NCBI RefSeq assembly: GCF_004116335.1 | Contig: NZ_PDKN01000003.1 | Coordinates: forward strand, 248,001 to 312,000 | Length of the DNA: 64,000 nt | Origin: Candidatus Marinarcus aquaticus | GTDB taxonomy: Bacteria > Campylobacterota > Campylobacteria > Campylobacterales > Arcobacteraceae | Reading direction: 5' to 3' | Shown: piece by piece, positions 1 to 64,000 of the stretch | How the letters are laid out: each line of letters begins with the position of its first letter | How positions within the stretch are numbered: the first letter of the stretch is position 1 | Position numbers and translations under genes: made by a program | Notes under the pieces: model-generated | Databases searched by the model: none | Told to the model about the DNA's origin: nothing | Seen by the model: the letters and a program-made list of their open reading frames with translations, nothing else

Positions 1-2
1 AT

Positions 3-530
3 CCTGATATTGTGGTCAGAGATCCTTTTAATACAAAAAACGAAGGCATCAAAGAGAAAATCAAAGAGGCCAAAGACTTGGTGAATTTACTGAGTTTGAG
101 AAAATCAACGCTGTATAAAATCATCTTGATTATTGTGGAAAAACAAGTGAGTTTCTTTGTTGGGGGTGAACTTAAACCCTTTTCTATGCAAGAAATAGCT
201 GAAGAGCTTGGGTTTGCTGAGTCAACAATTTCTCGAGCAGTGGCAAATAAATATATTGAGTGCAGTTTGGGCATTTTCCCACTCAAACACTTTTTCAGTA
301 ACGCCGTTGCAAATAAGGACTTGTCTTCTTCACAAATTAAAAACTACCTCAAATCATTAGTGGAGTATGAGAGCAAAGAGGATCCACTCACTGACCAACA
401 ACTGTTAGATATGGTGGAGGAAAAGTACAGTCTGAAAATGGTACGACGTACGATTACGAAGTATCGGAAACTCTTATCAATTCCTTCATCTAAAGAGCGA
501 AAGAAACTCTACAAAGTAGAAAACTTATAA
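3..530 (+). CDS. rpoN: RNA polymerase sigma-54 factor RpoN, C-terminal part (5' end outside window)
   Basis: This is the C-terminal end of the sigma-54 factor, which directs RNA polymerase to GG/GC (-24/-12) promoters that need an activator such as NifA. The frame is already open at the window edge, so the gene is partial and its start is not visible. What is seen is the helix-turn-helix that contacts -12 (EIAEELGFAESTISRAVANK) and, near the end, the RpoN box (RRTITKYRKLL) that reads the -24 element. It lies directly upstream of nifH on the same strand. Three matching promoters are found in this window, which supports a role in nif expression. Whether it is the only rpoN copy in the genome cannot be seen here. 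Confidence 0.93.
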   Translation, partial: PDIVVRDPFNTKNEGIKEKIKEAKDLVNLLSLRKSTLYKIILIIVEKQVSFFVGGELKPFSMQEIAEELGFAESTISRAVANKYIECSLGIFPLKHFFSNAVANKDLSSSQIKNYLKSLVEYESKEDPLTDQQLLDMVEEKYSLKMVRRTITKYRKLLSIPSSKERKKLYKVENL

Positions 531-749
531 AATCCCTCTTTTATACCATTTCTTCGTTATCATAATTTTTTACCATACTCATTTACACCAGTAAACTCCT
601 ACGATAAAAAAATCTTCTTGCCTTGAACTGATACAAAATATGAATTTTATGTATTGAAAATATTTGAAATTGATTTTAAAATTTTAATATACATTATATA
701 TATGTATAACTAAGGAGTAAAATTAAAGATACAAAATAAATCAAGGGAA

Positions 750-787
750 GAAAAGTCTCTTGTGCTAAATGCACAAGGAAACTTTTC
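750..787 (+). other. Strong hairpin upstream of nifH
   Basis: The left arm (GAAAAGTCTCTTGTGC, 750-765) pairs with the right arm (771-787) around a 5-base loop, giving about 15 base pairs with a small internal mismatch. No T-run follows, so it is not a standard terminator. It could protect the 3' end of the rpoN transcript or be part of a small RNA. The structure is seen; the role is open. Confidence 0.55.
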
Positions 788-807
788 GCGTTAGTAATTT
801 ATATAAG

Positions 808-837
808 GGAGCTTATTTAGGTAAGTGACTGAGTAAA
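808..837 (+). repeat. Small structured intergenic repeat, copy A
   Basis: It reads GGAGCTTA, then TTTAG, then GTAAGTGACTGAGTAAA. It matches a second copy at 37648-37680 almost base for base. Arms 813-820 and 829-836 pair with two G-U wobbles on the plus strand, where the second copy has C-G pairs. Confidence 0.55.
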
Positions 838-847
838 AATTGCTCCT

Positions 848-887
848 TTGTACAATTTTGCTCTGTCATTCGCTCATATTTGTACAA
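848..887 (+). promoter_or_regulatory. Pair of TTGTACAA palindromes, candidate activator sites
   Basis: TTGTACAA occurs at 848-855 and again at 880-887, a spacing of 32 bp or about three helical turns, so both face the same side of the DNA. They lie about 190-220 bp upstream of the nifH -24 element. They do not match the classical NifA site (TGT-N10-ACA), so a role as NifA binding sites is only a guess. Confidence 0.3.
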
Positions 888-1070
888 ACCAGTTTAACCA
901 AAAAGAGAAAAAAAATGGTAAAAATGACAAAATTATCCACTACTTTACATAAATGAAATCAAGACAAATTTTATCTTATTTTAAGCAATGAAAAAAGATT
1001 TCAAGGAATTTATCCCATAAAATGGAGCTTTGTAAAAAAAATGAAAAAAATTTCTAAAAAATTTTCGTTG

Positions 1071-1086
1071 TGGAACACTAAGTGCA
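1071..1086 (+). promoter_or_regulatory. Sigma-54 promoter of nifH
   Basis: TGGAACACTAAGTGCA has GG at 1072-1073 and GC at 1084-1085 with exactly 10 bases between them, as sigma-54 promoters require. Transcription would start near 1097, giving a short leader before the Shine-Dalgarno AAGGAG and the nifH start at 1124. rpoN lies directly upstream and nifA lies in the same window. Confidence 0.85.
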
Positions 1087-1102
1087 TTTTACTATTACGT
1101 AA

Positions 1103-2038
<936 letters not shown>

Positions 2039-2077
2039 TTAGATTTAAATAAAACATAAAAAAAGAAGGAGAAGAAT

Positions 2078-2437
2078 ATGTTTGTATGTGGATACCACTT
2101 CCCAGCTGATATGGGTAATGATGTAAGTTTTGATAAGGTTATTGAAAAAGTTAAAGATGGAATTGATGCGACAGGTAAAACTGTTACATTAACTTCTGAA
2201 ACAAGAGAAGGTGTTAAGTTAGAAGAGATCACAGTTGAAGAGGGTTCTTTCGCTCACACTGCATTGGTTGATTACTATGAGAACACTGAATGTGCAGAAA
2301 AAGATGGTTTCAAAATGGTTTATTATACAAATAAATACCAAATCTCAGAAATCTCTAAAAGTGTTGATGGTGGAAAAACTGCTGAATTATGTAAAAAATT
2401 AGATGATATGAATCTATACAGAGTTAAAGTAGCGTAA
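2078..2437 (+). CDS. Uncharacterised 119-residue protein between nifH and nifD
   Basis: I do not recognise this protein. It is a small, acidic, soluble protein with no signal peptide or membrane segment and three scattered cysteines (Cys4, Cys72, Cys105). The N-terminus MFVCGYHFPADMG is distinctive. It has a good Shine-Dalgarno (AAGGAG) and sits 39 bases after nifH and 30 before nifD, so it must be co-transcribed with the nitrogenase structural genes. It does not look like the PII-type NifI proteins found at this position in archaea and clostridia, nor like NifX/NafY, CowN or a 2Fe-2S Shethna protein. Its position suggests a role in nitrogenase assembly, protection or control, but this is inference only. 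Confidence 0.9.
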   Translation: MFVCGYHFPADMGNDVSFDKVIEKVKDGIDATGKTVTLTSETREGVKLEEITVEEGSFAHTALVDYYENTECAEKDGFKMVYYTNKYQISEISKSVDGGKTAELCKKLDDMNLYRVKVA

Positions 2438-2467
2438 GCTACTCTGACTTCCAAGTAAGGAGAAACT

Positions 2468-3925
2468 ATGGGACCAGAAACATTAGAGAGTCTACAAAAG
2501 CAAGCGATTGATGAAGTACTAGCAGGGTACCCAGCAAAAGCTGCAAAAAACAGAGCAAAACACTTAGGTGTTGATTCACCCGAAGGTGTTAAAGGTGCTT
2601 GTGATAAAACAAGAAGTAACAAACAAACTGTTCCAGGTGTTATGTCTCAAAGAGGTTGTGCATATGCTGGATCTAAAGGGGTTGTTTGGGGACCAATCAA
2701 AGATATGATTCATATCTCTCATGGACCAATTGGTTGTGGTCAATACTCAAGAGGAGGACGAAGAAATTACTACATCGGTACAACTGGTGTTGATACATTC
2801 GTTACAATGAACTTTTCAACTGACTTCAACGAAAAAGATATCGTATTTGGTGGAGATAAAAAACTTAAAAAAGCGCTTGAAGAGATTGATGAATTATTCC
2901 CATTAAACAATGGTATTTCAATCCAATCTGAGTGTCCAATTGGACTTATTGGGGATGATATCCAAGCCGTAGCCAAAGTACATAAAAAAGAGACGGGTCA
3001 TCAAACGATTGCTGTTTCATGTGAAGGGTTCAGAGGGGTTTCTCAATCTCTTGGTCACCACATTGCAAATGACATGATCAGAGACCACGTTATGCCTGAC
3101 ACTTCTTTTAGAAAAGATTTCGAAGGTACAGATTATGACGTTGCAATTATTGGGGATTATAACATCGGTGGAGATGCATGGTCAACAAGAATTATCCTTG
3201 AAGAGATGGGTCTTAGAGTAATTGCTCAATGGTCTGGGGATGCGACGTATAAAGAGTTAGCGATTGCTCCAAAAGCAAAACTTAACTTATTACACTGCTA
3301 CCGATCAATGAACTATATTTCACGACACATGGAACAAGAGTTCGGTATTCCTTGGATGGAGTATAACTTCTTTGGACCAAGCAAAACGACTGAGTCTATC
3401 AGAAAAATTGCTTCGTTTTTTGATGAATCTATTCAAAAAAAAGCAGAAGAAGTTATTGCTAAATATACAGCTATGACAGATGCGGTTATTGCTAAATACA
3501 GACCTTTATTAGAGGGGAAAAAAGTAATGCTTTATGTGGGTGGTTTAAGACCAAGACACGTTATTGGAGCTTACGAAGATTTAGGAATGGAAGTTATCGG
3601 TACTGGTTATGAGTTCGCTCACGGAGATGACTATAAAAGAACAAAAGAGGACATCTCTCGATCAACTCTTATTTACGATGATGCAAATGAGTACGAGTTA
3701 GAAGAGTTTGTTAAAAAACTCAGACCTGACTTAGTTGCTGCTGGTGTTAAAGAGAAATATGTATTCCAAAAAATGGGTCTTCCATTTAGACAAATGCACT
3801 CTTGGGATTACAGTGGTCCATACCATGGGTATGATGCTTTTGCTATTTTTGCAAGAGATATGGATTTAGCTATGAACTCTCCAGTTTGGGATCATACTAC
3901 AGCTCCATGGGATAAAGAAGCGTAA
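2468..3925 (+). CDS. nifD: Nitrogenase MoFe protein alpha chain NifD
   Basis: NifD forms the alpha2-beta2 MoFe protein with NifK and holds the FeMo-cofactor where N2 is reduced. P-cluster ligands are visible as Cys64 (QRGCAYAG), Cys90 ([10 protein letters not shown]) and Cys156 ([11 protein letters not shown]). The cofactor ligands are Cys277 ([11 protein letters not shown]) and His443 ([15 protein letters not shown]), matching Cys275 and His442 of Azotobacter. The length of 485 residues is normal for molybdenum NifD. It lies 11 bases before nifK with a Shine-Dalgarno in the gap. No missing key residue was seen, so this should be a working Mo-nitrogenase subunit. Confidence 0.98.
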
Positions 3926-3936
3926 GGAGAAGTAGG

Positions 3937-5484
3937 ATGCAAGACGTAGAAAACATAGTAAACGGACAAAAACTGTTCTTAAAACCTGAATATCAAGAGG
4001 TTTTACAAAGAAAAAAACAATTCGAAGGTTCAATGGGTGCTATTGATCCTAAGAAAGTGGATGAAGTTCAAGAATGGACAAAATCTTGGGAGTATCGAGA
4101 AAAAAACTTAGCAAGAGAAGCGATCACTGTAAATCCAGCGAAAGCGTGTCAACCATTAGGTGCTATTATGGTTGGTCTTGGGTTTGAAAACACAATGCCT
4201 TACGTTCATGGAAGCCACGGATGTGTTGCATACTTCAGATCATACTTCACTAGACACTTTAAAGAACCAACACCATGTGTTTCTGACTCAATGTCTGAAT
4301 CTGCAGCGGTATTTGGTGGTTTGTCAAATATGAAAGATGGTATACGAAATTGTAATGCACTTTACAAACCTGAAATGATTTCTGTTTCAACAACTTGTAT
4401 GGCAGAAGTTATCGGGGATGACTTAAATGCATTCGTTATTGGTGCAAGAGAAGAAGCAGAAGGTGAATTGGATAATACTGAAATCACTTATGCACACACT
4501 CCATCATTTGTTGGGTCACACATTACGGGTTACGACAACATGATGAAAGCAACATTGGAGCAATTAAACCCTGCTCGAAGTGAAAGAGTAGAAGATGCTG
4601 AAAGAATCAACATCATTCCTGGTTTTGAACCATATTTAGGGTCATTAAAAGAAGTTAAAAACATCGCTAAAATGTTCTCTGACAAAATTGTAATGTTAGG
4701 TGACCATGAAGAGCAATGGGATACGGGTGCTGGTGAGTATAAATTATATGCAGGTGGTACGCCATTAGCAGACGCTAAAACAGCTATCAATGCGAAAACA
4801 ACAATCTCATTACAAAAGTATTCAACAGTAGCAACAGCAAAAACGATTAAAAACAAATGGAAACAAGGTTATGAAACGTGTAATCCAATTGGTTTAAGCG
4901 GTACAGATGAATTCGTTATGAAATTATCTGAATTAACAGGTAAAGAAGTGCCTGCTGAATTAAAAACACAAAGAGCTAAACTTGTTGATGCTATGCAAGA
5001 CTCTTACCCATATATGCACGGTAAGAAATTCGCAATCTGGGGAGATCCTGACTTCTTATTAGGTCTTGTATCTTTCATCGTTGAAATGGGTGGAATCCCT
5101 ACTCACGTTCTTTGCCACAATGCGCCAAGAAAAGGTTGGGAAGATGATATGAAAGCAGTATTAGCTAAATCAAACAGAGCTGACGAGTGTAACATTTGGG
5201 CTGGTAAAGACTTATGGCACTTACGATCACTGTTATTTACTGAACCTGTAGATTTCATGATTGGTAACGTTTATGGAAAAGAGCTTTACAGAGATACTAA
5301 AATCCCATTAATCAGAATTGGTTTTCCAATTTTTGATAGACACCACTTACACAGATACTCTATGAGTGGATATGAAGGTGGAATCAACTTATTAACATGG
5401 ATTACAAACGGAATTTTAGATCAGTTAGATGAAGAAACCAAACATATTGGTGAAACTGACTACTTCTTTGACGCAGTTAGATAA
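3937..5484 (+). CDS. nifK: Nitrogenase MoFe protein beta chain NifK
   Basis: This is the beta subunit of the MoFe protein, sharing the P-cluster with NifD. The P-cluster ligands are Cys71 (AKACQPLGA), Cys96 (HGSHGCVAYFRSYFTRHF) and Cys154 (STTCMAEVIGDD). The 515 residues are typical for the group. It is the last gene of the nifH operon, since a strong terminator follows 13 bases after the stop. nifT, which usually follows nifK, is found 8.6 kb downstream. nifE, nifN and nifB are not in this window. Confidence 0.98.
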   Translation: MQDVENIVNGQKLFLKPEYQEVLQRKKQFEGSMGAIDPKKVDEVQEWTKSWEYREKNLAREAITVNPAKACQPLGAIMVGLGFENTMPYVHGSHGCVAYFRSYFTRHFKEPTPCVSDSMSESAAVFGGLSNMKDGIRNCNALYKPEMISVSTTCMAEVIGDDLNAFVIGAREEAEGELDNTEITYAHTPSFVGSHITGYDNMMKATLEQLNPARSERVEDAERINIIPGFEPYLGSLKEVKNIAKMFSDKIVMLGDHEEQWDTGAGEYKLYAGGTPLADAKTAINAKTTISLQKYSTVATAKTIKNKWKQGYETCNPIGLSGTDEFVMKLSELTGKEVPAELKTQRAKLVDAMQDSYPYMHGKKFAIWGDPDFLLGLVSFIVEMGGIPTHVLCHNAPRKGWEDDMKAVLAKSNRADECNIWAGKDLWHLRSLLFTEPVDFMIGNVYGKELYRDTKIPLIRIGFPIFDRHHLHRYSMSGYEGGINLLTWITNGILDQLDEETKHIGETDYFFDAVR

Positions 5485-5497
5485 TCATCCTTTTGAG

Positions 5498-5524
5498 AAC
5501 CAGAGGACAACCTCTGGTTTTTTT
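5498..5524 (+). terminator. Rho-independent terminator of nifH-orf119-nifDK
   Basis: AACCAGAGG (5498-5506) pairs perfectly with CCTCTGGTT (5511-5519) around a 4-base loop, followed by a T-run. Confidence 0.93.
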
Positions 5525-5532
5525 AAACTAAT

Positions 5533-5605
5533 CGTTATATATTTAAATATATAATGAGTGCGAAAGTTTTTTTTTCATAAGCGTTATATATTATATTATA
5601 TAACA
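5533..5605 (+). promoter_or_regulatory. Two ModE-type palindromes over the mod operon promoter
   Basis: Two 24-bp near-perfect palindromes lie at 5533-5556 and 5582-5605. Both begin with the CGTTATATA half-site, and their mirror halves end in TATAATG and TATAACA. This matches the known ModE operator layout (CGTTATAT, short spacer, ATATAACG). The first overlaps a likely -10 box (TATAAT, 5550-5555); the second lies just before the ribosome site of the first gene. ModE is encoded at 19426. Molybdate-loaded ModE would be expected to shut off the importer. Confidence 0.8.
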
Positions 5606-5617
5606 ATGGGGGAGACT

Positions 5618-6037
5618 ATGAAGATAAGTGCTAGAAATCAGCTCACAGGAAAAATTGATTTAATCCAAAAAGGAAAAGTCAATTCAGAACTGTACATCAA
5701 ACTGAACAGTGGCTATACCCTTGTTTCAGTTATAACCAATGAGGCTGTCAGAGATTTGGATTTAAAACTTGATGATGAAGTTGTCACCTTTTTTAAATCC
5801 AGCAGTGTGCTTGTTACTACGGATATCACTTTGAATATCAGTGCTAGAAATAAGTTCCAAGGTGTGGTTGAAAACATGGCCATTGGTGAAGTCAATGCAC
5901 AATTACATATCAATATTGGAAACAATGACACCATTGTTGCAGTCATTACTGCCAACTCGATGAAAGCTTTACAGATAAAAATGGGCTCCAGTGTGAGTGC
6001 CATTATAAAAGCCAGCGACGTCATGATCGCAAAATAA
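5618..6037 (+). CDS. Molybdopterin-binding (Mop) protein with two TOBE domains
   Basis: A small cytoplasmic molybdate-binding protein built of two TOBE/Mop repeats of about 68 residues each. Both start with the typical ISARNQLTGKI / ISARNKFQGVV pattern, and each ends near an IKAS-like motif. Such proteins store or buffer molybdate. The start chosen is 5618, which has a GGGGGA ribosome site 4-9 bases upstream; upstream in-frame ATGs (5558, 5606) lie within the ModE sites and have no such site. It is the first gene of the molybdate operon, 10 bases before modA, and should be repressed by ModE. Confidence 0.88.
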   Translation: MKISARNQLTGKIDLIQKGKVNSELYIKLNSGYTLVSVITNEAVRDLDLKLDDEVVTFFKSSSVLVTTDITLNISARNKFQGVVENMAIGEVNAQLHINIGNNDTIVAVITANSMKALQIKMGSSVSAIIKASDVMIAK

Positions 6038-6047
6038 GGAGAAAAAC

Positions 6048-6794
6048 ATGAAAAAATTAGTATTGGCTATTTTACTTTTAAGTGGTTCTGTATTTGCAGA
6101 TAAGATTAATATTGCTGTTGCAGCAAACGTGAGTTATGCCATCAATGATTTGATTGCAAAGTTTAATGAGACCAATCCCGACACAGAAGTGGCTGTAACT
6201 TTAGGTAGTAGTGGAAAATTAACTGCTCAAATTAAAAATGGAGCACCTTACCATATCTTTATGGCAGCAAACATGAAATACCCAGAAGCACTCTACAGTG
6301 AAAAACTGGCCAGCACAGAACCTGTGATTTATGCCCAAGGAAGTTTGGCCATTTTAAGTGCGAAAAAGTTGGATCTTTCTAAAGGGATCATGCTTGCAAA
6401 CGATTCAAGTGTAAGTAAAATTGCTATAGCAAACCCTAAAACTGCACCATATGGTAAAGCAGCTGTAGAAGCGATGAAAAATGCAAACATATTTGATAAT
6501 GTACAAAGTAAATATGTATATGCCGAATCCATCTCACAAACAGTAACCTATGCTTTAACAGCAACGGATATTGGATTCATTGCAAAATCATCTTTGTACA
6601 GTCCTAAAATGTCAGCTTATAAAGAGGGTGTGAATTGGACCGATGTTGAGCCATCACTTTACACACCGATTAATCAAGGTATTGTTATACTTAGCAACGC
6701 ATCAGACAATAAAGAGGTCAAAGCTTTTTATGACTTTATGTTAAGTGAAGATGCGAAAAAAATCTTTAATGCATTTGGATATTTAGTACCATGA
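6048..6794 (+). CDS. modA: Molybdate ABC transporter substrate-binding protein ModA
   Basis: This periplasmic protein captures molybdate and delivers it to ModB. It has an N-terminal signal peptide (LVLAILLLSGSVFA, cleaved before DKIN), the AANVSYAINDLIAKF start of the ModA fold and the oxyanion-binding GSSGKLTAQI loop (residues about 58-67), and later a PKTAPYGKAAVEAM segment. At 248 residues it is normal for ModA. It overlaps the next gene by 4 bases (ATGA), which indicates coupled translation. Expression is likely ModE-controlled from the promoter before the mop gene. Confidence 0.95.
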   Translation: MKKLVLAILLLSGSVFADKINIAVAANVSYAINDLIAKFNETNPDTEVAVTLGSSGKLTAQIKNGAPYHIFMAANMKYPEALYSEKLASTEPVIYAQGSLAILSAKKLDLSKGIMLANDSSVSKIAIANPKTAPYGKAAVEAMKNANIFDNVQSKYVYAESISQTVTYALTATDIGFIAKSSLYSPKMSAYKEGVNWTDVEPSLYTPINQGIVILSNASDNKEVKAFYDFMLSEDAKKIFNAFGYLVP

Positions 6795-7189
6795 ATCAAA
6801 TCGTAGCAAACGTTACTCGAATCGACACTATTGATAACCTCAATATTGTCGAGTTTGAGTTTCAAACCACCAAACTCAAAATGATGAGTTTGGACCTATC
6901 TAACATCACTGTTGGTCAAAAAGTTGTTTTAAGTGTAAAACCCACTCATATTGCTGTGGCAAAAGAGTTAAGTGGAATGCTCAGTTACTCAAATCAACTC
7001 ATTACAACAATCTCTAAAATAGAAATGGGAGAGCTTTTATGCACCATTTCCACAGAGATTTTTAGTATACCTTTACAAAGCATTATCACTGCTGATTCTG
7101 CAAAACGTATGAACCTACAACTCAATGATGAAATTACTCTGCTTATAAAAGCAAGTGATCTCTCTATATTGGACGTATACCATGATTGA
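6791..7189 (+). CDS. TOBE-domain protein of the molybdate operon
   Basis: A 132-residue cytoplasmic protein without a signal peptide that resembles two weakly conserved TOBE units. The most readable parts are VGQKVVLSVKPTHIAVAK and LNDEITLLIKASDLSIL, which match the ends of TOBE repeats. It probably binds molybdate or tungstate, but it is more divergent than the Mop protein at 5618. It overlaps modA by 4 bases and modB by 8, so it is firmly part of the operon. Its exact job is unknown; a possible role is to sense metal at the transporter. Confidence 0.82.
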   Translation: MNQIVANVTRIDTIDNLNIVEFEFQTTKLKMMSLDLSNITVGQKVVLSVKPTHIAVAKELSGMLSYSNQLITTISKIEMGELLCTISTEIFSIPLQSIITADSAKRMNLQLNDEITLLIKASDLSILDVYHD

Positions 7190-7883
7190 AATTTTACAAG
7201 CAATGGAGTTTGAACCTTTTTTACTCTCCTTTAAACTGGCAGGTCTTACCACTTTGATTTTGTTTGTCATAGCCATGCCTTTAAGTTGGTACTTATCACA
7301 AACCAAATCAAAATTAAAACCTGTGTATGAAGCCATCACAGCGCTCCCAATTGTTTTGCCCCCTTCAGTTTTAGGGTTTTATATTCTTTGGGCACTTTCA
7401 CATAACTCTCCATTGGGAGCCTTCTTTGAAGATTTACTGGGGTTTAAACTGGTTTTTAACTTCACTGGGCTTGTGATTGCGAGTTGTTTTTACAGCTTGC
7501 CTTTTATGGTGCAACCTTTACAAAGTGGATTTGAAAGCATCAACAAAAACATGCTTGAAGCCAGTTACATCAGTGGAAAAAGCAAAATGCAAACGCTTAT
7601 AAAAGTGGCCTTGCCTAACATCAAGCCTTCATTGATGACTGCCATCATCGTCACCTTTGCTCACACTGTAGGAGAGTTTGGTGTGGTATTAATGGTGGGT
7701 GGAAGTATTCCAGGTGAAACCAAAGTGGCCTCTGTGGCTATTTATGAGTTTGTAGAAATCATGGATTATAAAGCAGCTCATGTCTACAGTGCTCTTATGG
7801 TGATTTTGAGTTTCATCGTATTATTAAGCGTCTATATTTTTAACCATAAACAAAACAGAAAATTTGGTGGGATTCACAAATGA
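7182..7883 (+). CDS. modB: Molybdate ABC transporter permease ModB
   Basis: An inner-membrane permease with about five to six membrane helices that forms the molybdate channel. The EAA-type loop contacting the ATPase is visible (EASYISGKSKMQTLIKVALPN), followed by the conserved HTVGEFGVVLMVGGSIPGET segment typical of ModB. The start at 7182 (MIEILQ) overlaps the end of the TOBE gene by 8 bases and fits the family N-terminus better than an upstream in-frame ATG at 7155. It overlaps modC by 4 bases. With 233 residues it has the usual ModB length. Confidence 0.94.
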   Translation: MIEILQAMEFEPFLLSFKLAGLTTLILFVIAMPLSWYLSQTKSKLKPVYEAITALPIVLPPSVLGFYILWALSHNSPLGAFFEDLLGFKLVFNFTGLVIASCFYSLPFMVQPLQSGFESINKNMLEASYISGKSKMQTLIKVALPNIKPSLMTAIIVTFAHTVGEFGVVLMVGGSIPGETKVASVAIYEFVEIMDYKAAHVYSALMVILSFIVLLSVYIFNHKQNRKFGGIHK

Positions 7884-8740
7884 TAAAAATAGATATAAAT
7901 AAAGAACTGCACGGTTCAAATGGGGTAATGAACCTTGATGTTAACCTACAAATAAAAAGTGGAGACTTCATTGCTCTTGCTGGTGTGAGTGGAAGTGGGA
8001 AAACCACTCTTTTACGAATTTTAGCAGGGCTTGAAGAAGCACAAGGGAACATCACCATTGATGATGAAACTTGGTTAAAAGATAACTACACACTGCCTGT
8101 ACAAAAACGTAAAATTGGTTTTGTGTTTCAAGACTATGCCCTTTTTCCTAACATGACGGTTTTGGATAACTTACTGTATGTACAAAAAGACAGAGATTTG
8201 GCACAACATCTGCTTGAAATGACTGATTTAGCCGAACTCTCCCGTCGTTATCCTCACAGCTTAAGTGGTGGACAAAAACAAAGAGTGAGTCTGTGTCGAG
8301 CCTTGATGAACCGTCCCAAACTTCTATTGATGGATGAACCCCTTTCAGCTCTTGATCCCTCCATGCGCACCAAACTGCAAAGTGAGATTTTAAATCTACA
8401 TAAGGAGTTTAAAACCACTACGATTATGGTCAGCCATGATCCCAGTGAAATCTACCGATTAAGCAATCGGGTGATTATGCTCAATCAAGGGGAAGTGATT
8501 AAAGATGGTCATGCCAAAGATGTGTTATTAAAAACACAAGGGAGCGCTAAGTTCTCATTTGAAGGGGAGCTTTTAGATATTAAAAAAATGGATGTAATTC
8601 ATGTAGCTATTGTGGCTATTGGACAACAAATCGTGGAGGTCATCATCAGTTCAAATGAAGCTCAAACCCTTCAAATAGGTCAGAGTGTTACGGTCAGCAC
8701 CAAAGCTTTTGCTCCAATGATTACTCAAAATAAGGATTAA
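7880..8740 (+). CDS. modC: Molybdate ABC transporter ATP-binding protein ModC
   Basis: The ATPase that drives molybdate import. It shows Walker A GVSGSGKTT (residues about 36-44), Q-loop VFQDYALFPNMTV, signature LSGGQKQRVSLCRAL, Walker B LLLMDEPLSALD and the switch histidine in IMVSHD. The C-terminal about 70 residues form a TOBE-like domain, which in this family can regulate the transporter. At 286 residues it is shorter than E. coli ModC because it has only one TOBE unit. It is the only ATPase in an operon with two permeases, so it may power both. Confidence 0.95.
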   Translation: MIKIDINKELHGSNGVMNLDVNLQIKSGDFIALAGVSGSGKTTLLRILAGLEEAQGNITIDDETWLKDNYTLPVQKRKIGFVFQDYALFPNMTVLDNLLYVQKDRDLAQHLLEMTDLAELSRRYPHSLSGGQKQRVSLCRALMNRPKLLLMDEPLSALDPSMRTKLQSEILNLHKEFKTTTIMVSHDPSEIYRLSNRVIMLNQGEVIKDGHAKDVLLKTQGSAKFSFEGELLDIKKMDVIHVAIVAIGQQIVEVIISSNEAQTLQIGQSVTVSTKAFAPMITQNKD

Positions 8741-8743
8741 CTC

Positions 8744-9451
8744 ATGTTAGTACGAAGTTTTCTTCTTTTTGTTTGTTTATTTGCTGCTGTTCAAGCAAAA
8801 AATTTAAAAATAGCTGCGGGTGCAGGGTATAAAAAAGTGGTTTTAAAAGTGATTGAAGCGTATGAAAAGAAAGGTCCTTCAATCGATGGTTTTTTTGGAA
8901 ATATGAGACAAGTCTCTGCTCAAGCCAAACAAAGTGACATCGCACTGATTATTGGAGATAAAAATTTCTTACTGAATAAAAGTGGCCTTGATATTATCAA
9001 ACAATATAAAGTAGGTGAAGGAAGAGTTGTTATTGTCTATCCTAAAGATGCTCAAGCGATCACAAATACACAAAGCCTTTTGGATGAAAACATAGAAAAA
9101 ATTGCCATGCCACAACCTAAAAAAGCGATTTATGGCATTGCGGGTGAGGCTTTTTTAAAAAATGAAAAGATCTATGAGCAAGTCAAAGAGAAGCTCTATA
9201 TTGTTGCAACTGTACCTCAAGTGATGACCTATGTTATTGCCAATGAAGTGGATGCAGGCATTGTAAACCTCACTTCTGCACTTGAAAACAGAGATAAAAT
9301 TGGTGGTTACATAGAAGTGAATCCTAAAAGCCATCTACCCATTGAAATCATTGCAGCTGAATTAGACAGTTGTGATGAACAGTGCCAATCATTTGCAGCA
9401 TTTTTGCAACAAGATGAAGCACAAGCCATCTTTAAGTCATTTGGACTGTAG
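8744..9451 (+). CDS. Second, divergent ModA-like oxyanion-binding protein
   Basis: A periplasmic binding protein of the ModA type with signal peptide (LFVCLFAAVQA). The N-terminal pattern KIAAGAGYKKVVLKVIEAYEKK and the PKKAIYGIAGEAFL segment follow ModA. The ligand loop is changed: where ModA has a Ser-Ser-Gly (GSSGKLTAQ), this protein has FFGNMRQVSAQAK. It also carries a Cys pair near the C-terminus (SCDEQCQ). The change suggests a different oxyanion such as tungstate, or a different affinity. It starts 3 bases after modC and is directly followed by its own permease. The substrate assignment is inference. Confidence 0.88.
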   Translation: MLVRSFLLFVCLFAAVQAKNLKIAAGAGYKKVVLKVIEAYEKKGPSIDGFFGNMRQVSAQAKQSDIALIIGDKNFLLNKSGLDIIKQYKVGEGRVVIVYPKDAQAITNTQSLLDENIEKIAMPQPKKAIYGIAGEAFLKNEKIYEQVKEKLYIVATVPQVMTYVIANEVDAGIVNLTSALENRDKIGGYIEVNPKSHLPIEIIAAELDSCDEQCQSFAAFLQQDEAQAIFKSFGL

Positions 9452-10132
9452 ATGCACACCATCGTTTTAGAGCAAATTACAAACCCCTTATGGTTAAGCT
9501 TTAAAACCATCATGGTTACAACCCTTCTTTTTTTGTTTTTAGGAACGCCTTTGGCCTATTTATTGTCAAAAAAAAAGTTGCCTTTTCGATGGTTACTTGA
9601 CACACTGGTCACGCTTCCTTTGGTTTTTCCTCCCATTGCAGTGGGATTTTTTCTGCTTCTTTTATTGGGCAAAAAAAGTCTCATTGGAGAGTTTTTACAA
9701 ACCTTTAATATGGAAATCATCTTCAGCTTTACAGGCATCGTGATTGCTGCTTTTATTGCAGGTATTCCTTTGATGGTCAAACCACTTCAAGCTGCCATTG
9801 ATCAATTTCCCAAAGCCATCAAAGAGGCGTCGTATTTAAGTGGAAAATCCAAGCTCTACACCTTTGTATGTATTGTTTTACCCACAATTAAAAATGCCTT
9901 GATGGTTGCCCTTCTTATTGCTACAGCTCGGGCATTAGGAGAAGTGGGTATTACGTTGATGTTAGGTGGGAATATCATTGGTAAAACGGACACGGTTTCG
10001 TTGGCTATTTATAATGCTGTGTTTGATGGAGAGTTTGACTTAGCAATGCTTCTAAGTGCCATCTTAGTAACGATTTCTCTTCTTTTTTTTATTGCCCTTC
10101 ACTGGTTTGAAAAAAGAAAACCACTGGTTTAG
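9452..10132 (+). CDS. Second ModB-like permease
   Basis: An inner-membrane permease of 226 residues with about five helices. It starts right after the stop of the second binding protein (TAG then ATG). The coupling loop EASYLSGKSKLYTFVCIVLP and the ALGEVGITLMLGGNIIG segment match ModB. No separate ATPase gene follows, so ModC (7880) is the likely partner. The next gene, modD, begins 77 bases later. The pair 8744/9452 looks like a duplicated and diverged copy of modA-modB. Confidence 0.9.
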   Translation: MHTIVLEQITNPLWLSFKTIMVTTLLFLFLGTPLAYLLSKKKLPFRWLLDTLVTLPLVFPPIAVGFFLLLLLGKKSLIGEFLQTFNMEIIFSFTGIVIAAFIAGIPLMVKPLQAAIDQFPKAIKEASYLSGKSKLYTFVCIVLPTIKNALMVALLIATARALGEVGITLMLGGNIIGKTDTVSLAIYNAVFDGEFDLAMLLSAILVTISLLFFIALHWFEKRKPLV

Positions 10133-10208
10133 AAGGTTTAAGGCTTATGCGCTTTTTAAAGCTTCAAGTGCTATATTAGTGGCATAAAAATTTAACAATG
10201 GATTGACA

Positions 10209-11057
10209 ATGTTCAACTTAACTACTCAAGAACTGCAAGCATATATCAATGAAGATATTCCGTACTTCGATTTAACCACCTCATTACAAAAATGTAATCA
10301 CACCCAAGCACGAATGGAGATCTATACACGGGAAGATATTGTGGTTGCGTGCAGTGAAGAGGCCGCAAAGATAGCTGAACATTTCAATTGCAAAATACTC
10401 TCTCTTAAGCCCAGTCAAACCAAAGCCAAACAGCAAGAGGTTCTACTGAGTTACGAAGGAGAGTATGCCCAAGTACATCAAGCCTATCGATTGACACAAA
10501 TTCTTTTAGAGTACAGTTGTAAAATTGCAACGCATGCTTCTTTGATGAATGAAAAAATCAAAGCCATCAATCCACACTGTGAACTTCTCACCACTCGCAA
10601 AACATTCCCTTTTGCTAAAAAGTTCTGTATCAAAGCAGCGATGATGGGAGGAGCAATGCCTCACCGTTTGGGATTAAGTGAAACCATACTCTTTTTTGAT
10701 GCGCATCGAGTTATTTATGACTCTAACACTGCTTTTTACTCTTTTGTACAAGAGCTTAAAAACAATATTGTAGAGAAGAAAATCGTGGTTGAAAGTGAAA
10801 CCACAGAAGATGCCATTGCTCTGATGCAATATGGTGCAGATGTTTTGCAACTGGATAAACTCTCTTTTGAAGATATCACCAAAATCGTAACTTACAAAAA
10901 TGAAAACTTCCCTCAGGTAAAAATCCTTGCAGCAGGGGGCATTAATATAAACAACGTAGAGCGTTATGTTCAAGCAGGCGTGGATGGTATTGTAACAAGT
11001 TGGGTGTATCAAGCAGGTATGGCGAACCTAGGAGCCAAGTTTCAACTTAAAGAGTAA
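10209..11057 (+). CDS. modD: ModD protein (nicotinate-nucleotide pyrophosphorylase-like)
   Basis: A homologue of quinolinate phosphoribosyltransferase (NadC) that is often found in molybdate transport operons and known as ModD; its reaction is not established. Family features are the DLTT segment near the start, ELLTTRKTFPFAKKFCIKA in the middle (NadC: the 'RKT.P' motif), the acidic VVESETTEDAIALMQYGADVLQLDKL strand, and the phosphate-binding ILAAGGININNVERYVQAGVDGIVTS loop. The ATG at 10209 is used; the in-frame TTG at 10203 lacks a ribosome site. At 282 residues it is of NadC length. It ends the molybdate operon or begins a small unit of its own. Confidence 0.9.
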   Translation: MFNLTTQELQAYINEDIPYFDLTTSLQKCNHTQARMEIYTREDIVVACSEEAAKIAEHFNCKILSLKPSQTKAKQQEVLLSYEGEYAQVHQAYRLTQILLEYSCKIATHASLMNEKIKAINPHCELLTTRKTFPFAKKFCIKAAMMGGAMPHRLGLSETILFFDAHRVIYDSNTAFYSFVQELKNNIVEKKIVVESETTEDAIALMQYGADVLQLDKLSFEDITKIVTYKNENFPQVKILAAGGININNVERYVQAGVDGIVTSWVYQAGMANLGAKFQLKE

Positions 11058-11105
11058 TACTTCTTAGGAATACCAGTTGCATGTCCTTTTATAAGGAGTA
11101 TACAA

Positions 11106-11198
11106 TTGGTTGAAGAAATCATCATTGCCAGTGTGCTGGCCATTTACATTCTTTTTATTATTCTGTACACAAACTACCGATACAAAAAATCTCGATAA
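11106..11198 (+). CDS. Predicted 30-residue single-pass membrane protein
   Basis: A very short open frame starts with TTG at 11106, preceded by a perfect Shine-Dalgarno (AAGGAG, 11093-11098) 7 bases upstream. It encodes two acidic residues, about 18 hydrophobic residues (IIIASVLAIYILFIILY) and a basic tail (NYRYKKSR), the layout of a small membrane protein with the N-terminus outside. It lies 48 bases after modD and just upstream of the sigma-54 promoter of the next operon. I do not recognise a family. It could be a small partner of the molybdate transporter. The ribosome site plus the clean hydrophobic pattern support it, but the size makes chance possible. Confidence 0.55.
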   Translation: MVEEIIIASVLAIYILFIILYTNYRYKKSR

Positions 11199-11216
11199 CA
11201 GCTATAAAATAGATTA

Positions 11217-11232
11217 TGGAATAGTTTTTGCA
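11217..11232 (+). promoter_or_regulatory. Sigma-54 promoter of the aldo/keto reductase-flavoprotein-nifT operon
   Basis: TGGAATAGTTTTTGCA has GG at 11218-11219 and GC at 11230-11231 with 10 bases between, and ends in the preferred TTGCA. Transcription would start near 11243, about 65 bases before the start codon at 11309. A TGTACA motif (11164-11169) lies about 50 bp upstream, related to the palindromes before nifH. Confidence 0.83.
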
Positions 11233-11308
11233 TATAAATACTTGCCTTTAAAATATATGATGAAAGAGTAGGTTTTCCCTACTCTTTTGTTTTGGAGAAG
11301 AAGAGATC

Positions 11309-12421
11309 ATGAATGTAGCAACACCTGAAGCAACTTACCATTATGCTAAACAATTTTCAAATTATAAAGACTTTTATATCAAGCATAACGATTTGATTTT
11401 TTCTAAACTGGGGATTGGAACATTTAATAAAGAACCTTATAAAGAAGAGAATTACGTATTTCATTATATAGAAGGGGTTAAAACGGCCATAAAAAATGGC
11501 ATTAACTTCATTGATACAGCCAGTAACTATCGCTATGGTCAAAGTGAAAAAGAGATTGGTGAAGCTTTAAAAGAGCTCTATGCCGAGGGGACAGTCAAAA
11601 GAGAAGAGTTGATTATTTGCTCAAAAGGGGGATTCATACAACTGGATTTTCCTTTTCCTGAAAACCCATATACTTGGATTGAAGAGCATATTTTAAAACC
11701 AAAATTGGCTTTAAAAGAGGACATTGAACTTGACCAACACTGTATGACCCCTGATTATTTAGAGTGGTCCTGTCAAAACTCTTTAAAGAACATGGGAGTT
11801 GATTGTTTTGATATCTATTATTTGCACAACCCCGAGATGCAACTCATCAAGTTGGGGTACGATACATTCCTTAAAAAAATTGAAAGCATCTTCAAACGAT
11901 TTGAAAAAATGGCCGATAAAGGGATGTTGAAATATTATGGAGTTGCAGTCTGGAATGCCTTTATTAACCCTAAAAATAACAAAGAGTTGATTAACTTAGA
12001 AGATTTGGTCAACATTGCCAAAAAAGTAGGTGGGAAGAACCACCGATTTAAGTATATTCAAACCCCATTTAACATGGGAAAAACTTCTATTTATACACTT
12101 CCTACACAAACAGTAAACAGTGAAGAGTGTACCCTGCTTCAAGCAGCACACCGATTAGGTATGGGAGTAATTTCCAGTTCCTCTTTACTTCAAATGAACC
12201 TGTTTAAAAAATCATTTAAACCCGAAACGGGTTATTTATTGGATCCTTCAATGACATTGAGCAATGATATTCAACTCGCACTGCAATTTGTACGTTCAAC
12301 GCCCGGTATCATAAGCTCACTCTTTGCCTCAAAAGTACCCGTACACATCAAAGCAAATCTTGAAATCACAAAAATTAAATCAACGCCAAGAGCAAACTAT
12401 GATTTAATCTATAGGGTATAA
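11309..12421 (+). CDS. Aldo/keto reductase of the nif region
   Basis: A soluble NAD(P)H-dependent oxidoreductase of the aldo/keto reductase superfamily. It has NFIDTASNYRYGQSEKEIGEAL (catalytic Asp and Tyr), a SKGGF segment with the catalytic Lys, and YLHNPE with the catalytic His position. At 370 residues it is longer than the usual 320-330, with extra sequence in the middle. It lies behind a sigma-54 promoter and 1 base before the flavoprotein gene, followed by nifT, so it is most likely made under nitrogen-fixing conditions. The substrate is unknown; a link to redox supply for nitrogenase is inference. Confidence 0.88.
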   Translation: MNVATPEATYHYAKQFSNYKDFYIKHNDLIFSKLGIGTFNKEPYKEENYVFHYIEGVKTAIKNGINFIDTASNYRYGQSEKEIGEALKELYAEGTVKREELIICSKGGFIQLDFPFPENPYTWIEEHILKPKLALKEDIELDQHCMTPDYLEWSCQNSLKNMGVDCFDIYYLHNPEMQLIKLGYDTFLKKIESIFKRFEKMADKGMLKYYGVAVWNAFINPKNNKELINLEDLVNIAKKVGGKNHRFKYIQTPFNMGKTSIYTLPTQTVNSEECTLLQAAHRLGMGVISSSSLLQMNLFKKSFKPETGYLLDPSMTLSNDIQLALQFVRSTPGIISSLFASKVPVHIKANLEITKIKSTPRANYDLIYRV

Positions 12422-12422
12422 C

Positions 12423-14069
12423 ATGATATATGACGTTATCGTCGTTGGGTCAGGTATTGCTGGGCTGATGGCTGCAATTGAAGCAAAAACAGAACAGAAT
12501 AAAGTTGCGATAATCACAAAAAGCAACCTCTTTAAATCCAACTCTTCTATGGCCAGCGGGGGTATCAATGCTGTACTTGATAAAAAAAATACCAAAGAGA
12601 TTAATGCCCATATTAATGATACCTTTCAATCTTCAAAAGGGTTAGGGAATAAAAAAGCCATCAACTATATGTGTAATCGAGCCTCAACCATCATAGAAAA
12701 ACTTGAAGAGTATGGGGTAAACTTTGATAAAGATATTCAAGGCACTATTCTTCAACGTAGTTTTGGTGGAGCAAGCAGCAAACGAACCTGTTTTGTAGGA
12801 GATAAAACAGGGGGAGCCATCACCCAAGCATTGATAAAAAAAGCACGAGAGATTGGGGTAGAGTTTTTAGTGAACAATTTTGTTTTAAACTTGGCAAAGT
12901 ATAAAAACAATGTCAGTGGAGTGATTTGTCTGAGAAAATTGGACTCTTCAGTTTTAATCTATCCTGCAAAGTCTGTGGTGCTTGCAGGAGGTGGATATGC
13001 TGGGATTTTCAGAGGAAACTCAACCAATGCGCAAGACTACACAGGGGATCTACTCGCTGTTTGTTTACGAGCAGGTTTGAGTCTATCCAACATGGAATTT
13101 GTCCAGTTTCACCCAACGGGGTTTGCCAAAACCAACTATTTGGTCACAGAAGCCGCTCGCGCTGAAGGGGGATACCTTATCAACAGTGATGGGGAACGAT
13201 TTATCAATGAACTTGATACTCGAGATAAGATTGCCAAAGCGATATTAAAGCAACAACAAAAAGGGCGTAAAGTCTATATCGACCTTCGACACTTAAGCCT
13301 TGAAAAGATTCAATCACGCTTGCCAGGTCTTTATAATGCAGCAATGAATCAAGCGGGAGTGGATCTTTCATCTGAATTGCTTGAAATCAAACCCGTTGCT
13401 CACTACAGCATGGGTGGAGTAGAAACCAATATGGTCTCTACAAGCATAAAAGGTCTTTTTGTATGTGGAGAGATGGCATCAAATGGGGTACATGGTGCGA
13501 ACCGATTGGGTGGAAATTCTTTGCTAGAAGGAGTAGTATTTGGAGAACTTGCAGGTAAAAAAGCAGCCTCTCATGCTCAAGACCGTCACTATTTGCCTAT
13601 TGATTACAATATTGTCATTAAAGACATTAAAACCATTGATAAAATCTTTGATTCAGATACCTCAAAAAATTTCAACGCCATACGTATTTCTATGGGGAAT
13701 TGTCTGTTTGACAAAGTAGGCATCATACGAAACCGAAAATCGCTCATTCAAGCCTTTGATTACATCAAATATTTGCGACGGGAATCATACAGTCTGCACT
13801 GTATTAACAAAGAGCGACGCAATAATGTCGAGTTGACCTCTATTTTAGAACTGCGTAATGCCTTGGAAATTTCTGAAGCCATTATTCTTTCAGCACAAAA
13901 AAGAAAAGAGAGTCGTGGTGCACACTTTAGGGATGATTTCCCCGATATAAACAAAGAGATGAACAAACACATCTTGGTTACTGAGATTCAAAAAGGTTAC
14001 TTTAAAACTCAATTCCAAGCGTCAAAATGGATTGATTTTTTAAAACGAACATTGACCAATAAAACTTAA
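12423..14069 (+). CDS. FAD-dependent oxidoreductase, FrdA/NadB-like, in nif operon
   Basis: A 548-residue soluble flavoprotein of the fumarate reductase/succinate dehydrogenase/L-aspartate oxidase family. It has the FAD-binding VVGSGIAGLMAAIEA N-terminus, SMASGGINAVLD, HPTGF, TEAARAEGGYLINSDGERF, HYSMGGVETN and CGEMASNGVHGANRLGGN. The position of the His that binds FAD covalently in SdhA/FrdA is Ser here, as in NadB, so FAD should be bound non-covalently. The capping-domain sequence is nearer FrdA than NadB. No iron-sulfur or membrane subunit is adjacent. It lies between the aldo/keto reductase and nifT under a sigma-54 promoter; the electron donor and acceptor are unknown. Confidence 0.88.
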   Translation: MIYDVIVVGSGIAGLMAAIEAKTEQNKVAIITKSNLFKSNSSMASGGINAVLDKKNTKEINAHINDTFQSSKGLGNKKAINYMCNRASTIIEKLEEYGVNFDKDIQGTILQRSFGGASSKRTCFVGDKTGGAITQALIKKAREIGVEFLVNNFVLNLAKYKNNVSGVICLRKLDSSVLIYPAKSVVLAGGGYAGIFRGNSTNAQDYTGDLLAVCLRAGLSLSNMEFVQFHPTGFAKTNYLVTEAARAEGGYLINSDGERFINELDTRDKIAKAILKQQQKGRKVYIDLRHLSLEKIQSRLPGLYNAAMNQAGVDLSSELLEIKPVAHYSMGGVETNMVSTSIKGLFVCGEMASNGVHGANRLGGNSLLEGVVFGELAGKKAASHAQDRHYLPIDYNIVIKDIKTIDKIFDSDTSKNFNAIRISMGNCLFDKVGIIRNRKSLIQAFDYIKYLRRESYSLHCINKERRNNVELTSILELRNALEISEAIILSAQKRKESRGAHFRDDFPDINKEMNKHILVTEIQKGYFKTQFQASKWIDFLKRTLTNKT

Positions 14070-14087
14070 TTTAAACAAGGAGAAACA

Positions 14088-14297
14088 ATGGCAAAAGTAA
14101 TGTTAAGAGAGAACGATGGTGTTCTTTATTTTTATGTAGCAAAAAAAGATATGGAAGAGACAATTGAGTCTTTAGAGTTTGATACACCAGAAAACTGGGG
14201 TGGAGAAGTGGAACTTTCAAATGGTGAGACATGGTGGATTCAACCCGGATCAAAACAACTGCCAAAAGAGGAAGTTTGTAAAAAGATTTCTGATTAA
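14088..14297 (+). CDS. nifT: Nitrogen fixation protein NifT/FixU
   Basis: A small protein of 69 residues found almost only in nif clusters; its function is not established and it is dispensable in the species tested. The family pattern is clear: MAKVMLRENDGVLYFYVAKKDMEE at the start, then WGGEVELSNGETWWIQP. It normally follows nifK; here it ends the operon of the aldo/keto reductase and flavoprotein, 18 bases after the latter, with a good Shine-Dalgarno (AAGGAG). Confidence 0.93.
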   Translation: MAKVMLRENDGVLYFYVAKKDMEETIESLEFDTPENWGGEVELSNGETWWIQPGSKQLPKEEVCKKISD

Positions 14298-14322
14298 AAT
14301 GAATATTTTTTATACAATATTG

Positions 14323-14353
14323 TTGACTAATTTTGTTGATTTTGTATTATAAT
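14323..14353 (+). promoter_or_regulatory. Sigma-70 promoter of nifA
   Basis: TTGACT (14323-14328) is followed after 16 bases by TATTAT (14345-14350), overlapping TATAAT (14348-14353). It gives nifA a promoter that does not need sigma-54, so the activator can be made first. It lies in the 81-base gap after nifT. Confidence 0.7.
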
Positions 14354-14378
14354 AGTTTTTTAGCCATAAGGAGAAGAG

Positions 14379-15926
14379 ATGCCATTAATGGATAAAGCAG
14401 CATGTCAGACCTGTTTAACAACTAAAGAATTAACTACACTGTACGAAATAGCTTCAATTATTTCAAACCACTATAATTTAGACACATCATTAGAAAAATG
14501 TATCAAAGTTTTAAAAAATACTCTGAATTTAGAGAATTGTGTGGTTCATATCTTAGAGGATGATGAACTCAAAGTATTTGCGTCCGTTGAATTAAGTAAA
14601 ATCCAACGAGACTTAGCAACGTATAAAATTGGGGAAGGGGTAACGGGAATGGCGGCCCAAGAGAAAGAACCCATCGTTGTGGAAAATATTCATAGTGACA
14701 CCCTATTTCTAAACAAATCAGGAAAACGAGATTTTAACGGACAATCGTATGTGGCCGTGCCTTTGGTGGTTGATACTAAAACCATTGGAGTATTGGGTGC
14801 AAGTCTGACAAAAACAACTGAGATTGGCTTTGAAGATACCGTAAGGATCTTAACCATTGTCAGTTCTATTTTTGCGCAAACCATTTATTCATATCAAATG
14901 AATAAAAAAGAGAAAGAACGACTCAAAGAGTTGAAACTGTATTATAAAATGGAGTGGGATTCAAAAGTGCATAACTTTGGAGATATAATAGGGGACAGTC
15001 CAAAAATGCAGCAAGTTTTCCAAGTAATTCAACGAATTGCTCAAAGCGATGTCACCGTACTTGTAAGAGGAGAAACCGGGACAGGGAAAGAGTTGGTAGC
15101 AGCTGCCATTCACAAACGAAGTAAAAGAAAAGATGAACCATTTATTAAACTCAATTGTGCAGCTATTACTGATACGCTATTGGAAAGTGAACTGTTTGGA
15201 CACGAAAAAGGTGCGTTTACCGACGCTAAAGAGACCAGAAAAGGAAGATTTGAACTCGCTGACGGAGGAACTCTTTTCTTAGATGAGATTGGAGATATTT
15301 CTGCTTCTGCGCAAGTGAAATTGTTGCGGGTTTTACAAGAGCGAGAGTTCGAACGTGTCGGTGGGAGTAAAACCATCAAGGTCAATGTTCGATTGATTGC
15401 AGCAACCAATCGAAACTTAGAAAAAATGGTTGAAGATGGTGATTTCAGAGAGGATTTATACTATCGTTTAAATGTTATTCCAATTGATTTACCGCCGTTA
15501 AGAGAGCGTGGGGATGACATTAAACAACTGGTAAACTTCTTCTTAGAACGTGCCATTAAGAATCATAAAAAAAGAGTAACCATCACTGAAGAAGCGATGG
15601 ATGCGTTGTGTCAATATCCATGGCCAGGAAACGTTCGAGAGTTGGAAAATACGCTGGAGAGAATCGTACTTATGGGGAATGAAGATGGTATCAGTGAAAG
15701 CGACATGAGACTGCTTTTACCTGCATTGCATGACACACAAGCAACCAAAGCATCGAAAAAAAGCAACACTTCAAATAACTTGGCATCAAAGACATTAGAA
15801 GAGTTGGAGAAAGATGCGATTGAAAACGCGTTGGATAACAACAACAACAATCAATCACATGCAGCTAAAGAGTTGGGAATCTCTTTAAGACAAATAGGGT
15901 ACAAAATTAAAAAATATGGCATCTAA
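14379..15926 (+). CDS. nifA: Nif-specific transcriptional activator NifA
   Basis: A sigma-54 enhancer-binding protein that activates nif promoters. Domains: an N-terminal GAF domain (about residues 20-165), a sigma-54-contacting AAA+ domain (about 200-430) with Walker A GETGTGKE (about 231) and Walker B GGTLFLDEIGD, and a C-terminal helix-turn-helix (HAAKELGISLRQIGYKIKKY, about 494-513). The sigma-54 contact loop reads GAFTDA (about 278-283) instead of GAFTGA. The linker before the helix-turn-helix has no cysteines, so it lacks the oxygen-sensing motif of rhizobial NifA; a Cys-x2-Cys pair sits at the N-terminus (AACQTC). No nifL is adjacent. It has its own sigma-70 promoter and overlaps the next gene by 11 bases. 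Confidence 0.95.
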   Translation: MPLMDKAACQTCLTTKELTTLYEIASIISNHYNLDTSLEKCIKVLKNTLNLENCVVHILEDDELKVFASVELSKIQRDLATYKIGEGVTGMAAQEKEPIVVENIHSDTLFLNKSGKRDFNGQSYVAVPLVVDTKTIGVLGASLTKTTEIGFEDTVRILTIVSSIFAQTIYSYQMNKKEKERLKELKLYYKMEWDSKVHNFGDIIGDSPKMQQVFQVIQRIAQSDVTVLVRGETGTGKELVAAAIHKRSKRKDEPFIKLNCAAITDTLLESELFGHEKGAFTDAKETRKGRFELADGGTLFLDEIGDISASAQVKLLRVLQEREFERVGGSKTIKVNVRLIAATNRNLEKMVEDGDFREDLYYRLNVIPIDLPPLRERGDDIKQLVNFFLERAIKNHKKRVTITEEAMDALCQYPWPGNVRELENTLERIVLMGNEDGISESDMRLLLPALHDTQATKASKKSNTSNNLASKTLEELEKDAIENALDNNNNNQSHAAKELGISLRQIGYKIKKYGI

Positions 15927-16440
15927 CATCACATACAACAACGAAACTTTTGAGCTCATTGATGAATTCATCGATATTGGTTACATGGCTGAAGACATTG
16001 AAGCACACGATGATAAAGGCAATGTACTCATCATTCAAAAAGCAAGCCCTAATAGAAGCATTCAAATCATTATGTCGTTTCCAAATTTCGAGGATTTTAA
16101 AGAGGAGATTATTGCATTTGATACCTTTATGAACGATGCTCAAGTGGAAATTTTCACCTACATTTTGTTTGATTCACCTCTTGAAATTAAGCACACTTTC
16201 AAAAAATTGATTGTGGCATATGACCGCAATGAAGACTATGGGAACATGTATGGAACAAAAATTGTAAGTGGCTCTTTAGAAAACAGATTAACAAAAGCGC
16301 TTTTCTTAATTGGGAAAGATGGCGCTATCTATCATATCGATATGCCTCAAAACTTACACAACAGCTTTGATATGGAACGTATCCGAGTCGAGTTAAACAA
16401 GGTGTACCAATCTTATACAGGAGTTGGTTGTCATGGATGA
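15916..16440 (+). CDS. Peroxiredoxin-like protein without catalytic cysteine
   Basis: A 174-residue cytoplasmic protein whose second half resembles thiol peroxidases and AhpC/TSA proteins (DYGNMYGTKI, then ENRLTKALFLIGKDGAIYHID). The position of the peroxidatic cysteine (after the strand IQIIMSFPNFEDFK) has no cysteine; the only Cys is in the tail (GVGCHG). If the fold assignment is right, it cannot act as an ordinary peroxidase and may bind a partner instead. It overlaps nifA by 11 bases and the SIR2-like gene by 8, so it belongs to the nifA-clpX block. The family call is moderate. Confidence 0.75.
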   Translation: MASNITYNNETFELIDEFIDIGYMAEDIEAHDDKGNVLIIQKASPNRSIQIIMSFPNFEDFKEEIIAFDTFMNDAQVEIFTYILFDSPLEIKHTFKKLIVAYDRNEDYGNMYGTKIVSGSLENRLTKALFLIGKDGAIYHIDMPQNLHNSFDMERIRVELNKVYQSYTGVGCHG

Positions 16441-17248
16441 AGTATTACAGAAGATTAAAGACGGTACTTGTATTCCTTTTTTAGGAATGGGAGTTTTTAC
16501 AAACACAAAAGCGACAGATGGCACACAAATTCCATTTGACAGTGACTCAATGATTTTGGCTTTAAACAATGGCCGAGCGATGAGTGAACGACTCATGTAT
16601 GAGTACTCACGTGCTGCCATGAGTTTAGAACAAAGAAAAGGTCGAGAGTTTATTATTCAAATGACCAATCACATCTTCTCTTCAAAAGAGTATGAACTGC
16701 CAGCGGTTTATCAATGGTTAAAAGAGTTTAAACCTCCTTACGTTATTGATACCACTATGGATGACTCTTTACAAAAAGTATATGAAGAAGATGTTCACTG
16801 TTTAATTACGGGAATTTCAAGAATTACTGCAGATTATGACCGATTTATTATCTATAAGTTTGACCCTTCAAGTAAAGAGTATACAAAAATAGAGAAAGAG
16901 GCTTTAAAAACAGATGCCCCAATTTTGTTTAAACCTATGGGATCAACCAAGCCTGAGATGAATTTCATTGTTTCAGATGCAGACTTTGTGGATTGGCTTA
17001 CTGAAGCCATGGGTGGATATGCCATGCCAAACATCTTAAAAGAGTATCGAAAAGATAAAGAGTATATTTTTATGGGCGTGGATTTCTCCCGCGATACATT
17101 TAGAATGGTGGCAAATGAGATTACCATTGGCTTAAAAGGTGGCTACAGCTTAATCAATAAAGATGAATTAACTAAAAAAGAGGATAAATTCATTACGACA
17201 CATAATATCACGAATATTAAACAAGACGTCGATGAATTTATAAAATAA
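16433..17248 (+). CDS. SIR2-like domain protein of the nif cluster
   Basis: A 271-residue soluble protein. The N-terminus (IKDGTCIPFLGMGVFTN) resembles the nucleotide-binding start of SIR2-like domains (typically '..G..v.flGaG.s'), and the rest is consistent with a SIR2-like family of unknown activity. No zinc-binding cysteines of classical sirtuins are seen. The start is the ATG at 16433 with AGGAG 9 bases upstream; the TTG at 16424 directly abuts that ribosome site and is unlikely. It is coupled to the peroxiredoxin-like gene and lies 1 base before clpX. A role in nitrogenase control through NAD is speculation. Confidence 0.75.
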   Translation: MDEVLQKIKDGTCIPFLGMGVFTNTKATDGTQIPFDSDSMILALNNGRAMSERLMYEYSRAAMSLEQRKGREFIIQMTNHIFSSKEYELPAVYQWLKEFKPPYVIDTTMDDSLQKVYEEDVHCLITGISRITADYDRFIIYKFDPSSKEYTKIEKEALKTDAPILFKPMGSTKPEMNFIVSDADFVDWLTEAMGGYAMPNILKEYRKDKEYIFMGVDFSRDTFRMVANEITIGLKGGYSLINKDELTKKEDKFITTHNITNIKQDVDEFIK

Positions 17249-17249
17249 T

Positions 17250-18503
17250 ATGAGTAAAGAAACAACAAACCAATGCGATTTTTGTGGAAAAGAGATACAA
17301 GAGGTTAAAAAAATCTTCAGCAGTGAGAAAGCACATATTTGTGATGAATGTATCACCATGTGTGCTTCTGTTTTAGATAAAGAGGTGCTTCAAGAAGCGA
17401 AGCAAGATTTTCAAAAAGGTTTAAGTGTTCCTGTTAAAATCAAAGAGCACTTAGATGATTATGTCATAGGACAAGATGAAGCGAAAAAAGTCTTGGCCGT
17501 TGCTTTATATAACCACTATAAACGTATTGATAAACCCATTCACAGAAACATTGAATTGGAAAAATCAAACATCATGCTTATTGGGCCTACGGGTTCTGGG
17601 AAAACACTGCTTGCTAAATCCTTAGCAAAAATCATGGATGTGCCATTTGCTATTGCCGATGCAACAGCATTAACCGAAGCTGGTTATGTGGGAGAAGATG
17701 TGGAGTCTATTCTTTCACGATTGCTTGCTGCAGCAGATTTTGATATTGAAAAAGCAAAACGTGGCATTGTTTATATTGATGAAATTGACAAAATTGCAAA
17801 CAAAAGTGAAAGTGCCACCAGTGGACGTGATGTAAGTGGTGAAGGAGTTCAACAAGGTCTATTAAAAATCTTAGAGGGTGCAGATGTGTATGTTCCAGTC
17901 AAAGGGAGCCGAAAAAACTCCAGTGCGGAGACGGTGCTTTTTGATACCACGCATGTTCTGTTTATCTGTGGTGGCGCTTTTGTGGGCTTACGCAAAGATA
18001 AAGAGAAAGAGAAAAGTGCCAAAATGGGATTTTTAAATGCTGATGAGCAAAAAAAAGAGAACAAACCCATTGAAGCCAAAGAGTTGATCTCTTTTGGTTT
18101 AATTCCAGAGTTCATTGGACGAATCCCCGTCATTGCTGAGTTGGATAAACTCTCTAAAGAGGATTTGATTAAAGTGCTTCAAGAGCCTAAAAATGCCATT
18201 ACAAAACAGTATGAAGTGTTGTTTGAATTGGATGGAGTAGAACTTTCATTTAACGATGAAGCACTTGAAGAAATTGCCACCATTGCTTATGAAAAAGATG
18301 TGGGAGCCAGAGGACTTCGAGGCATCATTGAAAAACTCATGTTACCAATTCAATATGAGATTCCATCCAAAAATGATTTAGAGAGCTGTACCATTACAAA
18401 AGAGTATATTAAAGAAGAAAAAGAGGTTGAACTCACCTATAAAAAGAAAGGGGCTAAAAAAGCTACTTCTAAAGAGATAGCGTACAATGATATTAAAAAA
18501 TAA
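17250..18503 (+). CDS. clpX: ATP-dependent protease unfoldase ClpX, nif-associated copy
   Basis: The AAA+ unfoldase that feeds proteins to ClpP. It has the N-terminal zinc finger (Cys9, Cys12, Cys31, Cys34), Walker A GPTGSGKT, pore loop GYVGEDVES, Walker B IVYIDEIDKIA and the IGRIPVIAELD segment. 417 residues is full length. clpP is not adjacent; the gene lies in the nifA block. A nif-linked extra clpX is known in Azotobacter vinelandii, where it affects turnover of nitrogenase biosynthetic proteins, so a similar role is plausible. Whether it is the only clpX of this genome cannot be seen. Confidence 0.95.
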   Translation: MSKETTNQCDFCGKEIQEVKKIFSSEKAHICDECITMCASVLDKEVLQEAKQDFQKGLSVPVKIKEHLDDYVIGQDEAKKVLAVALYNHYKRIDKPIHRNIELEKSNIMLIGPTGSGKTLLAKSLAKIMDVPFAIADATALTEAGYVGEDVESILSRLLAAADFDIEKAKRGIVYIDEIDKIANKSESATSGRDVSGEGVQQGLLKILEGADVYVPVKGSRKNSSAETVLFDTTHVLFICGGAFVGLRKDKEKEKSAKMGFLNADEQKKENKPIEAKELISFGLIPEFIGRIPVIAELDKLSKEDLIKVLQEPKNAITKQYEVLFELDGVELSFNDEALEEIATIAYEKDVGARGLRGIIEKLMLPIQYEIPSKNDLESCTITKEYIKEEKEVELTYKKKGAKKATSKEIAYNDIKK

Positions 18504-18948
18504 CCTGCACATAAAAGAGGCCCAAACAGAAGATATTCCTGCTTTGGTTGTTTTGCTTAAACAACTTTTTGCCATTGAAAAAGATTTTACTTTTGATTAT
18601 GACAAACACGCTCGTGCATTAAAGATGCTCATAGAGGATGAACACTGCGTTGTTGCTGTGGGTTTCTTTGAAGAAGAGCTCATTGCAATGCTCACCATGC
18701 AAACCGTTATCTCTACTGCCATTGGCGCCAAATCAGGCTTAATAGAGGACTTTGTAGTGGATGAAAACTACAAACACATGGGCGTAGGAAGTCACCTCTT
18801 ACACTACATGAAACAACAAGCACACGACAAAGGTTTTAAACGCCTACAATTGGTATGTGATAACTTCAATGAAAACGCCCAAGAGTTCTACAGCAAAAAA
18901 GAGTTTGTTAAGAGTAATTTAACGGCATGGTATTTGCAAACGGAATAA
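18487..18948 (+). CDS. GNAT-family N-acetyltransferase
   Basis: A 153-residue acetyltransferase of the GNAT fold, which moves an acetyl group from acetyl-CoA to an unknown amine. The CoA-binding motif is visible in VDENYKHMGVGSHLLHYMKQQA (R/Q-x-x-G-x-G/A type), followed by RLQLVCDNFNENAQEFYSKKEF. It overlaps the end of clpX by 17 bases and its stop codon lies within the sigma-54 promoter of the ferredoxin gene. The position suggests co-expression with nifA and clpX; the target is unknown. Confidence 0.88.
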   Translation: MILKNNLHIKEAQTEDIPALVVLLKQLFAIEKDFTFDYDKHARALKMLIEDEHCVVAVGFFEEELIAMLTMQTVISTAIGAKSGLIEDFVVDENYKHMGVGSHLLHYMKQQAHDKGFKRLQLVCDNFNENAQEFYSKKEFVKSNLTAWYLQTE

Positions 18949-18957
18949 ATTTTGCAT
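18941..18957 (+). promoter_or_regulatory. Sigma-54 promoter of the nif ferredoxin
   Basis: CGGAATAAATTTTGCAT has GG at 18942-18943 and GC at 18954-18955 separated by 10 bases, with the preferred TTTGCA end. The base before GG is C rather than T. It overlaps the stop codon of the acetyltransferase gene and lies about 35 bases before the ferredoxin start. Confidence 0.72.
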
Positions 18958-18990
18958 ACTCTTTTTATATTTTTATAAAAAGGATTTAAT

Positions 18991-19377
18991 ATGGCAGTTA
19001 GAATTACAGATGAGTGCATCAGTTGTGAAGCATGTGCAAGTGAGTGCCCAGTAGCAGCAATTTTAGAAGAGGGAAATGAAAAGAATCCATTTGATGATAT
19101 TTTCTATGTAAAACCAGAATCATGTGTTGAGTGTGTGGATCACGCCGATACACCAAGATGTGCAGAAGCCTGTCCAACGGAAGGTGCCATTGTTTGGGAT
19201 ATGCCTTATACAAGCGATTTTAATGATTACTATGCGTCTAAAAACGAAGAAGGTATTTATAAAATCCGAGAGCACAAGAAAAAAGGTTTAATGTTACCAA
19301 GTGTTAAAGAGCAAAAATTCATCGCTGAAGTATCTATGGAAGAGCGAGAGAGTGGTGCCAACGTCAGCGATTTTTAA
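18991..19377 (+). CDS. 2[4Fe-4S] ferredoxin, nif-associated
   Basis: A small electron carrier. The first cluster motif is CISCEACASECP (C-x2-C-x2-C-x3-C) and the second is CVECVDHADTPRCAEACP, in which the gap between the second and third Cys is enlarged, as in the FdxB/FdxN-type ferredoxins of nif clusters and Alvin-type ferredoxins. A 40-residue tail follows. The 128 residues are longer than clostridial ferredoxins. With its own sigma-54 promoter it is a likely direct electron donor to NifH. The Shine-Dalgarno (AAAAGGA) is clear. Confidence 0.92.
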   Translation: MAVRITDECISCEACASECPVAAILEEGNEKNPFDDIFYVKPESCVECVDHADTPRCAEACPTEGAIVWDMPYTSDFNDYYASKNEEGIYKIREHKKKGLMLPSVKEQKFIAEVSMEERESGANVSDF

Positions 19378-19390
19378 TTCAATGTCTGAC

Positions 19391-19422
19391 TTGACAATCG
19401 TTGTATTATAAGATATATTACG
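19391..19422 (+). promoter_or_regulatory. modE promoter overlapped by a ModE-type operator
   Basis: TTGACA (19391-19396), 17 bases, then TATATT (19414-19419) form a near-consensus sigma-70 promoter. A degenerate ModE palindrome (CGTTGTAT, 8-base spacer, ATATTACG; 19399-19422) covers the spacer and -10 box. Transcription should begin at about 19426, which is the A of the modE start codon, so the message may be leaderless; no Shine-Dalgarno is present. Confidence 0.72.
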
Positions 19423-19425
19423 CTT

Positions 19426-20199
19426 ATGAAAAAGAATATATTCGATGTCGATGGCAGTATTTGGATAAAGAAAGATAACCGAGGTTTTATTGGGAAGGGG
19501 CGTATTGAGCTTCTTCAGAATATTCAGATTTATGGTTCAATCTCTAAAGCCGCAAAAGAGATGAAGATGAGCTATAAAGCTGCATGGGACAGCGTGGATA
19601 TTATGAATAAACTTTCCAATAAACCTTTGGTGACAAAAGTAACCGGTGGTAAAGGCGGTGGGGGTACTGTCATTACCGCTTACGCAAAAGAACTTATAAA
19701 AGCTTACCAAGAAGTTTCATCTTTGTATCGAAACTACTTTGAAACACTCAGTGACTCATTCAATGCAAACTTACTGGATGAACAATTTGAAGAGCCAGTG
19801 TTTTGCAGACTCTCAGGTATTATTTGTGATAAAAAAAATGTGAATGAAACCTATGAACTCTCCATTAAATTAGCATGCAATCAAATCTTGACCTCTGTTG
19901 AGAGTAAAAAATTTGTCATGGGAAAGAGTTTAGAAATCAATGATGAAGTGAACTTCTTAATTGAAACCAACAATATCACTTTAACAAAAGATATCAACAA
20001 TAACAGTGCAAGAAATGTTTTAGAAGGAAAAGTGATAAACATCAGTGATGATGGCATCAGTGCAACCATTACAATTGATTGTGGAGCCAAAGATATCATC
20101 TACTCTAAAATCACCACATCAAGCTATAAAAAACTTGATATAAAAATAGCTGACACTCTGTACGCTTCGTTTAAAGCCTTTAATATCACCATTATTTAA
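19426..20199 (+). CDS. modE: Molybdate-responsive regulator ModE
   Basis: A dimeric DNA-binding protein that senses molybdate. The N-terminal winged helix is visible (ISKAAKEMKMSYKAAWDSVD, then the glycine-rich wing GGKGGGGTVIT), followed by two C-terminal TOBE domains (about residues 125-188 and 193-257) that bind molybdate. 257 residues is normal for full-length ModE. It closes the nif/mod island. Matching palindromes lie before the mod operon (5533-5605) and over its own promoter. It may also tune nif expression to molybdenum supply, but no ModE palindrome was seen before nifH. Confidence 0.95.
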   Translation: MKKNIFDVDGSIWIKKDNRGFIGKGRIELLQNIQIYGSISKAAKEMKMSYKAAWDSVDIMNKLSNKPLVTKVTGGKGGGGTVITAYAKELIKAYQEVSSLYRNYFETLSDSFNANLLDEQFEEPVFCRLSGIICDKKNVNETYELSIKLACNQILTSVESKKFVMGKSLEINDEVNFLIETNNITLTKDINNNSARNVLEGKVINISDDGISATITIDCGAKDIIYSKITTSSYKKLDIKIADTLYASFKAFNITII

Positions 20200-20606
20200 A
20201 CAATGGCATAGACCAAGAGTGCATAACGTACAAACTTTGCAATCAATACTAAAAGAAAGAACCATTTAAAAGGGTATTTTAATACGCCTGCTATAAAGGT
20301 CAATGGATCACCAATAATGGGCATCCATGAAAGCAGTAAAGAGTAACCTCCATATTTATAAAAAAAGTTTTGATACTTTTGAAGAGTTGCTTTTTTGATG
20401 TAACCTTTGTGCTCTAAGTAGTCTTCCCCTTTTAAACCCAACCAATAATTAATACAGGAGCCTAAAGTGTTTCCTGCTGTGGCAACAATGAGCAAGAGTG
20501 TTATTGCATGCCCCTGTTGAACATCATAAATCAGTAAAGCTTCACTTCCCAATGGAAACAGTGTGGCAGAAATAAGTGCACTAAAAAAGAGTGTGATATA
20601 AACCAT
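20196..20606 (-). CDS. YqaA-like inner-membrane protein (DedA/SNARE-associated family)
   Basis: A 136-residue integral membrane protein with about four helices. The start LFFSALISATLFPLGSEALL is typical of YqaA proteins, and the loop LSWMPIIGDPLTFIAGVL matches the conserved Gly-Asp-Pro segment of the DedA superfamily. The transport role of this family is not firmly known. It converges on modE, and the two stop codons overlap by 4 bases. It has no partner gene. Confidence 0.87.
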   Translation of the reverse strand: MVYITLFFSALISATLFPLGSEALLIYDVQQGHAITLLLIVATAGNTLGSCINYWLGLKGEDYLEHKGYIKKATLQKYQNFFYKYGGYSLLLSWMPIIGDPLTFIAGVLKYPFKWFFLLVLIAKFVRYALLVYAIV

Positions 20607-20721
20607 GAGGCATTATAACCAAATTGGCATGAAGTAATTTATGCGTTTATATAGAATTTAAGATTTTTTCGATAGAATTTTACCTCTTAAAGAGGAACAT
20701 TGAGAGTACATTGGTATTTTG

Positions 20722-20831
20722 AATGCTCTTCTTTAGCCCCTTACAATCATTCTTAGAGACAACGCCCCAGGGTGGGAACACAGCAAGGCACCTCTATTTT
20801 TGGTGTGTTTGGGTACCTGAAGAAGAGTGCT
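20722..20831 (+). ncRNA. ffs: Signal recognition particle RNA (4.5S type)
   Basis: The conserved domain IV is clear: CAGG-GUG-GGAA-CAC-AGCA (20768-20784), that is, a GGAA tetraloop on a 3-bp stem flanked by the CAGG and AGCA internal loop, exactly as in bacterial SRP RNA. The ends pair as well: CTCTTCTTTAG (20726-20736) with CTGAAGAAGAG (20817-20827). The RNA binds Ffh to target membrane proteins. Exact ends are uncertain by several bases. A strong terminator overlaps its 3' end. Confidence 0.88.
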
Positions 20832-20857
20832 TTGATTTTTTCAAGCACTCTTTTTTT
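20824..20857 (+). terminator. Terminator of the SRP RNA
   Basis: AGAGTGCTT (20824-20832) pairs with AAGCACTCT (20843-20851), followed by a T-run. It lies between the convergent SRP RNA and pirin genes and could serve both. Confidence 0.9.
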
Positions 20858-20862
20858 ATGCC

Positions 20863-21570
20863 TTAATGCAATGACTGTGCCATCTCGATACATAAAAATT
20901 CTGAATTTTTTAATGCTTTTATCTTTAAAAACTCGGTATCTTGTACTTTTAAAGCATCCGATTGTGTTAAAACTTTGTCATTAAAAGAGGTTTCCCCTTT
21001 AATTTGTACCATATAGAGTTGTCGATTTTTTTTAATATTCAACTCCAACTCCTTATGTGCCTCTAACTGACTCACAAAAATATTCACATCTTGATGTAAT
21101 TTTACAGGTGCATTACCTTCTAAAGAAGAGACCATATGCAGTAATTTGTTCTTTTTCTCAGCTTCATTGAACTTGTATGATCCATACAGAGGTTCTAAAC
21201 CTTTAGCGGGAGGCAATATCCAAATTTGAAGCAGTCGTAAATCACTTTTGCCATGATTATACTCACTGTGTAATACACCTGTTCCTGCACTCATGTATTG
21301 CACTTCGCCTGGATGAAGGGTCTCTTTATTTCCCATAGAATCTTCATGGGTGATTTCACCATCAATGATATATGAAATAATCTCCATATCTTTATGTGGA
21401 TGCATGCCAAAACCACTGTTGGGATGGACAATATCATCATTGAGTACTCTTAGTACTCCAAAATTCATATTGTGTCTGTCATGATATTGTGCAAAACTGA
21501 AATGAAAACGACTCTCTAGCCAACCTTCATTGGCTAAAAACATCTGTTCTTTTGGAATTTTTGTTAACAT
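20863..21570 (-). CDS. Pirin-family protein
   Basis: A cupin protein of 235 residues. The metal-binding histidines are seen in GMHPHKDMEIISYIIDGEITHEDSMG (His-x-His and a later His) and a Glu in HSEYNHGKSD, as in YhhW-type pirins, some of which cleave quercetin with O2. It is the last gene of the minus-strand run yceI - dioxygenase - pirin, 9 bases after the dioxygenase gene. Control by the adjacent MarR protein is likely, since MarR-type operators precede the run. Enzyme activity is inferred from the family only. Confidence 0.9.
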   Translation of the reverse strand: MLTKIPKEQMFLANEGWLESRFHFSFAQYHDRHNMNFGVLRVLNDDIVHPNSGFGMHPHKDMEIISYIIDGEITHEDSMGNKETLHPGEVQYMSAGTGVLHSEYNHGKSDLRLLQIWILPPAKGLEPLYGSYKFNEAEKKNKLLHMVSSLEGNAPVKLHQDVNIFVSQLEAHKELELNIKKNRQLYMVQIKGETSFNDKVLTQSDALKVQDTEFLKIKALKNSEFLCIEMAQSLH

Positions 21571-21579
21571 TGTATCTCC

Positions 21580-22338
21580 TTATTGAAAAGAGTAACTCTC
21601 CATGGATATATTACCATAGACAAACTCACTGTTAAAAGAGGTTGCTTTTTGATTTTGACTTGCACCCAAAGCAATCAACAGTGGCGTGAAGTGTTCACTT
21701 GTGTGGTGATTTTTTTTAAAATAAGGCAATTTTTCATACTCTAAAATCTTTTTATACTCACCCATTTCAAGCGCCTCTTTTATCTGTTCGTTAAAGAGTG
21801 TAGCGTATTTGGGAGTATGACTATTTGTAGGGTCAATATCGTATAAATTATGAGTGATTGAACCACTGAAAACCAACAGTGCTTCATCTTTTAAAACTTT
21901 CAAGGCTTCTCCAAACTCAAAGTACTCTTGCGCACTGAAATACGCAGGCAAGCTCAGTTGAATCACTGGGATATCCAATGTCTCATACATCATGCTTAAT
22001 GCCGTCCAAACCCCATGGTCAAAACTTTGTCGTAAAGGATTGACTTGGATATTCAGTGCCTCCAGTCTGTTTAAAAGATGTTTTGACGTTGCTTCATCAC
22101 TTGCAATATCATAAGTAAACTCATACAACTCTTTTTCAAAACCGTAAAAGTCATACATCAAGGTGTTTGTTTTTGGGTAAATCATCTCAATGCATGAACT
22201 CACCCAATGAGATGATATCACCACGATGTACTTTGGCTTATCCAATGTACTTGCAAATGAACGCAGATTTTTTTTAGTCTCTCCTGCTTTAAGAATGGTA
22301 TTGGGTGCACCATGTGATATAAACAGTGTGGGAAACAT
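21580..22338 (-). CDS. Class III extradiol ring-cleavage dioxygenase (LigB/YgiD-like)
   Basis: A 252-residue protein of the LigB superfamily, which opens aromatic diols or related compounds with a mononuclear metal. Features are LFISHGAPNTILK at the start (metal His), VISSHWVSS (metal His), FDHGVWTALSMMY and a late HTSEHFTPLLIALGA, all typical of the YgiD/DODA-like group. It is the middle gene of the yceI-dioxygenase-pirin run. Together with pirin and MarR this points to a response to phenolic or quinone-like compounds, which is inference. Confidence 0.92.
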   Translation of the reverse strand: MFPTLFISHGAPNTILKAGETKKNLRSFASTLDKPKYIVVISSHWVSSCIEMIYPKTNTLMYDFYGFEKELYEFTYDIASDEATSKHLLNRLEALNIQVNPLRQSFDHGVWTALSMMYETLDIPVIQLSLPAYFSAQEYFEFGEALKVLKDEALLVFSGSITHNLYDIDPTNSHTPKYATLFNEQIKEALEMGEYKKILEYEKLPYFKKNHHTSEHFTPLLIALGASQNQKATSFNSEFVYGNISMESYSFQ

Positions 22339-22367
22339 TTAAACTCCTTTCATCTGCAAGCAAAAAA

Positions 22368-22934
22368 TTACTTCGCTAAAACACCTTCTAATTCAATCTC
22401 TAATTTGACTTCTTCACCAACGGCAACACCACCCGCTTCTAATACTTTATTCCAAGTAATACCAAAATCTTTTCGGTTGATTTTACCATTGAGTGCCAAA
22501 CCAACTCTTTGATTTCCCCATGGATCTTTTATCACCCCATTATTTTCAAGCTCCATGACAATCTCTTTACTCACACCTTTCATACTCAAAGTTCCATACG
22601 CTTTATCACCCTCTACTTTATTAAGTGTGTAGCTGATTTCTGGATATTTTTGCACATCTAATAAATCTTGTGCTCGTAAATGTTCATCTCTTTTTTCATC
22701 TGACGTATTAATGGATGCGGTTTCAACTTGACCCTTAATTGCTTTTACACTATTTGAGTTCTCATCGTACTCTATGTTTCCAGTAAATGTATCAAATTGA
22801 CCTTTTACATTTGAAATCATCATGTGTTTTATTTTAAAACCCACGTGTGAATGACTTGCATCTATGTTATATGTACCTGCAAAGAGTGACCCTGCAACAA
22901 AAACTGATAATAAACCTAATTTAAAAACTTTCAT
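22368..22934 (-). CDS. YceI-family periplasmic protein
   Basis: A secreted lipocalin-like protein of 188 residues with a signal peptide (LGLLSVFVAGSLFA) and the family start YNIDASHSHVGFKIKHMMISNVKGQF. YceI proteins bind long isoprenoid or fatty molecules in a beta-barrel. The late GITWNKVLEAGGVAVGEEVKLEIELEG is also typical. It is the first gene of the minus-strand run with the dioxygenase and pirin, and a MarR-type palindrome lies 11 bases upstream of its start. A second, more distant YceI protein is at 58290. Confidence 0.94.
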   Translation of the reverse strand: MKVFKLGLLSVFVAGSLFAGTYNIDASHSHVGFKIKHMMISNVKGQFDTFTGNIEYDENSNSVKAIKGQVETASINTSDEKRDEHLRAQDLLDVQKYPEISYTLNKVEGDKAYGTLSMKGVSKEIVMELENNGVIKDPWGNQRVGLALNGKINRKDFGITWNKVLEAGGVAVGEEVKLEIELEGVLAK

Positions 22935-22944
22935 AATCTTCCTT

Positions 22945-22960
22945 AATACTAATTAGTAAT
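22945..22960 (-). promoter_or_regulatory. MarR-type operator before yceI
   Basis: The core TACTAATTAGTA (22947-22958) is a perfect palindrome, identical to the core before the marR gene. It lies directly before the yceI ribosome site. Confidence 0.75.
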
Positions 22961-22977
22961 ACAAATCTAAAAAAAAG

Positions 22978-23436
22978 CTACTGTGATTTCTGTAACTTAT
23001 ATAATAGAGTATATAATGTTTCCAACTCATTTTCATCTAACTCTTTGAAATACTCTTCAAAGTTTTTGGCATGTTGTGGAAACAACTTTTCAATCACCTC
23101 TCGACCTTTTTGGGTGATAGAGAGAATTGAAGCTCTTTTATCGTTCACATCTTGAAGCGAATCGATAAACCCATCACGTTTTAAATTTTTAACCACTACG
23201 GTGATGTTGCCTGGAGTGCTCATTGTTAATTTAGTAATTGAGCCAATATTCAAATCTCCTCTGTGGTACAACACTTCCAAAACTTGGAACTGGTTCATGG
23301 TTAAACCAAAAGATTGAATATAGACAGACTCTTTTGCTCTGATTTTATTGTATGCACGGTAGATTTGCATCCATGTGCGCATCGCATTGTCTGCTTTAAA
23401 ACCATAACTTTTTACATCTTCTCTTCTCATATTCAC
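22978..23436 (-). CDS. MarR-family transcriptional regulator
   Basis: A 152-residue winged-helix regulator. The DNA-binding part is visible as LTMNQFQVLEVLYHRGDLNIGSITKLTMSTPGNITVVVKNLKRDGFI, followed by the wing DVNDKRASILSITQKGREV. One cysteine-free chain, so a Cys-based sensing switch is unlikely. It sits divergently from nothing but upstream of yceI on the same strand, with its own promoter holding a palindrome. The same palindrome before yceI suggests it represses itself and the yceI-dioxygenase-pirin genes, probably in response to a phenolic ligand. Confidence 0.93.
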   Translation of the reverse strand: MNMRREDVKSYGFKADNAMRTWMQIYRAYNKIRAKESVYIQSFGLTMNQFQVLEVLYHRGDLNIGSITKLTMSTPGNITVVVKNLKRDGFIDSLQDVNDKRASILSITQKGREVIEKLFPQHAKNFEEYFKELDENELETLYTLLYKLQKSQ

Positions 23437-23451
23437 CTCTTTATGAGTGCA

Positions 23452-23481
23452 ATTATAATACTAATTAGTATTATTTGTCAA
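23452..23481 (-). promoter_or_regulatory. marR promoter with palindromic operator in the spacer
   Basis: On the minus strand TTGACA (23481-23476) and TATAAT (23457-23452) are 18 bases apart. The perfect 16-bp palindrome AATACTAATTAGTATT (23457-23472) lies between them, so a bound MarR would block RNA polymerase. Confidence 0.82.
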
Positions 23482-23515
23482 GGGTTTTTAAAAAATTTTT
23501 AAAATTCAGAGAAAA

Positions 23516-24136
23516 TCAAAGCAAGTCTGAGAAATCTGTATTGTGTATAAAGACCTTCTTTGTACGTTTGTTATAGATAAATCTCGGGTCTTTTAAACGC
23601 AATCTTGTTACGATGATTTTTTTAATATCCGCATCACTTTTATCGTGTTGCTTTAAATAGAGTGTGAAATCATTGATAGAGATATACTTCTCTTCTTGTG
23701 ATTTGAGTTCTTGTTGCAGTTGCGGTTTATAGATTGAACGCATCTCATTAAACGCACTTTGCAAGAGTTTGATTTCAGAATTAAAGACTTTGATGATACG
23801 CTTTTGGTTCTTCTCTAAACGTCTGACCTCATTTTGGTACTGCTCTTTTAAAAACGCAATGCTTTGTTTGAGTATCGAGATTTGTTCATCTTTGGCTTTA
23901 ACGACCTCTGTAATCACCTCTTGATTAAAAGAGGGAGCTTGTTGAGCAGTAGGCTCAGCCTGTTTTGGATTGGATTGTTCATTTTGCGCATTGTGCATGA
24001 ACTCCGTCACGTACACAAAGGTTTTCCCTCCTTGTTTAAGTGATTTGAGTTGTCCATTCTTAATACGGTAATGTACCCCTTGTAAAGACAAGCCTAAAAG
24101 TTGTGCTGCTTCACTCGTTGTGACCAATCTCTCCAA
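23516..24136 (-). CDS. HTH/coiled-coil DNA-binding protein
   Basis: A 206-residue cytoplasmic protein. The N-terminus is a MerR/excisionase-like helix-turn-helix (TTSEAAQLLGLSLQGVHYRIKNGQLKSLKQGGK, then YV), followed by a Gln/Pro-rich linker (about 50-75), a long charged coiled coil (about 80-150) and a basic C-terminal domain (RLRLKDPRFIYNKRTKKVFIH). I do not recognise a named family. The layout suggests a dimeric DNA-binding protein that could organise DNA or act as a regulator. It lies 9 bases after queF on the same strand. Confidence 0.82.
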   Translation of the reverse strand: MERLVTTSEAAQLLGLSLQGVHYRIKNGQLKSLKQGGKTFVYVTEFMHNAQNEQSNPKQAEPTAQQAPSFNQEVITEVVKAKDEQISILKQSIAFLKEQYQNEVRRLEKNQKRIIKVFNSEIKLLQSAFNEMRSIYKPQLQQELKSQEEKYISINDFTLYLKQHDKSDADIKKIIVTRLRLKDPRFIYNKRTKKVFIHNTDFSDLL

Positions 24137-24145
24137 ACTGAAACC

Positions 24146-24523
24146 CTACATCTTACTTGAATCAATTTCAATAACCGTGTGGACATTTCCTCTTGGTTTA
24201 AAGTCCGCAATCACTTTCATCCACTTTGGTTCAAGTTTATTATAAAGCGTGTCAAAAATCTCATTTGCAGAGTTTTCATGTGAAATTTCTCTGTTCATAA
24301 ATGAGTTGATATAGAGTTTCAAGGCTTTTAATTCCACAACTAATTTGTTTGGGATGTACTCTATTTTAATGGTTGCAAAATCAGGATACCCACTTCGTGG
24401 ACATTTTGCCATAAATTCTGGAAGTTCAATATTGATTGTGTAGCTTTTTTCGTGCTGATTTGGCCAAAAATTCTCTTCTTTATTGATGTCAAACTCTACA
24501 ATCTCTTTTTCACCATATTTCAT
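24146..24523 (-). CDS. queF: NADPH-dependent 7-cyano-7-deazaguanine reductase QueF
   Basis: QueF reduces preQ0 to preQ1 in the synthesis of the tRNA base queuosine. The short, single-domain type is seen (125 residues) with the catalytic Cys in MAKCPRSGYPDFATIKIEY, the LVELKALKLYINSFMNREISHEN segment (QueF motif and substrate Glu/His) and FKPRGNVHTVIEI at the end. It is followed by the HTH/coiled-coil gene. No preQ1 riboswitch was recognised upstream. Confidence 0.96.
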   Translation of the reverse strand: MKYGEKEIVEFDINKEENFWPNQHEKSYTINIELPEFMAKCPRSGYPDFATIKIEYIPNKLVVELKALKLYINSFMNREISHENSANEIFDTLYNKLEPKWMKVIADFKPRGNVHTVIEIDSSKM

Positions 24524-24637
24524 TGATTATTTACCTTTTAGTTTATTTTAAATATATTTTGTTATTGCTAGGAAGTACCATTTTACCTAAATTATTCTTA
24601 CAAATATGGCAGGCTAACCTTACATTTTCCATATAAG

Positions 24638-24666
24638 TTGGGTTTCAATGTTAAATATTGTATAAT
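24638..24666 (+). promoter_or_regulatory. Sigma-70 promoter of the flavin reductase gene
   Basis: TTGGGT (24638-24643), 17 bases, TATAAT (24661-24666). It lies upstream of the GTG start at 24700, so an in-frame TTG at 24658, inside the promoter, cannot be the start. Confidence 0.72.
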
Positions 24667-24699
24667 GCGTTTCCAAATTTCACACCCAAGGAGAAAAAA

Positions 24700-25734
24700 G
24701 TGACAACAGACAAATATGATTTCGCTATTATAGGGGGCGGACCGGGTGGAATTGCAACGGCCATTGAAGCTGCAGTTCACGGAATTGAAAACATCTTATT
24801 GATTGATAAAGCAGACAACCACTCCAGTACCATTCGAAAATTTTATAAAGACAATAAACGAGTGGATAAAGATTGGAAAGGTCAAAGCGTACAAATAGAA
24901 GGAAACATCCCTTTTATGGATGGTACGAAAGAGACGACGCTGGATTTCTTTGACCAGCTTTTAGATGAAGATAAAATTGACACGGCATTTAACACCGAAG
25001 TTGAAAACATTATAAGAAAAGAGGATGAAGACTGTTTTGTCATCACCACAGCAACTCAAAGTTTTAAAGCCACAGCCGTTGTTATTGCTATTGGAAAAAT
25101 GGGCAAACCCAATAAACCAAGCTATAAAATCCCTCCATCGATTCAAGAGTTTGTTAATTTTAACCTTGACAAGTGTTCTACAGGAGAAAAAATTTTAGTT
25201 GTTGGTGGTGGAAACTCAGCTGCAGAGTATGCTTATGAATTGGCAGACGAAGACAATAACGTCACTCTTGTTTACAGAAAACCCACTTTTTCACGGCTCA
25301 ATCCTGAAAATGAGACCATTTTAAAACAGTACAACGGTCAAGAGAAACTTCGATTACGAATGAACACAGACATTGAATCTGTAGAGAATGAACATGGAAA
25401 AATCAAAGTCAATTTTAATGACGGTTACTACACCATTTATGACCGATTGATTTTTGCCATTGGAGGAACCACGCCCATTGATTTTCTTAAAAAATGTGGG
25501 ATGGATCTCGATGAAACGGGCAACCCTATTTATGACGAGCATTATCGAACCAGTGTACACTGTATGTATGTTGCGGGAGACATTGCATTTAATACAGGAG
25601 GTTCCATCGCTGCAGCACTGAATCATGGGTATCATATTGTGAACTCTTTCATGCGACGAAGTGGACGAATCTACGCACATACAGATAAAGTTGAAGCCTT
25701 TTTCGAAAAAAATCCAAGCTTCAAACCACTCTGA
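24700..25734 (+). CDS. NAD(P)/FAD-dependent oxidoreductase (thioredoxin-reductase-like)
   Basis: A 344-residue flavoprotein with two dinucleotide-binding folds: GGGPGGIATAIEAAVHG near the N-terminus (FAD) and VVGGGNSAAEYAYELA in the middle (NAD(P)H), ending with CMYVAGDIAFNTGGSIAAALNHG. The thioredoxin reductase Cys-x2-Cys is absent, so it is more like YpdA/CzcO-type reductases or ferredoxin-NADP reductases than true TrxB. The GTG start at 24700 has AAGGAG 7 bases upstream and lies downstream of a good promoter. It stands alone between two regulatory regions. The substrate is unknown. Confidence 0.88.
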   Translation: MTTDKYDFAIIGGGPGGIATAIEAAVHGIENILLIDKADNHSSTIRKFYKDNKRVDKDWKGQSVQIEGNIPFMDGTKETTLDFFDQLLDEDKIDTAFNTEVENIIRKEDEDCFVITTATQSFKATAVVIAIGKMGKPNKPSYKIPPSIQEFVNFNLDKCSTGEKILVVGGGNSAAEYAYELADEDNNVTLVYRKPTFSRLNPENETILKQYNGQEKLRLRMNTDIESVENEHGKIKVNFNDGYYTIYDRLIFAIGGTTPIDFLKKCGMDLDETGNPIYDEHYRTSVHCMYVAGDIAFNTGGSIAAALNHGYHIVNSFMRRSGRIYAHTDKVEAFFEKNPSFKPL

Positions 25735-25739
25735 TTTTA

Positions 25740-25770
25740 GAAATGTAAAGAGGTTAACTCTTTACATTTC
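25740..25770 (+). terminator. Hairpin after the flavin reductase gene
   Basis: A perfect 13-bp inverted repeat (25740-25752 and 25758-25770) with a 5-base loop follows the stop codon by 5 bases. There is no T-run, so it may stabilise or process the message end rather than terminate on its own. Confidence 0.65.
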
Positions 25771-25880
25771 CAGCTCATATTTATCATTTTCTATTCAATT
25801 AATATGTCTATTTTATTTTTTTTATGGTTTAACTTAGTATACTAATAAAGTGTAAAAATAATCACAAAGGAGAAAAAATA

Positions 25881-26855
25881 ATGAAAAAGATCAGCCTTTT
25901 ATCAAAGAGTAAATCACTGGCAACCGTTGCTTTAGTAGGTGCTCTGAGTATTCCTGCATTTTCTGCACAATTTATTACCATCGGTACAGGTGGAGTGACG
26001 GGTACATACTACCCAACAGGTGGAGCAATTTGCCGTCAAGTTAATAAAATGAAAAAAGAGACCAATATTCGATGTTCAGTTGAATCAACGGGTGGGTCTG
26101 TTTACAATGTAAATACCATTAAAAATGGTGAATTAGATTTTGGTACTGTTCAAAGTGATGTTGTGTACCAATCATACAATGGTATTGGAAAATTTGAAGG
26201 GAATAAAATTGAAAAATTACGTTCTGTAATGGCAATTTATCCTGAACTACTTGCATTAGTTACAAGAAAAGATGCCAATATCAACAGTATCATGGATGTT
26301 AAAGGCAAAAGAATCAACTTGGGTAATCCAGGTAGTGGTAACGAAGCAACTGCATTGGCACTGTTTAAAGCCGTTGGTATTAAAAAAGATGACTTAGCAT
26401 TTGCTGGTGCACTTAAAGCAGCAGAGATGCCCGATGCATTAAGAGATGACAAAATCGATGGTTACTTCTATATGATTGGTCACCCCAATGCAAACATCAC
26501 AGATGCTTCTAACTCAGTAGATGTAAAAATTACTCCAATTCAAGGAAAAGCGGTTGATGCATTTGTTAAAAAGAACCCATATTTTGCACAAGCAAATATT
26601 GCCGGTGGATTATATAAAGGAAATGACACTGACACTCCAACATTTGGGGTTAAAGCGGTATTGGTTACAAGTACAGATGTGGATGATAAAGCCGTTTATA
26701 CAGTCGTTAAAGCCATCTTAGAGAACTTTGATGAGTTTAAACAACTTCACCCTGCATATGCAAACATTACAAAAGAGTCACTTCTTGATGGTTTAAGTGC
26801 TCCTTTACACGAAGGTGCAAAAAAATACTTCAAAGAAGCGGGATTGATTAAATAG
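25881..26855 (+). CDS. TAXI-family TRAP transporter solute-binding protein
   Basis: A periplasmic binding protein (324 residues) for a TRAP transporter, which imports organic acids with a sodium or proton gradient. It has a signal peptide (ending IPAFSAQ) and the TAXI-type start FITIGTGGVTGTYYPTGGAICRQVNK, followed by ESTGGSVYNVNTIKNGELDFGTVQSD and VKGKRINLGNPGSGNEATAL. The permease gene follows after a 93-base gap with two hairpins. The ligand cannot be read from sequence; TAXI proteins include glutamate and other dicarboxylate binders. Confidence 0.94.
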   Translation: MKKISLLSKSKSLATVALVGALSIPAFSAQFITIGTGGVTGTYYPTGGAICRQVNKMKKETNIRCSVESTGGSVYNVNTIKNGELDFGTVQSDVVYQSYNGIGKFEGNKIEKLRSVMAIYPELLALVTRKDANINSIMDVKGKRINLGNPGSGNEATALALFKAVGIKKDDLAFAGALKAAEMPDALRDDKIDGYFYMIGHPNANITDASNSVDVKITPIQGKAVDAFVKKNPYFAQANIAGGLYKGNDTDTPTFGVKAVLVTSTDVDDKAVYTVVKAILENFDEFKQLHPAYANITKESLLDGLSAPLHEGAKKYFKEAGLIK

Positions 26856-26856
26856 T

Positions 26857-26880
26857 ACAAAGACCTAAAAAGGTCTTTGT
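26857..26880 (+). terminator. Hairpin after the TAXI gene
   Basis: ACAAAGACCT (26857-26866) pairs perfectly with AGGTCTTTGT (26871-26880) around AAAA. No T-run follows, so it may act as a leaky terminator or RNA-stabilising element between binding protein and permease. Confidence 0.7.
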
Positions 26881-26885
26881 CACCC

Positions 26886-26930
26886 TTTGTATATTTAAAT
26901 TAATAGTTTTTATTAATTTAAATATACAAA
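26886..26930 (+). repeat. Perfect 20-bp AT-only inverted repeat between TRAP genes
   Basis: Arms 26886-26905 and 26911-26930 are perfect reverse complements around a 5-base GTTTT loop. The arms are almost only A and T. It is placed right after the hairpin 26857-26880 and ends 18 bases before the permease start. It could be a cruciform or protein-binding site, or a second RNA hairpin that lowers expression of the permease. Confidence 0.8.
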
Positions 26931-26948
26931 TTAGATGAAGGTAGTTCT

Positions 26949-29048
26949 ATGAGTATTTACAAAGAGAAAGCGCATACACTAAAAGATTTAGAAAACGAAG
27001 AGATACAGGAAGCCGAAAACCTGAGCAATGACTTGGAAGGGCAAAGGGTCTTTGGCCCACAACATTATGAGTTTTGGATGATCTCTATTATTGCGGTTTT
27101 ATGGTCCTTTTTCCAACTCTATATTGTCGTTGAACCCATCAACTCAACCATTGCCCGTTCGATTCACCTCTCCTTTGGGATTGCATTGACATTCTTTATT
27201 TTCCCCATGTTTAAAAAACCTTATTTTTTAGAAAAAATCCGCTGGTTTGGATACACCCTTGCAGCCATTGGAGTCTACTGTGCTTCATATTTAGCTGTCA
27301 ATTATACCGATTTAGCACAACGTCCTGGAGATTATATTCAAATGGATATTGTCATAGCCATCATTGGTGTGATTATCCTTATTGAAACGGGACGAAGAGT
27401 ATTGGGTATGGCTCTTTCAATCATTGCGATTATCTTTTTAGCCTATGATATGTTGGGACCATATATGCCTGAACTCATTATTCATAAGGGTGCCAGTCTG
27501 AATAAACTTGCTGGTCACATGTTCTTAACCACTGAAGGAATTTTTGGTGTACCCTTAGGCGTAAGTACAAGTTTCGTATTTTTATTCGTACTGTTTGGAT
27601 CTCTTTTAGATAAAGCAGGGGCAGGGCAATACTTTATTAATCTGGCATTTGCCATGTTGGGACGATTCAGAGGGGGTCCAGCTAAAGCGAGTGTTGTGGC
27701 TTCTGGGTTTACAGGAATCATGTCAGGAAGTTCTATTGCCAATACAGTAACCACAGGAACCTTTACCATTCCACTCATGAAACGTACCGGTTTCCGACCT
27801 GAACAAGCAGGAGCAGTTGAAGTTGCAGCTTCCACGAATGGTCAGTTGATGCCTCCTGTTATGGGTGCGGCAGCGTTTATTATTGCTGAGTTTTTAGGAT
27901 TGGCGTATACCGATGTTATTTATGCCGCATTTATTCCTGCGTTTGTTTCTTATTTTGCACTTTTATATATCGTGCATTTAGAGGCATTGAAACTGGGACT
28001 TAAAGGAATGGAAAAAGAGGACATCCCTTCTAAATGGGAAACCTTTATGAGTGGGGCACACTATTTGGTACCGATATTTTTCTTGATGTACACCTTGATG
28101 GTTTTAAGAGAGAGTGCCGCGAGTGCCGCGTTTAATGCCATCATGCTTTTGATGCTTCTCATGGTAGTACAACACCCATTTCGAGCCTTCTTAGCCAAAG
28201 AGAAACTCACACGAGATATTTGGTTGAGTGGTTTTGTGGATATTCTTGCAGGAATGAGTGCAGGGGCTAAAAACATGGTTCCAATTGCTATTGCTACGGC
28301 ACTTGCTGGTATTGTTGTGGGTTCCATTACATTAACGGGTCTGGGACAAGTACTTCTTGAAGTCATTGAAACGCTCTCTGATGGTAACATCTTCTTGATT
28401 TTAGGATTGGCGGCTTTAGTATCCTTGGTATTGGGTATGGGACTTCCAACGACAGCCAACTATATTGTCATGGCGTCATTAACAGCACCCGTTATTCTGA
28501 TTTTAGCACAAGACAATGGCTTTTTAATCCCAGCTATTGCTGCACACTTGTTTGTGTTCTACTTTGGTATTCTAGCAGATGACACGCCACCCGTTGGACT
28601 GGCCGCGTATGCAGCTGCGGGAATTGCAAAAGCAGACCCAATTAAAACCGGTATTCAAGGATTTAAATATGACATTCGAACCGCTATTTTACCGTTCATG
28701 TTCTTCTTTAACCCCGAGTTGCTTTTAATTTCAGGGGTGGATGCGCTTAATCCTGCCGATCCTAAAGGGTGGATTTGGATTACCAACCCACTTGAAATTG
28801 CAATGATATTCTTAGGTGCATTTGTAGGTATGGCCGCGTTTTCTTGTTTTACACAAGGATATTTTATAGTTAAAACCAACATCATCGAACGGTTTGCATT
28901 TTTAATTGTGGTACCATTTATGTTCTTACCAAAAATCATGGAAGATTTCCTGCACCTTCCAATTCATTATCTCTCATATATCATTGGTCTTGGTGTCTTT
29001 GGACTGCTTTATATCATTCAAAAACGTCGACAAACTGTAACAGCATAA
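26949..29048 (+). CDS. TRAP transporter fused permease (4TM-12TM)
   Basis: A large inner-membrane protein of 699 residues in which the small (DctQ) and large (DctM) TRAP subunits are fused, as is normal for TAXI systems. About 16-18 membrane helices. DctM-type signatures include GFTGIMSGSSIANTVTTG, STNGQLMPPVMGAAAFI and LGMGLPTTANYIVMASL and ADDTPPVGLAAYAAAGIA. A cytoplasmic N-terminus of about 35 charged residues precedes the first helix. It works with the binding protein at 25881. A hairpin with a short T-run follows the stop. Confidence 0.95.
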   Translation: MSIYKEKAHTLKDLENEEIQEAENLSNDLEGQRVFGPQHYEFWMISIIAVLWSFFQLYIVVEPINSTIARSIHLSFGIALTFFIFPMFKKPYFLEKIRWFGYTLAAIGVYCASYLAVNYTDLAQRPGDYIQMDIVIAIIGVIILIETGRRVLGMALSIIAIIFLAYDMLGPYMPELIIHKGASLNKLAGHMFLTTEGIFGVPLGVSTSFVFLFVLFGSLLDKAGAGQYFINLAFAMLGRFRGGPAKASVVASGFTGIMSGSSIANTVTTGTFTIPLMKRTGFRPEQAGAVEVAASTNGQLMPPVMGAAAFIIAEFLGLAYTDVIYAAFIPAFVSYFALLYIVHLEALKLGLKGMEKEDIPSKWETFMSGAHYLVPIFFLMYTLMVLRESAASAAFNAIMLLMLLMVVQHPFRAFLAKEKLTRDIWLSGFVDILAGMSAGAKNMVPIAIATALAGIVVGSITLTGLGQVLLEVIETLSDGNIFLILGLAALVSLVLGMGLPTTANYIVMASLTAPVILILAQDNGFLIPAIAAHLFVFYFGILADDTPPVGLAAYAAAGIAKADPIKTGIQGFKYDIRTAILPFMFFFNPELLLISGVDALNPADPKGWIWITNPLEIAMIFLGAFVGMAAFSCFTQGYFIVKTNIIERFAFLIVVPFMFLPKIMEDFLHLPIHYLSYIIGLGVFGLLYIIQKRRQTVTA

Positions 29049-29077
29049 AGAGGTCTTCCCTCTTTATTGCTTTTTTA
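29046..29077 (+). terminator. Terminator of the TRAP operon
   Basis: TAAAGAGG (29046-29053) pairs with CCTCTTTA (29059-29066), followed by TTGCTTTTTT. Confidence 0.75.
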
Positions 29078-29124
29078 GAGACAAAACACTCTATTAAACT
29101 TCATATTTTTATAAAGGATTTTTT

Positions 29125-29973
29125 ATGGCTATAGGATTTATAGGATTAGGTAATTTAGGAAAAGCCATCACTCAACGTCTCACAGAAATGGGGGAAGAGG
29201 TGATTGTTTACAACCGTAACAAAGATAAAATCAAAGATTTGCCTTACACAATTGCATCCTCACCAAAAGCACTCATTGAAGAGTGTGAGACCGTGTTTAT
29301 GTGTCTGTTTGATTCATTGGCCGTCAATGAGATTTTAAGCATGGAAAATGGAATTTTAAGTGCCAATTTAAAAAGTAAAACCATCATTGATTTAACCACC
29401 AATCATTATGAAACAGTGTTAAATTTCCATTATGCGGTTAATGATAAAGGGGGCGATTATTTAGAGTCTCCTGTTTTTGGAAGTGTTGCTCCTGCGCTTC
29501 AAGGTTTAGTGACCATTGTTACTGCAGGAAAAGAGGAGGTCTTTAATGCATGCAAACCTCTATTAGAAAAAATTGGTAAAGAGATTTTCTTTTTAAAAGA
29601 ACCATCAAGTGCTTCAAAAATGAAACTCATTAACAACCTGTGCTTGGGTTCATTTATGGCAACCATTGCAGAGTGTACGGCGTTGGGAGAAGCGTGTAAT
29701 ATTGACAAAGCCAAACTGCTGGAGATTTTGGGTGTGGGTGGTGGACAATCGCTTGTTCTTAAAGCAAAGACTCAAAAACTTATTGATGAAGATTTCTCAG
29801 CGCATTTTTCTAATGACGCAATTAATAAAGACTTGCATTGCTTACAAGATTTGGCTTACTCTTTAAAACGACCATTATACACTGCAGCCGTACCTAAAGA
29901 GCTCTTTTCAAAAATGAAAATGGACGGAAAAGGTGAAGAGGATTTTTCATCTGTATATCAGCTTTTTAAATAA
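29125..29973 (+). CDS. NAD(P)-dependent beta-hydroxyacid dehydrogenase-like reductase
   Basis: A 282-residue protein of the 3-hydroxyisobutyrate dehydrogenase/glyoxylate reductase family, which reduces or oxidises small hydroxy or semialdehyde acids. The cofactor site is GFIGLGNLGKAITQRL, the substrate site is FLESPVFGSVAPALQG (family: 'DAPVSGG'), and the catalytic lysine lies in MKLINNLCLGSFMATIAECTALGEA. The first Asn/Arg after the cofactor strand (VYNRNKDK) favours NADPH. It stands after the TRAP operon with its own ribosome site; it could act on the imported acid, which is inference. Confidence 0.9.
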   Translation: MAIGFIGLGNLGKAITQRLTEMGEEVIVYNRNKDKIKDLPYTIASSPKALIEECETVFMCLFDSLAVNEILSMENGILSANLKSKTIIDLTTNHYETVLNFHYAVNDKGGDYLESPVFGSVAPALQGLVTIVTAGKEEVFNACKPLLEKIGKEIFFLKEPSSASKMKLINNLCLGSFMATIAECTALGEACNIDKAKLLEILGVGGGQSLVLKAKTQKLIDEDFSAHFSNDAINKDLHCLQDLAYSLKRPLYTAAVPKELFSKMKMDGKGEEDFSSVYQLFK

Positions 29974-29997
29974 CATACTCTCCAAAGAGTGTGTTAT
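29970..29997 (+). terminator. Hairpin at the end of the reductase gene
   Basis: A 12-bp stem (29970-29981 with 29986-29997, one G-T pair) around CCAA overlaps the stop codon. No long T-run. Confidence 0.6.
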
Positions 29998-30096
29998 AGC
30001 TCTCAACTTTTTAAAACAACTCTGTTCTCATCTTTTTTTAACAATCCCATATTTTCAACATATTATTCATATATCATTGATAAAAAAGGTAAAAGA

Positions 30097-30771
30097 ATGA
30101 ATGGATTAAAAAATCTCAAAATTTTATACATTGATGATGAGCGTCTCATACGAGAGAACGCTGTCGAATATTTAAGTTTTTATTGCAATCATGTTTATCG
30201 CGCCATTGATGGTATAGACGGCATTGAAAAATACAAAAAATACAAACCCGATATCATCATTACGGATATAAAAATGCCCAAATTAAATGGCATGGAGATG
30301 ATCAAAAAAATACGAACTCACGATAAAAAGACAAAAATTATTTTGGCCACTGCATTTTTAGAAACCCCCTATTTACTCGATGCCGTTGAATTGGGTTTGG
30401 TAAAATATTTAGTCAAACCCATTACGGCGGACAAACTTCTGCCCGTTCTTAAATCATGTGTGGAGGATCTTATTGAAGATAATAATATTTTCAATATCGG
30501 CAAAACATTTATTTATGATACGTTCAATAAGACACTTTTTTGTAATAAAGAACAAGTTGCATTAACTAAAAAAGAGATGCTTTTTTTAGATATCTTAATT
30601 AAAAATCATAAACGCACTGTACCTTACGAGGAGCTTAATCATTATGTATGGGATGGTTTTATGAGCGATGATGCAATGAGATCCATCGTCAAAGAATTGA
30701 GAAAAAAAATATCCAAACAAGCCATTAAAAATATTTCAGGCATCGGTTACCAAATTCATGTCAATATTTAA
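30097..30771 (+). CDS. Two-component response regulator (OmpR-like)
   Basis: A 224-residue regulator. The receiver domain has the acidic pocket (YIDDER), the phosphorylated Asp in PDIIITDIKMPKLNGMEM and the Lys in VKYLVKPI. The C-terminal winged helix ends with ALTKKEMLFLDILIKN and VKELRKKI/GIGYQI, as in the OmpR/PhoB class. The start at 30097 has a GGTAAAAG site and gives a normal N-terminus; the open frame extends upstream to 29989 but that part overlaps the previous gene's hairpin. It overlaps the kinase gene by 14 bases, so the two form a pair. Confidence 0.93.
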   Translation: MNGLKNLKILYIDDERLIRENAVEYLSFYCNHVYRAIDGIDGIEKYKKYKPDIIITDIKMPKLNGMEMIKKIRTHDKKTKIILATAFLETPYLLDAVELGLVKYLVKPITADKLLPVLKSCVEDLIEDNNIFNIGKTFIYDTFNKTLFCNKEQVALTKKEMLFLDILIKNHKRTVPYEELNHYVWDGFMSDDAMRSIVKELRKKISKQAIKNISGIGYQIHVNI

Positions 30772-32485
30772 ATATCTGCTGTTTACACTGCTTTTCTCTT
30801 TATATCTACAGGCACAAACAACGAATGAATTACTCAAAGATGTGTATGTTTCAACCAATGGTAAGACATTTCAATCCCTGGATAAACTTCATAAAGATTT
30901 CTTTAAACAAAAACATACTCAATTAATCGTCAAAGTCAGCCTCAATAAAGAGGCTTTAGAACATACTCATTACTATTTAAGAGTGGATTGCAATATCAAG
31001 GATTTGGTATCTTCAAATGTCAATTACACCATCACAAACAGTTATCCCATCATCAAACTGCATAAAGACATGAACGATACACTGTTGTTGCACTTTAATT
31101 ATAACAATCGTGTGCCCTTTTTACAGCTTGAGACTTTTAACGCATTTGAGTATGAGTATATTATGAAGTATGAAAAAACACTCTTTGGAATCACTTACGG
31201 TATCATCTTTTGTGCATTTTTATATAATTTTATTTTTTTCTTATACAATAAAGAAAAAGCATTTTTATTTTACTCCCTTTTACAAATCTCTTTAATACTA
31301 ATATTAATTATAAATTCTATGAATATACAAATTTATAAACATGGATATAATGTATCTTTTTTAATGGATATTTTATCCTCAATAACAGCAATATTATCAA
31401 TTTTATTTAATATGGAGTTTTTAAATACTAAAAAACTTACTCCTACGATACATAAATTTTTGATATTTGTTTTATGCTTACCTATTATTGATCTAATATC
31501 TTTACTTATATTTAATGTTTGTTTGTTATTTAGATATATTCCCTCTTATATAATTATTTTAATTTTGCTTTTTTCTGCAATTAAAGTATTAAGCAAAGGA
31601 TATAAACCTGCAATATCTTACATTGTAGGATGGTTAAGTTTATTTATTTTTGTCTTTTTTACAGAAACAAGCTTTACTGACAATTCCCAACTCTATCTTC
31701 TGCACATAGGTATTCCATTGGAGTCTTTAATCTTCTCTTTTGCCCTTGGTTTTAAAATACAACAAATAGAGATAGAAAAACAGCAACAAGAAACCATATT
31801 AATCAACCAAAGTAAACTTGCTTCAATGGGTGAAATGATAGGCAATATTGCTCATCAATGGAGACAACCTTTAACACATCTGTCTTATATCATTATGAAT
31901 TTAAAAGCAGCCTATGAAACTGATAATTTGGATAAAAAATATTTGCAAAAGAAAACGGATGAAGCAAATCATCAAATTCATTTTATGTCACATACCATTG
32001 ATGATTTTAGAAACTTTTTTAAGGTAACCAAACAAAAAGAGAGATTTAATGTTGTCGCAACCATACATGAAACCATCAATCTTTTAAATGAGAGTTTTAA
32101 ATCTTGCGATATCAAACTGCATTTCAAATATAAAAACAACATTTATTTGGAGAGTTATAAAGGGGAGCTGTCACAAGTCATTTTTAACCTTTTAAATAAT
32201 GCCAAAGATGAGTTTTTAAAAAATAAAACCACTTTGCCTAAGATAACAATAACGCTCAGTAAAAAGGAAAAAAATCTCTTAATTAAGATAGCAGATAACG
32301 CTGGCGGTATTGATGAACACCTATTAAAAAAGATTTTTGAACCCTATTTTACAACAAAAGAGCAGGGTTTAGGAATGGGGCTTTATATGAGTAAAATCAT
32401 TATTGAAAAAAATATGGAAGGCAAACTGGAAGTACATAACATAAAAAATGGGGTTGAGTTTTTAATCACACTACCTATGCATTAG
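30758..32485 (+). CDS. Sensor histidine kinase with 7TMR-DISM sensor
   Basis: A 575-residue membrane kinase. It has a signal peptide, an extracytoplasmic domain (about 20-130) of the 7TMR-DISMED2 kind, seven membrane helices (about 140-335), a phosphorylation domain with His366 in GEMIGNIAHQWRQPL, and an ATPase domain with ADNAGGIDEHLLKKIFEPYFTTK and GLGMGL. This layout is common in Campylobacterota and is thought to sense carbohydrate-like or small ligands. It partners the response regulator at 30097. The signal is unknown. Confidence 0.93.
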   Translation: MSIFKYLLFTLLFSLYLQAQTTNELLKDVYVSTNGKTFQSLDKLHKDFFKQKHTQLIVKVSLNKEALEHTHYYLRVDCNIKDLVSSNVNYTITNSYPIIKLHKDMNDTLLLHFNYNNRVPFLQLETFNAFEYEYIMKYEKTLFGITYGIIFCAFLYNFIFFLYNKEKAFLFYSLLQISLILILIINSMNIQIYKHGYNVSFLMDILSSITAILSILFNMEFLNTKKLTPTIHKFLIFVLCLPIIDLISLLIFNVCLLFRYIPSYIIILILLFSAIKVLSKGYKPAISYIVGWLSLFIFVFFTETSFTDNSQLYLLHIGIPLESLIFSFALGFKIQQIEIEKQQQETILINQSKLASMGEMIGNIAHQWRQPLTHLSYIIMNLKAAYETDNLDKKYLQKKTDEANHQIHFMSHTIDDFRNFFKVTKQKERFNVVATIHETINLLNESFKSCDIKLHFKYKNNIYLESYKGELSQVIFNLLNNAKDEFLKNKTTLPKITITLSKKEKNLLIKIADNAGGIDEHLLKKIFEPYFTTKEQGLGMGLYMSKIIIEKNMEGKLEVHNIKNGVEFLITLPMH

Positions 32486-32512
32486 ATTTTAAGAGTTCCC
32501 TCTTAAAATCTA
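32483..32512. terminator. Bidirectional hairpin between convergent genes
   Basis: A perfect 13-bp inverted repeat (32483-32495 and 32500-32512) with a TTCC loop begins at the kinase stop codon and reaches into the last codons of the minus-strand gene. Confidence 0.7.
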
Positions 32513-33408
32513 TATCCTATGCTTACAACACCATAAGTGTTCTCTTTATTGTAAAAATCGGCATTGGCATTCTCTTTTTGATAACCATTTCGCACACTTA
32601 AATATACGTGTTCATAGTGAAAAGGTTCATCCCAAACAAACTCTCCTTTGATCCCATAGATATCAACATCAACAGTTTCATCGACTTTAACATTAAACGC
32701 ATCATACTCTTTTTGTCCGACATTGGCTATAATTGATAAACTTAAATTATGTCGTAATTGTGAAGAGACGCCAAACTCCAATGAATACTTATCATAAGAA
32801 CTCGCTTTTCCATCTGCATTATATTTTTCATACATTATATTGGTGATATATTTTGATTCTTTATAAAAAATTTCCGTTTTAAAACTGTTTTTAAACACCA
32901 CTAAATGTCGATCACCCTCTCTTTCTAAATCCTCTATCACTCTCTCTTTATCATATGAAACCGTACTGTATTGATATGCTATTGAGCTTTGATAGTATTC
33001 ATTAACTGAAAATGCATAGGATGTATAACCTCCAATCTCATATACATCGGTCTCTTTTCTGTTTTCATTGATTAAATAGGGGTCTTCCCACTCTTCAGAA
33101 GTGTGTATTTTCATTCCCAAACTGAATTTACCCACTTTGGTATTTAAAGAAGAGCCCAGTTTAAAGCCCTCTTCATTAATTTGTGTTAAGACATTAAAAT
33201 CTTTAATAATCTCATATTGATAGAACAATCCTATATGTCCTATACCTGTCGTTTCCTCTTTGGCATCTTTTAATCCAGAAATTTTTTCTTCTGATTCAAT
33301 TGAAAAGTTATTTTTTGATTTTACAAATCCCCCTCCAATTTCAATATAGTTTTGCTCACTGGCAAACAAAGAACAGACCAATAACGATGGTAACAATATC
33401 TTTTTCAT
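32503..33408 (-). CDS. Putative outer-membrane beta-barrel protein
   Basis: A 301-residue secreted protein with a signal peptide (ILLPSLLVCSLFA). It consists mainly of alternating polar and hydrophobic strands and ends in YGVVSIGYRF, the terminal Phe of outer-membrane barrels. No enzymatic motif was seen. It may belong to a family of uncharacterised barrels (DUF2860-like), but that is a weak impression. It converges on the two-component system at 30097-32485, which might control it. Function unknown. Confidence 0.82.
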   Translation of the reverse strand: MKKILLPSLLVCSLFASEQNYIEIGGGFVKSKNNFSIESEEKISGLKDAKEETTGIGHIGLFYQYEIIKDFNVLTQINEEGFKLGSSLNTKVGKFSLGMKIHTSEEWEDPYLINENRKETDVYEIGGYTSYAFSVNEYYQSSIAYQYSTVSYDKERVIEDLEREGDRHLVVFKNSFKTEIFYKESKYITNIMYEKYNADGKASSYDKYSLEFGVSSQLRHNLSLSIIANVGQKEYDAFNVKVDETVDVDIYGIKGEFVWDEPFHYEHVYLSVRNGYQKENANADFYNKENTYGVVSIGYRF

Positions 33409-33494
33409 TCTTTTTCCTTTTTGTTTTGTCTTAAAAACACTATAAAGGAAAAATATGGGGAAATATGGGGAATTATATATTTTTGAGCATCTCG

Positions 33495-33887
33495 TTAAAT
33501 TTGATAGATATAATTCGATATTTCAATCAGGTTTCCATCGGGGTCTCGCAGATAAATGGAGTTTATCTCTCCTAAAGCCCCTGTTCTTTTTACAGGTCCT
33601 TCAATAACCGTGTAGTCCAAGCTTTCAATATGTTTTTGATACTCTACGATGCTGGCATCAGTGATAAAACACAAATCAGCCGAACCCTCTTTGACATGGT
33701 GTGCTTTGGGTTCAAACTCATTTCCCAGTTCATGCAAATTAATTTTTTGATGCCCAAACTTCAATGCCACTCGGGTTTCTTTAAAAATCTCTTTTTCCAT
33801 GCCCAAAACTTTGGTATAAAAATTAACCGTGGCGTCAATATCTTTTACAGTTAAAACAAGATGGTCTATGGTTTTTACTTTAAACAT
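33495..33887 (-). CDS. VOC-family (glyoxalase/bleomycin-resistance fold) protein
   Basis: A 130-residue single VOC module. It starts with KTIDHLVLTVKDIDATVNFYTKVLGM, has NLHELGNEFEPKAHHVKEGSADLCFI in the middle and ends with SIYLRDPDGNLIEISNY, giving the usual His/Glu metal positions. Such proteins include glyoxalases, ring-cleaving dioxygenases and fosfomycin or bleomycin binding proteins; the exact activity cannot be told. It has its own ribosome site and lies 31 bases before the next minus-strand gene's stop. Confidence 0.92.
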   Translation of the reverse strand: MFKVKTIDHLVLTVKDIDATVNFYTKVLGMEKEIFKETRVALKFGHQKINLHELGNEFEPKAHHVKEGSADLCFITDASIVEYQKHIESLDYTVIEGPVKRTGALGEINSIYLRDPDGNLIEISNYIYQI

Positions 33888-33917
33888 ATCAGCTCCTTTT
33901 TTTTAATTATAACCTAA

Positions 33918-34313
33918 TTATAAAGAAGCCATCAAAGTTAAGTAAGCTTGCTCTTGATATTTTTTCAGCTCATGTGGAAACTGCACACTGTTTTTACGCT
34001 CAAAGGAGCTCACTGCTTGTGGAGAAATCAATTGAACGGAGCATTTAGGGTTAAGTTGTATGAGGCCTTCCATTTTAAAAGTGACTGCCCCTCCTGCAAA
34101 AGTGCCTTTCTTCGCTCGTTTTTTTATAAAAATTGTTTCTATTTGGTTGTCTTCTAAAAAGTGTAAAAAGTCGTTACAAAACTCACGAATACTTTGTTGT
34201 TCTTCGTCCTCTTCGAGGATGATTTTTTTTATCTTTAAATCGATGTATTCATTGTCATCCATCACCACTAAAATTGCTTGATTGCTTTTAAGTTCGATTC
34301 CACATCGCTTCAT
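33918..34313 (-). CDS. DUF3010-family protein
   Basis: A 131-residue cytoplasmic protein. The start CGIELKSNQAILVVMDD and the middle FIKKRAKKGTFAGGAVTFKMEGLIQL fit the DUF3010 family, which has an RNase H-like look but no known activity. The C-terminus has the SVQFPHELKKYQEQAYLTLMASL helix typical of the family. It stands alone, upstream of the VOC gene on the same strand. Confidence 0.82.
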   Translation of the reverse strand: MKRCGIELKSNQAILVVMDDNEYIDLKIKKIILEEDEEQQSIREFCNDFLHFLEDNQIETIFIKKRAKKGTFAGGAVTFKMEGLIQLNPKCSVQLISPQAVSSFERKNSVQFPHELKKYQEQAYLTLMASL

Positions 34314-34439
34314 TATTATGCCTTTATTGTAAATATAAGCGTATTGTAGTGAAGAATCAGAGTTAACTTGGATTGTATTGCAAATTGCGATATTTTTCTC
34401 TTGTAGGCGTTTATTTGTTTAATTAAGAGAGGAAAAGTT

Positions 34440-34487
34440 TGCGAAGCCAAGAATTAAATAAGCATTTAATTCGCTCTGGGCTTCACA
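34440..34487 (-). terminator. Long two-part hairpin after the ABC-F gene
   Basis: On the minus strand TGAAGCC (34485-34479) pairs with GGCTTCG (34448-34442), and inside it GAATTAAAT (34472-34464) pairs with ATTTAATTC (34459-34451) around a 4-base loop. The total is about 16 paired bases with an asymmetric bulge. It begins 14 bases after the stop of the ABC-F gene and is followed by a weak T-rich run, so it is a likely terminator. Confidence 0.7.
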
Positions 34488-34500
34488 GTTTTAAAAATGT

Positions 34501-36234
34501 TTAAATGGCGTCGAGTTTTTCTTGGAACTCTTCATTGAGTTGTTCAAGTTCAATTTGAAGTTCGAGTAATCGCTCTTCTTGTTGAGATTTTTCTGCTCCA
34601 CTTAAAGAGGGCAAACTCTCCTCAATCTTCTCTATCTCTTTTCTAACAGGTCTTGTTGTTTCAGTCTTTTGAGCTACTACAGCTGCTCTTAACTTTTTAA
34701 TCTCTTTTTTGGTTCTTTTGGGTTTAACCTCTTTCTTTTTCTCAACACCATCTTCTTCCCAACCAATTTTTTCTAAGAACTCATCATACGTTCCATTAAA
34801 ATAGTCTGCTCCATCGTTTGTAAATACAATCAATCTGTCACAAACTGCTCGCAATAACTCCTCTGAGTGCGTTACAATCATACATGAACCTGGGAATGCT
34901 TTAATCGCTGTTGTAAGCGCATCGATTGAATCAATGTCCAAGTGGTTTGTAGGCTCATCTAAAAAAAGCAAATTCACATCTTGTGCGATGATTTTACCCA
35001 ACATGACTCGTGATTTTTCTCCCCCTGAAAGAAGTGAGATTTTCTTTTTAGCATTATCTCCACTGAACATCATAAGACCACAAATACTTCTGATAACCGC
35101 TTCAGGGAGTTTGTGGTTGACACTGTAAATCTCATCCATGATGGTGTTGTTTTGATTCAGGTGTGAGATATTGGTTTGTCCAAAGTGACCAAATTCACAC
35201 GAAGGATGAAATTTCACATCACCACTTAAAGGTTCAAGTTCCCCTGCAATGGTATTAAGCAAAGTTGACTTCCCTTTACCATTCTTTCCAATAATACCAA
35301 TGGTTTCACCACTAGAAAGTGCAAACGTGATGTCTTTAAAAAGGATGTTGTCTTTGGTGTATCCAAAAGACAAATCTTTCACTTCCACTAAAAATTTTGC
35401 AGCCGTCTCTTTATAGTTAAAATCAAATTTGAGGTTGGCATCGTAATCCAAGTCTTCTAAAATATCCATCTTTTCTAAGATTTTAACTTTTGATTGCGCC
35501 AATGTTGCGGTTGCCGCTCGAGCTTTGTTTTTAGCAATGAACTCTTCAAGATCTTTTATCTTTTTCTCTTGTGCGATTTTTTGTTTTTCATGGTGCTCTT
35601 CATTGGCCAAAATTTGCTCATAGAATTTTCGTGTACCACCTGGAATCATAAAGGCACTCTTTCTTACAATTCCTAACGTATGCGTACAAACACTGTCCAT
35701 AAAGTCTCTGTCGTGAGTGATTAAAATCACTTCCCCTTGAAACGCTTTTAAAAACTCTTTTAACCATCGAATCGACAAAATATCCAAGTAGTTTGTAGGC
35801 TCATCCAGTAGTAGCATATTGGGTTCAGTTAAAAGCAGTTTTGCTAGGTTGATTCTGATTTGATAACCACCTGAGAAAGATTTAGGGTCTTTGTTTAAAT
35901 CTTCCATCGTAAACCCAAGTCCAAAAAGTATCTTCTCTGCTTTATAGATTTCGTATTTGTCCTCTTCACTTAAAGCAAGAGCCGTTTCATCTATCAAAGT
36001 CTTTTGTGTGAAATCAAAATACTGTTTTAATGCCCCAATTCTGTAGTTCTTTGGAAATTTGATTTCCCCTCCATCTGGATGCTCTTCTCCAAGTATGAGT
36101 TTAAACAGCGTTGATTTTCCTGTACCATTACGACCTACTAAACCTACTTTATCTTTGGCATTGAGCCGTAAATTGAGTTCATTGTACAGTACACTTGTTG
36201 GATAACTTTTTGATATATTGACTAATTCAATCAT
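34501..36234 (-). CDS. ABC-F family ATPase (ribosome-associated)
   Basis: A soluble protein of 577 residues with two ABC ATPase domains and no membrane part. Domain 1: GRNGTGKST and FSGGYQIRINLAKLL; domain 2: GKNGKGKST and LSGGEKSRVMLGKII. Between them lies the arm/P-site linker (KARAATATLAQSKVKILEKMD), and the C-terminus is a charged coiled coil (KKEVKPKRTKKEIKKLRAA onward). ABC-F proteins act on the ribosome in translation control or antibiotic protection. It is most like the EttA/Uup/YbiT group; no resistance role can be read from the sequence. Confidence 0.95.
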   Translation of the reverse strand: MIELVNISKSYPTSVLYNELNLRLNAKDKVGLVGRNGTGKSTLFKLILGEEHPDGGEIKFPKNYRIGALKQYFDFTQKTLIDETALALSEEDKYEIYKAEKILFGLGFTMEDLNKDPKSFSGGYQIRINLAKLLLTEPNMLLLDEPTNYLDILSIRWLKEFLKAFQGEVILITHDRDFMDSVCTHTLGIVRKSAFMIPGGTRKFYEQILANEEHHEKQKIAQEKKIKDLEEFIAKNKARAATATLAQSKVKILEKMDILEDLDYDANLKFDFNYKETAAKFLVEVKDLSFGYTKDNILFKDITFALSSGETIGIIGKNGKGKSTLLNTIAGELEPLSGDVKFHPSCEFGHFGQTNISHLNQNNTIMDEIYSVNHKLPEAVIRSICGLMMFSGDNAKKKISLLSGGEKSRVMLGKIIAQDVNLLFLDEPTNHLDIDSIDALTTAIKAFPGSCMIVTHSEELLRAVCDRLIVFTNDGADYFNGTYDEFLEKIGWEEDGVEKKKEVKPKRTKKEIKKLRAAVVAQKTETTRPVRKEIEKIEESLPSLSGAEKSQQEERLLELQIELEQLNEEFQEKLDAI

Positions 36235-36340
36235 GGATTCTTCTTTTGGATGGTTTTTTTGAATGTGGGATTATAGAGTAAGGTGGATTATAGATTGGTA
36301 AAGTAAAATTCAAAGATTATATTAAAACCTTATGTTTATT

Positions 36341-37507
36341 TCATATTTTACCTGTATCTATTTCAAATTCAATTTTTTTAATCAAATCTTCCATCTCAAT
36401 CTTACTAAAAGAATAATCTATGCAACTCTTTATATCTATCTTTGCACTAGCCAAAGTTTTTTCATTTTTATTTAGTATATTAATTTGTATAAACCCAAAA
36501 ATATCTTTTTGAAACTCATCATTATCTAAAGCAATAGCAATTTGTGTAAATATTTGTGTTGCATGAATTATTGATTCTTTAACATCATTATTTGATTTAA
36601 TATATAAATTCAATTCAAAAATATTTCCTATTTCATTAAACGAATGAAATTGAAATCCTACTATTTGTAAATTATGAATTATTCCTAGTAAAGACTGTTC
36701 ACTTCTGAGACTAATTTGATGTTCTTTGTATTTTTCTGTTTTAATTATCTCTTCCATTATATTTAAATGAATAATTACTTCTGCAAGTCTTAAAATTCCA
36801 TATTTAGAATTAACCCAAAATGTAATTTCTTTTAATTGCTCATGAGTTAATGATTGTGTTTTTATATTATTCTTTTTTCCATAATTTACTACAATATTCT
36901 CTTTAGCTATTGTAAAATCTTTATGTGTTGATATATTTCTCCATTGGCTTATAGGTATGTTAAATATTGGATCTTTTATTAGTTCATCAAAATCATTAAT
37001 TAAGTTTACTATATCTCCAAATGTTTTATTTGAAATATCAGGGAAAGAGCCATCTAAATTAAATTTATAAATTTTAAAGAACAATTCTAGTCTAGGTTTA
37101 AAACAACCTTCAATGATATCATCCATAGTTTTAAAATAATAAGTTGCGAAATCTCTGGGAGTAAAAGTTGAAATATTTTTAGGTTGATTTATATAATAGC
37201 CCATATACAATTCATCAGTTTTGACAATTCTTAAAAAACTACTAGCTAATTCTTGAATTACTTCATCATGATTTTTAGATAAAGCATCCTTAAAAAATTT
37301 TATAATTTTTTCAAATAGTTTTTCTGATTCATCTTTATTAAGTATATGATTAACATAATTAACAAGCTCTGTTCTAAGTTGTTCTTTAAATTGTAAAAAG
37401 ATATCTTCGTTATCGAAATATTTTAAAAAAATATCTTTAATAATTTGATTATAATCATCTACTGTTAAAGTGTCATCATACTTTAGAGTTTTGTTAATAT
37501 TAACCAT
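36341..37507 (-). CDS. Orphan AT-rich gene with HEPN-like R-x4-H motif
   Basis: I do not recognise this 388-residue, soluble, mainly helical protein. It is strikingly AT-rich and rich in Ile, Lys, Asn and Phe compared with gyrB and the ABC-F gene on either side, which suggests gain by transfer. At residues 190-195 it has RNISTH, an R-x4-H motif in a helical setting, as in HEPN ribonucleases used in toxin-antitoxin and phage-defence systems; GYY/YGKKN polar segments follow. No partner gene is adjacent. The HEPN idea rests on this one motif, so function remains open. It is bounded by a structured repeat (37648-37680). Confidence 0.85.
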   Translation of the reverse strand: MVNINKTLKYDDTLTVDDYNQIIKDIFLKYFDNEDIFLQFKEQLRTELVNYVNHILNKDESEKLFEKIIKFFKDALSKNHDEVIQELASSFLRIVKTDELYMGYYINQPKNISTFTPRDFATYYFKTMDDIIEGCFKPRLELFFKIYKFNLDGSFPDISNKTFGDIVNLINDFDELIKDPIFNIPISQWRNISTHKDFTIAKENIVVNYGKKNNIKTQSLTHEQLKEITFWVNSKYGILRLAEVIIHLNIMEEIIKTEKYKEHQISLRSEQSLLGIIHNLQIVGFQFHSFNEIGNIFELNLYIKSNNDVKESIIHATQIFTQIAIALDNDEFQKDIFGFIQINILNKNEKTLASAKIDIKSCIDYSFSKIEMEDLIKKIEFEIDTGKI

Positions 37508-37647
37508 AAATCTTTCACTTCCTAATTTATAGATTATTTAGTAATTTTTATAATATACCAAAAGTTCACAAAAAATAAATGATAATGATTCATTTTTTAA
37601 AAGTTTATATTTTATTTATAATCAAGACAGAGTGGAAAATTTGGGAA

Positions 37648-37680
37648 GGAGCTTACTCAGTCGTAAGTGACTGAGTAAAT
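37648..37680 (+). repeat. Small structured intergenic repeat, copy B
   Basis: Reads GGAGCTTA, CTCAGTC, GTAAGTGACTGAGTAAA. Arms TTACTCAGTC (37653-37662) and GACTGAGTAA (37669-37678) are perfect reverse complements around a 6-base loop, followed by ATTTTT on the plus strand. It lies in the 218-base gap between gyrB and the orphan gene and matches copy A at 808-837. Confidence 0.65.
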
Positions 37681-37725
37681 TTTTACGCTTTAACGTAGAG
37701 TATGAATAAAAGATAAACTTTTATT

Positions 37726-41132
<3,407 letters not shown>

Positions 41133-41178
41133 TTTTACCCCTTTATTATATTTATTTTTTAGTAGCAGAAGTAGGCTA

Positions 41179-41268
41179 TGTGAATAGATGAAAACAGTTA
41201 TAAAAAGCTGATTATATCATACTTTAAAAGCATGAACAACTTTTGATAAATATTCACACCTATTCACA
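41179..41268 (-). other. Replication origin, dnaA-dnaN side (oriC2-like), three DnaA boxes
   Basis: Three N-TATTCACA boxes: TGTGAATAG at 41179-41187 (reverse), ATATTCACA at 41250-41258 and CTATTCACA at 41260-41268. They match the Campylobacterota DnaA box TTATTCACA. The region is AT-rich. It would be the second half of a bipartite origin as described in Helicobacter. Confidence 0.7.
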
Positions 41269-41288
41269 TAAGCGTTTAAAACTTTTTT

Positions 41289-42605
41289 CTACCACTCCTT
41301 ATTTATAATTTTATTTTTTAAATTTTCAATGATCAGTTTGAAGTTTTCATCTTTTTCAATCAGCTCATTGGCTTTTTTGATATTGTGCGAAATTGAGCTG
41401 TGATCTTTCATTCCTAAAAACTTTGCAATGTCTGGCATTGAGTTGTGTGTTAACTCTCGTGCAAGATAGATTACTACACGTCTGGCATTAGCAACAATGG
41501 CCGTTCTTTTACGCGATTTAATATCACTTGGCTTGATGTTCAGTTCTGCTGCAACTACGGTGATGATATCAGGCAATTTGATGTTCTCTTTTTGCTCTTT
41601 GATTTGCTCTTTTAACAGACTTTGTGCCAACTCTAAATTAATCTCTTGATTAAGCAAGTTTGCACTGGCATTGATACGAATAAGTACACCCTCAATCTCT
41701 CGAATAGAGCTGTCTAAATTGGTGGCAATATAGTTAATAACATCTCGTGTGAGCTCAATACCATTGAGTTCGGATTTTTTCTCAATAATGGCAATTTTTG
41801 TCTCTAATCCTGGGATTTGAATGTCGGCTGTTAATCCCCACTCAAATCGAGATTTTAAACGGTCAACCAAACCTGCAATTTGTGAAGGCAGTCGATCGGA
41901 AGTCATTACAATCTGTTTTTTGGCATTATGCAGTTCATTAAAGGTGTGAAAAAATTCTTCTTGCGTCTGCTCTTTTCCGCTTAAAAATTGAATATCATCA
42001 ATCAGCAGTATATCGCATTTTCGATATTTATCCCTGAAATGCTCCATGTTTTTACTTTTGATTGAAAACGTAAAGTCATTCATAAACTGTTCAATCGTTA
42101 CATAAATAACGGTTTTACCTTGTTCAATGGCACTGTTACCAATGGATTGAAGCAGGTGTGTTTTTCCTAAACCTGTACCCCCATAAATAAACAGTGGATT
42201 GTATTGAATGCCGGGTTTTTTACTCACAGCCAATGAAGCGTTGTAGGCCATTTGATTTGATGGCCCTAAAACAAAAGAGTCAAAGGTATAAGAAGGGTTC
42301 AGCATGGTACTTTCTGCTGTGCATGCCTTCTCTTGTTCGACCATCTCTTTTTTGGTTTTTTTCTTCTCACCGGTTAATCGAATATCAATTTTTGGTTTGC
42401 TTCCATTGAGTGTTTCAAAGCATTGTTGAATGGTATTGGTGTATTTTGTCTTTATCCAGTTTGCTATATATTTATTTGCTACTTCAAAAACCGCCACATT
42501 GTCATCTGACATATTTTTTTTGTAATTCAGTTGTTTTAAAAAGCGTTCATAGTCAACTGATGTGGTCTCTTGTTTTAAAACAGATAAAATATCTTTATTC
42601 GTCAT
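41289..42605 (-). CDS. dnaA: Chromosomal replication initiator DnaA
   Basis: DnaA opens the origin. It has an N-terminal interaction domain, an AAA+ domain with Walker A GGTGLGKTHLLQS and Walker B CDILLIDDIQFLSGKEQTQ, and the C-terminal DNA-binding domain ending with KSRKRTAIVANARRVVIYLARE and KFLGMKDHSSISHNIKK (the DnaA signature helix). 438 residues is the usual size for this phylum. Boxes on both sides suggest self-regulation. It faces away from ruvC. Confidence 0.98.
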   Translation of the reverse strand: MTNKDILSVLKQETTSVDYERFLKQLNYKKNMSDDNVAVFEVANKYIANWIKTKYTNTIQQCFETLNGSKPKIDIRLTGEKKKTKKEMVEQEKACTAESTMLNPSYTFDSFVLGPSNQMAYNASLAVSKKPGIQYNPLFIYGGTGLGKTHLLQSIGNSAIEQGKTVIYVTIEQFMNDFTFSIKSKNMEHFRDKYRKCDILLIDDIQFLSGKEQTQEEFFHTFNELHNAKKQIVMTSDRLPSQIAGLVDRLKSRFEWGLTADIQIPGLETKIAIIEKKSELNGIELTRDVINYIATNLDSSIREIEGVLIRINASANLLNQEINLELAQSLLKEQIKEQKENIKLPDIITVVAAELNIKPSDIKSRKRTAIVANARRVVIYLARELTHNSMPDIAKFLGMKDHSSISHNIKKANELIEKDENFKLIIENLKNKIINKEW

Positions 42606-42696
42606 ATAAAATCAACTCTTTTATTATAATATTGGTAGATATTATATCTAAAGTTTTATAAAATTATTTCTAAGCGACATTTTTTTGCTATATTTA

Positions 42697-42803
42697 TGTG
42701 AATAATTTTTTAATTTAAGTTAACTTTTATAGAAAATGTATGAATATATCGCAACTTTCATATGTGAATAGTTTGGTTGAATATGTGTGAAGAGTGTGAA
42801 TAA
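42697..42803 (-). other. Replication origin, upstream of dnaA (oriC1-like), DnaA box cluster
   Basis: Boxes in the same orientation: TGTGAATAA (42697-42705), TGTGAATAG (42763-42771), TGTGAAGAG (42786-42794) and TGTGAATAA (42795-42803). Two are perfect reverse complements of TTATTCACA. The stretch between is very AT-rich (42640-42760), suitable for unwinding. Confidence 0.8.
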
Positions 42804-42820
42804 AATAAAGGAAAAGCAGT

Positions 42821-43294
42821 TTGAGTATGAAGATTTTAGGTATTGATCCAGGGACACGAAATTGTGGTTATGCTGTATTAGAAAAAGAGGGTCGAAACCT
42901 TAAACTCATTGAAGCAGGCTTAATTAAAATTAAGACCAAAATCTTGCAAGAACAAATTGTAGAGATGACCGAAGGTCTGGATTTAATTTTTAAAAAACAC
43001 ACCATCAGTGAAGTCTCTATTGAGGACATGTTTTATGCATTTAACCCAAAAACGGTGATTAAACTGGCGCAATTTAGAGGGGCCATCTCTTTAAAAGTGC
43101 TGCAAGAGTTTGGAAACTTCAATGAGTATACACCACTTCAAGTCAAACAAGCCGTAACAGGAAATGGAAAAGCGACCAAAGAGCAAGTGGCCTTTATGGT
43201 AAAACGTTTGTTGGGCATCAAACAAGAGATTAAACCGTTGGATATCACCGATGCTATTGCCATTGCTTTGACCCATGCTCAACGACTTCGATAG
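42821..43294 (+). CDS. ruvC: Holliday junction endonuclease RuvC
   Basis: RuvC cuts Holliday junctions at the end of recombination. It has the first catalytic Asp in [15 protein letters not shown], the Glu in [13 protein letters not shown], and the last acidic pair in [17 protein letters not shown]. 157 residues is normal. The TTG at 42821 has AAGGA 8 bases upstream; the ATG two codons later (42827) is nearer the usual N-terminus (MKILGID) but is 14 bases from that site, so the start is uncertain by two codons. It is divergent from dnaA and shares the origin region. Confidence 0.95.
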
Positions 43295-43333
43295 CATTTG
43301 TCTTAGCTTTTTAAACTAACAGCTTCAATTCAT

Positions 43334-43362
43334 TTTACATATCAGTCCTTTTTGACTATAAT
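43334..43362 (+). promoter_or_regulatory. Sigma-70 promoter of purN
   Basis: TTTACA (43334-43339), 17 bases, TATAAT (43357-43362). Transcription from about 43369 rules out upstream in-frame starts such as 43352. Confidence 0.82.
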
Positions 43363-43387
43363 GGCGCTTTTAATTACAAGGGAAATG

Positions 43388-43963
43388 ATGAAAAAAATAG
43401 GAATATTGGCATCTCACAACGGCAGTGGGTTTGATGCAATATGGCAAGCTTGCGTTGATAACAGACTCGATGCCAAAGTGGTATTGGTCGTTTCAAACAA
43501 CAGTGAAGCCGCTGTTTTACAAAAAGCACACAGCAGAGAAATTGAAGCGTGTGTGGTCAATACAAAACTCTATCCCCATGATAACCTAGATGAAAAAATA
43601 ACCAAACTTTTTTTAGAACATGAGTGCGATTATATCTTCTTATCGGGCTATATGAAAAAGCTTGAAAAAGAGCTTGTTAGTACCTTTGAAAACAGAATTA
43701 TCAATGCACATCCGGCACTTTTACCGAAATTTGGTGGTAAAGGGATGTACGGAAGAAACGTTCATGAAGCCGTTTTAAATGCAAAAGAGAAGATTTCAGG
43801 GTGTACCATTCATTTTGTCAATGAACATTATGATGAAGGTGAATATATTTTACAAAAAAGCATTGAAATAAAAAGTGACGAAACTGTAGAAAGCTTAGAA
43901 AATAAAATTAAATCACTGGAATCAGTTGCTATTATTGAAGCATTCAATAAACTTATAATATAG
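43388..43963 (+). CDS. purN: Phosphoribosylglycinamide formyltransferase PurN
   Basis: This enzyme adds a formyl group from 10-formyl-tetrahydrofolate to glycinamide ribonucleotide in purine synthesis. It has the start IGILASHNGSGFDAIWQAC, FLSGYMKKLEKELV, the catalytic Asn-His segment NAHPALLPKFGGKGMYGRNVHEAVL and SGCTIHFVNEHYDEGEYI with the catalytic Asp. 191 residues from 43388. Of two neighbouring ATGs (43385, 43388), both follow AAGGGA; the second has the better spacing. Confidence 0.93.
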   Translation: MKKIGILASHNGSGFDAIWQACVDNRLDAKVVLVVSNNSEAAVLQKAHSREIEACVVNTKLYPHDNLDEKITKLFLEHECDYIFLSGYMKKLEKELVSTFENRIINAHPALLPKFGGKGMYGRNVHEAVLNAKEKISGCTIHFVNEHYDEGEYILQKSIEIKSDETVESLENKIKSLESVAIIEAFNKLII

Positions 43964-43986
43964 CATCAAAAGTTCAAAGGTCACTT

Positions 43987-44988
43987 ATGGATAATTTGAA
44001 AAATGATATTATTTTTAATACCATCAATAATGGTATTTTAATTTTAGATGAAGACCTAAAAATACGAGCTTGGAACCGATGGTTAGAGATACACACCTGT
44101 ATGAATTTAGAGGCGGTTCAAGATAAGAATTTGTGTGAACTCTTTCCTTCAATTGATGAAAAAAAATTAAAACGAAAAATTAAATCAGTTTTGGTTACAA
44201 ATAACTCCTCTTTTTATTCGGTGGATCCCCATCGCTATTTAATCAAAATACGACTCAGTAATATCACCAATGCCATTTATGAATACATGCAACAAGACGT
44301 CACCATTGCTCCTTATAAAAAAGAGGAGCGATTGGTGGCAGTCTATATCTATGATAAAACTTCATTGTGTGAAACCAATGCCCAACTTGAAGTGCTTAAT
44401 GGTGAACTCAAAGAGTTGTCTTATCGTGATCCTATGACACATGCGTATAACCGACGATATTTCTATGAAGAGGCCACCCGATTGCTCTCTTTAGCCAATC
44501 GAGAAGAGAAGAGTTGTTGTATTGTGATTATGGATATTGACAAGTTTAAAGATATCAATGATACCTATGGACACTCTATTGGGGATGAAGTCATCATTGC
44601 TTTGGCAAAGAATTTGGAAACACACACACGCAAATCCGATGTCATTGCACGATTTGGGGGTGAAGAGTTTGTGATATTGTTGTATAACTCCGATATTAAA
44701 AATGCCAAATTGGTTGCAGAAAAAATTCGAGAAGATATTCAAGATATTGCCATATCAACCAGTGAAGGTGCAATTCACTTTACGGCTTCATTTGGAGTAT
44801 CACGATTTGATAAAACGTTTGATGAAAATGACATCGAACACACTATTTCACGTGCAGATAAATGTCTTTATGTGGCCAAAACGCATGGGCGTAATAAAGT
44901 CATCACTGAAGAGTATTTAGGAGCATCTAAATATGATAAACTCTTTAATACTTACAGTATGGATGATCAAACTCTACATATCATTTAA
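43987..44988 (+). CDS. Diguanylate cyclase with N-terminal PAS-like domain
   Basis: A 333-residue cytoplasmic protein. The first 110 residues resemble a PAS sensor (NGILILDEDLKIRAWNRWLEIHTC), followed by a GGDEF domain beginning at SYRDPMTHAYNRRYF. The active site is RFGGEEFVIL, and the inhibitory RxxD site (RKSD) stands five residues before it, so product inhibition is expected. It makes cyclic di-GMP. It starts 24 bases after purN, but no functional link is known. Confidence 0.93.
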   Translation: MDNLKNDIIFNTINNGILILDEDLKIRAWNRWLEIHTCMNLEAVQDKNLCELFPSIDEKKLKRKIKSVLVTNNSSFYSVDPHRYLIKIRLSNITNAIYEYMQQDVTIAPYKKEERLVAVYIYDKTSLCETNAQLEVLNGELKELSYRDPMTHAYNRRYFYEEATRLLSLANREEKSCCIVIMDIDKFKDINDTYGHSIGDEVIIALAKNLETHTRKSDVIARFGGEEFVILLYNSDIKNAKLVAEKIREDIQDIAISTSEGAIHFTASFGVSRFDKTFDENDIEHTISRADKCLYVAKTHGRNKVITEEYLGASKYDKLFNTYSMDDQTLHII

Positions 44989-44990
44989 AC

Positions 44991-45596
44991 TCAAAGCTTT
45001 GGCAGTTGCCACTTCTTATAATAGGCCAAAAGTCGCAGACTCACTCCACAAATAAACAGTAAAGTAAGATTAAATAAATTGACTTGTGTAAACAAATGTA
45101 AAACATAGGTGATTAACCCTACAATAATGGCAACCGTACCATAAAATTCACTCACTAAAATAGAGGGCACTTTGTTGATTAAAATATCTCTGAGCGTTCC
45201 TCCTCCAACGGCCGTTAAAAATGCCAACATTAACACACCTAAAAAATTGAAATGGGATTCAATGGCAATCAAAGAACCTGTAATCGCAAAAGAGCATAAT
45301 CCTATGGCATCGGAGATAATAAAGGCGGTTTTTCCTTCAAAGTTGGTGATGTGATGCAGTTTAAAAATAAATGACACCACCAACGTGGCAATTACAAGCA
45401 AAATAGGCAGATTGGCATCAAACACATAGGGCGTTTTATTGGCAATGGTATCACGAATGATTCCTCCACCCAACGCGGTTAAAAAAGAGGAGATAAATAT
45501 CCCCAGAATATCAAGTTTATAGTGCACGGCAATTAAAAAACCACTCAAAGCAAATGAGATGATTCCAATGATATCAGCAACTTCTAACGCACTCAT
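44991..45596 (-). CDS. TRIC-type (UPF0126/YicG) membrane protein
   Basis: A 201-residue inner-membrane protein with seven helices formed by two similar halves. The repeated motif is visible twice: ISSFLTALGGGIIRDTIANKTPYVF and MLAFLTAVGGGTLRDILINKVPSIL. Bacterial TRIC homologues are cation channels. It is placed 10 bases after the glutaminase gene on the same strand and may be co-transcribed with it. Confidence 0.93.
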   Translation of the reverse strand: MSALEVADIIGIISFALSGFLIAVHYKLDILGIFISSFLTALGGGIIRDTIANKTPYVFDANLPILLVIATLVVSFIFKLHHITNFEGKTAFIISDAIGLCSFAITGSLIAIESHFNFLGVLMLAFLTAVGGGTLRDILINKVPSILVSEFYGTVAIIVGLITYVLHLFTQVNLFNLTLLFICGVSLRLLAYYKKWQLPKL

Positions 45597-45606
45597 GTTG
45601 GTTCCC

Positions 45607-46527
45607 TTAAAAAATAGATAAGTTGGTTTTAGTGGTAAAAAGCTCTAAAGCTTTGGTTCCAATCAAGGAGTTTCCTTGAGAGTTGAGTTTGGGTGAATAG
45701 ACACAAATGGCCATTTTTTGAGGTACGACTGCAACGATGCCTCCGCCCACACCACTTTTGCCCGGAAGCCCCACTTTGTATGCAAAATCTCCTGAAGCAT
45801 CATAATGACCACATGTGAGCATCAAAGCGTTGATACGTTTGGCTTGTGATGGGGTAATAAGCGCTTCATTGGCCTTTGGATTTGTCCCATGATTGGCTAA
45901 AAAAAGCATCGATTGTGCGAGTTGTTGAGTGTTCATCATAACAGAGCACTGTTTAAAATAGGTCTGCATCACATCATCAATTTCGTTGTGAATGTTTTTA
46001 TAGCTTTTTATCATGTTAATTAAGGCCATATTTCGATAACCATGTTGGTATTCAGAACAAAAAATGGTTTCATCGTACTGTATACTGCTGTCATTGGTGA
46101 GAGTGTGAATGAACTCTAAAATAGTATGAAAGGTATTCTCTTTATAAATGCTTGTAAGTGCATCGGTGGTTACAATCGCACCTGCGTTGATAAAAGGATT
46201 TCTTGGAATACCGTTTTCATACTCCAATTGCACGAGTGAATTAAAAGGATTTCCAGATGGTTCGTGGTTGACTCTTTTATACAACTCTTTTCCATACGCT
46301 TTAAGTGCTAATGTAAAGGTGAAAACTTTTGAGATACTTTGTATTGAGAATTTGTGTTGGGTGTTTCCAATGTGATACGACTTTCCATATAAAAGCTGAA
46401 TGCTCATGGCAAAATCTTCAGCGTTTACAGTGGAAAGGGCAGGAATATAGTCTGCAACTTTTCCTTGTGAAAAAAGAGGTTGAATCTCCTCTTCAATCTC
46501 TTTTAAAATGTCAGCATAGTTTGGCAT
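45607..46527 (-). CDS. glsA: Glutaminase
   Basis: Converts glutamine to glutamate and ammonia. The beta-lactamase-like active site Ser-x-x-Lys is in FSIQSISKVFTF, with EPSGNPFNSLVQLEYENGIPRNPFINAGAI and PGKSGVGGGIVAVVPQKMAICVYSP, all typical of the GlsA family. 306 residues is full length. It lies 5 bases after thyX. In a nitrogen-fixing cell this enzyme recycles fixed nitrogen, but its site outside the nif island gives no sign of shared control. Confidence 0.95.
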   Translation of the reverse strand: MPNYADILKEIEEEIQPLFSQGKVADYIPALSTVNAEDFAMSIQLLYGKSYHIGNTQHKFSIQSISKVFTFTLALKAYGKELYKRVNHEPSGNPFNSLVQLEYENGIPRNPFINAGAIVTTDALTSIYKENTFHTILEFIHTLTNDSSIQYDETIFCSEYQHGYRNMALINMIKSYKNIHNEIDDVMQTYFKQCSVMMNTQQLAQSMLFLANHGTNPKANEALITPSQAKRINALMLTCGHYDASGDFAYKVGLPGKSGVGGGIVAVVPQKMAICVYSPKLNSQGNSLIGTKALELFTTKTNLSIF

Positions 46528-46532
46528 CAGAT

Positions 46533-47369
46533 TTAACCAATAAGCTCTTTCATGGCCTCAGCTGTTTTTCGAATCTCCCATTGTGCATGTGAGTCTAAAC
46601 GAAGTTTGAAGTAGTTTTCCAGTTGCGTTGGCATGAACCCACCCCAAATTTGTGAGTAAGCTGCTTGTGGGATGATTCGTCGTGCTTCTTGCGGTTTTAC
46701 ACCCGCATCAAGAGCAGTGTAGTAGTGCTCAACGCACATATCAATCAGCTCTTGAGTGGTTTTGTTGTTTGCTTTGATCTCTTTCATTTTTTCAGAGATA
46801 TAAAAATCAAACGGCACTCTTTTTCCGCTGACGTATCGTCGTGAAAGCTCTTGCCAATTGATTCTGTGCCGCACCATTTGACTTCGTGTTGGTAGGTCGA
46901 TTTTATATAAGAATACTTTGAAGTGTTTTTTGATGATTTCACACTCTTCTTGGGTATTATAAAGGGTTCGAATATCGAAGCTGTAAGCACCTGGATTATT
47001 CTCATAATCATAGACCAATGCTCGATAGTTTGTGAGCAAATATTGGTTGTTTTCAACCATTTCACCAAACTTTTTAGCGTTGCTGTACTCCAATGCAAGC
47101 ACCTCTTGATGTTGAGGGTTTTTAGGGTCAAGAAGCATAGGAACAAACTCAAAAGATGAACTTGGAAGACCCATACTCTCAGCCATCAATCGGTTGTACA
47201 GGCTCTCACTTCCCAATGCTTTGGGGGATTGATAACAAATTGAGGCCACTTGTGTAATCGCTAAAATACGATTCTCTTCGTTTAAGTTGGCTTTAGAGAA
47301 ATCCCACTGCTCTACAAAGGCAATGTCATCCCCAAATATGTTCTCAATTTTGTTCATCAATTCTATCAT
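46533..47369 (-). CDS. thyX: Flavin-dependent thymidylate synthase ThyX
   Basis: ThyX methylates dUMP to dTMP with FAD, NADPH and methylene-tetrahydrofolate. The signature is RHRINWQELSRRYVSG (Arg167 onward), and the C-terminus has ARRIIPQAAYSQIWGGFMPTQLENYFKLRLDSHAQWEIR with the FAD/dUMP-binding residues. The signature usually reads RHR-x7-S; here the serine follows after six residues, so the loop is one residue shorter. 278 residues is a usual length. ThyX is common in Campylobacterota, which lack ThyA. Confidence 0.92.
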   Translation of the reverse strand: MIELMNKIENIFGDDIAFVEQWDFSKANLNEENRILAITQVASICYQSPKALGSESLYNRLMAESMGLPSSSFEFVPMLLDPKNPQHQEVLALEYSNAKKFGEMVENNQYLLTNYRALVYDYENNPGAYSFDIRTLYNTQEECEIIKKHFKVFLYKIDLPTRSQMVRHRINWQELSRRYVSGKRVPFDFYISEKMKEIKANNKTTQELIDMCVEHYYTALDAGVKPQEARRIIPQAAYSQIWGGFMPTQLENYFKLRLDSHAQWEIRKTAEAMKELIG

Positions 47370-47423
47370 TCGTTCACCCTTTTTTGTTAATATGGGTTTG
47401 ATTATACAAAAAATTTGCTTTTA

Positions 47424-48614
47424 TTATTGAATGATGATTTTAAATATATTTTTTTTATTTTCATGCAGATATTCAAGCTTGAAATCATGACGTTGTAAAA
47501 TTTTATGCACAATGCTTAATCCCAATCCAAATCCGTCTCTTTGAGTCAACTCTTGTGTGAATGGTTTGAGGTAATACGCCAACTTTTTATTGAGTTTTTT
47601 TCCTTCATTAATGACATGAATCTCATGGGCAGTGGTTTTAATACAAATGGGCAAAGATGAAGCATATTTCAAAGCGTTATCAATGAGGTTTTTTAGTGCA
47701 ATGCTTAAATACTCTAAATCCCCATTGATTTTAAACTCTTCTTGCAGGTCTAATGTGATTTTGGACTCATCAATATAGAGCCGATTGAGCGACTCAATTA
47801 TTAAAGTCTCTGCATCAAAACTGCTTTTTGTGAGTTCAAAGGCATTGAGTTTTTCTAATTGTATAAGTTCATTGGTTAAATGCTCTAAATCTGAAAAAAT
47901 TTTATGCAAGAACTCTTTTTGTGATTTATTTTCAATCTTTTCAATCGCAAACTTTCCTTTTGCTATAGGGGTATGCAGTTCATGCCCAATATCTCTTAAG
48001 AGTTCTTGTCGAGTCTGTATGAGCTCTTCCAGTCTTGACGCCATGGTATTAAATGTTTTGGCCAAAGTTCCTATTTCATCATTGGATTTTATGGGAATAC
48101 GACTGCTTAAATTTCCATTGGCAAAGTTATTGATCTCTTGGGTGATTTTTTTCAAAGGCCATAAAAGTTTCAGGATATATAAAAAGATTAAAATCAAAAC
48201 AAAAACATCTAAAAAAATAAGCGCATTGAGTTTGATTTTGTCATTGATGTTATTTACATCCGGTGTCTTTAAAATGATGTGTTCATCGAGAAAAACAAGA
48301 TGTATGATAAATTCATCATCGAAAGAGGGTTTCTCTATTTTGATATAACCAAAAGTGTGTTGTTGAAAATAGAGTCTCTCTAAGTGTTTATATGAGAGGT
48401 TTTTAACTCTTTTAAGCTCATAACGTGTGATGATGTTTTCAAACTGTTCAGGGTCTTCAATGTGGCTAAAAAGCTCATTGCTGATTTTAAGATATTTATC
48501 TTTGATTAAAGCGTCCAAACGTTTGGTATTGATGTCATCGATCCATAAACCAATGATGCTCATGAGTATCAAACTTGCAATGAAAAGAAGAGAAATCTTT
48601 TTAGTAATGCTCAT
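47424..48614 (-). CDS. Sensor histidine kinase of the cytochrome operon
   Basis: A 396-residue kinase with one N-terminal and one central membrane helix (about 8-26 and 130-150) around a periplasmic domain of about 100 residues, a HAMP domain (about 150-203), phosphorylated His211 (DIGHELHTPIAKGKF) and an ATPase domain with GLGLSIV. The GHELHTPIAKGK motif is typical of the ArsS-like kinases of Campylobacterota. It starts 3 bases after the response regulator at 48618, which follows the cytochrome genes on the same strand. Confidence 0.93.
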   Translation of the reverse strand: MSITKKISLLFIASLILMSIIGLWIDDINTKRLDALIKDKYLKISNELFSHIEDPEQFENIITRYELKRVKNLSYKHLERLYFQQHTFGYIKIEKPSFDDEFIIHLVFLDEHIILKTPDVNNINDKIKLNALIFLDVFVLILIFLYILKLLWPLKKITQEINNFANGNLSSRIPIKSNDEIGTLAKTFNTMASRLEELIQTRQELLRDIGHELHTPIAKGKFAIEKIENKSQKEFLHKIFSDLEHLTNELIQLEKLNAFELTKSSFDAETLIIESLNRLYIDESKITLDLQEEFKINGDLEYLSIALKNLIDNALKYASSLPICIKTTAHEIHVINEGKKLNKKLAYYLKPFTQELTQRDGFGLGLSIVHKILQRHDFKLEYLHENKKNIFKIIIQ

Positions 48615-48617
48615 GAG

Positions 48618-49286
48618 TTAACCTATAAATTTATACCCAATACCCCAAATGGATTTGATGTATTGTGGCTCTTTGGAATCATCACCAATTTTATGGCGAA
48701 TGTTTGAAATGTGAGTGTCAATGGTGCGGTTTTTGGTATTTTCATCCAGTGAAGTAGCATGCAGTATTTGCTCTCTTGAAGTGACTTTGTTGAGGTGGTG
48801 AATTAAAAAAAGAAAAATCTCAAACTCTACTTTTGTTAAGTCGATACTGTAATTATCTAAAATGACCGTTCGATTGGCTTCATCAATGATGAAATCACCC
48901 ACCTTAAATTCTTTAGTTGGTCGACGCTTTAAGATATGCTCAATGCGTAAAACCAGCTCTCTGGGCTCATAAGGTTTGGCTAAATAGTCCTCTGCTCCTA
49001 GCTCAAAACCTAAGATTTTGTTGCCAATATCTCCTCTGGCTGAAGAGATAATCACAGGAACATTGCAGATGCCTTTAATCTTTTTAAAAACATCAAAGCC
49101 GTCCATTTGGGGCAACATCAAGTCTAAAATAACAATGATATAATCACGAGGTGTGTGTTCAAGTGATTTTAAAGCCTCTTTAGGGTTTGAATAGGCATCG
49201 GTGCTAAAGTGATACTCTTCTAAATACTCTTGTATAAGCCGTTGCATTTGTGGATCATCTTCAATGAGCAGTACTTTTTTATTCAA
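48618..49286 (-). CDS. OmpR-family response regulator of the cytochrome operon
   Basis: 222 residues. The receiver has LIEDDPQMQ, the phosphorylated Asp in VILDLMLPQMDGFDVF and KPYEPRELVLRI; the C-terminal winged helix contains DLTKVEFEIFLFLIHH and TIDTHISNIRHKIG followed by IKSIWGIGYKF. It overlaps the Spy-like gene by 8 bases and pairs with the kinase at 47424. Expected to control the SHP/DHC/cytochrome b561 genes, with which it is co-directional. Confidence 0.94.
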   Translation of the reverse strand: MNKKVLLIEDDPQMQRLIQEYLEEYHFSTDAYSNPKEALKSLEHTPRDYIIVILDLMLPQMDGFDVFKKIKGICNVPVIISSARGDIGNKILGFELGAEDYLAKPYEPRELVLRIEHILKRRPTKEFKVGDFIIDEANRTVILDNYSIDLTKVEFEIFLFLIHHLNKVTSREQILHATSLDENTKNRTIDTHISNIRHKIGDDSKEPQYIKSIWGIGYKFIG

Positions 49287-49671
49287 CTTGCCACTCCTTT
49301 AAATAGTGTGAAAAGAGTTCTCGTTGTTGGGGTGTTAATACCCCATGTATTTTTTTCAACGTTTTGGCTTCAAGTTCGATGCTGTCTTCATAAATCTCTT
49401 CAGCAATCTCTTCATATTCCTCTTTATCAAAGTGCTCTTTTTGCATCAGTTTTTGAAGTTTTTTCTCCTCTTTTTTACGTTTTTCATAGTAGTGGTCAAA
49501 CTTTTTTTTATACTCTAAAAGAATTTGTTTCATACGTTCATGTTGTGCAGAAGAAAGCTCTAAATAGTCTAAATTTTTATAAATATGAGTATGTTCTGAG
49601 GGCTTTTTAGCCCAAACAAAAGAGCATAAAAGCAGACTAGTTAAAATCAGAGATATTTTTAATTTTATCAT
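49279..49671 (-). CDS. Spy/CpxP-like periplasmic protein
   Basis: A 130-residue secreted protein with a signal peptide (LILTSLLLCSFVWA). The rest is helical and very rich in Lys and Glu (YEKRKKEEKKLQKLMQKEHF), with a LTPQQRELFSHYLKEW end that matches the LTxxQ motif of the Spy/CpxP/ZraP family of periplasmic chaperones and stress sensors. It lies between the cytochrome genes and the two-component pair and may act as accessory to the kinase, as CpxP does for CpxA. Its start overlaps the preceding diheme-domain frame by 35 bases. Confidence 0.82.
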   Translation of the reverse strand: MIKLKISLILTSLLLCSFVWAKKPSEHTHIYKNLDYLELSSAQHERMKQILLEYKKKFDHYYEKRKKEEKKLQKLMQKEHFDKEEYEEIAEEIYEDSIELEAKTLKKIHGVLTPQQRELFSHYLKEWQVE

Positions 49672-49996
49672 CTTCTATCAATCCTTTTTCAACATCACTG
49701 TGACACGCTTTGCAGTTGGCTTTGCTTTTTATTTTTTCATGTGCAAAGAGTGTTGTTGGTACCTCTTGGTGTGCATGTTTCCAAAAAGAGGTGTGTGTCA
49801 TTGCAATTATATCTTTATTTCCAATCGAATTCAAAAACGACAAACTTGCTTCTTTTGTCGAACTTTCTGCACTGTTTTTGACCAAAAAAGCCAAAATGGT
49901 TTGATGGGTTTGCTCATCCAGTGAGGCATCATCTCCAAAGTGATTCTCCAAGTCATTCATCAATGCAGTCCATGAGTGTTTAGGCAATAGATTGGG
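49637..49996 (-). CDS. Diheme cytochrome c (DHC) domain, C-terminal part of a frameshifted b561-DHC gene
   Basis: From CCC (49996-49994) onward the frame reads PNLLPKHSWTALMNDLENHFGDDASL, which aligns closely with LLPENAWNTMMNELDNHFGVDASL of the DHC protein at 50763, and ends with the heme motif CKACH. The first heme motif of this domain, CGSCH, is encoded at the end of the cytochrome b561 frame (49980-50753). The two halves are joined by a +1 shift at TAT-CCC-T-CCC (49997). An ATG further upstream in this frame (50083) lies over the b561 coding sequence and is not a real start. This is a mutated gene, a sequencing error, or a +1 recoding site. Confidence 0.72.
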   Translation of the reverse strand, partial: PNLLPKHSWTALMNDLENHFGDDASLDEQTHQTILAFLVKNSAESSTKEASLSFLNSIGNKDIIAMTHTSFWKHAHQEVPTTLFAHEKIKSKANCKACHSDVEKGLIEDDKIKNISDFN

Positions 49997-50753
49997 AGGG
50001 ATACAGAGTGTGACACGAGCCACACTCTGAAACGAACACCTCATTTTGCTTTGAATAATCCACGGGTTCATAGGAAGAAGCAATCAGTACATTTTTAGGG
50101 TTGATAAGATTATAAACAAGAAATGCAACTAAGGCAATCAAAAAGATAAAAGCAACGGCTTTTTGAAAAATAGTGGTCTTGATGCTTTTATCTTCATCAA
50201 GGTGTTTATAACCTGTAAAAATTGATTTGAGTGTTTCATATTGAGGATGAAAGAGTTTGTCCATTATTACTCCACCTAAGTGCACAACAATCAAAAAGAT
50301 AAAGAAGTTGGCCAAGGTTTCATGTATCTCTTTAAAGAGTTTCATTTTTTTAAAAAAAGAGTCATTTAAAAAAGAAAAAATTCCTTTGCCTTCTTGAATA
50401 CCAAAGGCCAATGCACCTGTAGCAATTACTAAAATGGCTACGACGATCATGGTAATCATCAAATAAGAAGCGGCAGGATTATGTCCTGCATTACTGTGGT
50501 CTGCTTTGATGGGATTTTTGACAAACTTTTTTAAAGCCTCTTTGCTGAGGTTAAAATCCTTAAATTTTGAATACTTGGGACCCACAATTCCCCAAACCAA
50601 TCTGAATAAAAGTATGATTAATAAACTGTATCCAATAACGGCATGATAATCTAACAAGTGGTCATCGTCTGTTAAAAATGCCAACAAAATCAGCAGGGCA
50701 AACAGCCAGTGGAAGACCCGTGTAGGCAGGCTCCAAATATATGATTTCATCAT
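49980..50753 (-). CDS. Cytochrome b561-type membrane protein, 5' part of the frameshifted b561-DHC fusion
   Basis: A diheme cytochrome b of the b561 (bacterial/Ni-hydrogenase) family with four main membrane helices. It has a typical start (WSLPTRVFHWLFALLILLAFLTDD), HAVIGYSLLIILLFRLVWGIVGP and IHETLANFFIFLIVVHLGGVI with the heme histidines, then a fifth helix and a periplasmic tail. The tail runs into CGSCH, the first heme-c motif of a DHC domain, and then hits a stop (49980-49982) 9 residues later because of a one-base shift. With the shift corrected the protein has about 371 residues. It accepts or gives electrons between quinone and the SHP/DHC cytochromes. Confidence 0.88.
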   Translation of the reverse strand: MMKSYIWSLPTRVFHWLFALLILLAFLTDDDHLLDYHAVIGYSLLIILLFRLVWGIVGPKYSKFKDFNLSKEALKKFVKNPIKADHSNAGHNPAASYLMITMIVVAILVIATGALAFGIQEGKGIFSFLNDSFFKKMKLFKEIHETLANFFIFLIVVHLGGVIMDKLFHPQYETLKSIFTGYKHLDEDKSIKTTIFQKAVAFIFLIALVAFLVYNLINPKNVLIASSYEPVDYSKQNEVFVSECGSCHTLYPSQSIA

Positions 50754-50762
50754 TTTATCTCC

Positions 50763-51272
50763 TTAATCTTCCCATCGCCCAAAGTTGGGGATGTTAATAT
50801 CTCGTTCACTGTATATACCCTTTTGAGCCGTGGTATGGCAAGCTTTGCAGTTAAACAGGCCTTTGACTTCTGGTTGAGTGATGAGAGAAGGGCGTATCTC
50901 ATCATGTTTTCGTATCATATATGGTGTCGTTGAAATTGACTTTGCAATGCTGTTTTTAGGCAAACTTTGTACAATTTTACGGCTTCGTTTATACTGCATG
51001 TTTTTTTCGGCACTGTTTTGTTGCAGATACGCTGAAATGGTTTGAAAATCTTCATGTAATAAAGAGGCATCCACTCCAAAGTGGTTATCCAATTCATTCA
51101 TCATTGTATTCCAAGCATTTTCAGGCAATAACCCTGGCTGATATGCAAAATGACATGCCCCACACTCTTGAATATATAAAGCATTATTCACTGGGGCCAC
51201 ATCGATTCGTTTTGAGGAATAACCATCGGCAAAAACAAATAGAGGTATAATTAAAAAAAGAAAGGGTTTCAT
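50763..51272 (-). CDS. Diheme cytochrome c (DHC)
   Basis: A 169-residue periplasmic cytochrome with signal peptide (FLFLIIPLFVFADG) and two heme motifs, CGACH (about residue 36) and CKACH (about residue 147). Between them are LLPENAWNTMMNELDNHFGVDASL and LQQNSAEKN, typical of the DHC family that reduces SHP in Rhodobacter and Shewanella. It lies 2 bases after the SHP gene and 9 before the cytochrome b561 gene. Its DHC domain is repeated in the b561 fusion, so the pair arose by duplication. Confidence 0.9.
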   Translation of the reverse strand: MKPFLFLIIPLFVFADGYSSKRIDVAPVNNALYIQECGACHFAYQPGLLPENAWNTMMNELDNHFGVDASLLHEDFQTISAYLQQNSAEKNMQYKRSRKIVQSLPKNSIAKSISTTPYMIRKHDEIRPSLITQPEVKGLFNCKACHTTAQKGIYSERDINIPNFGRWED

Positions 51273-51274
51273 GG

Positions 51275-51667
51275 TTAATCCTTTGATAGGATATAAGTAA
51301 TTACATCCCCTTTTTCTTGTGCTGTTCCTTCTCTGTTATACACATCTTTAAAATTTCTCATGAGCCATTTCTCAATGTTTTTAATTTTTGTTAAGCGCTC
51401 AGGATTCGCTTTAGGTGAAAGGGGCTCAATCACTTTTCCTGTAAAAAAGTTTTTATGTGATTCATTGAGGTTGGTACCATGACATGAGGTACATGAGATG
51501 GCTTTTCCTTTTTTTCCCATGTGGGTTGAGGTAAAAATGGTTTCTCCTCGTTTGGCATCAAACCCTTTAAAATTTTCAATCTTTTGTTCCAGTTGTGATA
51601 AGTAATCATCACTGACATTTGCAAAACTGAATGTTAAGGCGGTGCAAATAAAAATGAATAACCGCAT
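51275..51667 (-). CDS. SHP-like monoheme cytochrome c (DUF1924)
   Basis: A 130-residue periplasmic cytochrome with signal peptide (LFIFICTALTFSFA), one heme motif (CTSCHG, about residue 59) and the DUF1924 pattern around it (FDAKRGETIFTSTHMGKKGKAISC, then ANPERLTKIKNIEKWLMRNFKDVYNREGT). In Rhodobacter SHP the heme iron binds O2 or NO and is reduced by DHC. It is the first gene of the operon that continues with DHC and cytochrome b561. The physiological substrate of such systems is not known with certainty. Confidence 0.9.
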   Translation of the reverse strand: MRLFIFICTALTFSFANVSDDYLSQLEQKIENFKGFDAKRGETIFTSTHMGKKGKAISCTSCHGTNLNESHKNFFTGKVIEPLSPKANPERLTKIKNIEKWLMRNFKDVYNREGTAQEKGDVITYILSKD

Positions 51668-51772
51668 CTTTTCTCCTTTGGTCTTTTATATAATGACAGT
51701 ATAAAGGATATTATTTAAGATGCGATGTCATTTCTCTTAACATTTTCTTGACAATTTTAAATTAACAAGCAA

Positions 51773-53380
51773 TCACTCTGTACGAACAGAAGAGAGAATG
51801 TCCATCTCTTTTTTATACAGATGCGTCTCAACTTCAAACATGCCTAAAAGGGTATGAAAAAGGTTGTCTTGTGAAAACGGTTGCTCTTTTATTCTTTCAA
51901 GTTTCTTGATGTCAAAGTCCTCTTTCATCCCTTCTCCAAACCACATCACCGATGCCACATGCGTTTGTGTATTAGGAGCCATAAAGTAAGGCATACCGTG
52001 TAAATAAAGACCATCTTCTCCTAAACTCTCTCCATGATCTGACATATAAAGCATCGCCGTTTCATGAGTTTTTGAGTAGGGTTTTAAAAAGTTAATCACT
52101 TTAGATAAGAAGGCATCGGTGTGTAAAATGGCATTGTCATAGGCATTGCCAATCTCCTCTTTGGTGCATTTTTCAAGCTGATTGGTTTTACACACAGGGG
52201 TAAACTTTTCAAACTCTTTGGGGTATCGTTTGTAATAAGCAGGTCCATGGTTCCCCATTTGATGCAGTACAATTAAGATATCTTCGTTTTTGTTTTTTTC
52301 AATGTAATCCTCTAATCCTACAAGCATTCCTTCATCTCGACACTCCCCATCTTTTTCACAGATGGTATTGGTTTTTGAAGAACGATAATCTTCATATTGC
52401 ACACGTAATGCAACCCCTTTGGAACTGGAGTTGTTGTCTCTCCATAAAATATGCACTTGTTTGGTATGCGTTAATACATCCAAAACATTTTCATTGGAAA
52501 TACCTTTTTTGTAAGAGTATTTATCACGGTCAAACATCGAGAACATACAAGGCACTGAATGTGCGGTTGATGTACCACATGAGGCAATTTTGGAGAAGTT
52601 ATAAATCTCTTGTTGTTTAAGCAATGGATTGGTCTCTTTTTCGTAACCATTAAGTGAAAAACGGTCGGCTCGTGTTGCTTCTCCTACAACCAAAATGACC
52701 AACTCTTTTTTCTCTTCATCGGTTTCATGAATGGCAGCATCTTCCCCTTGAGGTTTTAAAACATTTTTTGATTTAAAATAGGTGCGTTTGGTATAGTTTC
52801 CAATACTGAACATCCAGTACGTTGGGTTGGCATAGTATTTAATACTTTTATGCTCTCTGAAAAAAGAGGTGTAAAATTTACTGAATGCCAAAATCGTCAC
52901 AGCAATTAACACAAAAGTAATCAGCAGTGTTTTAATTTTTCGAAAACTCTCTTGTTTAAAAGTGCCATATTCTACAGGTATTTTGTAAATAAAAAAGCTT
53001 GGAATCAAACCCAGTAAAATCACATATACAATGAGTTCAAAACTGAGTAAATCATACGACTCATTGAAGTTGGTCTCCATGGCATTTCGTATCATGCTGT
53101 GGTCAATGACAACGTTATAGGTATTCATAAAATAAGCAGTAAAGGCAGATACCATCACAACTGTGATTAGAAAAGGTTTGAGTATGTATCGTGAACTGAA
53201 CAGTGACAGAACAAAAGTGATGAACAAAAACAGCGTTACAAACACAGAGATACAGTAAAGAATATTGAGGCCACTAAAAGAGTAAATGCCCAGCAGATTT
53301 TTAAAAAATGAGGTGTTATAAAACAGCGTGAGTAACAGCGAGGTGTAAACAATAAGTTTATACTGAGTAACAGATTTCAT
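51773..53380 (-). CDS. eptA: Lipid A / LOS phosphoethanolamine transferase (EptA-like)
   Basis: An inner-membrane enzyme of 535 residues with five N-terminal helices and a periplasmic alkaline-phosphatase-like domain. It has the metal motif VVGEATRADRFSLNGYEKETNP, the nucleophile Thr region CGTSTAHSVPCMFS and YMSDHGESLGEDGLYLHGMPY with the metal ligands. It transfers phosphoethanolamine to lipid A or other surface targets, which can reduce binding of cationic peptides. The start at 53380 has AAGGA 5 bases upstream; the frame is open to 53425 without a ribosome site. It may belong to the regulon of the neighbouring two-component systems. Confidence 0.94.
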   Translation of the reverse strand: MKSVTQYKLIVYTSLLLTLFYNTSFFKNLLGIYSFSGLNILYCISVFVTLFLFITFVLSLFSSRYILKPFLITVVMVSAFTAYFMNTYNVVIDHSMIRNAMETNFNESYDLLSFELIVYVILLGLIPSFFIYKIPVEYGTFKQESFRKIKTLLITFVLIAVTILAFSKFYTSFFREHKSIKYYANPTYWMFSIGNYTKRTYFKSKNVLKPQGEDAAIHETDEEKKELVILVVGEATRADRFSLNGYEKETNPLLKQQEIYNFSKIASCGTSTAHSVPCMFSMFDRDKYSYKKGISNENVLDVLTHTKQVHILWRDNNSSSKGVALRVQYEDYRSSKTNTICEKDGECRDEGMLVGLEDYIEKNKNEDILIVLHQMGNHGPAYYKRYPKEFEKFTPVCKTNQLEKCTKEEIGNAYDNAILHTDAFLSKVINFLKPYSKTHETAMLYMSDHGESLGEDGLYLHGMPYFMAPNTQTHVASVMWFGEGMKEDFDIKKLERIKEQPFSQDNLFHTLLGMFEVETHLYKKEMDILSSVRTE

Positions 53381-53485
53381 AGAGTTCCTTTTAATTAAAA
53401 AAAGATTATAGTAAATGAAGCTCAATAAGGCGTTAACAAAGAGTTAATAAAGCTTTAACACTTTATGAACTTTTGTTCATATTTC

Positions 53486-55057
53486 TTAATCTTTAAAGGT
53501 CTCGCGTATTTTTAAAAACTCATCGAGATGCTCAAAGAAAATATCCACAAGTTTGGGGTCAAACTGTTTTCCACGTTCCTCTTTAAAGAGTTTGAAAATA
53601 CGTTCATCATCCCACGCTTTTTTATAACATCGGTCGCTTCCTAGTGCATCAAACACATCTGCAACGGCTGTAATTCGTCCATAGATGTGAATGTCTTCTC
53701 CTTTTTTCCCCTGAGGATAACCTGTACCATCCCATTTTTCATGGTGTTCATTGGAGATAATGGCGGCCATTTTAAGCAGTGGTCTGTCCGAGTGTTTGAG
53801 CATGCTATAACCCAATTCGGCATGCGTTTCCATGATGGTACGCTCAGCTTCATCAAAACGTCCCGGTTTATTTAAAATGGCATCAGGAATGGCCACTTTA
53901 CCAATATCGTGCATGGGACTGGCTTGTTTGAGCATATTGGCCTCTTTTGAAGACAATCCATAATGCAGGGCTAAGATTTTAGAGTATTGTGCTACCCTTT
54001 TGACATGGTTTCCAGTCTCTTTGCTTCGGCTTTCACCAATCGCACCCATGGTAAAGATAACCTCTTTTTGTGTCTCTTCAATCTCTTTGTTGAGGTTTTT
54101 AATCTCTTTTAGTCCTTCTTCTACTTTGTGTTCAATTTCATCAACACTTAAAGCAACGTTTCTATTGACTTTATAGGACAAAATAATGATGAATAAAATG
54201 GTGATGATGAAAATGACTGTTACAATAAAATAGACTTTGTCTAAAAAGTTTTCAGAGAGCACCTCAATGTCTTGCTCTATTTTCAGATTGATGTTTTGGC
54301 TTGAGTCTATGATGGTTGAGATGTGTTTGACCAAGCTCTCTTCTGTTCGATTAATTGCTTCAAGAGCTAACACCGTTTCCCCAATAAGTTGCGCCGTTTG
54401 TTTATACTCTTTAAACTCTTTTAGGGCTAAGTGTTGATTTAACGTATCAATTTTAGACAACCACTTTTTAAAATACTCTTCATTTTTGTGTTGAAAGAGC
54501 ATCTCTTTACTGTAGTATTTCATGTCGCCTAAATCTTTGACTAAGGTGATATTTTGGTGCTGTAAGATGGCCTCTTCAATTCTGTTTCGAATGAGACTCT
54601 CTTTGGGATAGAGTCGATTAAATGTCTCTTGAAGTTCAATTTTATTTTTTTGAGTTTCAAAAATTTTTTCAAAGGCAACTTCAATGGCTTCTTCATTGAG
54701 AGAGAGTTTTTCTAAGCTGTTAAAAATAATAGGATAGCGGTGGATGTCTTTGATGAGCTGGTCTAAAATATCATCTTCATCTTTGATAAAGAAGTTTTGA
54801 TTGATGTTTTCAAATGATTTTTCAAACGCATCAAACTCTTTTTCAATGCGTTGTAACTCTTCGTTGGAGTTGGCACTTAGAATCTCTTCAACAAGTGTAT
54901 TCATGTTCTCTTGCATCAAAACCAGTTCAGAGATATTTCTTTTGGAAAGATTGTTCTCTTGAATTTTATGAAGGGCAATAGTGTTGGCACTGAAAATTAA
55001 AAAAACCAACACAGAAACAATGATAAAACTGAGTTTGACTAAGCGTTTGATATTCAT
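53486..55057 (-). CDS. Membrane HD-GYP phosphodiesterase
   Basis: 523 residues. An N-terminal membrane helix, a long helical periplasmic domain (about 35-270), a second membrane helix (about 272-295), a short coiled coil and a C-terminal HD-GYP domain: HVKRVAQYSKILALHYGL, MHDIGKVAIPDAIL, HHEKWDGTGYPQG and the last His/Asp in RITAVADVFDAL. HD-GYP enzymes break down cyclic di-GMP. It is the last gene of the ten-gene run from 63009 and overlaps the kinase gene by 4 bases, which suggests that the run's two-component system and c-di-GMP turnover act together. Confidence 0.94.
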   Translation of the reverse strand: MNIKRLVKLSFIIVSVLVFLIFSANTIALHKIQENNLSKRNISELVLMQENMNTLVEEILSANSNEELQRIEKEFDAFEKSFENINQNFFIKDEDDILDQLIKDIHRYPIIFNSLEKLSLNEEAIEVAFEKIFETQKNKIELQETFNRLYPKESLIRNRIEEAILQHQNITLVKDLGDMKYYSKEMLFQHKNEEYFKKWLSKIDTLNQHLALKEFKEYKQTAQLIGETVLALEAINRTEESLVKHISTIIDSSQNINLKIEQDIEVLSENFLDKVYFIVTVIFIITILFIIILSYKVNRNVALSVDEIEHKVEEGLKEIKNLNKEIEETQKEVIFTMGAIGESRSKETGNHVKRVAQYSKILALHYGLSSKEANMLKQASPMHDIGKVAIPDAILNKPGRFDEAERTIMETHAELGYSMLKHSDRPLLKMAAIISNEHHEKWDGTGYPQGKKGEDIHIYGRITAVADVFDALGSDRCYKKAWDDERIFKLFKEERGKQFDPKLVDIFFEHLDEFLKIRETFKD

Positions 55058-56433
55058 GCGTCCTCTTTTGCCTTTTTAAATTTGATGGTCATGGTTGTGC
55101 CTTTGTTCTCTTCACTTTTTACTTCAATGCTTGCTTCATGAATGTGAATGATTTTTTCTACAATGGCCATACCTAAGCCCGTACCTCCTGAGTCTTTGTT
55201 TCTACTCTTATCGGTACGATAAAACTTCTCAAATATTTTCTTTTGTTCCTCTTTTTTTATGCCAATGCCAAAATCTTCTACTTCTAAATAGATAAATGCC
55301 TCATCGCTGTAGTTTTTTACAATGACCTTTTGGTTCTCAAACGAGAAATTAATCGCATTTTTAAGCAGATTTTTCAATGCAATCTTAAGCAATTTACTGT
55401 GGCCAAAGACTTGAAGTGGCATTTTAATATCGGCTTCCAGTTCTACTTTTTTAAGTTCGGCTAAACAGCTTAACTCTTTGATGGATTCTAAACTGATTTC
55501 ATCTAAATAGATGATTTCATCATAGTGTAAATCGCTTTCGTTTTTGGCTAAAAACAGAAGGTCATCGACGGTTTGTTGGATGATGAGTATCTCATCCAAA
55601 GAACTTTGAAGAGTTTGGATGTACTCTTGTGGTGTACGCTCTTTTCGTAAAGCCACCTCGATTTCACCTCGTATGATGGTCAGTGGTGTTTTGAGTTCAT
55701 GTGAAGCATCACTGCTGAACTGTGAAATTTTTTCAAAAGAGATTTCAAGCCGTGTGAGCAGACTGTTGATTTCATGTGCAAGTTGGTCAATCTCATCATT
55801 GTTGTTGCTGGTTTCTAACCGTTTAGAGAGACTTGAAGCGCTTATTTGTTTGAGGTTTTTAAGCATCATCTCAATAGGCAGAAGCGATTTATAAATGAGG
55901 AAATATCCGCCAATGATAGAGAAAATGAGAATGATGGGTACAATAAATAACAAGATATAAAAGAGATTCTCCATGGTGCTGTTTAAATAGTCATAATTTG
56001 TAGCAACTTCAATGACGTAGTTTTTTTCATCCATTACAAAACGGATACGACTGACCAGAATTGTTTCATACTCTTCAAAATAGATCACATCTTGTTTGAG
56101 TGCTTTGAGTTTTTCAAGGTCATTATGCAGTGTCAGACCAAAATTGGTCTCTTGAATCACTTTAAAACCTTCATCAATTTGTGCAAGCCGAATGTGCAAG
56201 GGCTCAAATCGATACTCTTTCTCTTCATCAAATGCGCGCTGTTCTATCTCCTCTTTGTGTTCAATCACATCATCTAAAATATCCAAGACAATCACTTTGA
56301 GGGTTGATTCCACTTTGTCCAAAGTTGAGATTTGTAGGGTTTTGTACAACGAAAAAGAGAATGCAATTAAAATCAACAGTTGAATGATGATGTTGTATAT
56401 GAGCAGTTTTCGTTTGATAGAGAGTTTACGCAT
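55054..56433 (-). CDS. Sensor histidine kinase (CusS/heavy-metal-sensor-like)
   Basis: 459 residues with two membrane helices (about 11-30 and 158-180), a periplasmic domain of about 125 residues, a HAMP domain, phosphorylated His245 in SDASHELKTPLTIIRGEIEVAL and an ATPase domain with GIGIKKEEQKKIFEKFYR and GGTGLGMAIV. The RGEIEVALRKER-type helix is typical of kinases near CusS. It overlaps the response regulator by 8 bases and the HD-GYP gene by 4. No Met- or His-rich metal site is visible in the periplasmic domain, so the signal is unknown. Confidence 0.94.
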   Translation of the reverse strand: MRKLSIKRKLLIYNIIIQLLILIAFSFSLYKTLQISTLDKVESTLKVIVLDILDDVIEHKEEIEQRAFDEEKEYRFEPLHIRLAQIDEGFKVIQETNFGLTLHNDLEKLKALKQDVIYFEEYETILVSRIRFVMDEKNYVIEVATNYDYLNSTMENLFYILLFIVPIILIFSIIGGYFLIYKSLLPIEMMLKNLKQISASSLSKRLETSNNNDEIDQLAHEINSLLTRLEISFEKISQFSSDASHELKTPLTIIRGEIEVALRKERTPQEYIQTLQSSLDEILIIQQTVDDLLFLAKNESDLHYDEIIYLDEISLESIKELSCLAELKKVELEADIKMPLQVFGHSKLLKIALKNLLKNAINFSFENQKVIVKNYSDEAFIYLEVEDFGIGIKKEEQKKIFEKFYRTDKSRNKDSGGTGLGMAIVEKIIHIHEASIEVKSEENKGTTMTIKFKKAKEDA

Positions 56434-57094
56434 CGCTTATTTTAAACCCCAATCCTCGAATGGTTTTAATGAGTTTCTTCTCATACGGTTTATCGATTTT
56501 ATTACGCAATCGATAGATATAGACATTGACCACATTACTGATGTTGTCATCATCCATATTGCTTAGGTTTTCACTGATAACACTTTCTGATAAGACGCGG
56601 TCTTTGTTTTTGATTAAAAACTCCAAAAGTGAAAACTCTTTGGCCGTCAAGGCAATGATATCTTCACCTCTTCTGGCAGTTTTGCTCAGTAAATCCAATT
56701 CCAAATCATCGACTTTCAGTCTGGTTTGAGGCATCTCTTGGGTTCGAAGTTGCACACGAATTCGTGCGAGCAGTTCAGAAAATGAGAAGGGTTTGGGCAA
56801 ATAGTCATTGGCACCAATATCCAAACCTTTGATTTTATCTTCGGTGGTATCTTTGGCTGTGAGCATGATAATGGGGGTAAAAATTTTATTGGTTCGAAGG
56901 GTTCGACACACCTCTATGCCATCTTTAATGGGCAACATGATGTCCAATAAAATCAGGTCATAAGTATTGACACTCGCTAAATAAAGACCTTCATCTCCAT
57001 TAAGCGCATAATCAACGCTATATGACTCCTCTTCAAGCCCTTTTTTTAAGAAGTTTACGATTTTTTCATCATCTTCAATGACCAATATTTTCAT
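56426..57094 (-). CDS. OmpR-family response regulator
   Basis: 222 residues. The receiver has VIEDDEKIVNFLKKGLEEESYSVD, the phosphorylated Asp in LILLDIMLPIKDGIEV and LPKPFSFSELLARI; the winged helix contains ALTAKEFSLLEFLIKN and VNVYIYRLRNKIDKPYEKKLIKTIRGLGFKI, as in the CopR/CusR-like group. It overlaps the phosphoesterase by 4 bases and the kinase by 8, inside the ten-gene run. It probably controls the run itself. Confidence 0.95.
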   Translation of the reverse strand: MKILVIEDDEKIVNFLKKGLEEESYSVDYALNGDEGLYLASVNTYDLILLDIMLPIKDGIEVCRTLRTNKIFTPIIMLTAKDTTEDKIKGLDIGANDYLPKPFSFSELLARIRVQLRTQEMPQTRLKVDDLELDLLSKTARRGEDIIALTAKEFSLLEFLIKNKDRVLSESVISENLSNMDDDNISNVVNVYIYRLRNKIDKPYEKKLIKTIRGLGFKISDA

Positions 57095-57837
57095 ACCATT
57101 CCTTTTGAGTATTGTACACTTTTTGACGTTAATTTTAACAGTGTGATTTCGCTGTGAGATTTAAAGCGCATGTCAATGCCCCATGTGCCTAAACCACTGT
57201 TGACATAGATAGCAGTTCTGTTTTTATAAAACAATCCATTTAAAAAAGGTTGAAAGAGTTTGACCACATAATGAAACGGGTAGATTTGACCCCCATGCGT
57301 GTGTCCGCATAAAAACAAAGCACTATTGGTTTCAACGGCGAGTTTATAATCTTTGGGTTGATGCGCAAGTAAGATGGTGTGAGCATGACTTGACAGTTCT
57401 TTTTTTATGGCATCCTCTTGACGTTGGAGTTTAAAAAATTTCGAGAAACGATCACTTAAACCGGCCAGTAATATAAGCTCATTGTTGTGTGAAATCAGTG
57501 CGGTGGTATTGTCCAAATAGATGAGTTCGTGTAAGGCTTTTTTTAAATCATTCAAACCATACACCAAGTCATGATTCCCACTGATATAGTAACACTTTTT
57601 AATTTGATTGAGCAGTTTGAGTTGGGGCAATATGTGTTTAACCGAACAATCAATGATATCGCCTGTAATCACTGCAAAGTCATACTCTAATGTATGGCAT
57701 AACTTCACCAACGCCTCTATGTCACTTTGAGTGGTTTTTTTATTGATGTGCAAATCACTTAAGTGCAAGATGCGAAGTCCATCAAATGCTTTATACGATG
57801 TTGATACGTCAATGGTTTGAGGCGTTGGTAGTTTCAT
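57091..57837 (-). CDS. YkuE-like metallophosphoesterase
   Basis: A 248-residue calcineurin-like phosphoesterase. Metal-binding motifs in order: LHLSDLHIN, ITGDIID, YISGNHDLVYG, LLAHQPKD and LCGHTHGGQIYPF. There is no signal peptide in this frame, so it acts in the cytoplasm or at the membrane. The YkuE/YaeI group acts on UDP-diacylglucosamine-like or unknown substrates. It starts directly after the stop of the preceding gene and overlaps the response regulator by 4 bases. Confidence 0.92.
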   Translation of the reverse strand: MKLPTPQTIDVSTSYKAFDGLRILHLSDLHINKKTTQSDIEALVKLCHTLEYDFAVITGDIIDCSVKHILPQLKLLNQIKKCYYISGNHDLVYGLNDLKKALHELIYLDNTTALISHNNELILLAGLSDRFSKFFKLQRQEDAIKKELSSHAHTILLAHQPKDYKLAVETNSALFLCGHTHGGQIYPFHYVVKLFQPFLNGLFYKNRTAIYVNSGLGTWGIDMRFKSHSEITLLKLTSKSVQYSKGMV

Positions 57838-58290
57838 TTAATTAAAGACCTGTGGCAGTTGTTCTTTGGTGATGAACGTGATGTCTTGAATCACACCATT
57901 ATTGAGTTTGTAAAGGGTTGTTTTGCCCTCTTTTTGCATAAAACGTGTATCGTTTTCATCATAAATAAGCAGAATTTGGTGCGGATAACCTCTCATTTTC
58001 GGCAATGCAAACATTTTTGTAATGATCATAGGCATTCCTGAAATATTGGCGATAAACGCTGCTTGATGTTGGGTTAAAAAGCCCGCAGGTTGCTTGGATA
58101 AAAACTCATTCACTTCAGCACCCGTGCTTTTTTCAAAAGAGACCAATAAGAGTTTGAGGTTTTTGCCCACACTTTTTTTGACATCAAATTGATTCGCCAA
58201 TGAAAAAGGTGCAATCGTATCATGCACCTTAAAAGGTTGAGCCAATAACACTGTTGAAGCAAAGATTATTGGCAGAAGAAATCGTAACAT
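57838..58290 (-). CDS. Periplasmic protein of unknown function, thioredoxin-like look
   Basis: 150 residues with a signal peptide (LLPIIFASTVLLAQ). The start of the mature protein (FKVHDTIAPFSLANQFD) resembles AhpC/TSA-like domains, but there is no cysteine at all in the mature chain, so it cannot act as a thiol oxidoreductase. A KMRGYPHQILLIYDEND segment is notable. It shares one base with the stop of yceI and directly precedes the phosphoesterase. Function unknown. Confidence 0.82.
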   Translation of the reverse strand: MLRFLLPIIFASTVLLAQPFKVHDTIAPFSLANQFDVKKSVGKNLKLLLVSFEKSTGAEVNEFLSKQPAGFLTQHQAAFIANISGMPMIITKMFALPKMRGYPHQILLIYDENDTRFMQKEGKTTLYKLNNGVIQDITFITKEQLPQVFN

Positions 58291-58820
58291 TATGGCTCCT
58301 TTGTATAGCTAAGGGTATAGGTGATGTCAATTTTATTTCGTACAGTTAAAAATAGAAGGGTAGGCGGTTCCATTCCAAAATCGGTCAATAAAATATCAAA
58401 AGCTCCATTGAGTTTAAGTTCACTGTTATTTTGTTCTACAACGGCTTGTGAGGTGATTTTCTTCTTAATACCATTGAGTGTTAAATAGCCTTCAATCGTA
58501 TAGTTCTCATCATTTTTAAGCACATTGATCATATCAAAAGTGATGGTGGGATGAACGGCCGTGTTGAGCAGTTCATACATATTTAAATCGCGTTTAGGCG
58601 TATCACTTTTAAGGCTCATTGAATCAAGTTTCACCTCTCCTCGTAAAGACTCTAAGCCTGAATCATCGTGATGCAATTGTGAACTGATTTGTGTGGTGGC
58701 TGGATTGATATCGCTGTCGCCAAACACTTCCGTGTGAGCTTGAATCACTCCTTCTTGAATGGTCCATTCTGAAGCTTGAGAAAAAAGCGCTAAAAGCGCA
58801 ACAAGAATTAATTTATACAT
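58290..58820 (-). CDS. YceI-family periplasmic protein (divergent)
   Basis: 176 residues with a signal peptide (LILVALLALFSQASE). The YceI pattern is weaker than at 22368: DIKPATTQISSQLHH-like start, LRGEVKLDSMSLKSDTPKRDLNMYELLNTAVHPTITF and LNGAFDILLTDFGMEPPTLLFLTVRNKIDITYTL. YceI proteins bind isoprenoids such as quinones. In this run, next to a heme-copper-oxidase-like membrane protein, a quinone-related role is plausible. It overlaps the 10-TM gene by 13 bases. Confidence 0.87.
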   Translation of the reverse strand: MYKLILVALLALFSQASEWTIQEGVIQAHTEVFGDSDINPATTQISSQLHHDDSGLESLRGEVKLDSMSLKSDTPKRDLNMYELLNTAVHPTITFDMINVLKNDENYTIEGYLTLNGIKKKITSQAVVEQNNSELKLNGAFDILLTDFGMEPPTLLFLTVRNKIDITYTLSYTKEP

Positions 58821-59776
58821 GGGGTCTCCTTTGTGTGAATAAAATGAGTACTGATCAGTTTAATGCTGGCCAGAAAAAACAAAAATGGTACAAAAATGGT
58901 GAGGTTTTCTAAAGCAACAAAAAGTCCTGCGCCTGAAGCAAACCATCCAATAAAGACCATATACACGGCAAGTGTTTTAAGCTCCTTTTGTATTAAGCTT
59001 TGTAAAATCACTACGTTGTAGTACGAAATCACAAAAGGATAAACAAATGAGAGCAACAACGGTTCTTGCATAAAATACAACAAATAACTCAATGCAAAGA
59101 GTGAGATAATGATCAGCTCTTTTTGATTTTTGTGGAAAGTCAGTGTTAATGCGGCTACCACACCAAGGATGTGAAAAAGTGCAATTTCAACACTGTAACC
59201 ATCTCTCCAAATTGAGACAGAGAGGTCTCTTGAAAGGGTTTCAAAAAGTGTTGAGTCTAAAAATATCCATAATACCATCGCAAACAAAGAGAAAGGTTCA
59301 CTTTTGAGTTGTACCACTTTTTTATCGGGTAAAAAGAGTGAACATAACAACGTTATGAGGGTTAATGCAATCGCAATGTTGCCTCTTTGTTCCACAGGAT
59401 AGGTGAATAAAAAAGTTCCTGCGGTGTAAGAGATGGCTAAGGCCATACCTAACACAAACACATTGGCTCGTTTGAGTTCATTGATTAATAAAGGTGCCAA
59501 TGCTCCCACTGAGATACCCAAAAGAAACAAAAACAGTACGGAAAGGTTAGGATAAAACAGCGTCATCAAAAGTTGTAACGATAAAAAGAGTTTTATCTTA
59601 TGATGGTTGCTTGTTTTAATATAAAAACTCAATAATGAACCAATCACCCCACCAATTGGAAGGGGCGCAATTAATACTATATTGGATGAAAAATACTCTA
59701 CAATGCCTGTTTGTGCAATTAATAGATAGTAGCACAATTCAAAGGCGATAAAAAAAGTTAACGCTACTCGTTGCAT
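58808..59776 (-). CDS. Polytopic membrane protein, MFS-like, function unknown
   Basis: 322 residues with about ten membrane helices and short loops. Helix patterns such as PLPIGGVIGSLLSFYIK and FLLGISVGALAPLLINELKRANVFVLGMALAISYTAGT recall half of a major facilitator, but no family signature is firm. It overlaps the oxidase-like gene upstream by 13 bases and yceI downstream by 13, so expression is coupled. It may be a transporter or an assembly partner of the oxidase-like protein. Function unknown. Confidence 0.85.
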   Translation of the reverse strand: MQRVALTFFIAFELCYYLLIAQTGIVEYFSSNIVLIAPLPIGGVIGSLLSFYIKTSNHHKIKLFLSLQLLMTLFYPNLSVLFLFLLGISVGALAPLLINELKRANVFVLGMALAISYTAGTFLFTYPVEQRGNIAIALTLITLLCSLFLPDKKVVQLKSEPFSLFAMVLWIFLDSTLFETLSRDLSVSIWRDGYSVEIALFHILGVVAALTLTFHKNQKELIIISLFALSYLLYFMQEPLLLSFVYPFVISYYNVVILQSLIQKELKTLAVYMVFIGWFASGAGLFVALENLTIFVPFLFFLASIKLISTHFIHTKETPCIN

Positions 59777-61326
59777 GTTCTCTCCTTATGTGAAAACAAA
59801 ATAAGATAGGCAGAGGCAAAAACAAGGTCAAAAAGAGCAATTAAAAGTGCCACAATGCCCAACGTTTGATTGAAAAAAAGTGCCATAAAAACAGAGGACA
59901 CCACAATACGAACCATCACGGTATAAAGGGTTAAAATATGTTGGTATGTTGGGTGTTTTAATGCCAAGTAGTGTGCCACACCGGTCATAGAAACAAAAGC
60001 AAATACCACATACTCATACGAGCCATTGAAATCAAATCCCAAAAGAGGATAGATAAAACTCGATAACAGAATTAAAAACAGACCTCCCAAACCATCTGCT
60101 AATACACCCAATAGATTGTAGTACTGCAACGCAGTTAATTCAAAATTGCACTTGACAAATGTAAGCAAACTGGAGATGGCAATCCCTCCAAAGAGTGTTC
60201 GAAGTATCCAAAGAGGTTCTGTACTGATATTGAGAAAATCAGCTTGCACAAAACCATTGAGGGTTAAAACAGTAAAGATACCCAAAAGACCAATTAAATA
60301 ACGAACATAAAAGGCTTTTTGTTTAAGTGCATCAATATGGTTGGCAAACATGGAAATGACCATAAAGAAAACCCCTATGCCCATGGCGACATGTGCATGA
60401 GCAACCACCAAATCATTTCGGTGAAAGACCCATCTAAGCTCTGGAATAAACAGAATATTGCCTTGTATATCCACAAACAAAAAAGCCCCCACTGAAATCA
60501 AAAGAGCATAAAAAGAGGCATTTGACATCTTGGAATCTTTTAACCATCGGTAGAGTAATGGCACATACAAAAGGGTCAAGTATTGTAAAAACCACTCTTG
60601 GTTATACGTTAACGCATCCACAAAACTTCGGTACAACACTGAACCAAAGTAAAAGACTGTTGGAATAATCCAAAGGGCATTCCATCGGGCGATAAACGGT
60701 TCATCGTTTAAAAGTTTAATAATCAGATAATAAATTGGAATCAAGGACAAGCTCATGCCCAAGGTGTTGTCTCCATGAGGTCCAGTAACCGTGCTTTCCA
60801 CTTGTCCAATAATTGGATTCATTAAAATCAAAAGAGCAAACGGTGCAATAAAAACAATACGTAAACAGACCTTCACCCACAGTGGTTTAACTTTGTAAAG
60901 TTGAATGAATTTATACAATGCCACAATATAAAAAAGTCCTGCCATTGCTAAAAGAAAATTGAGTTCATAAGGGAAATCATAAAAAGCCAAACCTCGAGTG
61001 TTTCCAAAAAGCAAAGCACTCATCATAAAAATTAAAAAGATATACCAAAAGAGTGTGTATAAGTTTAAATATCGCAATCCATCTTGGGAATTCCCCGCTT
61101 CTTTGTAAATCAATAAAAACGGCAAATACGAAAGCATCAAAGGCACAAAACCATACAGCATCAAGGAAATATGCAGTGAACGCATATTGGATGGCAGAAG
61201 TATGGTTGAATCAAGGTTGTAGCCTAATAAATTGATTGAATAAATCAAACCAAACAATAACCCCACTGCAAAAAATGCCAAGGATATTTGGAAATGCCGT
61301 TGAATAAAACTATTGAAGTTGTCCAT
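59764..61326 (-). CDS. Heme-copper-oxidase subunit I-like membrane protein
   Basis: 520 residues with about 12-14 membrane helices. It resembles CcoN/NorB-type subunit I: MRSLHISLMLYGFVPLMLSYLPFL matches helix II with a low-spin heme His, TGPHGDNTLGMSLSLIPIYY matches the region of the first CuB His, and FHRNDLVVAHAHVAMGIG matches helix X with the paired heme histidines. The CuB His-His pair of helix VII is not seen (helix region LTYNQEWFLQYLTLLYVPLLY). It may therefore bind heme but not reduce O2 or NO in the usual way. It overlaps genes on both sides (17 and 13 bases). Confidence 0.82.
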   Translation of the reverse strand: MDNFNSFIQRHFQISLAFFAVGLLFGLIYSINLLGYNLDSTILLPSNMRSLHISLMLYGFVPLMLSYLPFLLIYKEAGNSQDGLRYLNLYTLFWYIFLIFMMSALLFGNTRGLAFYDFPYELNFLLAMAGLFYIVALYKFIQLYKVKPLWVKVCLRIVFIAPFALLILMNPIIGQVESTVTGPHGDNTLGMSLSLIPIYYLIIKLLNDEPFIARWNALWIIPTVFYFGSVLYRSFVDALTYNQEWFLQYLTLLYVPLLYRWLKDSKMSNASFYALLISVGAFLFVDIQGNILFIPELRWVFHRNDLVVAHAHVAMGIGVFFMVISMFANHIDALKQKAFYVRYLIGLLGIFTVLTLNGFVQADFLNISTEPLWILRTLFGGIAISSLLTFVKCNFELTALQYYNLLGVLADGLGGLFLILLSSFIYPLLGFDFNGSYEYVVFAFVSMTGVAHYLALKHPTYQHILTLYTVMVRIVVSSVFMALFFNQTLGIVALLIALFDLVFASAYLILFSHKERTCNE

Positions 61327-61933
61327 CTTTTACCTCGTAAACGTTGTTGGCCAATTGGGCCAATTTTAAATCGTGTGTTGCAACCACAATGGTCGTACCC
61401 TTGTCACTTAACTCTTTAAAGAGATTAAAAACATTAAGCGAATTGTGTGAGTCTAAGTTTCCTGTGGGTTCATCTGCAAAGATGACTTTGGGCTGATTAA
61501 TCAAGGCTCGTGCAATCGCTGCTCGTTGTTTTTGTCCTCCTGAGACTTCATTGGGAAAACGTTTTTGAATGTTTTGAATGTCCAAACGCTCAAATAAAGC
61601 TTCAATCTCTTTTGAAGTTGCCTGTTCGTTTGCAATTTGGATGTTCTCTTGAAGCGTTAAGTAGTTGATTAAGTAGTGAAATTGAAAAATAAAACCAATG
61701 TTTTGTTGTCTGAATGTGTCAATATTGGTTATGTCTTTATAGTTGGTTTGTTCAAAAAAGAGTTCACCCTTGCTTGGTTTAAGAAGCGTTGAAAGAATAC
61801 TCAGAAGCGTTGATTTCCCACTGCCACTCTCACCTGTGATAGCAATGAAATCTCCTTTATTGATTTGTAAATTGATGTTATCCAAGGCCATGTCATGGTT
61901 ATATGAGTGATAAAGGTTTTGTGCTCGTATCAT
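61310..61933 (-). CDS. ABC exporter ATPase (MacB/LolD-like)
   Basis: 207 residues. Walker A GESGSGKST, Q-loop FIFQFHYLINYLTLQENI, signature VSGGQKQRAAIARAL, Walker B VIFADEPTGNLDSHNS and switch VVATHD. This belongs to the LolD/MacB/FtsE group, whose partners are mechanotransmission-type permeases. It overlaps the permease gene by 4 bases and the oxidase-like gene by 17. Substrate unknown. Confidence 0.95.
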   Translation of the reverse strand: MIRAQNLYHSYNHDMALDNINLQINKGDFIAITGESGSGKSTLLSILSTLLKPSKGELFFEQTNYKDITNIDTFRQQNIGFIFQFHYLINYLTLQENIQIANEQATSKEIEALFERLDIQNIQKRFPNEVSGGQKQRAAIARALINQPKVIFADEPTGNLDSHNSLNVFNLFKELSDKGTTIVVATHDLKLAQLANNVYEVKDGQLQ

Positions 61934-63009
61934 ATCTTTGTTCCTTGAATTAAAATCACGGGGTCTGTTTTAGAAGCATTCAGTGCTGGAATAATAGATC
62001 CAATGATGGACATGGCAATGGATGCACTAAAAATAAACAGTGCTAAACTTGACGAAATTTCGCCGTTGACATATCCTTGTAAGGTGGTGCTTTGTTTGAT
62101 GATAAAAAGCACGATATGCGCAATAAAAAAAGCACTGATGTAACTTAAAAAGCCTAAGATAAAACTCTCAGATACAATTTGAGCAATGATTTTTCGCATG
62201 GATATACCAATGGCTCTTTTGATGCCAAACTCCGTTTTTCTTTGATTGATGGTGATACTCATGATGCTGACAATGCTCAATAAACCCATGCAAAATGCAA
62301 TAAGTGAAACCGCATAGGATGAGGTTTTAATGATTTTAAACTGATTATAATTCTCTACAAAGTTTTGAGTTGATGTGGCTTCAATCTCACTGCTTAAGGC
62401 TTCAATTTCAGATTTGATGTCATCAATGTTGCTTTCAAGTTGGGTATTGACCATGAGCATGGAGGCGCTTTTGTTAAACAATGCACTGGCATCTTCAATG
62501 TTTAAAACCACACCCCCATTTTCAAACCCAATATCGCTTTTAAAAACACCTGCGATTTTATAAGACTTGTTGGCAATAGTGACTTGGGTTTTATTCATAA
62601 GGTTTTTATACACAGACTCACCTAACATCACTTCGTTGTTTTGAGGATAATTGCCTTGGGTTAAGGTGTAGTTTGAAAAACGATTTTGGCTTACCCCATA
62701 AACAGCAACAATGGGGAGTTGTTCTACGGGTGTGGCTCCTACAATAATGGCAGAGCTTTTGACTACCCCTTCTATTTGATCGATTTTATCAAGCAGTTGA
62801 ATATTGACATTAGAAAAGAAAGTATCTGAGATTTTGGCTTGTGTGACGATGATATCACCGTCGCTTTTCAAAATGGAGGAGTACATAGAGATAACACCGT
62901 TTGATATGGCCGTAATTAAAAATATCGAGGTGATTGAAAAAATCAAGCTCAAATATATCAAAAGTGTTTTGAGGCGGTTCGCTTTTAGTGCCTTTAATGC
63001 TTGTCTCAT
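61930..63009 (-). CDS. ABC exporter permease (MacB/FtsX-like)
   Basis: 359 residues with four membrane helices: one N-terminal (about 15-38), then a periplasmic domain of about 200 residues (MacB_PCD type), then three C-terminal helices (about 230-350) of the FtsX domain (RKTEFGIKRAIGISMRKIIAQIVSESF). It is the first gene of the ten-gene run down to 53486. It probably moves a lipophilic or protein cargo in or across the inner membrane rather than importing. An AT-rich 180-base gap separates it from typA. Confidence 0.93.
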   Translation of the reverse strand: MRQALKALKANRLKTLLIYLSLIFSITSIFLITAISNGVISMYSSILKSDGDIIVTQAKISDTFFSNVNIQLLDKIDQIEGVVKSSAIIVGATPVEQLPIVAVYGVSQNRFSNYTLTQGNYPQNNEVMLGESVYKNLMNKTQVTIANKSYKIAGVFKSDIGFENGGVVLNIEDASALFNKSASMLMVNTQLESNIDDIKSEIEALSSEIEATSTQNFVENYNQFKIIKTSSYAVSLIAFCMGLLSIVSIMSITINQRKTEFGIKRAIGISMRKIIAQIVSESFILGFLSYISAFFIAHIVLFIIKQSTTLQGYVNGEISSSLALFIFSASIAMSIIGSIIPALNASKTDPVILIQGTKI

Positions 63010-63156
63010 TAACTTCCTTTCCTTAATATGTTGAAAGTCTATAAAATGTATATGAAACGATTATGAAATGATTATGAATTTTTGTTCATATTTCTTTTTA
63101 ACGGTAAAATCGAGCATTAATCTTAAAACAACACAGTAAATTAAGCAAACTTTTAG

Positions 63157-63162
63157 TATAAT
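63157..63162 (+). promoter_or_regulatory. -10 element of typA
   Basis: TATAAT lies 28 bases upstream of the start codon; no clear -35 box is visible, as is common in this phylum. Confidence 0.5.
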
Positions 63163-63190
63163 CGCGAAAATTTTAAACTAAAGAGAATGA

Positions 63191-64000
63191 ATGAGAGATA
63201 TCAGAAATATTGCCGTTATCGCACACGTTGACCACGGTAAAACAACATTAGTCGATGAATTATTGAAACAATCAGGAACATTTTCAGCACACCAAGAAGT
63301 GGATGAGCGTGTGATGGACAGCAATGACATCGAAAAAGAGAGAGGGATTACCATCCTTTCAAAAAATACAGCCATTGATTACGAAGGTGTACGAATCAAC
63401 ATCATCGACACTCCAGGGCACGCCGACTTTGGTGGAGAAGTTGAGCGGGTTTTAAAGATGGTTGACTGTGTACTTCTTCTTGTAGATGCACAAGAGGGTG
63501 TTATGCCACAAACAAAATTCGTGGTTAAAAAAGCACTTTCATTGGGACACAAACCAATCGTAGTGGTGAACAAAATTGATAAACCAGCTGCTGAACCAGA
63601 CAGAGTGGTGGATGAAGTGTTTGACCTGTTTGCACAAATGGATGCAACAGAAGAGCAACTTGAATTCCCAGTCATTTACGCAGCAGCTCGTGATGGGTAT
63701 GCACGATACGATGCAGAAGATGGAAACATGGATTTAAAACCACTGTTTGAAACCATCTTAACACACGTTCCAAAACCAGATGGCAGTGAAGAGAATGGAT
63801 TACAACTTCAAGTATTCACATTGGATTATGATAACTTCATTGGAAAAATCGGGATTGCACGTATCTTTAATGGAACCATCTCTCAAGGTGAAACGGTTCT
63901 TTTATGTAAAGCCGACGGCGAAAAAGTCAGAGGACGTGTGACCAAACTGATTGGATTTAAAGGTTTAGAGCGAATCGAAGTTAAAACTGTAGGTGCAGGT
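63191..64000 (+). CDS. typA: Ribosome-binding GTPase TypA/BipA, N-terminal part (3' end outside window)
   Basis: A translational GTPase of the EF-G family that helps ribosome assembly and stress adaptation. The first 270 residues are present and open at the window edge. Visible are G1 [10 protein letters not shown]2 with RGITILSK, G3 [17 protein letters not shown]4 NKIDKP and the start of domain II ([25 protein letters not shown]). The ATG at 63191 fits the family start ([16 protein letters not shown]); an ATG at 63187 is in another frame. Divergent from the ABC exporter run. Confidence 0.96.

Follow-up and report, generated by a model that had tools for sequence, protein, structure and literature searches.

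The gene of interest, which we call X, lies between nifH and nifD in the window, the whole stretch of 64,000 nucleotides from Candidatus Marinarcus aquaticus that was analysed (Table 1). The preliminary description had pointed to a good ribosome-binding site and to tight spacing on both sides of the gene. Both are readily recognized: an AAGGAGA motif precedes the start codon, and X is separated by 39 bp from the nifH stop and by 30 bp from the nifD start. This spacing suggests that nifH, X and nifDK are co-transcribed. The promoter-like site upstream of nifH has the pattern TGGAAC-N5-GTGCA, and the C-terminal part of rpoN is found just upstream of it. Downstream of nifHXDK, the window contains genes of the Mop-domain, modA, modB, modC and modD types, as well as a sigma-54 activator with GAF domains that is probably nifA. 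The segment following the latter gene (15916-17248) encodes two proteins, one of 174 residues whose tail is weakly redoxin-like and one of 274 residues that is SIR2-like.

Table 1. Features of the nitrogenase locus in the window, and two P-II genes from genomes carrying X
Feature	Position	Strand	Basis
rpoN, C-terminal part	12-530		
Sigma-54-type promoter-like site before nifH, TGGAACACTAAGTGCA	1071-1086	+	consensus match only
nifH (Fe protein)	1124-2038	+	ORF call
Ribosome binding site of X, AAGGAGA	2066-2072	+	sequence
X, gene for a 119-aa protein of no known family	2078-2437	+	ORF, ATG start
Ribosome binding site of nifD, AAGGAGA	2457-2463	+	sequence
nifD (MoFe protein alpha)	2468-3925	+	ORF call
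nifK (MoFe protein beta)	3937-5484	+	ORF call
Sigma-54 activator with GAF domains, probably nifA	14379-15926		
NifI-like P-II, example in locus L131	2257-2655	+	
NifI-like P-II, example in locus L133	2149-2550	-	

X is a real gene. Conserved homologues, purifying selection and a codon choice of the nifHDK type together rule against a chance open reading frame. In 64/64 distinct loci the homologues are full-length, with a conserved start and a Shine-Dalgarno-like motif ahead of it. The dN/dS ratios of X range from 0.04 to 0.37, as against 0.01 to 0.12 for NifH and NifD. X is under purifying selection; however, its ratio clearly exceeds those of NifH and NifD in most compared pairs, which makes it less constrained than a core subunit. 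When codon choice is scored for its leaning towards that of nifHDK, X obtains +0.17 per codon; the same score averages -0.22 in 27 other genes of the window, the highest of which reaches -0.06. Random synonymous draws of X yield -0.23 +/- 0.075, and X lies 5.4 s.d. from this background expectation. Such a bias argues for high expression of X, probably in amounts comparable to nitrogenase, as the preliminary description had anticipated from the position of the gene.

The association of X with nitrogenase is nearly complete. In a profile search of 397 Campylobacterota genomes, X was found in 73/397 and a NifK-like protein in 74/397, with both present in 72. All three mismatches are accounted for, two by contig ends and one by a different nitrogenase lineage. 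In genome G436 the contig stops a short way upstream of nifD; the contig of G297 ends inside nifD, and the nifH-X-nifD arrangement is present. The third genome, G073, carries a divergent nitrogenase (NifK 35%, NifH 60% identical) whose nifH-nifD slot lacks X and holds two P-II (NifI-type) genes, with PF00543 matches of 4e-22 and 2e-17. X adjoins nifD in every locus examined and nifH wherever the contig extends that far, and this order, kept across these loci, bears out the earlier view of X as an integral part of the nitrogenase structural operon. In some loci (L003, L006, L012, L024) the nifH-X and X-nifD gaps measure 60-330 bp and contain strong hairpin repeats, with the order maintained. 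One genome (G090, locus L066) has both a nif and an anf cluster, and X is found solely in nif. There, anfD/G/K occupy 13190-16607 and all that is left of anfH is an N-terminal remnant (about 16699-16773, minus strand) beside nifHXDK; the nif Fe protein may serve both nitrogenases, or the locus may be decaying.

Within Campylobacterota, then, both the profile search and the inspection of loci place homologues of X exclusively in nif operons. For occurrence beyond the phylum, a search for exact 8-residue patterns from the query protein across 84,980 species genomes returned 36 loci; those in records named by taxon were all from Campylobacterota, and one record was labelled just "bacterium". The close relatives among these loci mark the genome of the window as an Arcobacteraceae-like one. 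Searching plasmid records by tblastn with two members of the family gave nothing meaningful, and a scan of viral contigs revealed no relative. The gene is likely restricted to Campylobacterota, the search outside the phylum having covered exact query patterns, plasmids and viral contigs.

X is also inherited with nif inside the phylum, in the manner of an accessory protein of the nitrogenase operon. Over 64 loci, distances between X sequences correlate with those of NifH and NifD at r=0.92 (0.915), a value reached in 0/2000 shuffles. Comparison with the housekeeping protein DapD in 13 genomes indicates that it is the nitrogenase genes that X tracks, and not the background of the genome: controlling for DapD, X and NifD have a partial correlation of 0.72, against 0.15 for X and DapD when NifD is controlled for. 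The genus designated g35 harbors two nif lineages, whose NifK shares about 85-87% and about 72-74% identity with that of the query; in every case the lineage of X agrees with that of NifK. Decay is shared as well. In genome G289 (locus L092), where nitrogen fixation has apparently been lost recently, nifH, nifD and nifK are frameshifted and X is damaged too.

The protein resembles no family known to us from databases. Pfam and NCBIfam scans of X and its members gave no family match, and a sequence search of the PDB found no relative, so that the clear homology to a family unrelated to nitrogen fixation that would have spoken against the preliminary description did not appear. Scattered Pfam and NCBIfam matches (best E 0.0045) differ between members and were rejected; PDB sequence matches to MarR, thioredoxin and other proteins had E values at or above 0.09 and were attributed to chance. 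No paper on X was found in the open literature, and the nif gene list published for a nif-bearing relative does not include it (PMC4674564). Two stretches of X are nearly invariant, an N-terminal motif, MFxxGxHFPAxxGN, and a second one at residues 83-97, YTN[KR]YQ[IM][SA]E[IL]SKxxD. The better AlphaFold model (pLDDT 89, pTM 0.83) shows a small alpha/beta fold made of a helix at 18-28, strands at 36-41 and 47-53, a helix at 58-69 and a strand at 78-81, followed by helices at 83-96 and 98-108 and a strand at 113-118. We propose that X folds into one soluble alpha/beta domain, with a mass of about 13 kDa.

Co-occurrence and co-inheritance with nif, the codon bias shared with nifHDK and the joint decay all point to X as a dedicated partner of nitrogenase. 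What kind of partner is more conjectural. The reading that we favor, to which we would give a little less than an even chance, is that X is an accessory of Mo-nitrogenase that binds NifH and/or NifDK and modulates or protects the complex. X would be produced alongside NifH and NifDK in comparable amounts, would use its two near-invariant motifs to attach to the Fe protein, the MoFe protein or both and, once bound, would modulate or shield the NifH-NifDK complex; in doing so it would fill the slot that holds the NifI1/NifI2 regulators in other lineages. This slot, together with the many conserved polar residues of X, is the reason for preferring a modulating or protective role. Physical binding, the component bound, the effect and the stoichiometry are all matters that we infer.

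The main rival is a chaperone for assembly or stability, acting on immature NifH or apo-NifDK (in cluster insertion or folding) and having no action on the mature enzyme. The evidence from co-occurrence, codon usage and linkage fits such a role equally well, and the purpose of the conserved motifs could equally well be chaperoning or the binding of a ligand. Small soluble nif chaperones of the NifM, NafY, NifW and NifZ type are common, which favors the idea; on the other hand, maturation genes seldom sit between nifH and nifD. Furthermore, inspection of one nif cluster (L133) identified NifW-like and NifZ-like proteins in addition to X, which is thus no simple substitute for either. All considered, we regard the chaperone as rather unlikely.

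One could also envision X as a constitutive third subunit of Mo-nitrogenase, bound to NifDK during turnover in the way of AnfG/VnfG. Like X, AnfG/VnfG is a small protein from a nitrogenase structural operon, and both the operon position and the codon bias of X match those of structural genes. However, X shows neither a sequence match (family models, PDB) nor a fold match to the delta subunits and evolves faster than the structural subunits. Moreover, in the genome with both clusters the AnfG-like protein has its own gene in anf, while X is retained in nif. A third-subunit role therefore appears improbable.

Another idea stems from the predicted fold. Foldseek comparison of the better model with the PDB placed a DapD structure first (3r5d; probability 1.00, E=0.0027, TM 0.43), with Campylobacter DapD (2rij) at E=0.047; the high-probability matches were DapD structures only (E=0.0027 to 0.047, TM 0.42-0.44). 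The distal N-terminal subdomain of DapD (THDPS_N, PF14790) is of similar make-up, with helices flanking an antiparallel sheet of four strands (PMC3281039). X might accordingly have originated from this subdomain, of the Pseudomonas/Campylobacter type, and have been recruited to nif as an enzyme domain or a sensor of small molecules. The likeness is weak, however, and sequence similarity is undetectable. No DapD match attains a TM of 0.5 or an E below 0.001; hhalign of the X profile against 20 DapD sequences found no similarity (P=0.41), and PF14790, used as a search model, picked out the genuine DapD in each genome and registered nothing at the X locus. Unrelated small phage proteins fit the model about equally (TM 0.46), so the fold is not distinctive; this and the negative profile comparison argue against membership in the DapD family, and we take the resemblance to reflect a small fold that is shared or has arisen by convergence. 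With the DapD subdomain lying, in addition, outside the active site, a DapD origin of X is very doubtful.

Few enzymes have been studied as much as nitrogenase. Nonetheless, essentially every sampled Mo-nitrogenase operon of Campylobacterota has a conserved extra gene with enzyme-like codons and no known relative, which probably encodes a dedicated and so far unstudied nitrogenase partner. If X is needed, it would have to be part of any transfer or reconstruction of Campylobacterota nitrogenases. Should it act as a switch or a shield, it would represent a new route of nitrogenase control or protection in microaerophilic, globally common chemolithotrophs.

The closest parallel in gene order is offered by NifI1/NifI2, which occupy the same nifH-nifD slot and are similar in size to X; in Bacteroidetes, two glnB-like genes were reported there (PMC4356463). 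In contrast to this gene pair, X is a single gene and has no P-II match: the P-II model PF00543 matched none of 44 members, and no P-II structure was among the best 50 matches listed in the fold search. The family-model scans thus agree with the preliminary description, which had seen no resemblance between X and NifI1/NifI2 or further known small nif proteins. It is tempting to speculate that X represents the first member of a class of regulators or protectors unrelated to known ones, an obligatory partner of Campylobacterota Mo-nitrogenase that replaces NifI and DraT/DraG control; this stronger proposal is possible, and we make it with considerable reserve. Five genomes carrying X (L131-L135) also have a single NifI-like P-II of about 130 aa near other nif genes, divergent from a NifU-like gene in four loci and within a nif accessory cluster in one, which argues against X being a strict replacement for P-II control. 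A search of 16 genomes gave no DraT, a weak result given that no positive control responded.

The FeSII (Shethna) protein would have a protective role in common with X, if the hypothetical one suggested here is correct, but X lacks its conserved cysteine set. In 44 members, cysteine is present at position 4 in 31/44, at position 72 in 7/44 and at position 105 in 42/44, and the four conserved ligand cysteines of a [2Fe-2S] protein of the FeSII type are missing; identity with the latter was rejected. In the absence of a conserved metal-ligand set, a bound FeS cluster, or redox protection based on one, is unlikely. Identity with CowN was considered on account of a resemblance by eye in the C-terminal half of X and was likewise rejected, as the profile comparisons yielded P values of 0.35 and 0.48 and the CowN model PF20543 detected separate CowN genes with no match at the X locus. 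CowN, which confers protection against CO and binds nitrogenase directly (PMC8047169), is nevertheless another small protein dedicated to nitrogenase, and the genome of the window has a true CowN gene on a different contig (L107, G000:C4:2199-2498), distinct from X.

Follow-up and report, generated by a model that had tools for sequence, protein, structure and literature searches.

A conserved gene for cytochrome b561 and a membrane diheme cytochrome c (mDHC) in the SHP operon of Candidatus Marinarcus aquaticus is, very probably, expressed through a programmed +1 ribosomal frameshift. The gene lies in a 64,000-nucleotide stretch of contig NZ_PDKN01000003.1 (the window), taken from a draft assembly of 20 contigs and 2.53 Mb. 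Two overlapping frames and one +1 shift give a single homologous protein, as judged by PFAM and structure alignments. An earlier note on this DNA had proposed a +1 shift at CCC-U joining cytochrome b561 to a diheme cytochrome (DHC) domain, and had left three origins of the break open: recent mutation, faulty assembly or genuine recoding. The results below support the shift, which restores a full DHC domain on read-through, and they favor recoding, with formation of the products inferred from sequence. They also go beyond that note in pointing to an upstream hairpin, a CCC-A variant of the site (9 of 28 loci), the apparent absence of tRNA-Pro(GGG) and a frequent return to one frame.

The cytochrome gene belongs to an operon-like run on the minus strand that encodes an SHP-like protein, a soluble diheme cytochrome c (sDHC), cytochrome b561, a Spy/CpxP-like protein, a response regulator and a histidine kinase (Table 1). 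Genes for SHP (PF09086), DHC (PF09626) and cytochrome b561 stand side by side, the same gene content as in the SHP / sDHC / CytB-mDHC chimera operon (PMC2909971). SHP operons with a cytochrome b/membrane-DHC chimera have been described, Arcobacter butzleri included; electrons are thought to go from quinol to cytochrome b, then to the DHCs and on to SHP, for which nitric oxide dioxygenase activity has been reported in Rhodobacter sphaeroides (available text of PMC2909971). The word 'frameshift' appears nowhere in that text, where the chimera is treated as a single gene. Upstream of the operon, on the same strand, lies a gene for an EptA/EptB-family phosphoethanolamine transferase (51773-53425). 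The mDHC frame and the Spy/CpxP-like gene overlap by 35 bases (window 49637-49671), the ATG of the latter lying within the end of the former, and almost every locus of the family, whether frameshifted or in-frame, retains the overlap. Two in-frame species, at loci L087 (G046) and L091 (G042), have no Spy-like gene, and there the response regulator directly follows the cytochrome. Because the locus is no more than about 10-20 kb from the record end in many single-contig genomes (L056-L082; for example G010, G043 and G014), it probably lies near the replication origin in these genomes.

Table 1. Features of the operon and of the frameshift site, in window coordinates.
Feature	Position	Strand	Remarks
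SHP-like c-type heme protein, first operon gene	51275..51667	-	DUF1924, PF09086; like PDB 1dw0
Soluble diheme cytochrome c (sDHC), upstream operon gene	50763..51272	-	PF09626; PDB 3u99, 2fw5
0-frame ORF, prokaryotic cytochrome b561 + CGSCH + tail SQSIA	49980..50753	-	PF01292
Candidate stimulatory mRNA hairpin	50006..50027	-	arms 50021-50027 (GAGUGUG) and 50006-50012 (CACACUC)
First heme-binding motif CGSCH, 0 frame	50010..50024	-	within hairpin
TAT, E-site codon with CCC in the P site	50001..50003	-	
Slippery tetramer CCC-T	49997..50000	-	CCC 49998-50000, fourth base 49997
0-frame stop TAA	49980..49982	-	six codons past CCC
+1-frame continuation, rest of diheme cytochrome c domain, second heme motif	49637..49996	-	PF09626; 119 codons + stop
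Second heme-binding motif CKACH, +1 frame	49700..49714	-	94 codons into downstream part
Spy/CpxP-like periplasmic protein	49279..49671	-	PF13801
Operon response regulator	48618..49286	-	
Operon sensor histidine kinase	47424..48614	-	

On the minus strand the b561 frame reads CGSCH-TLYP-SQSIA and stops, while the +1 frame goes on as PNLLPKHSW...CKACH, just as the earlier note had described. Reading through the junction gives a protein of 371 residues; the predicted short product has 257. In the read-through protein the Pfam DHC profile (PF09626) spans the junction, matching residues 241-357 with profile positions 2-114 of 116 (E 1e-32). The +1 ORF alone matches this profile only from position 10, and a Pfam profile search with the 0-frame ORF alone finds no DHC match. 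The read-through protein also aligns across the junction with solved DHC structures. An AlphaFold model of it, built with 19 sequences, has a mean pLDDT of 77.5, with values of 56-79 over most of the DHC part; at this level of uncertainty, we use only its predicted last membrane helix at residues 195-217.

How often does such an arrangement arise by chance? In 464 kb, made up of the window and 20 stretches of 20 kb, we counted CCC-A/T sites preceded by 80 or more open codons. Just two of 437 such sites, this one included, combine a 0-frame stop no more than 25 codons away with a +1 frame open for 60 codons or longer, and of these two the cytochrome site alone has the hairpin described below. 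The second site (L211, minus strand, about 17841), where the +1 frame is open for 84 codons and no hairpin is found, is probably due to chance.

The break is widely shared within the family. Of 104 family genomes searched, 69 had a match with an E value of 1e-20 or lower; 54 loci were fetched and, with the window, 55 were examined, further b561 copies in some of the genomes being left out. The frame is broken in 28 loci and intact in 22 (16 close orthologs and 6 more distant ones), and 5 loci have b561 without DHC. The earlier note had suggested looking at the same site in relatives, and the identical break is indeed present in 27 family genomes besides the window. All 28 breaks fall on one codon, in the sequence ACT-CTN-TAT-CCC followed by TCC (19) or ACC (9), giving CCC-T in 19/28 and CCC-A in 9/28. 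The slip is always placed at the first of two proline codons, never at the second. TAT precedes the site in 28/28 frameshifted loci, 14/16 in-frame loci of the family and 16/20 in-frame loci of the order, and CCC occupies the slip codon in 0/16 in-frame orthologs of the family and in 2/20 of the order, both CCC-C; these are counts of related sequences, not of independent events. The break is shared across genera at about 68% DNA identity, and several frameshifted loci are in single-contig genomes.

A search of the order (398 genomes, 136 matches at E 1e-40) suggests that the break is confined to this family. Among the matches listed, which extend to about E 3e-63, alignments that end at query residues 253-258 come from the window's family only; weaker breaks outside the family may lie beyond that level. 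All 20 relatives fetched from the order encode b561-DHC in one frame. In two genomes of another family (G359 and G241), one TAA interrupts a b561-DHC match that is full-length in other respects.

On a tree built from 45 read-through proteins, the frame state must change 9 times; supported branches force 7 or more of these changes, and in-frame copies fall within frameshifted groups (for example G055/G068 beside G010). The best fit to this tree is a single gain in the family followed by repeated losses; several independent gains of the frameshifted state are possible. Given these 9 changes, many lineages manage without the frameshift, a single frame having been regained repeatedly.

The earlier note had described the part downstream of the break as undamaged, and this proves to be true of the whole set. 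The diheme half is open in 28/28 frameshifted loci, and the second heme motif lies exactly 94 codons on in every one. Among 135 moderately diverged pairs of frameshifted loci, the median dN/dS of the downstream half is 0.35, and the in-frame copies give a slightly lower median of 0.25 (52 pairs). Changes fall 32, 20 and 48% on the three codon positions of the +1 frame, with third positions in the lead. This is the signature of a translated frame under purifying selection, slightly looser than in the in-frame copies.

What might make the ribosome slip at this codon? The only proline tRNA among the 44 tRNAs listed for this genome is tRNA-Pro(UGG), and the identical 78-nucleotide gene is found in 20/20 genomes searched. 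No second kind of proline tRNA was found in relatives, where ARAGORN was run on 13 of 30 returned loci; the other matches that we read were His, Arg, Lys and similar tRNAs. These bacteria appear to lack tRNA-Pro(GGG), the safe reader of CCC. The genome encodes TrmD, the m1G37 enzyme, and a member of the wobble-uridine modification family TIGR00452, which we take to be CmoB. The UGG tRNA pairs weakly with CCC (PMC4519876). In E. coli, +1 shifting at CCC-A reaches 4.2% when tRNA-Pro(GGG) is removed, against 1.5% with it, and 11.6% when m1G37 is lost (PMC8324841). With T or A as the fourth base in 28/28 loci, tRNA-Pro(UGG) could re-pair at +1 with CCU or CCA; alternatively, this base may simply go back to a former CCT or CCA codon, of which it was the third letter. 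Ordinary genes of this genome show no avoidance of CCC-A/T: it accounts for 428 of 572 CCC codons in 356 genes, among which CCC-TCC occurs 3 times and CCC-ACC 7 times. Because it is so common there, the tetramer alone cannot be very slippery.

A candidate stimulator lies just upstream. The 7-bp hairpin ends 5 nucleotides before CCC, adjoins the E-site codon and has a minimum free energy of -14.8 kcal/mol in the window. It can form in 28/28 frameshifted loci, and in each it folds more stably than the bulk of synonymous shuffles (P 0.002-0.051, mean z -2.86); the same test on 16 in-frame orthologs gives a mean z of -1.71, with five above zero. The full set of stem codons (GAG, TGT, ACT, CTN) is present in 28/28 frameshifted loci, in 4/20 in-frame loci of the order and in 7/16 in-frame loci of the family, seven orthologs in which the stem thus persists; since the rows are related, the Fisher p of 1.7e-9 cannot be read as a true probability. 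When the corresponding position is folded for 506 CCC codons of the sampled genome, the cytochrome site comes out with the lowest energy. The single codons GAG, TGT, ACT, TAT and CCC are fully fixed at the site.

Other results do not favor the hairpin as a stimulator, and some count against it. Its sole varying position, the third base of the His codon, pairs either way (GC 14, GU 13); the other 6 of 7 pairs never vary across the 28 frameshifted loci, and compensatory changes are absent there. When hairpin and frame state are compared on the tree, independent pairs agree 3 to 0 with 4 ties (sign test p 0.25). By themselves, covariation and the tree sign test give the hairpin no support. In a scan of synonymous conservation with 7-codon windows the junction is not the most constrained place; the end of the gene, where it overlaps the next, scored lower. 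A search for nested structures downstream found none conserved (consensus energy -0.17, shuffled mean -0.98), and Rfam returned three weak matches, all far below the curated scores. Upstream hairpins beside the E site are known to stimulate +1 shifting on 70S ribosomes (PMC6321510) and in yeast (PMC3639245). In the available text of PMC6321510 the stimulation occurs only without RF2 and at a stop-codon site, whereas the slip site of the cytochrome gene is a sense codon.

Does the unshifted frame matter as well? Its stop is at the usual place in 27/28 frameshifted loci, and a stop stands at the homologous place in 11/16 in-frame loci of the family and 2/20 of the order. The third base of the proline codon that forms this stop, a synonymous position, is T in 27/28 frameshifted loci. 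The one exception among the 28, L070 (G065), has a 0 frame nine codons longer. This retention hints that a prompt end of the unshifted frame is favored; it carries less weight than the other evidence, since in-frame members of the family may simply have inherited the stop triplet. With the stop kept, two products are expected, b561 alone and b561-DHC. Stand-alone b561 genes (L102-L105, L108) were considered as a mirror of the short product and rejected, since L102-L104 lie in other surroundings with no heme gene nearby.

The slippage itself, its rate, the role of the hairpin and the importance of both products we infer from what is observed: the two frames and their conservation, the fixed site, the selection downstream, the single tRNA-Pro found and the potential to form a hairpin. 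While CCC occupies the P site, only the weak wobble pair of tRNA-Pro(UGG) would hold it, and this tRNA would re-pair one base on, with CCU here and with CCA in other species. The next codon read would be CCN in the +1 frame, and the ribosome would complete b561-DHC (371 residues here). Ribosomes that do not slip would end six codons later and release b561 of 257 residues with one CxxCH motif. The hairpin, refolding once it emerges from the ribosome directly behind the E site, probably makes the shift more frequent.

More tentatively, the shift may be regulated. A refolding mRNA hairpin behind the ribosome would then replace the internal Shine-Dalgarno sequence and set the ratio of b561 to b561-DHC. 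The rate of shifting would vary with the state of tRNA-Pro (m1G37, cmo5U34), with EF-P acting at the Pro-Pro junction or with the pull exerted when the last b561 helix inserts into the membrane. Since the start of the Spy/CpxP-like gene lies inside the +1-frame end, only shifted ribosomes would reach it, so a regulated shift would also tune the sensor/regulator pair. Coupling of frameshifting to these downstream genes is possible on the gene arrangement seen here.

Other explanations have to be weighed against a programmed shift. A pseudogene or a sequencing or assembly error might be suspected where a single base breaks a gene in a 20-contig draft. The chance of this is negligible: since the identical break recurs at 28 loci, several of them in single-contig genomes, faulty assembly is excluded, and the recent mutation allowed for by the earlier note is excluded by a break shared across genera and a downstream half that is intact and constrained. 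Transcriptional slippage, which would yield in-frame mRNAs and the same proteins, is scarcely more credible, for the run here is CCC only. RNA polymerase slippage needs much longer runs of A or T. A -1 shift can be set aside, the downstream continuation being in the +1 frame. Could the downstream half instead be a separate gene, started alone by re-initiation at a GTG 23 bases upstream of CCC or nearby? A +1-frame GTG does lie inside the hairpin in 28/28 loci. However, this triplet is a by-product of the GAG-TGT-G codons and appears also wherever in-frame genes have GAG TGT; in most loci a +1 stop 32 bases before CCC leaves room for that GTG and at times a single further start; inspection of alignment A2 by eye shows no Shine-Dalgarno sequence suitably placed ahead of the GTG; and the product would be without the first heme motif and any export signal. 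We regard two separate genes as very improbable.

A less remote alternative, though still an unlikely one, is that a fixed indel has merely been tolerated, 'saved' by a leak of tRNA-Pro(UGG) at CCC-W that suffices for the long protein, with the short product and the ratio unselected. The repeated regain of a single frame (9 changes on the tree), the in-frame state across the order and the known baseline slippage of tRNA-Pro(UGG) on CCC-A (PMC8324841) all agree with this idea. Against it stand the fixed hairpin codons and the retained 0-frame stop in frameshifted loci, the lack of decay in 28 loci and the choice of the first of two proline codons every time. On balance the frameshift looks ancient and programmed rather than the result of damage.

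To our knowledge, few bacterial chromosomal genes have a conserved +1 frameshift, and prfB is the standard case. In prfB, which encodes RF2, the P-site tRNA slips at CUU before a stop codon with the help of an internal Shine-Dalgarno duplex, and the shift senses RF2. The cytochrome gene resembles prfB as a bacterial chromosomal gene with +1 slippage of a P-site tRNA, an upstream duplex and wide conservation with many losses, a pattern also described for prfB (PMC12421855). It differs in having a sense A-site codon (UCC/ACC) and a proline tRNA, and in that the duplex would be an mRNA hairpin. A sense codon, TCC or ACC, follows CCC in 28/28 loci, and no purine-rich stretch lies at the spacing of a prfB-type internal Shine-Dalgarno sequence (by eye, alignment A2).

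The closest match in sequence is cps of the Listeria phage PSA, which shifts +1 at ACA_CCC_UCC (PMC5009743). It shares the CCC_UCC sense-codon site and a low-GC host (PMC5009743); however, it is a phage capsid gene with a downstream pseudoknot, whereas the cytochrome gene has an upstream hairpin and no downstream nested structure was found. Slippage of E. coli tRNA-Pro(UGG) on CCC-A and CCC-CG involves the same tRNA and motif (PMC8324841, PMC4519876), but there it is an error process and an engineered reporter, and the cytochrome site is a conserved gene element. In test constructs, refolding hairpins adjacent to the E site promote +1 shifting (Cho 2013; Huang 2018), and the available text of PMC3639245 and PMC6321510 names no natural bacterial chromosomal case.

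We found no published report of this cytochrome frameshift in the literature searched. Neither 'cytochrome' nor 'Arcobacter' occurs in the text of the GeneTack survey, its supplementary tables aside, and the first 300,000 characters of a 2016 recoding review do not contain 'Arcobacter'; an entry in a frameshift-cluster database is possible. What appears to be new is a programmed +1 shift placed at a sense codon for proline and accompanied by a candidate hairpin upstream, in a gene of bacterial respiration.

The site uses a sense codon in a respiratory gene, spans several genera and occurs in bacteria apparently without a safe CCC-reading tRNA. Close in-frame and frameshifted species offer a natural experiment on how such sites originate, persist and are lost, and the same species set offers one on upstream hairpins as stimulators. 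Annotation programs will probably report this gene as broken or split, and the electron-transfer partner of SHP may then go unnoticed in these genomes. If frameshifting occurs, it would set the share of b561 that carries its own diheme relay.
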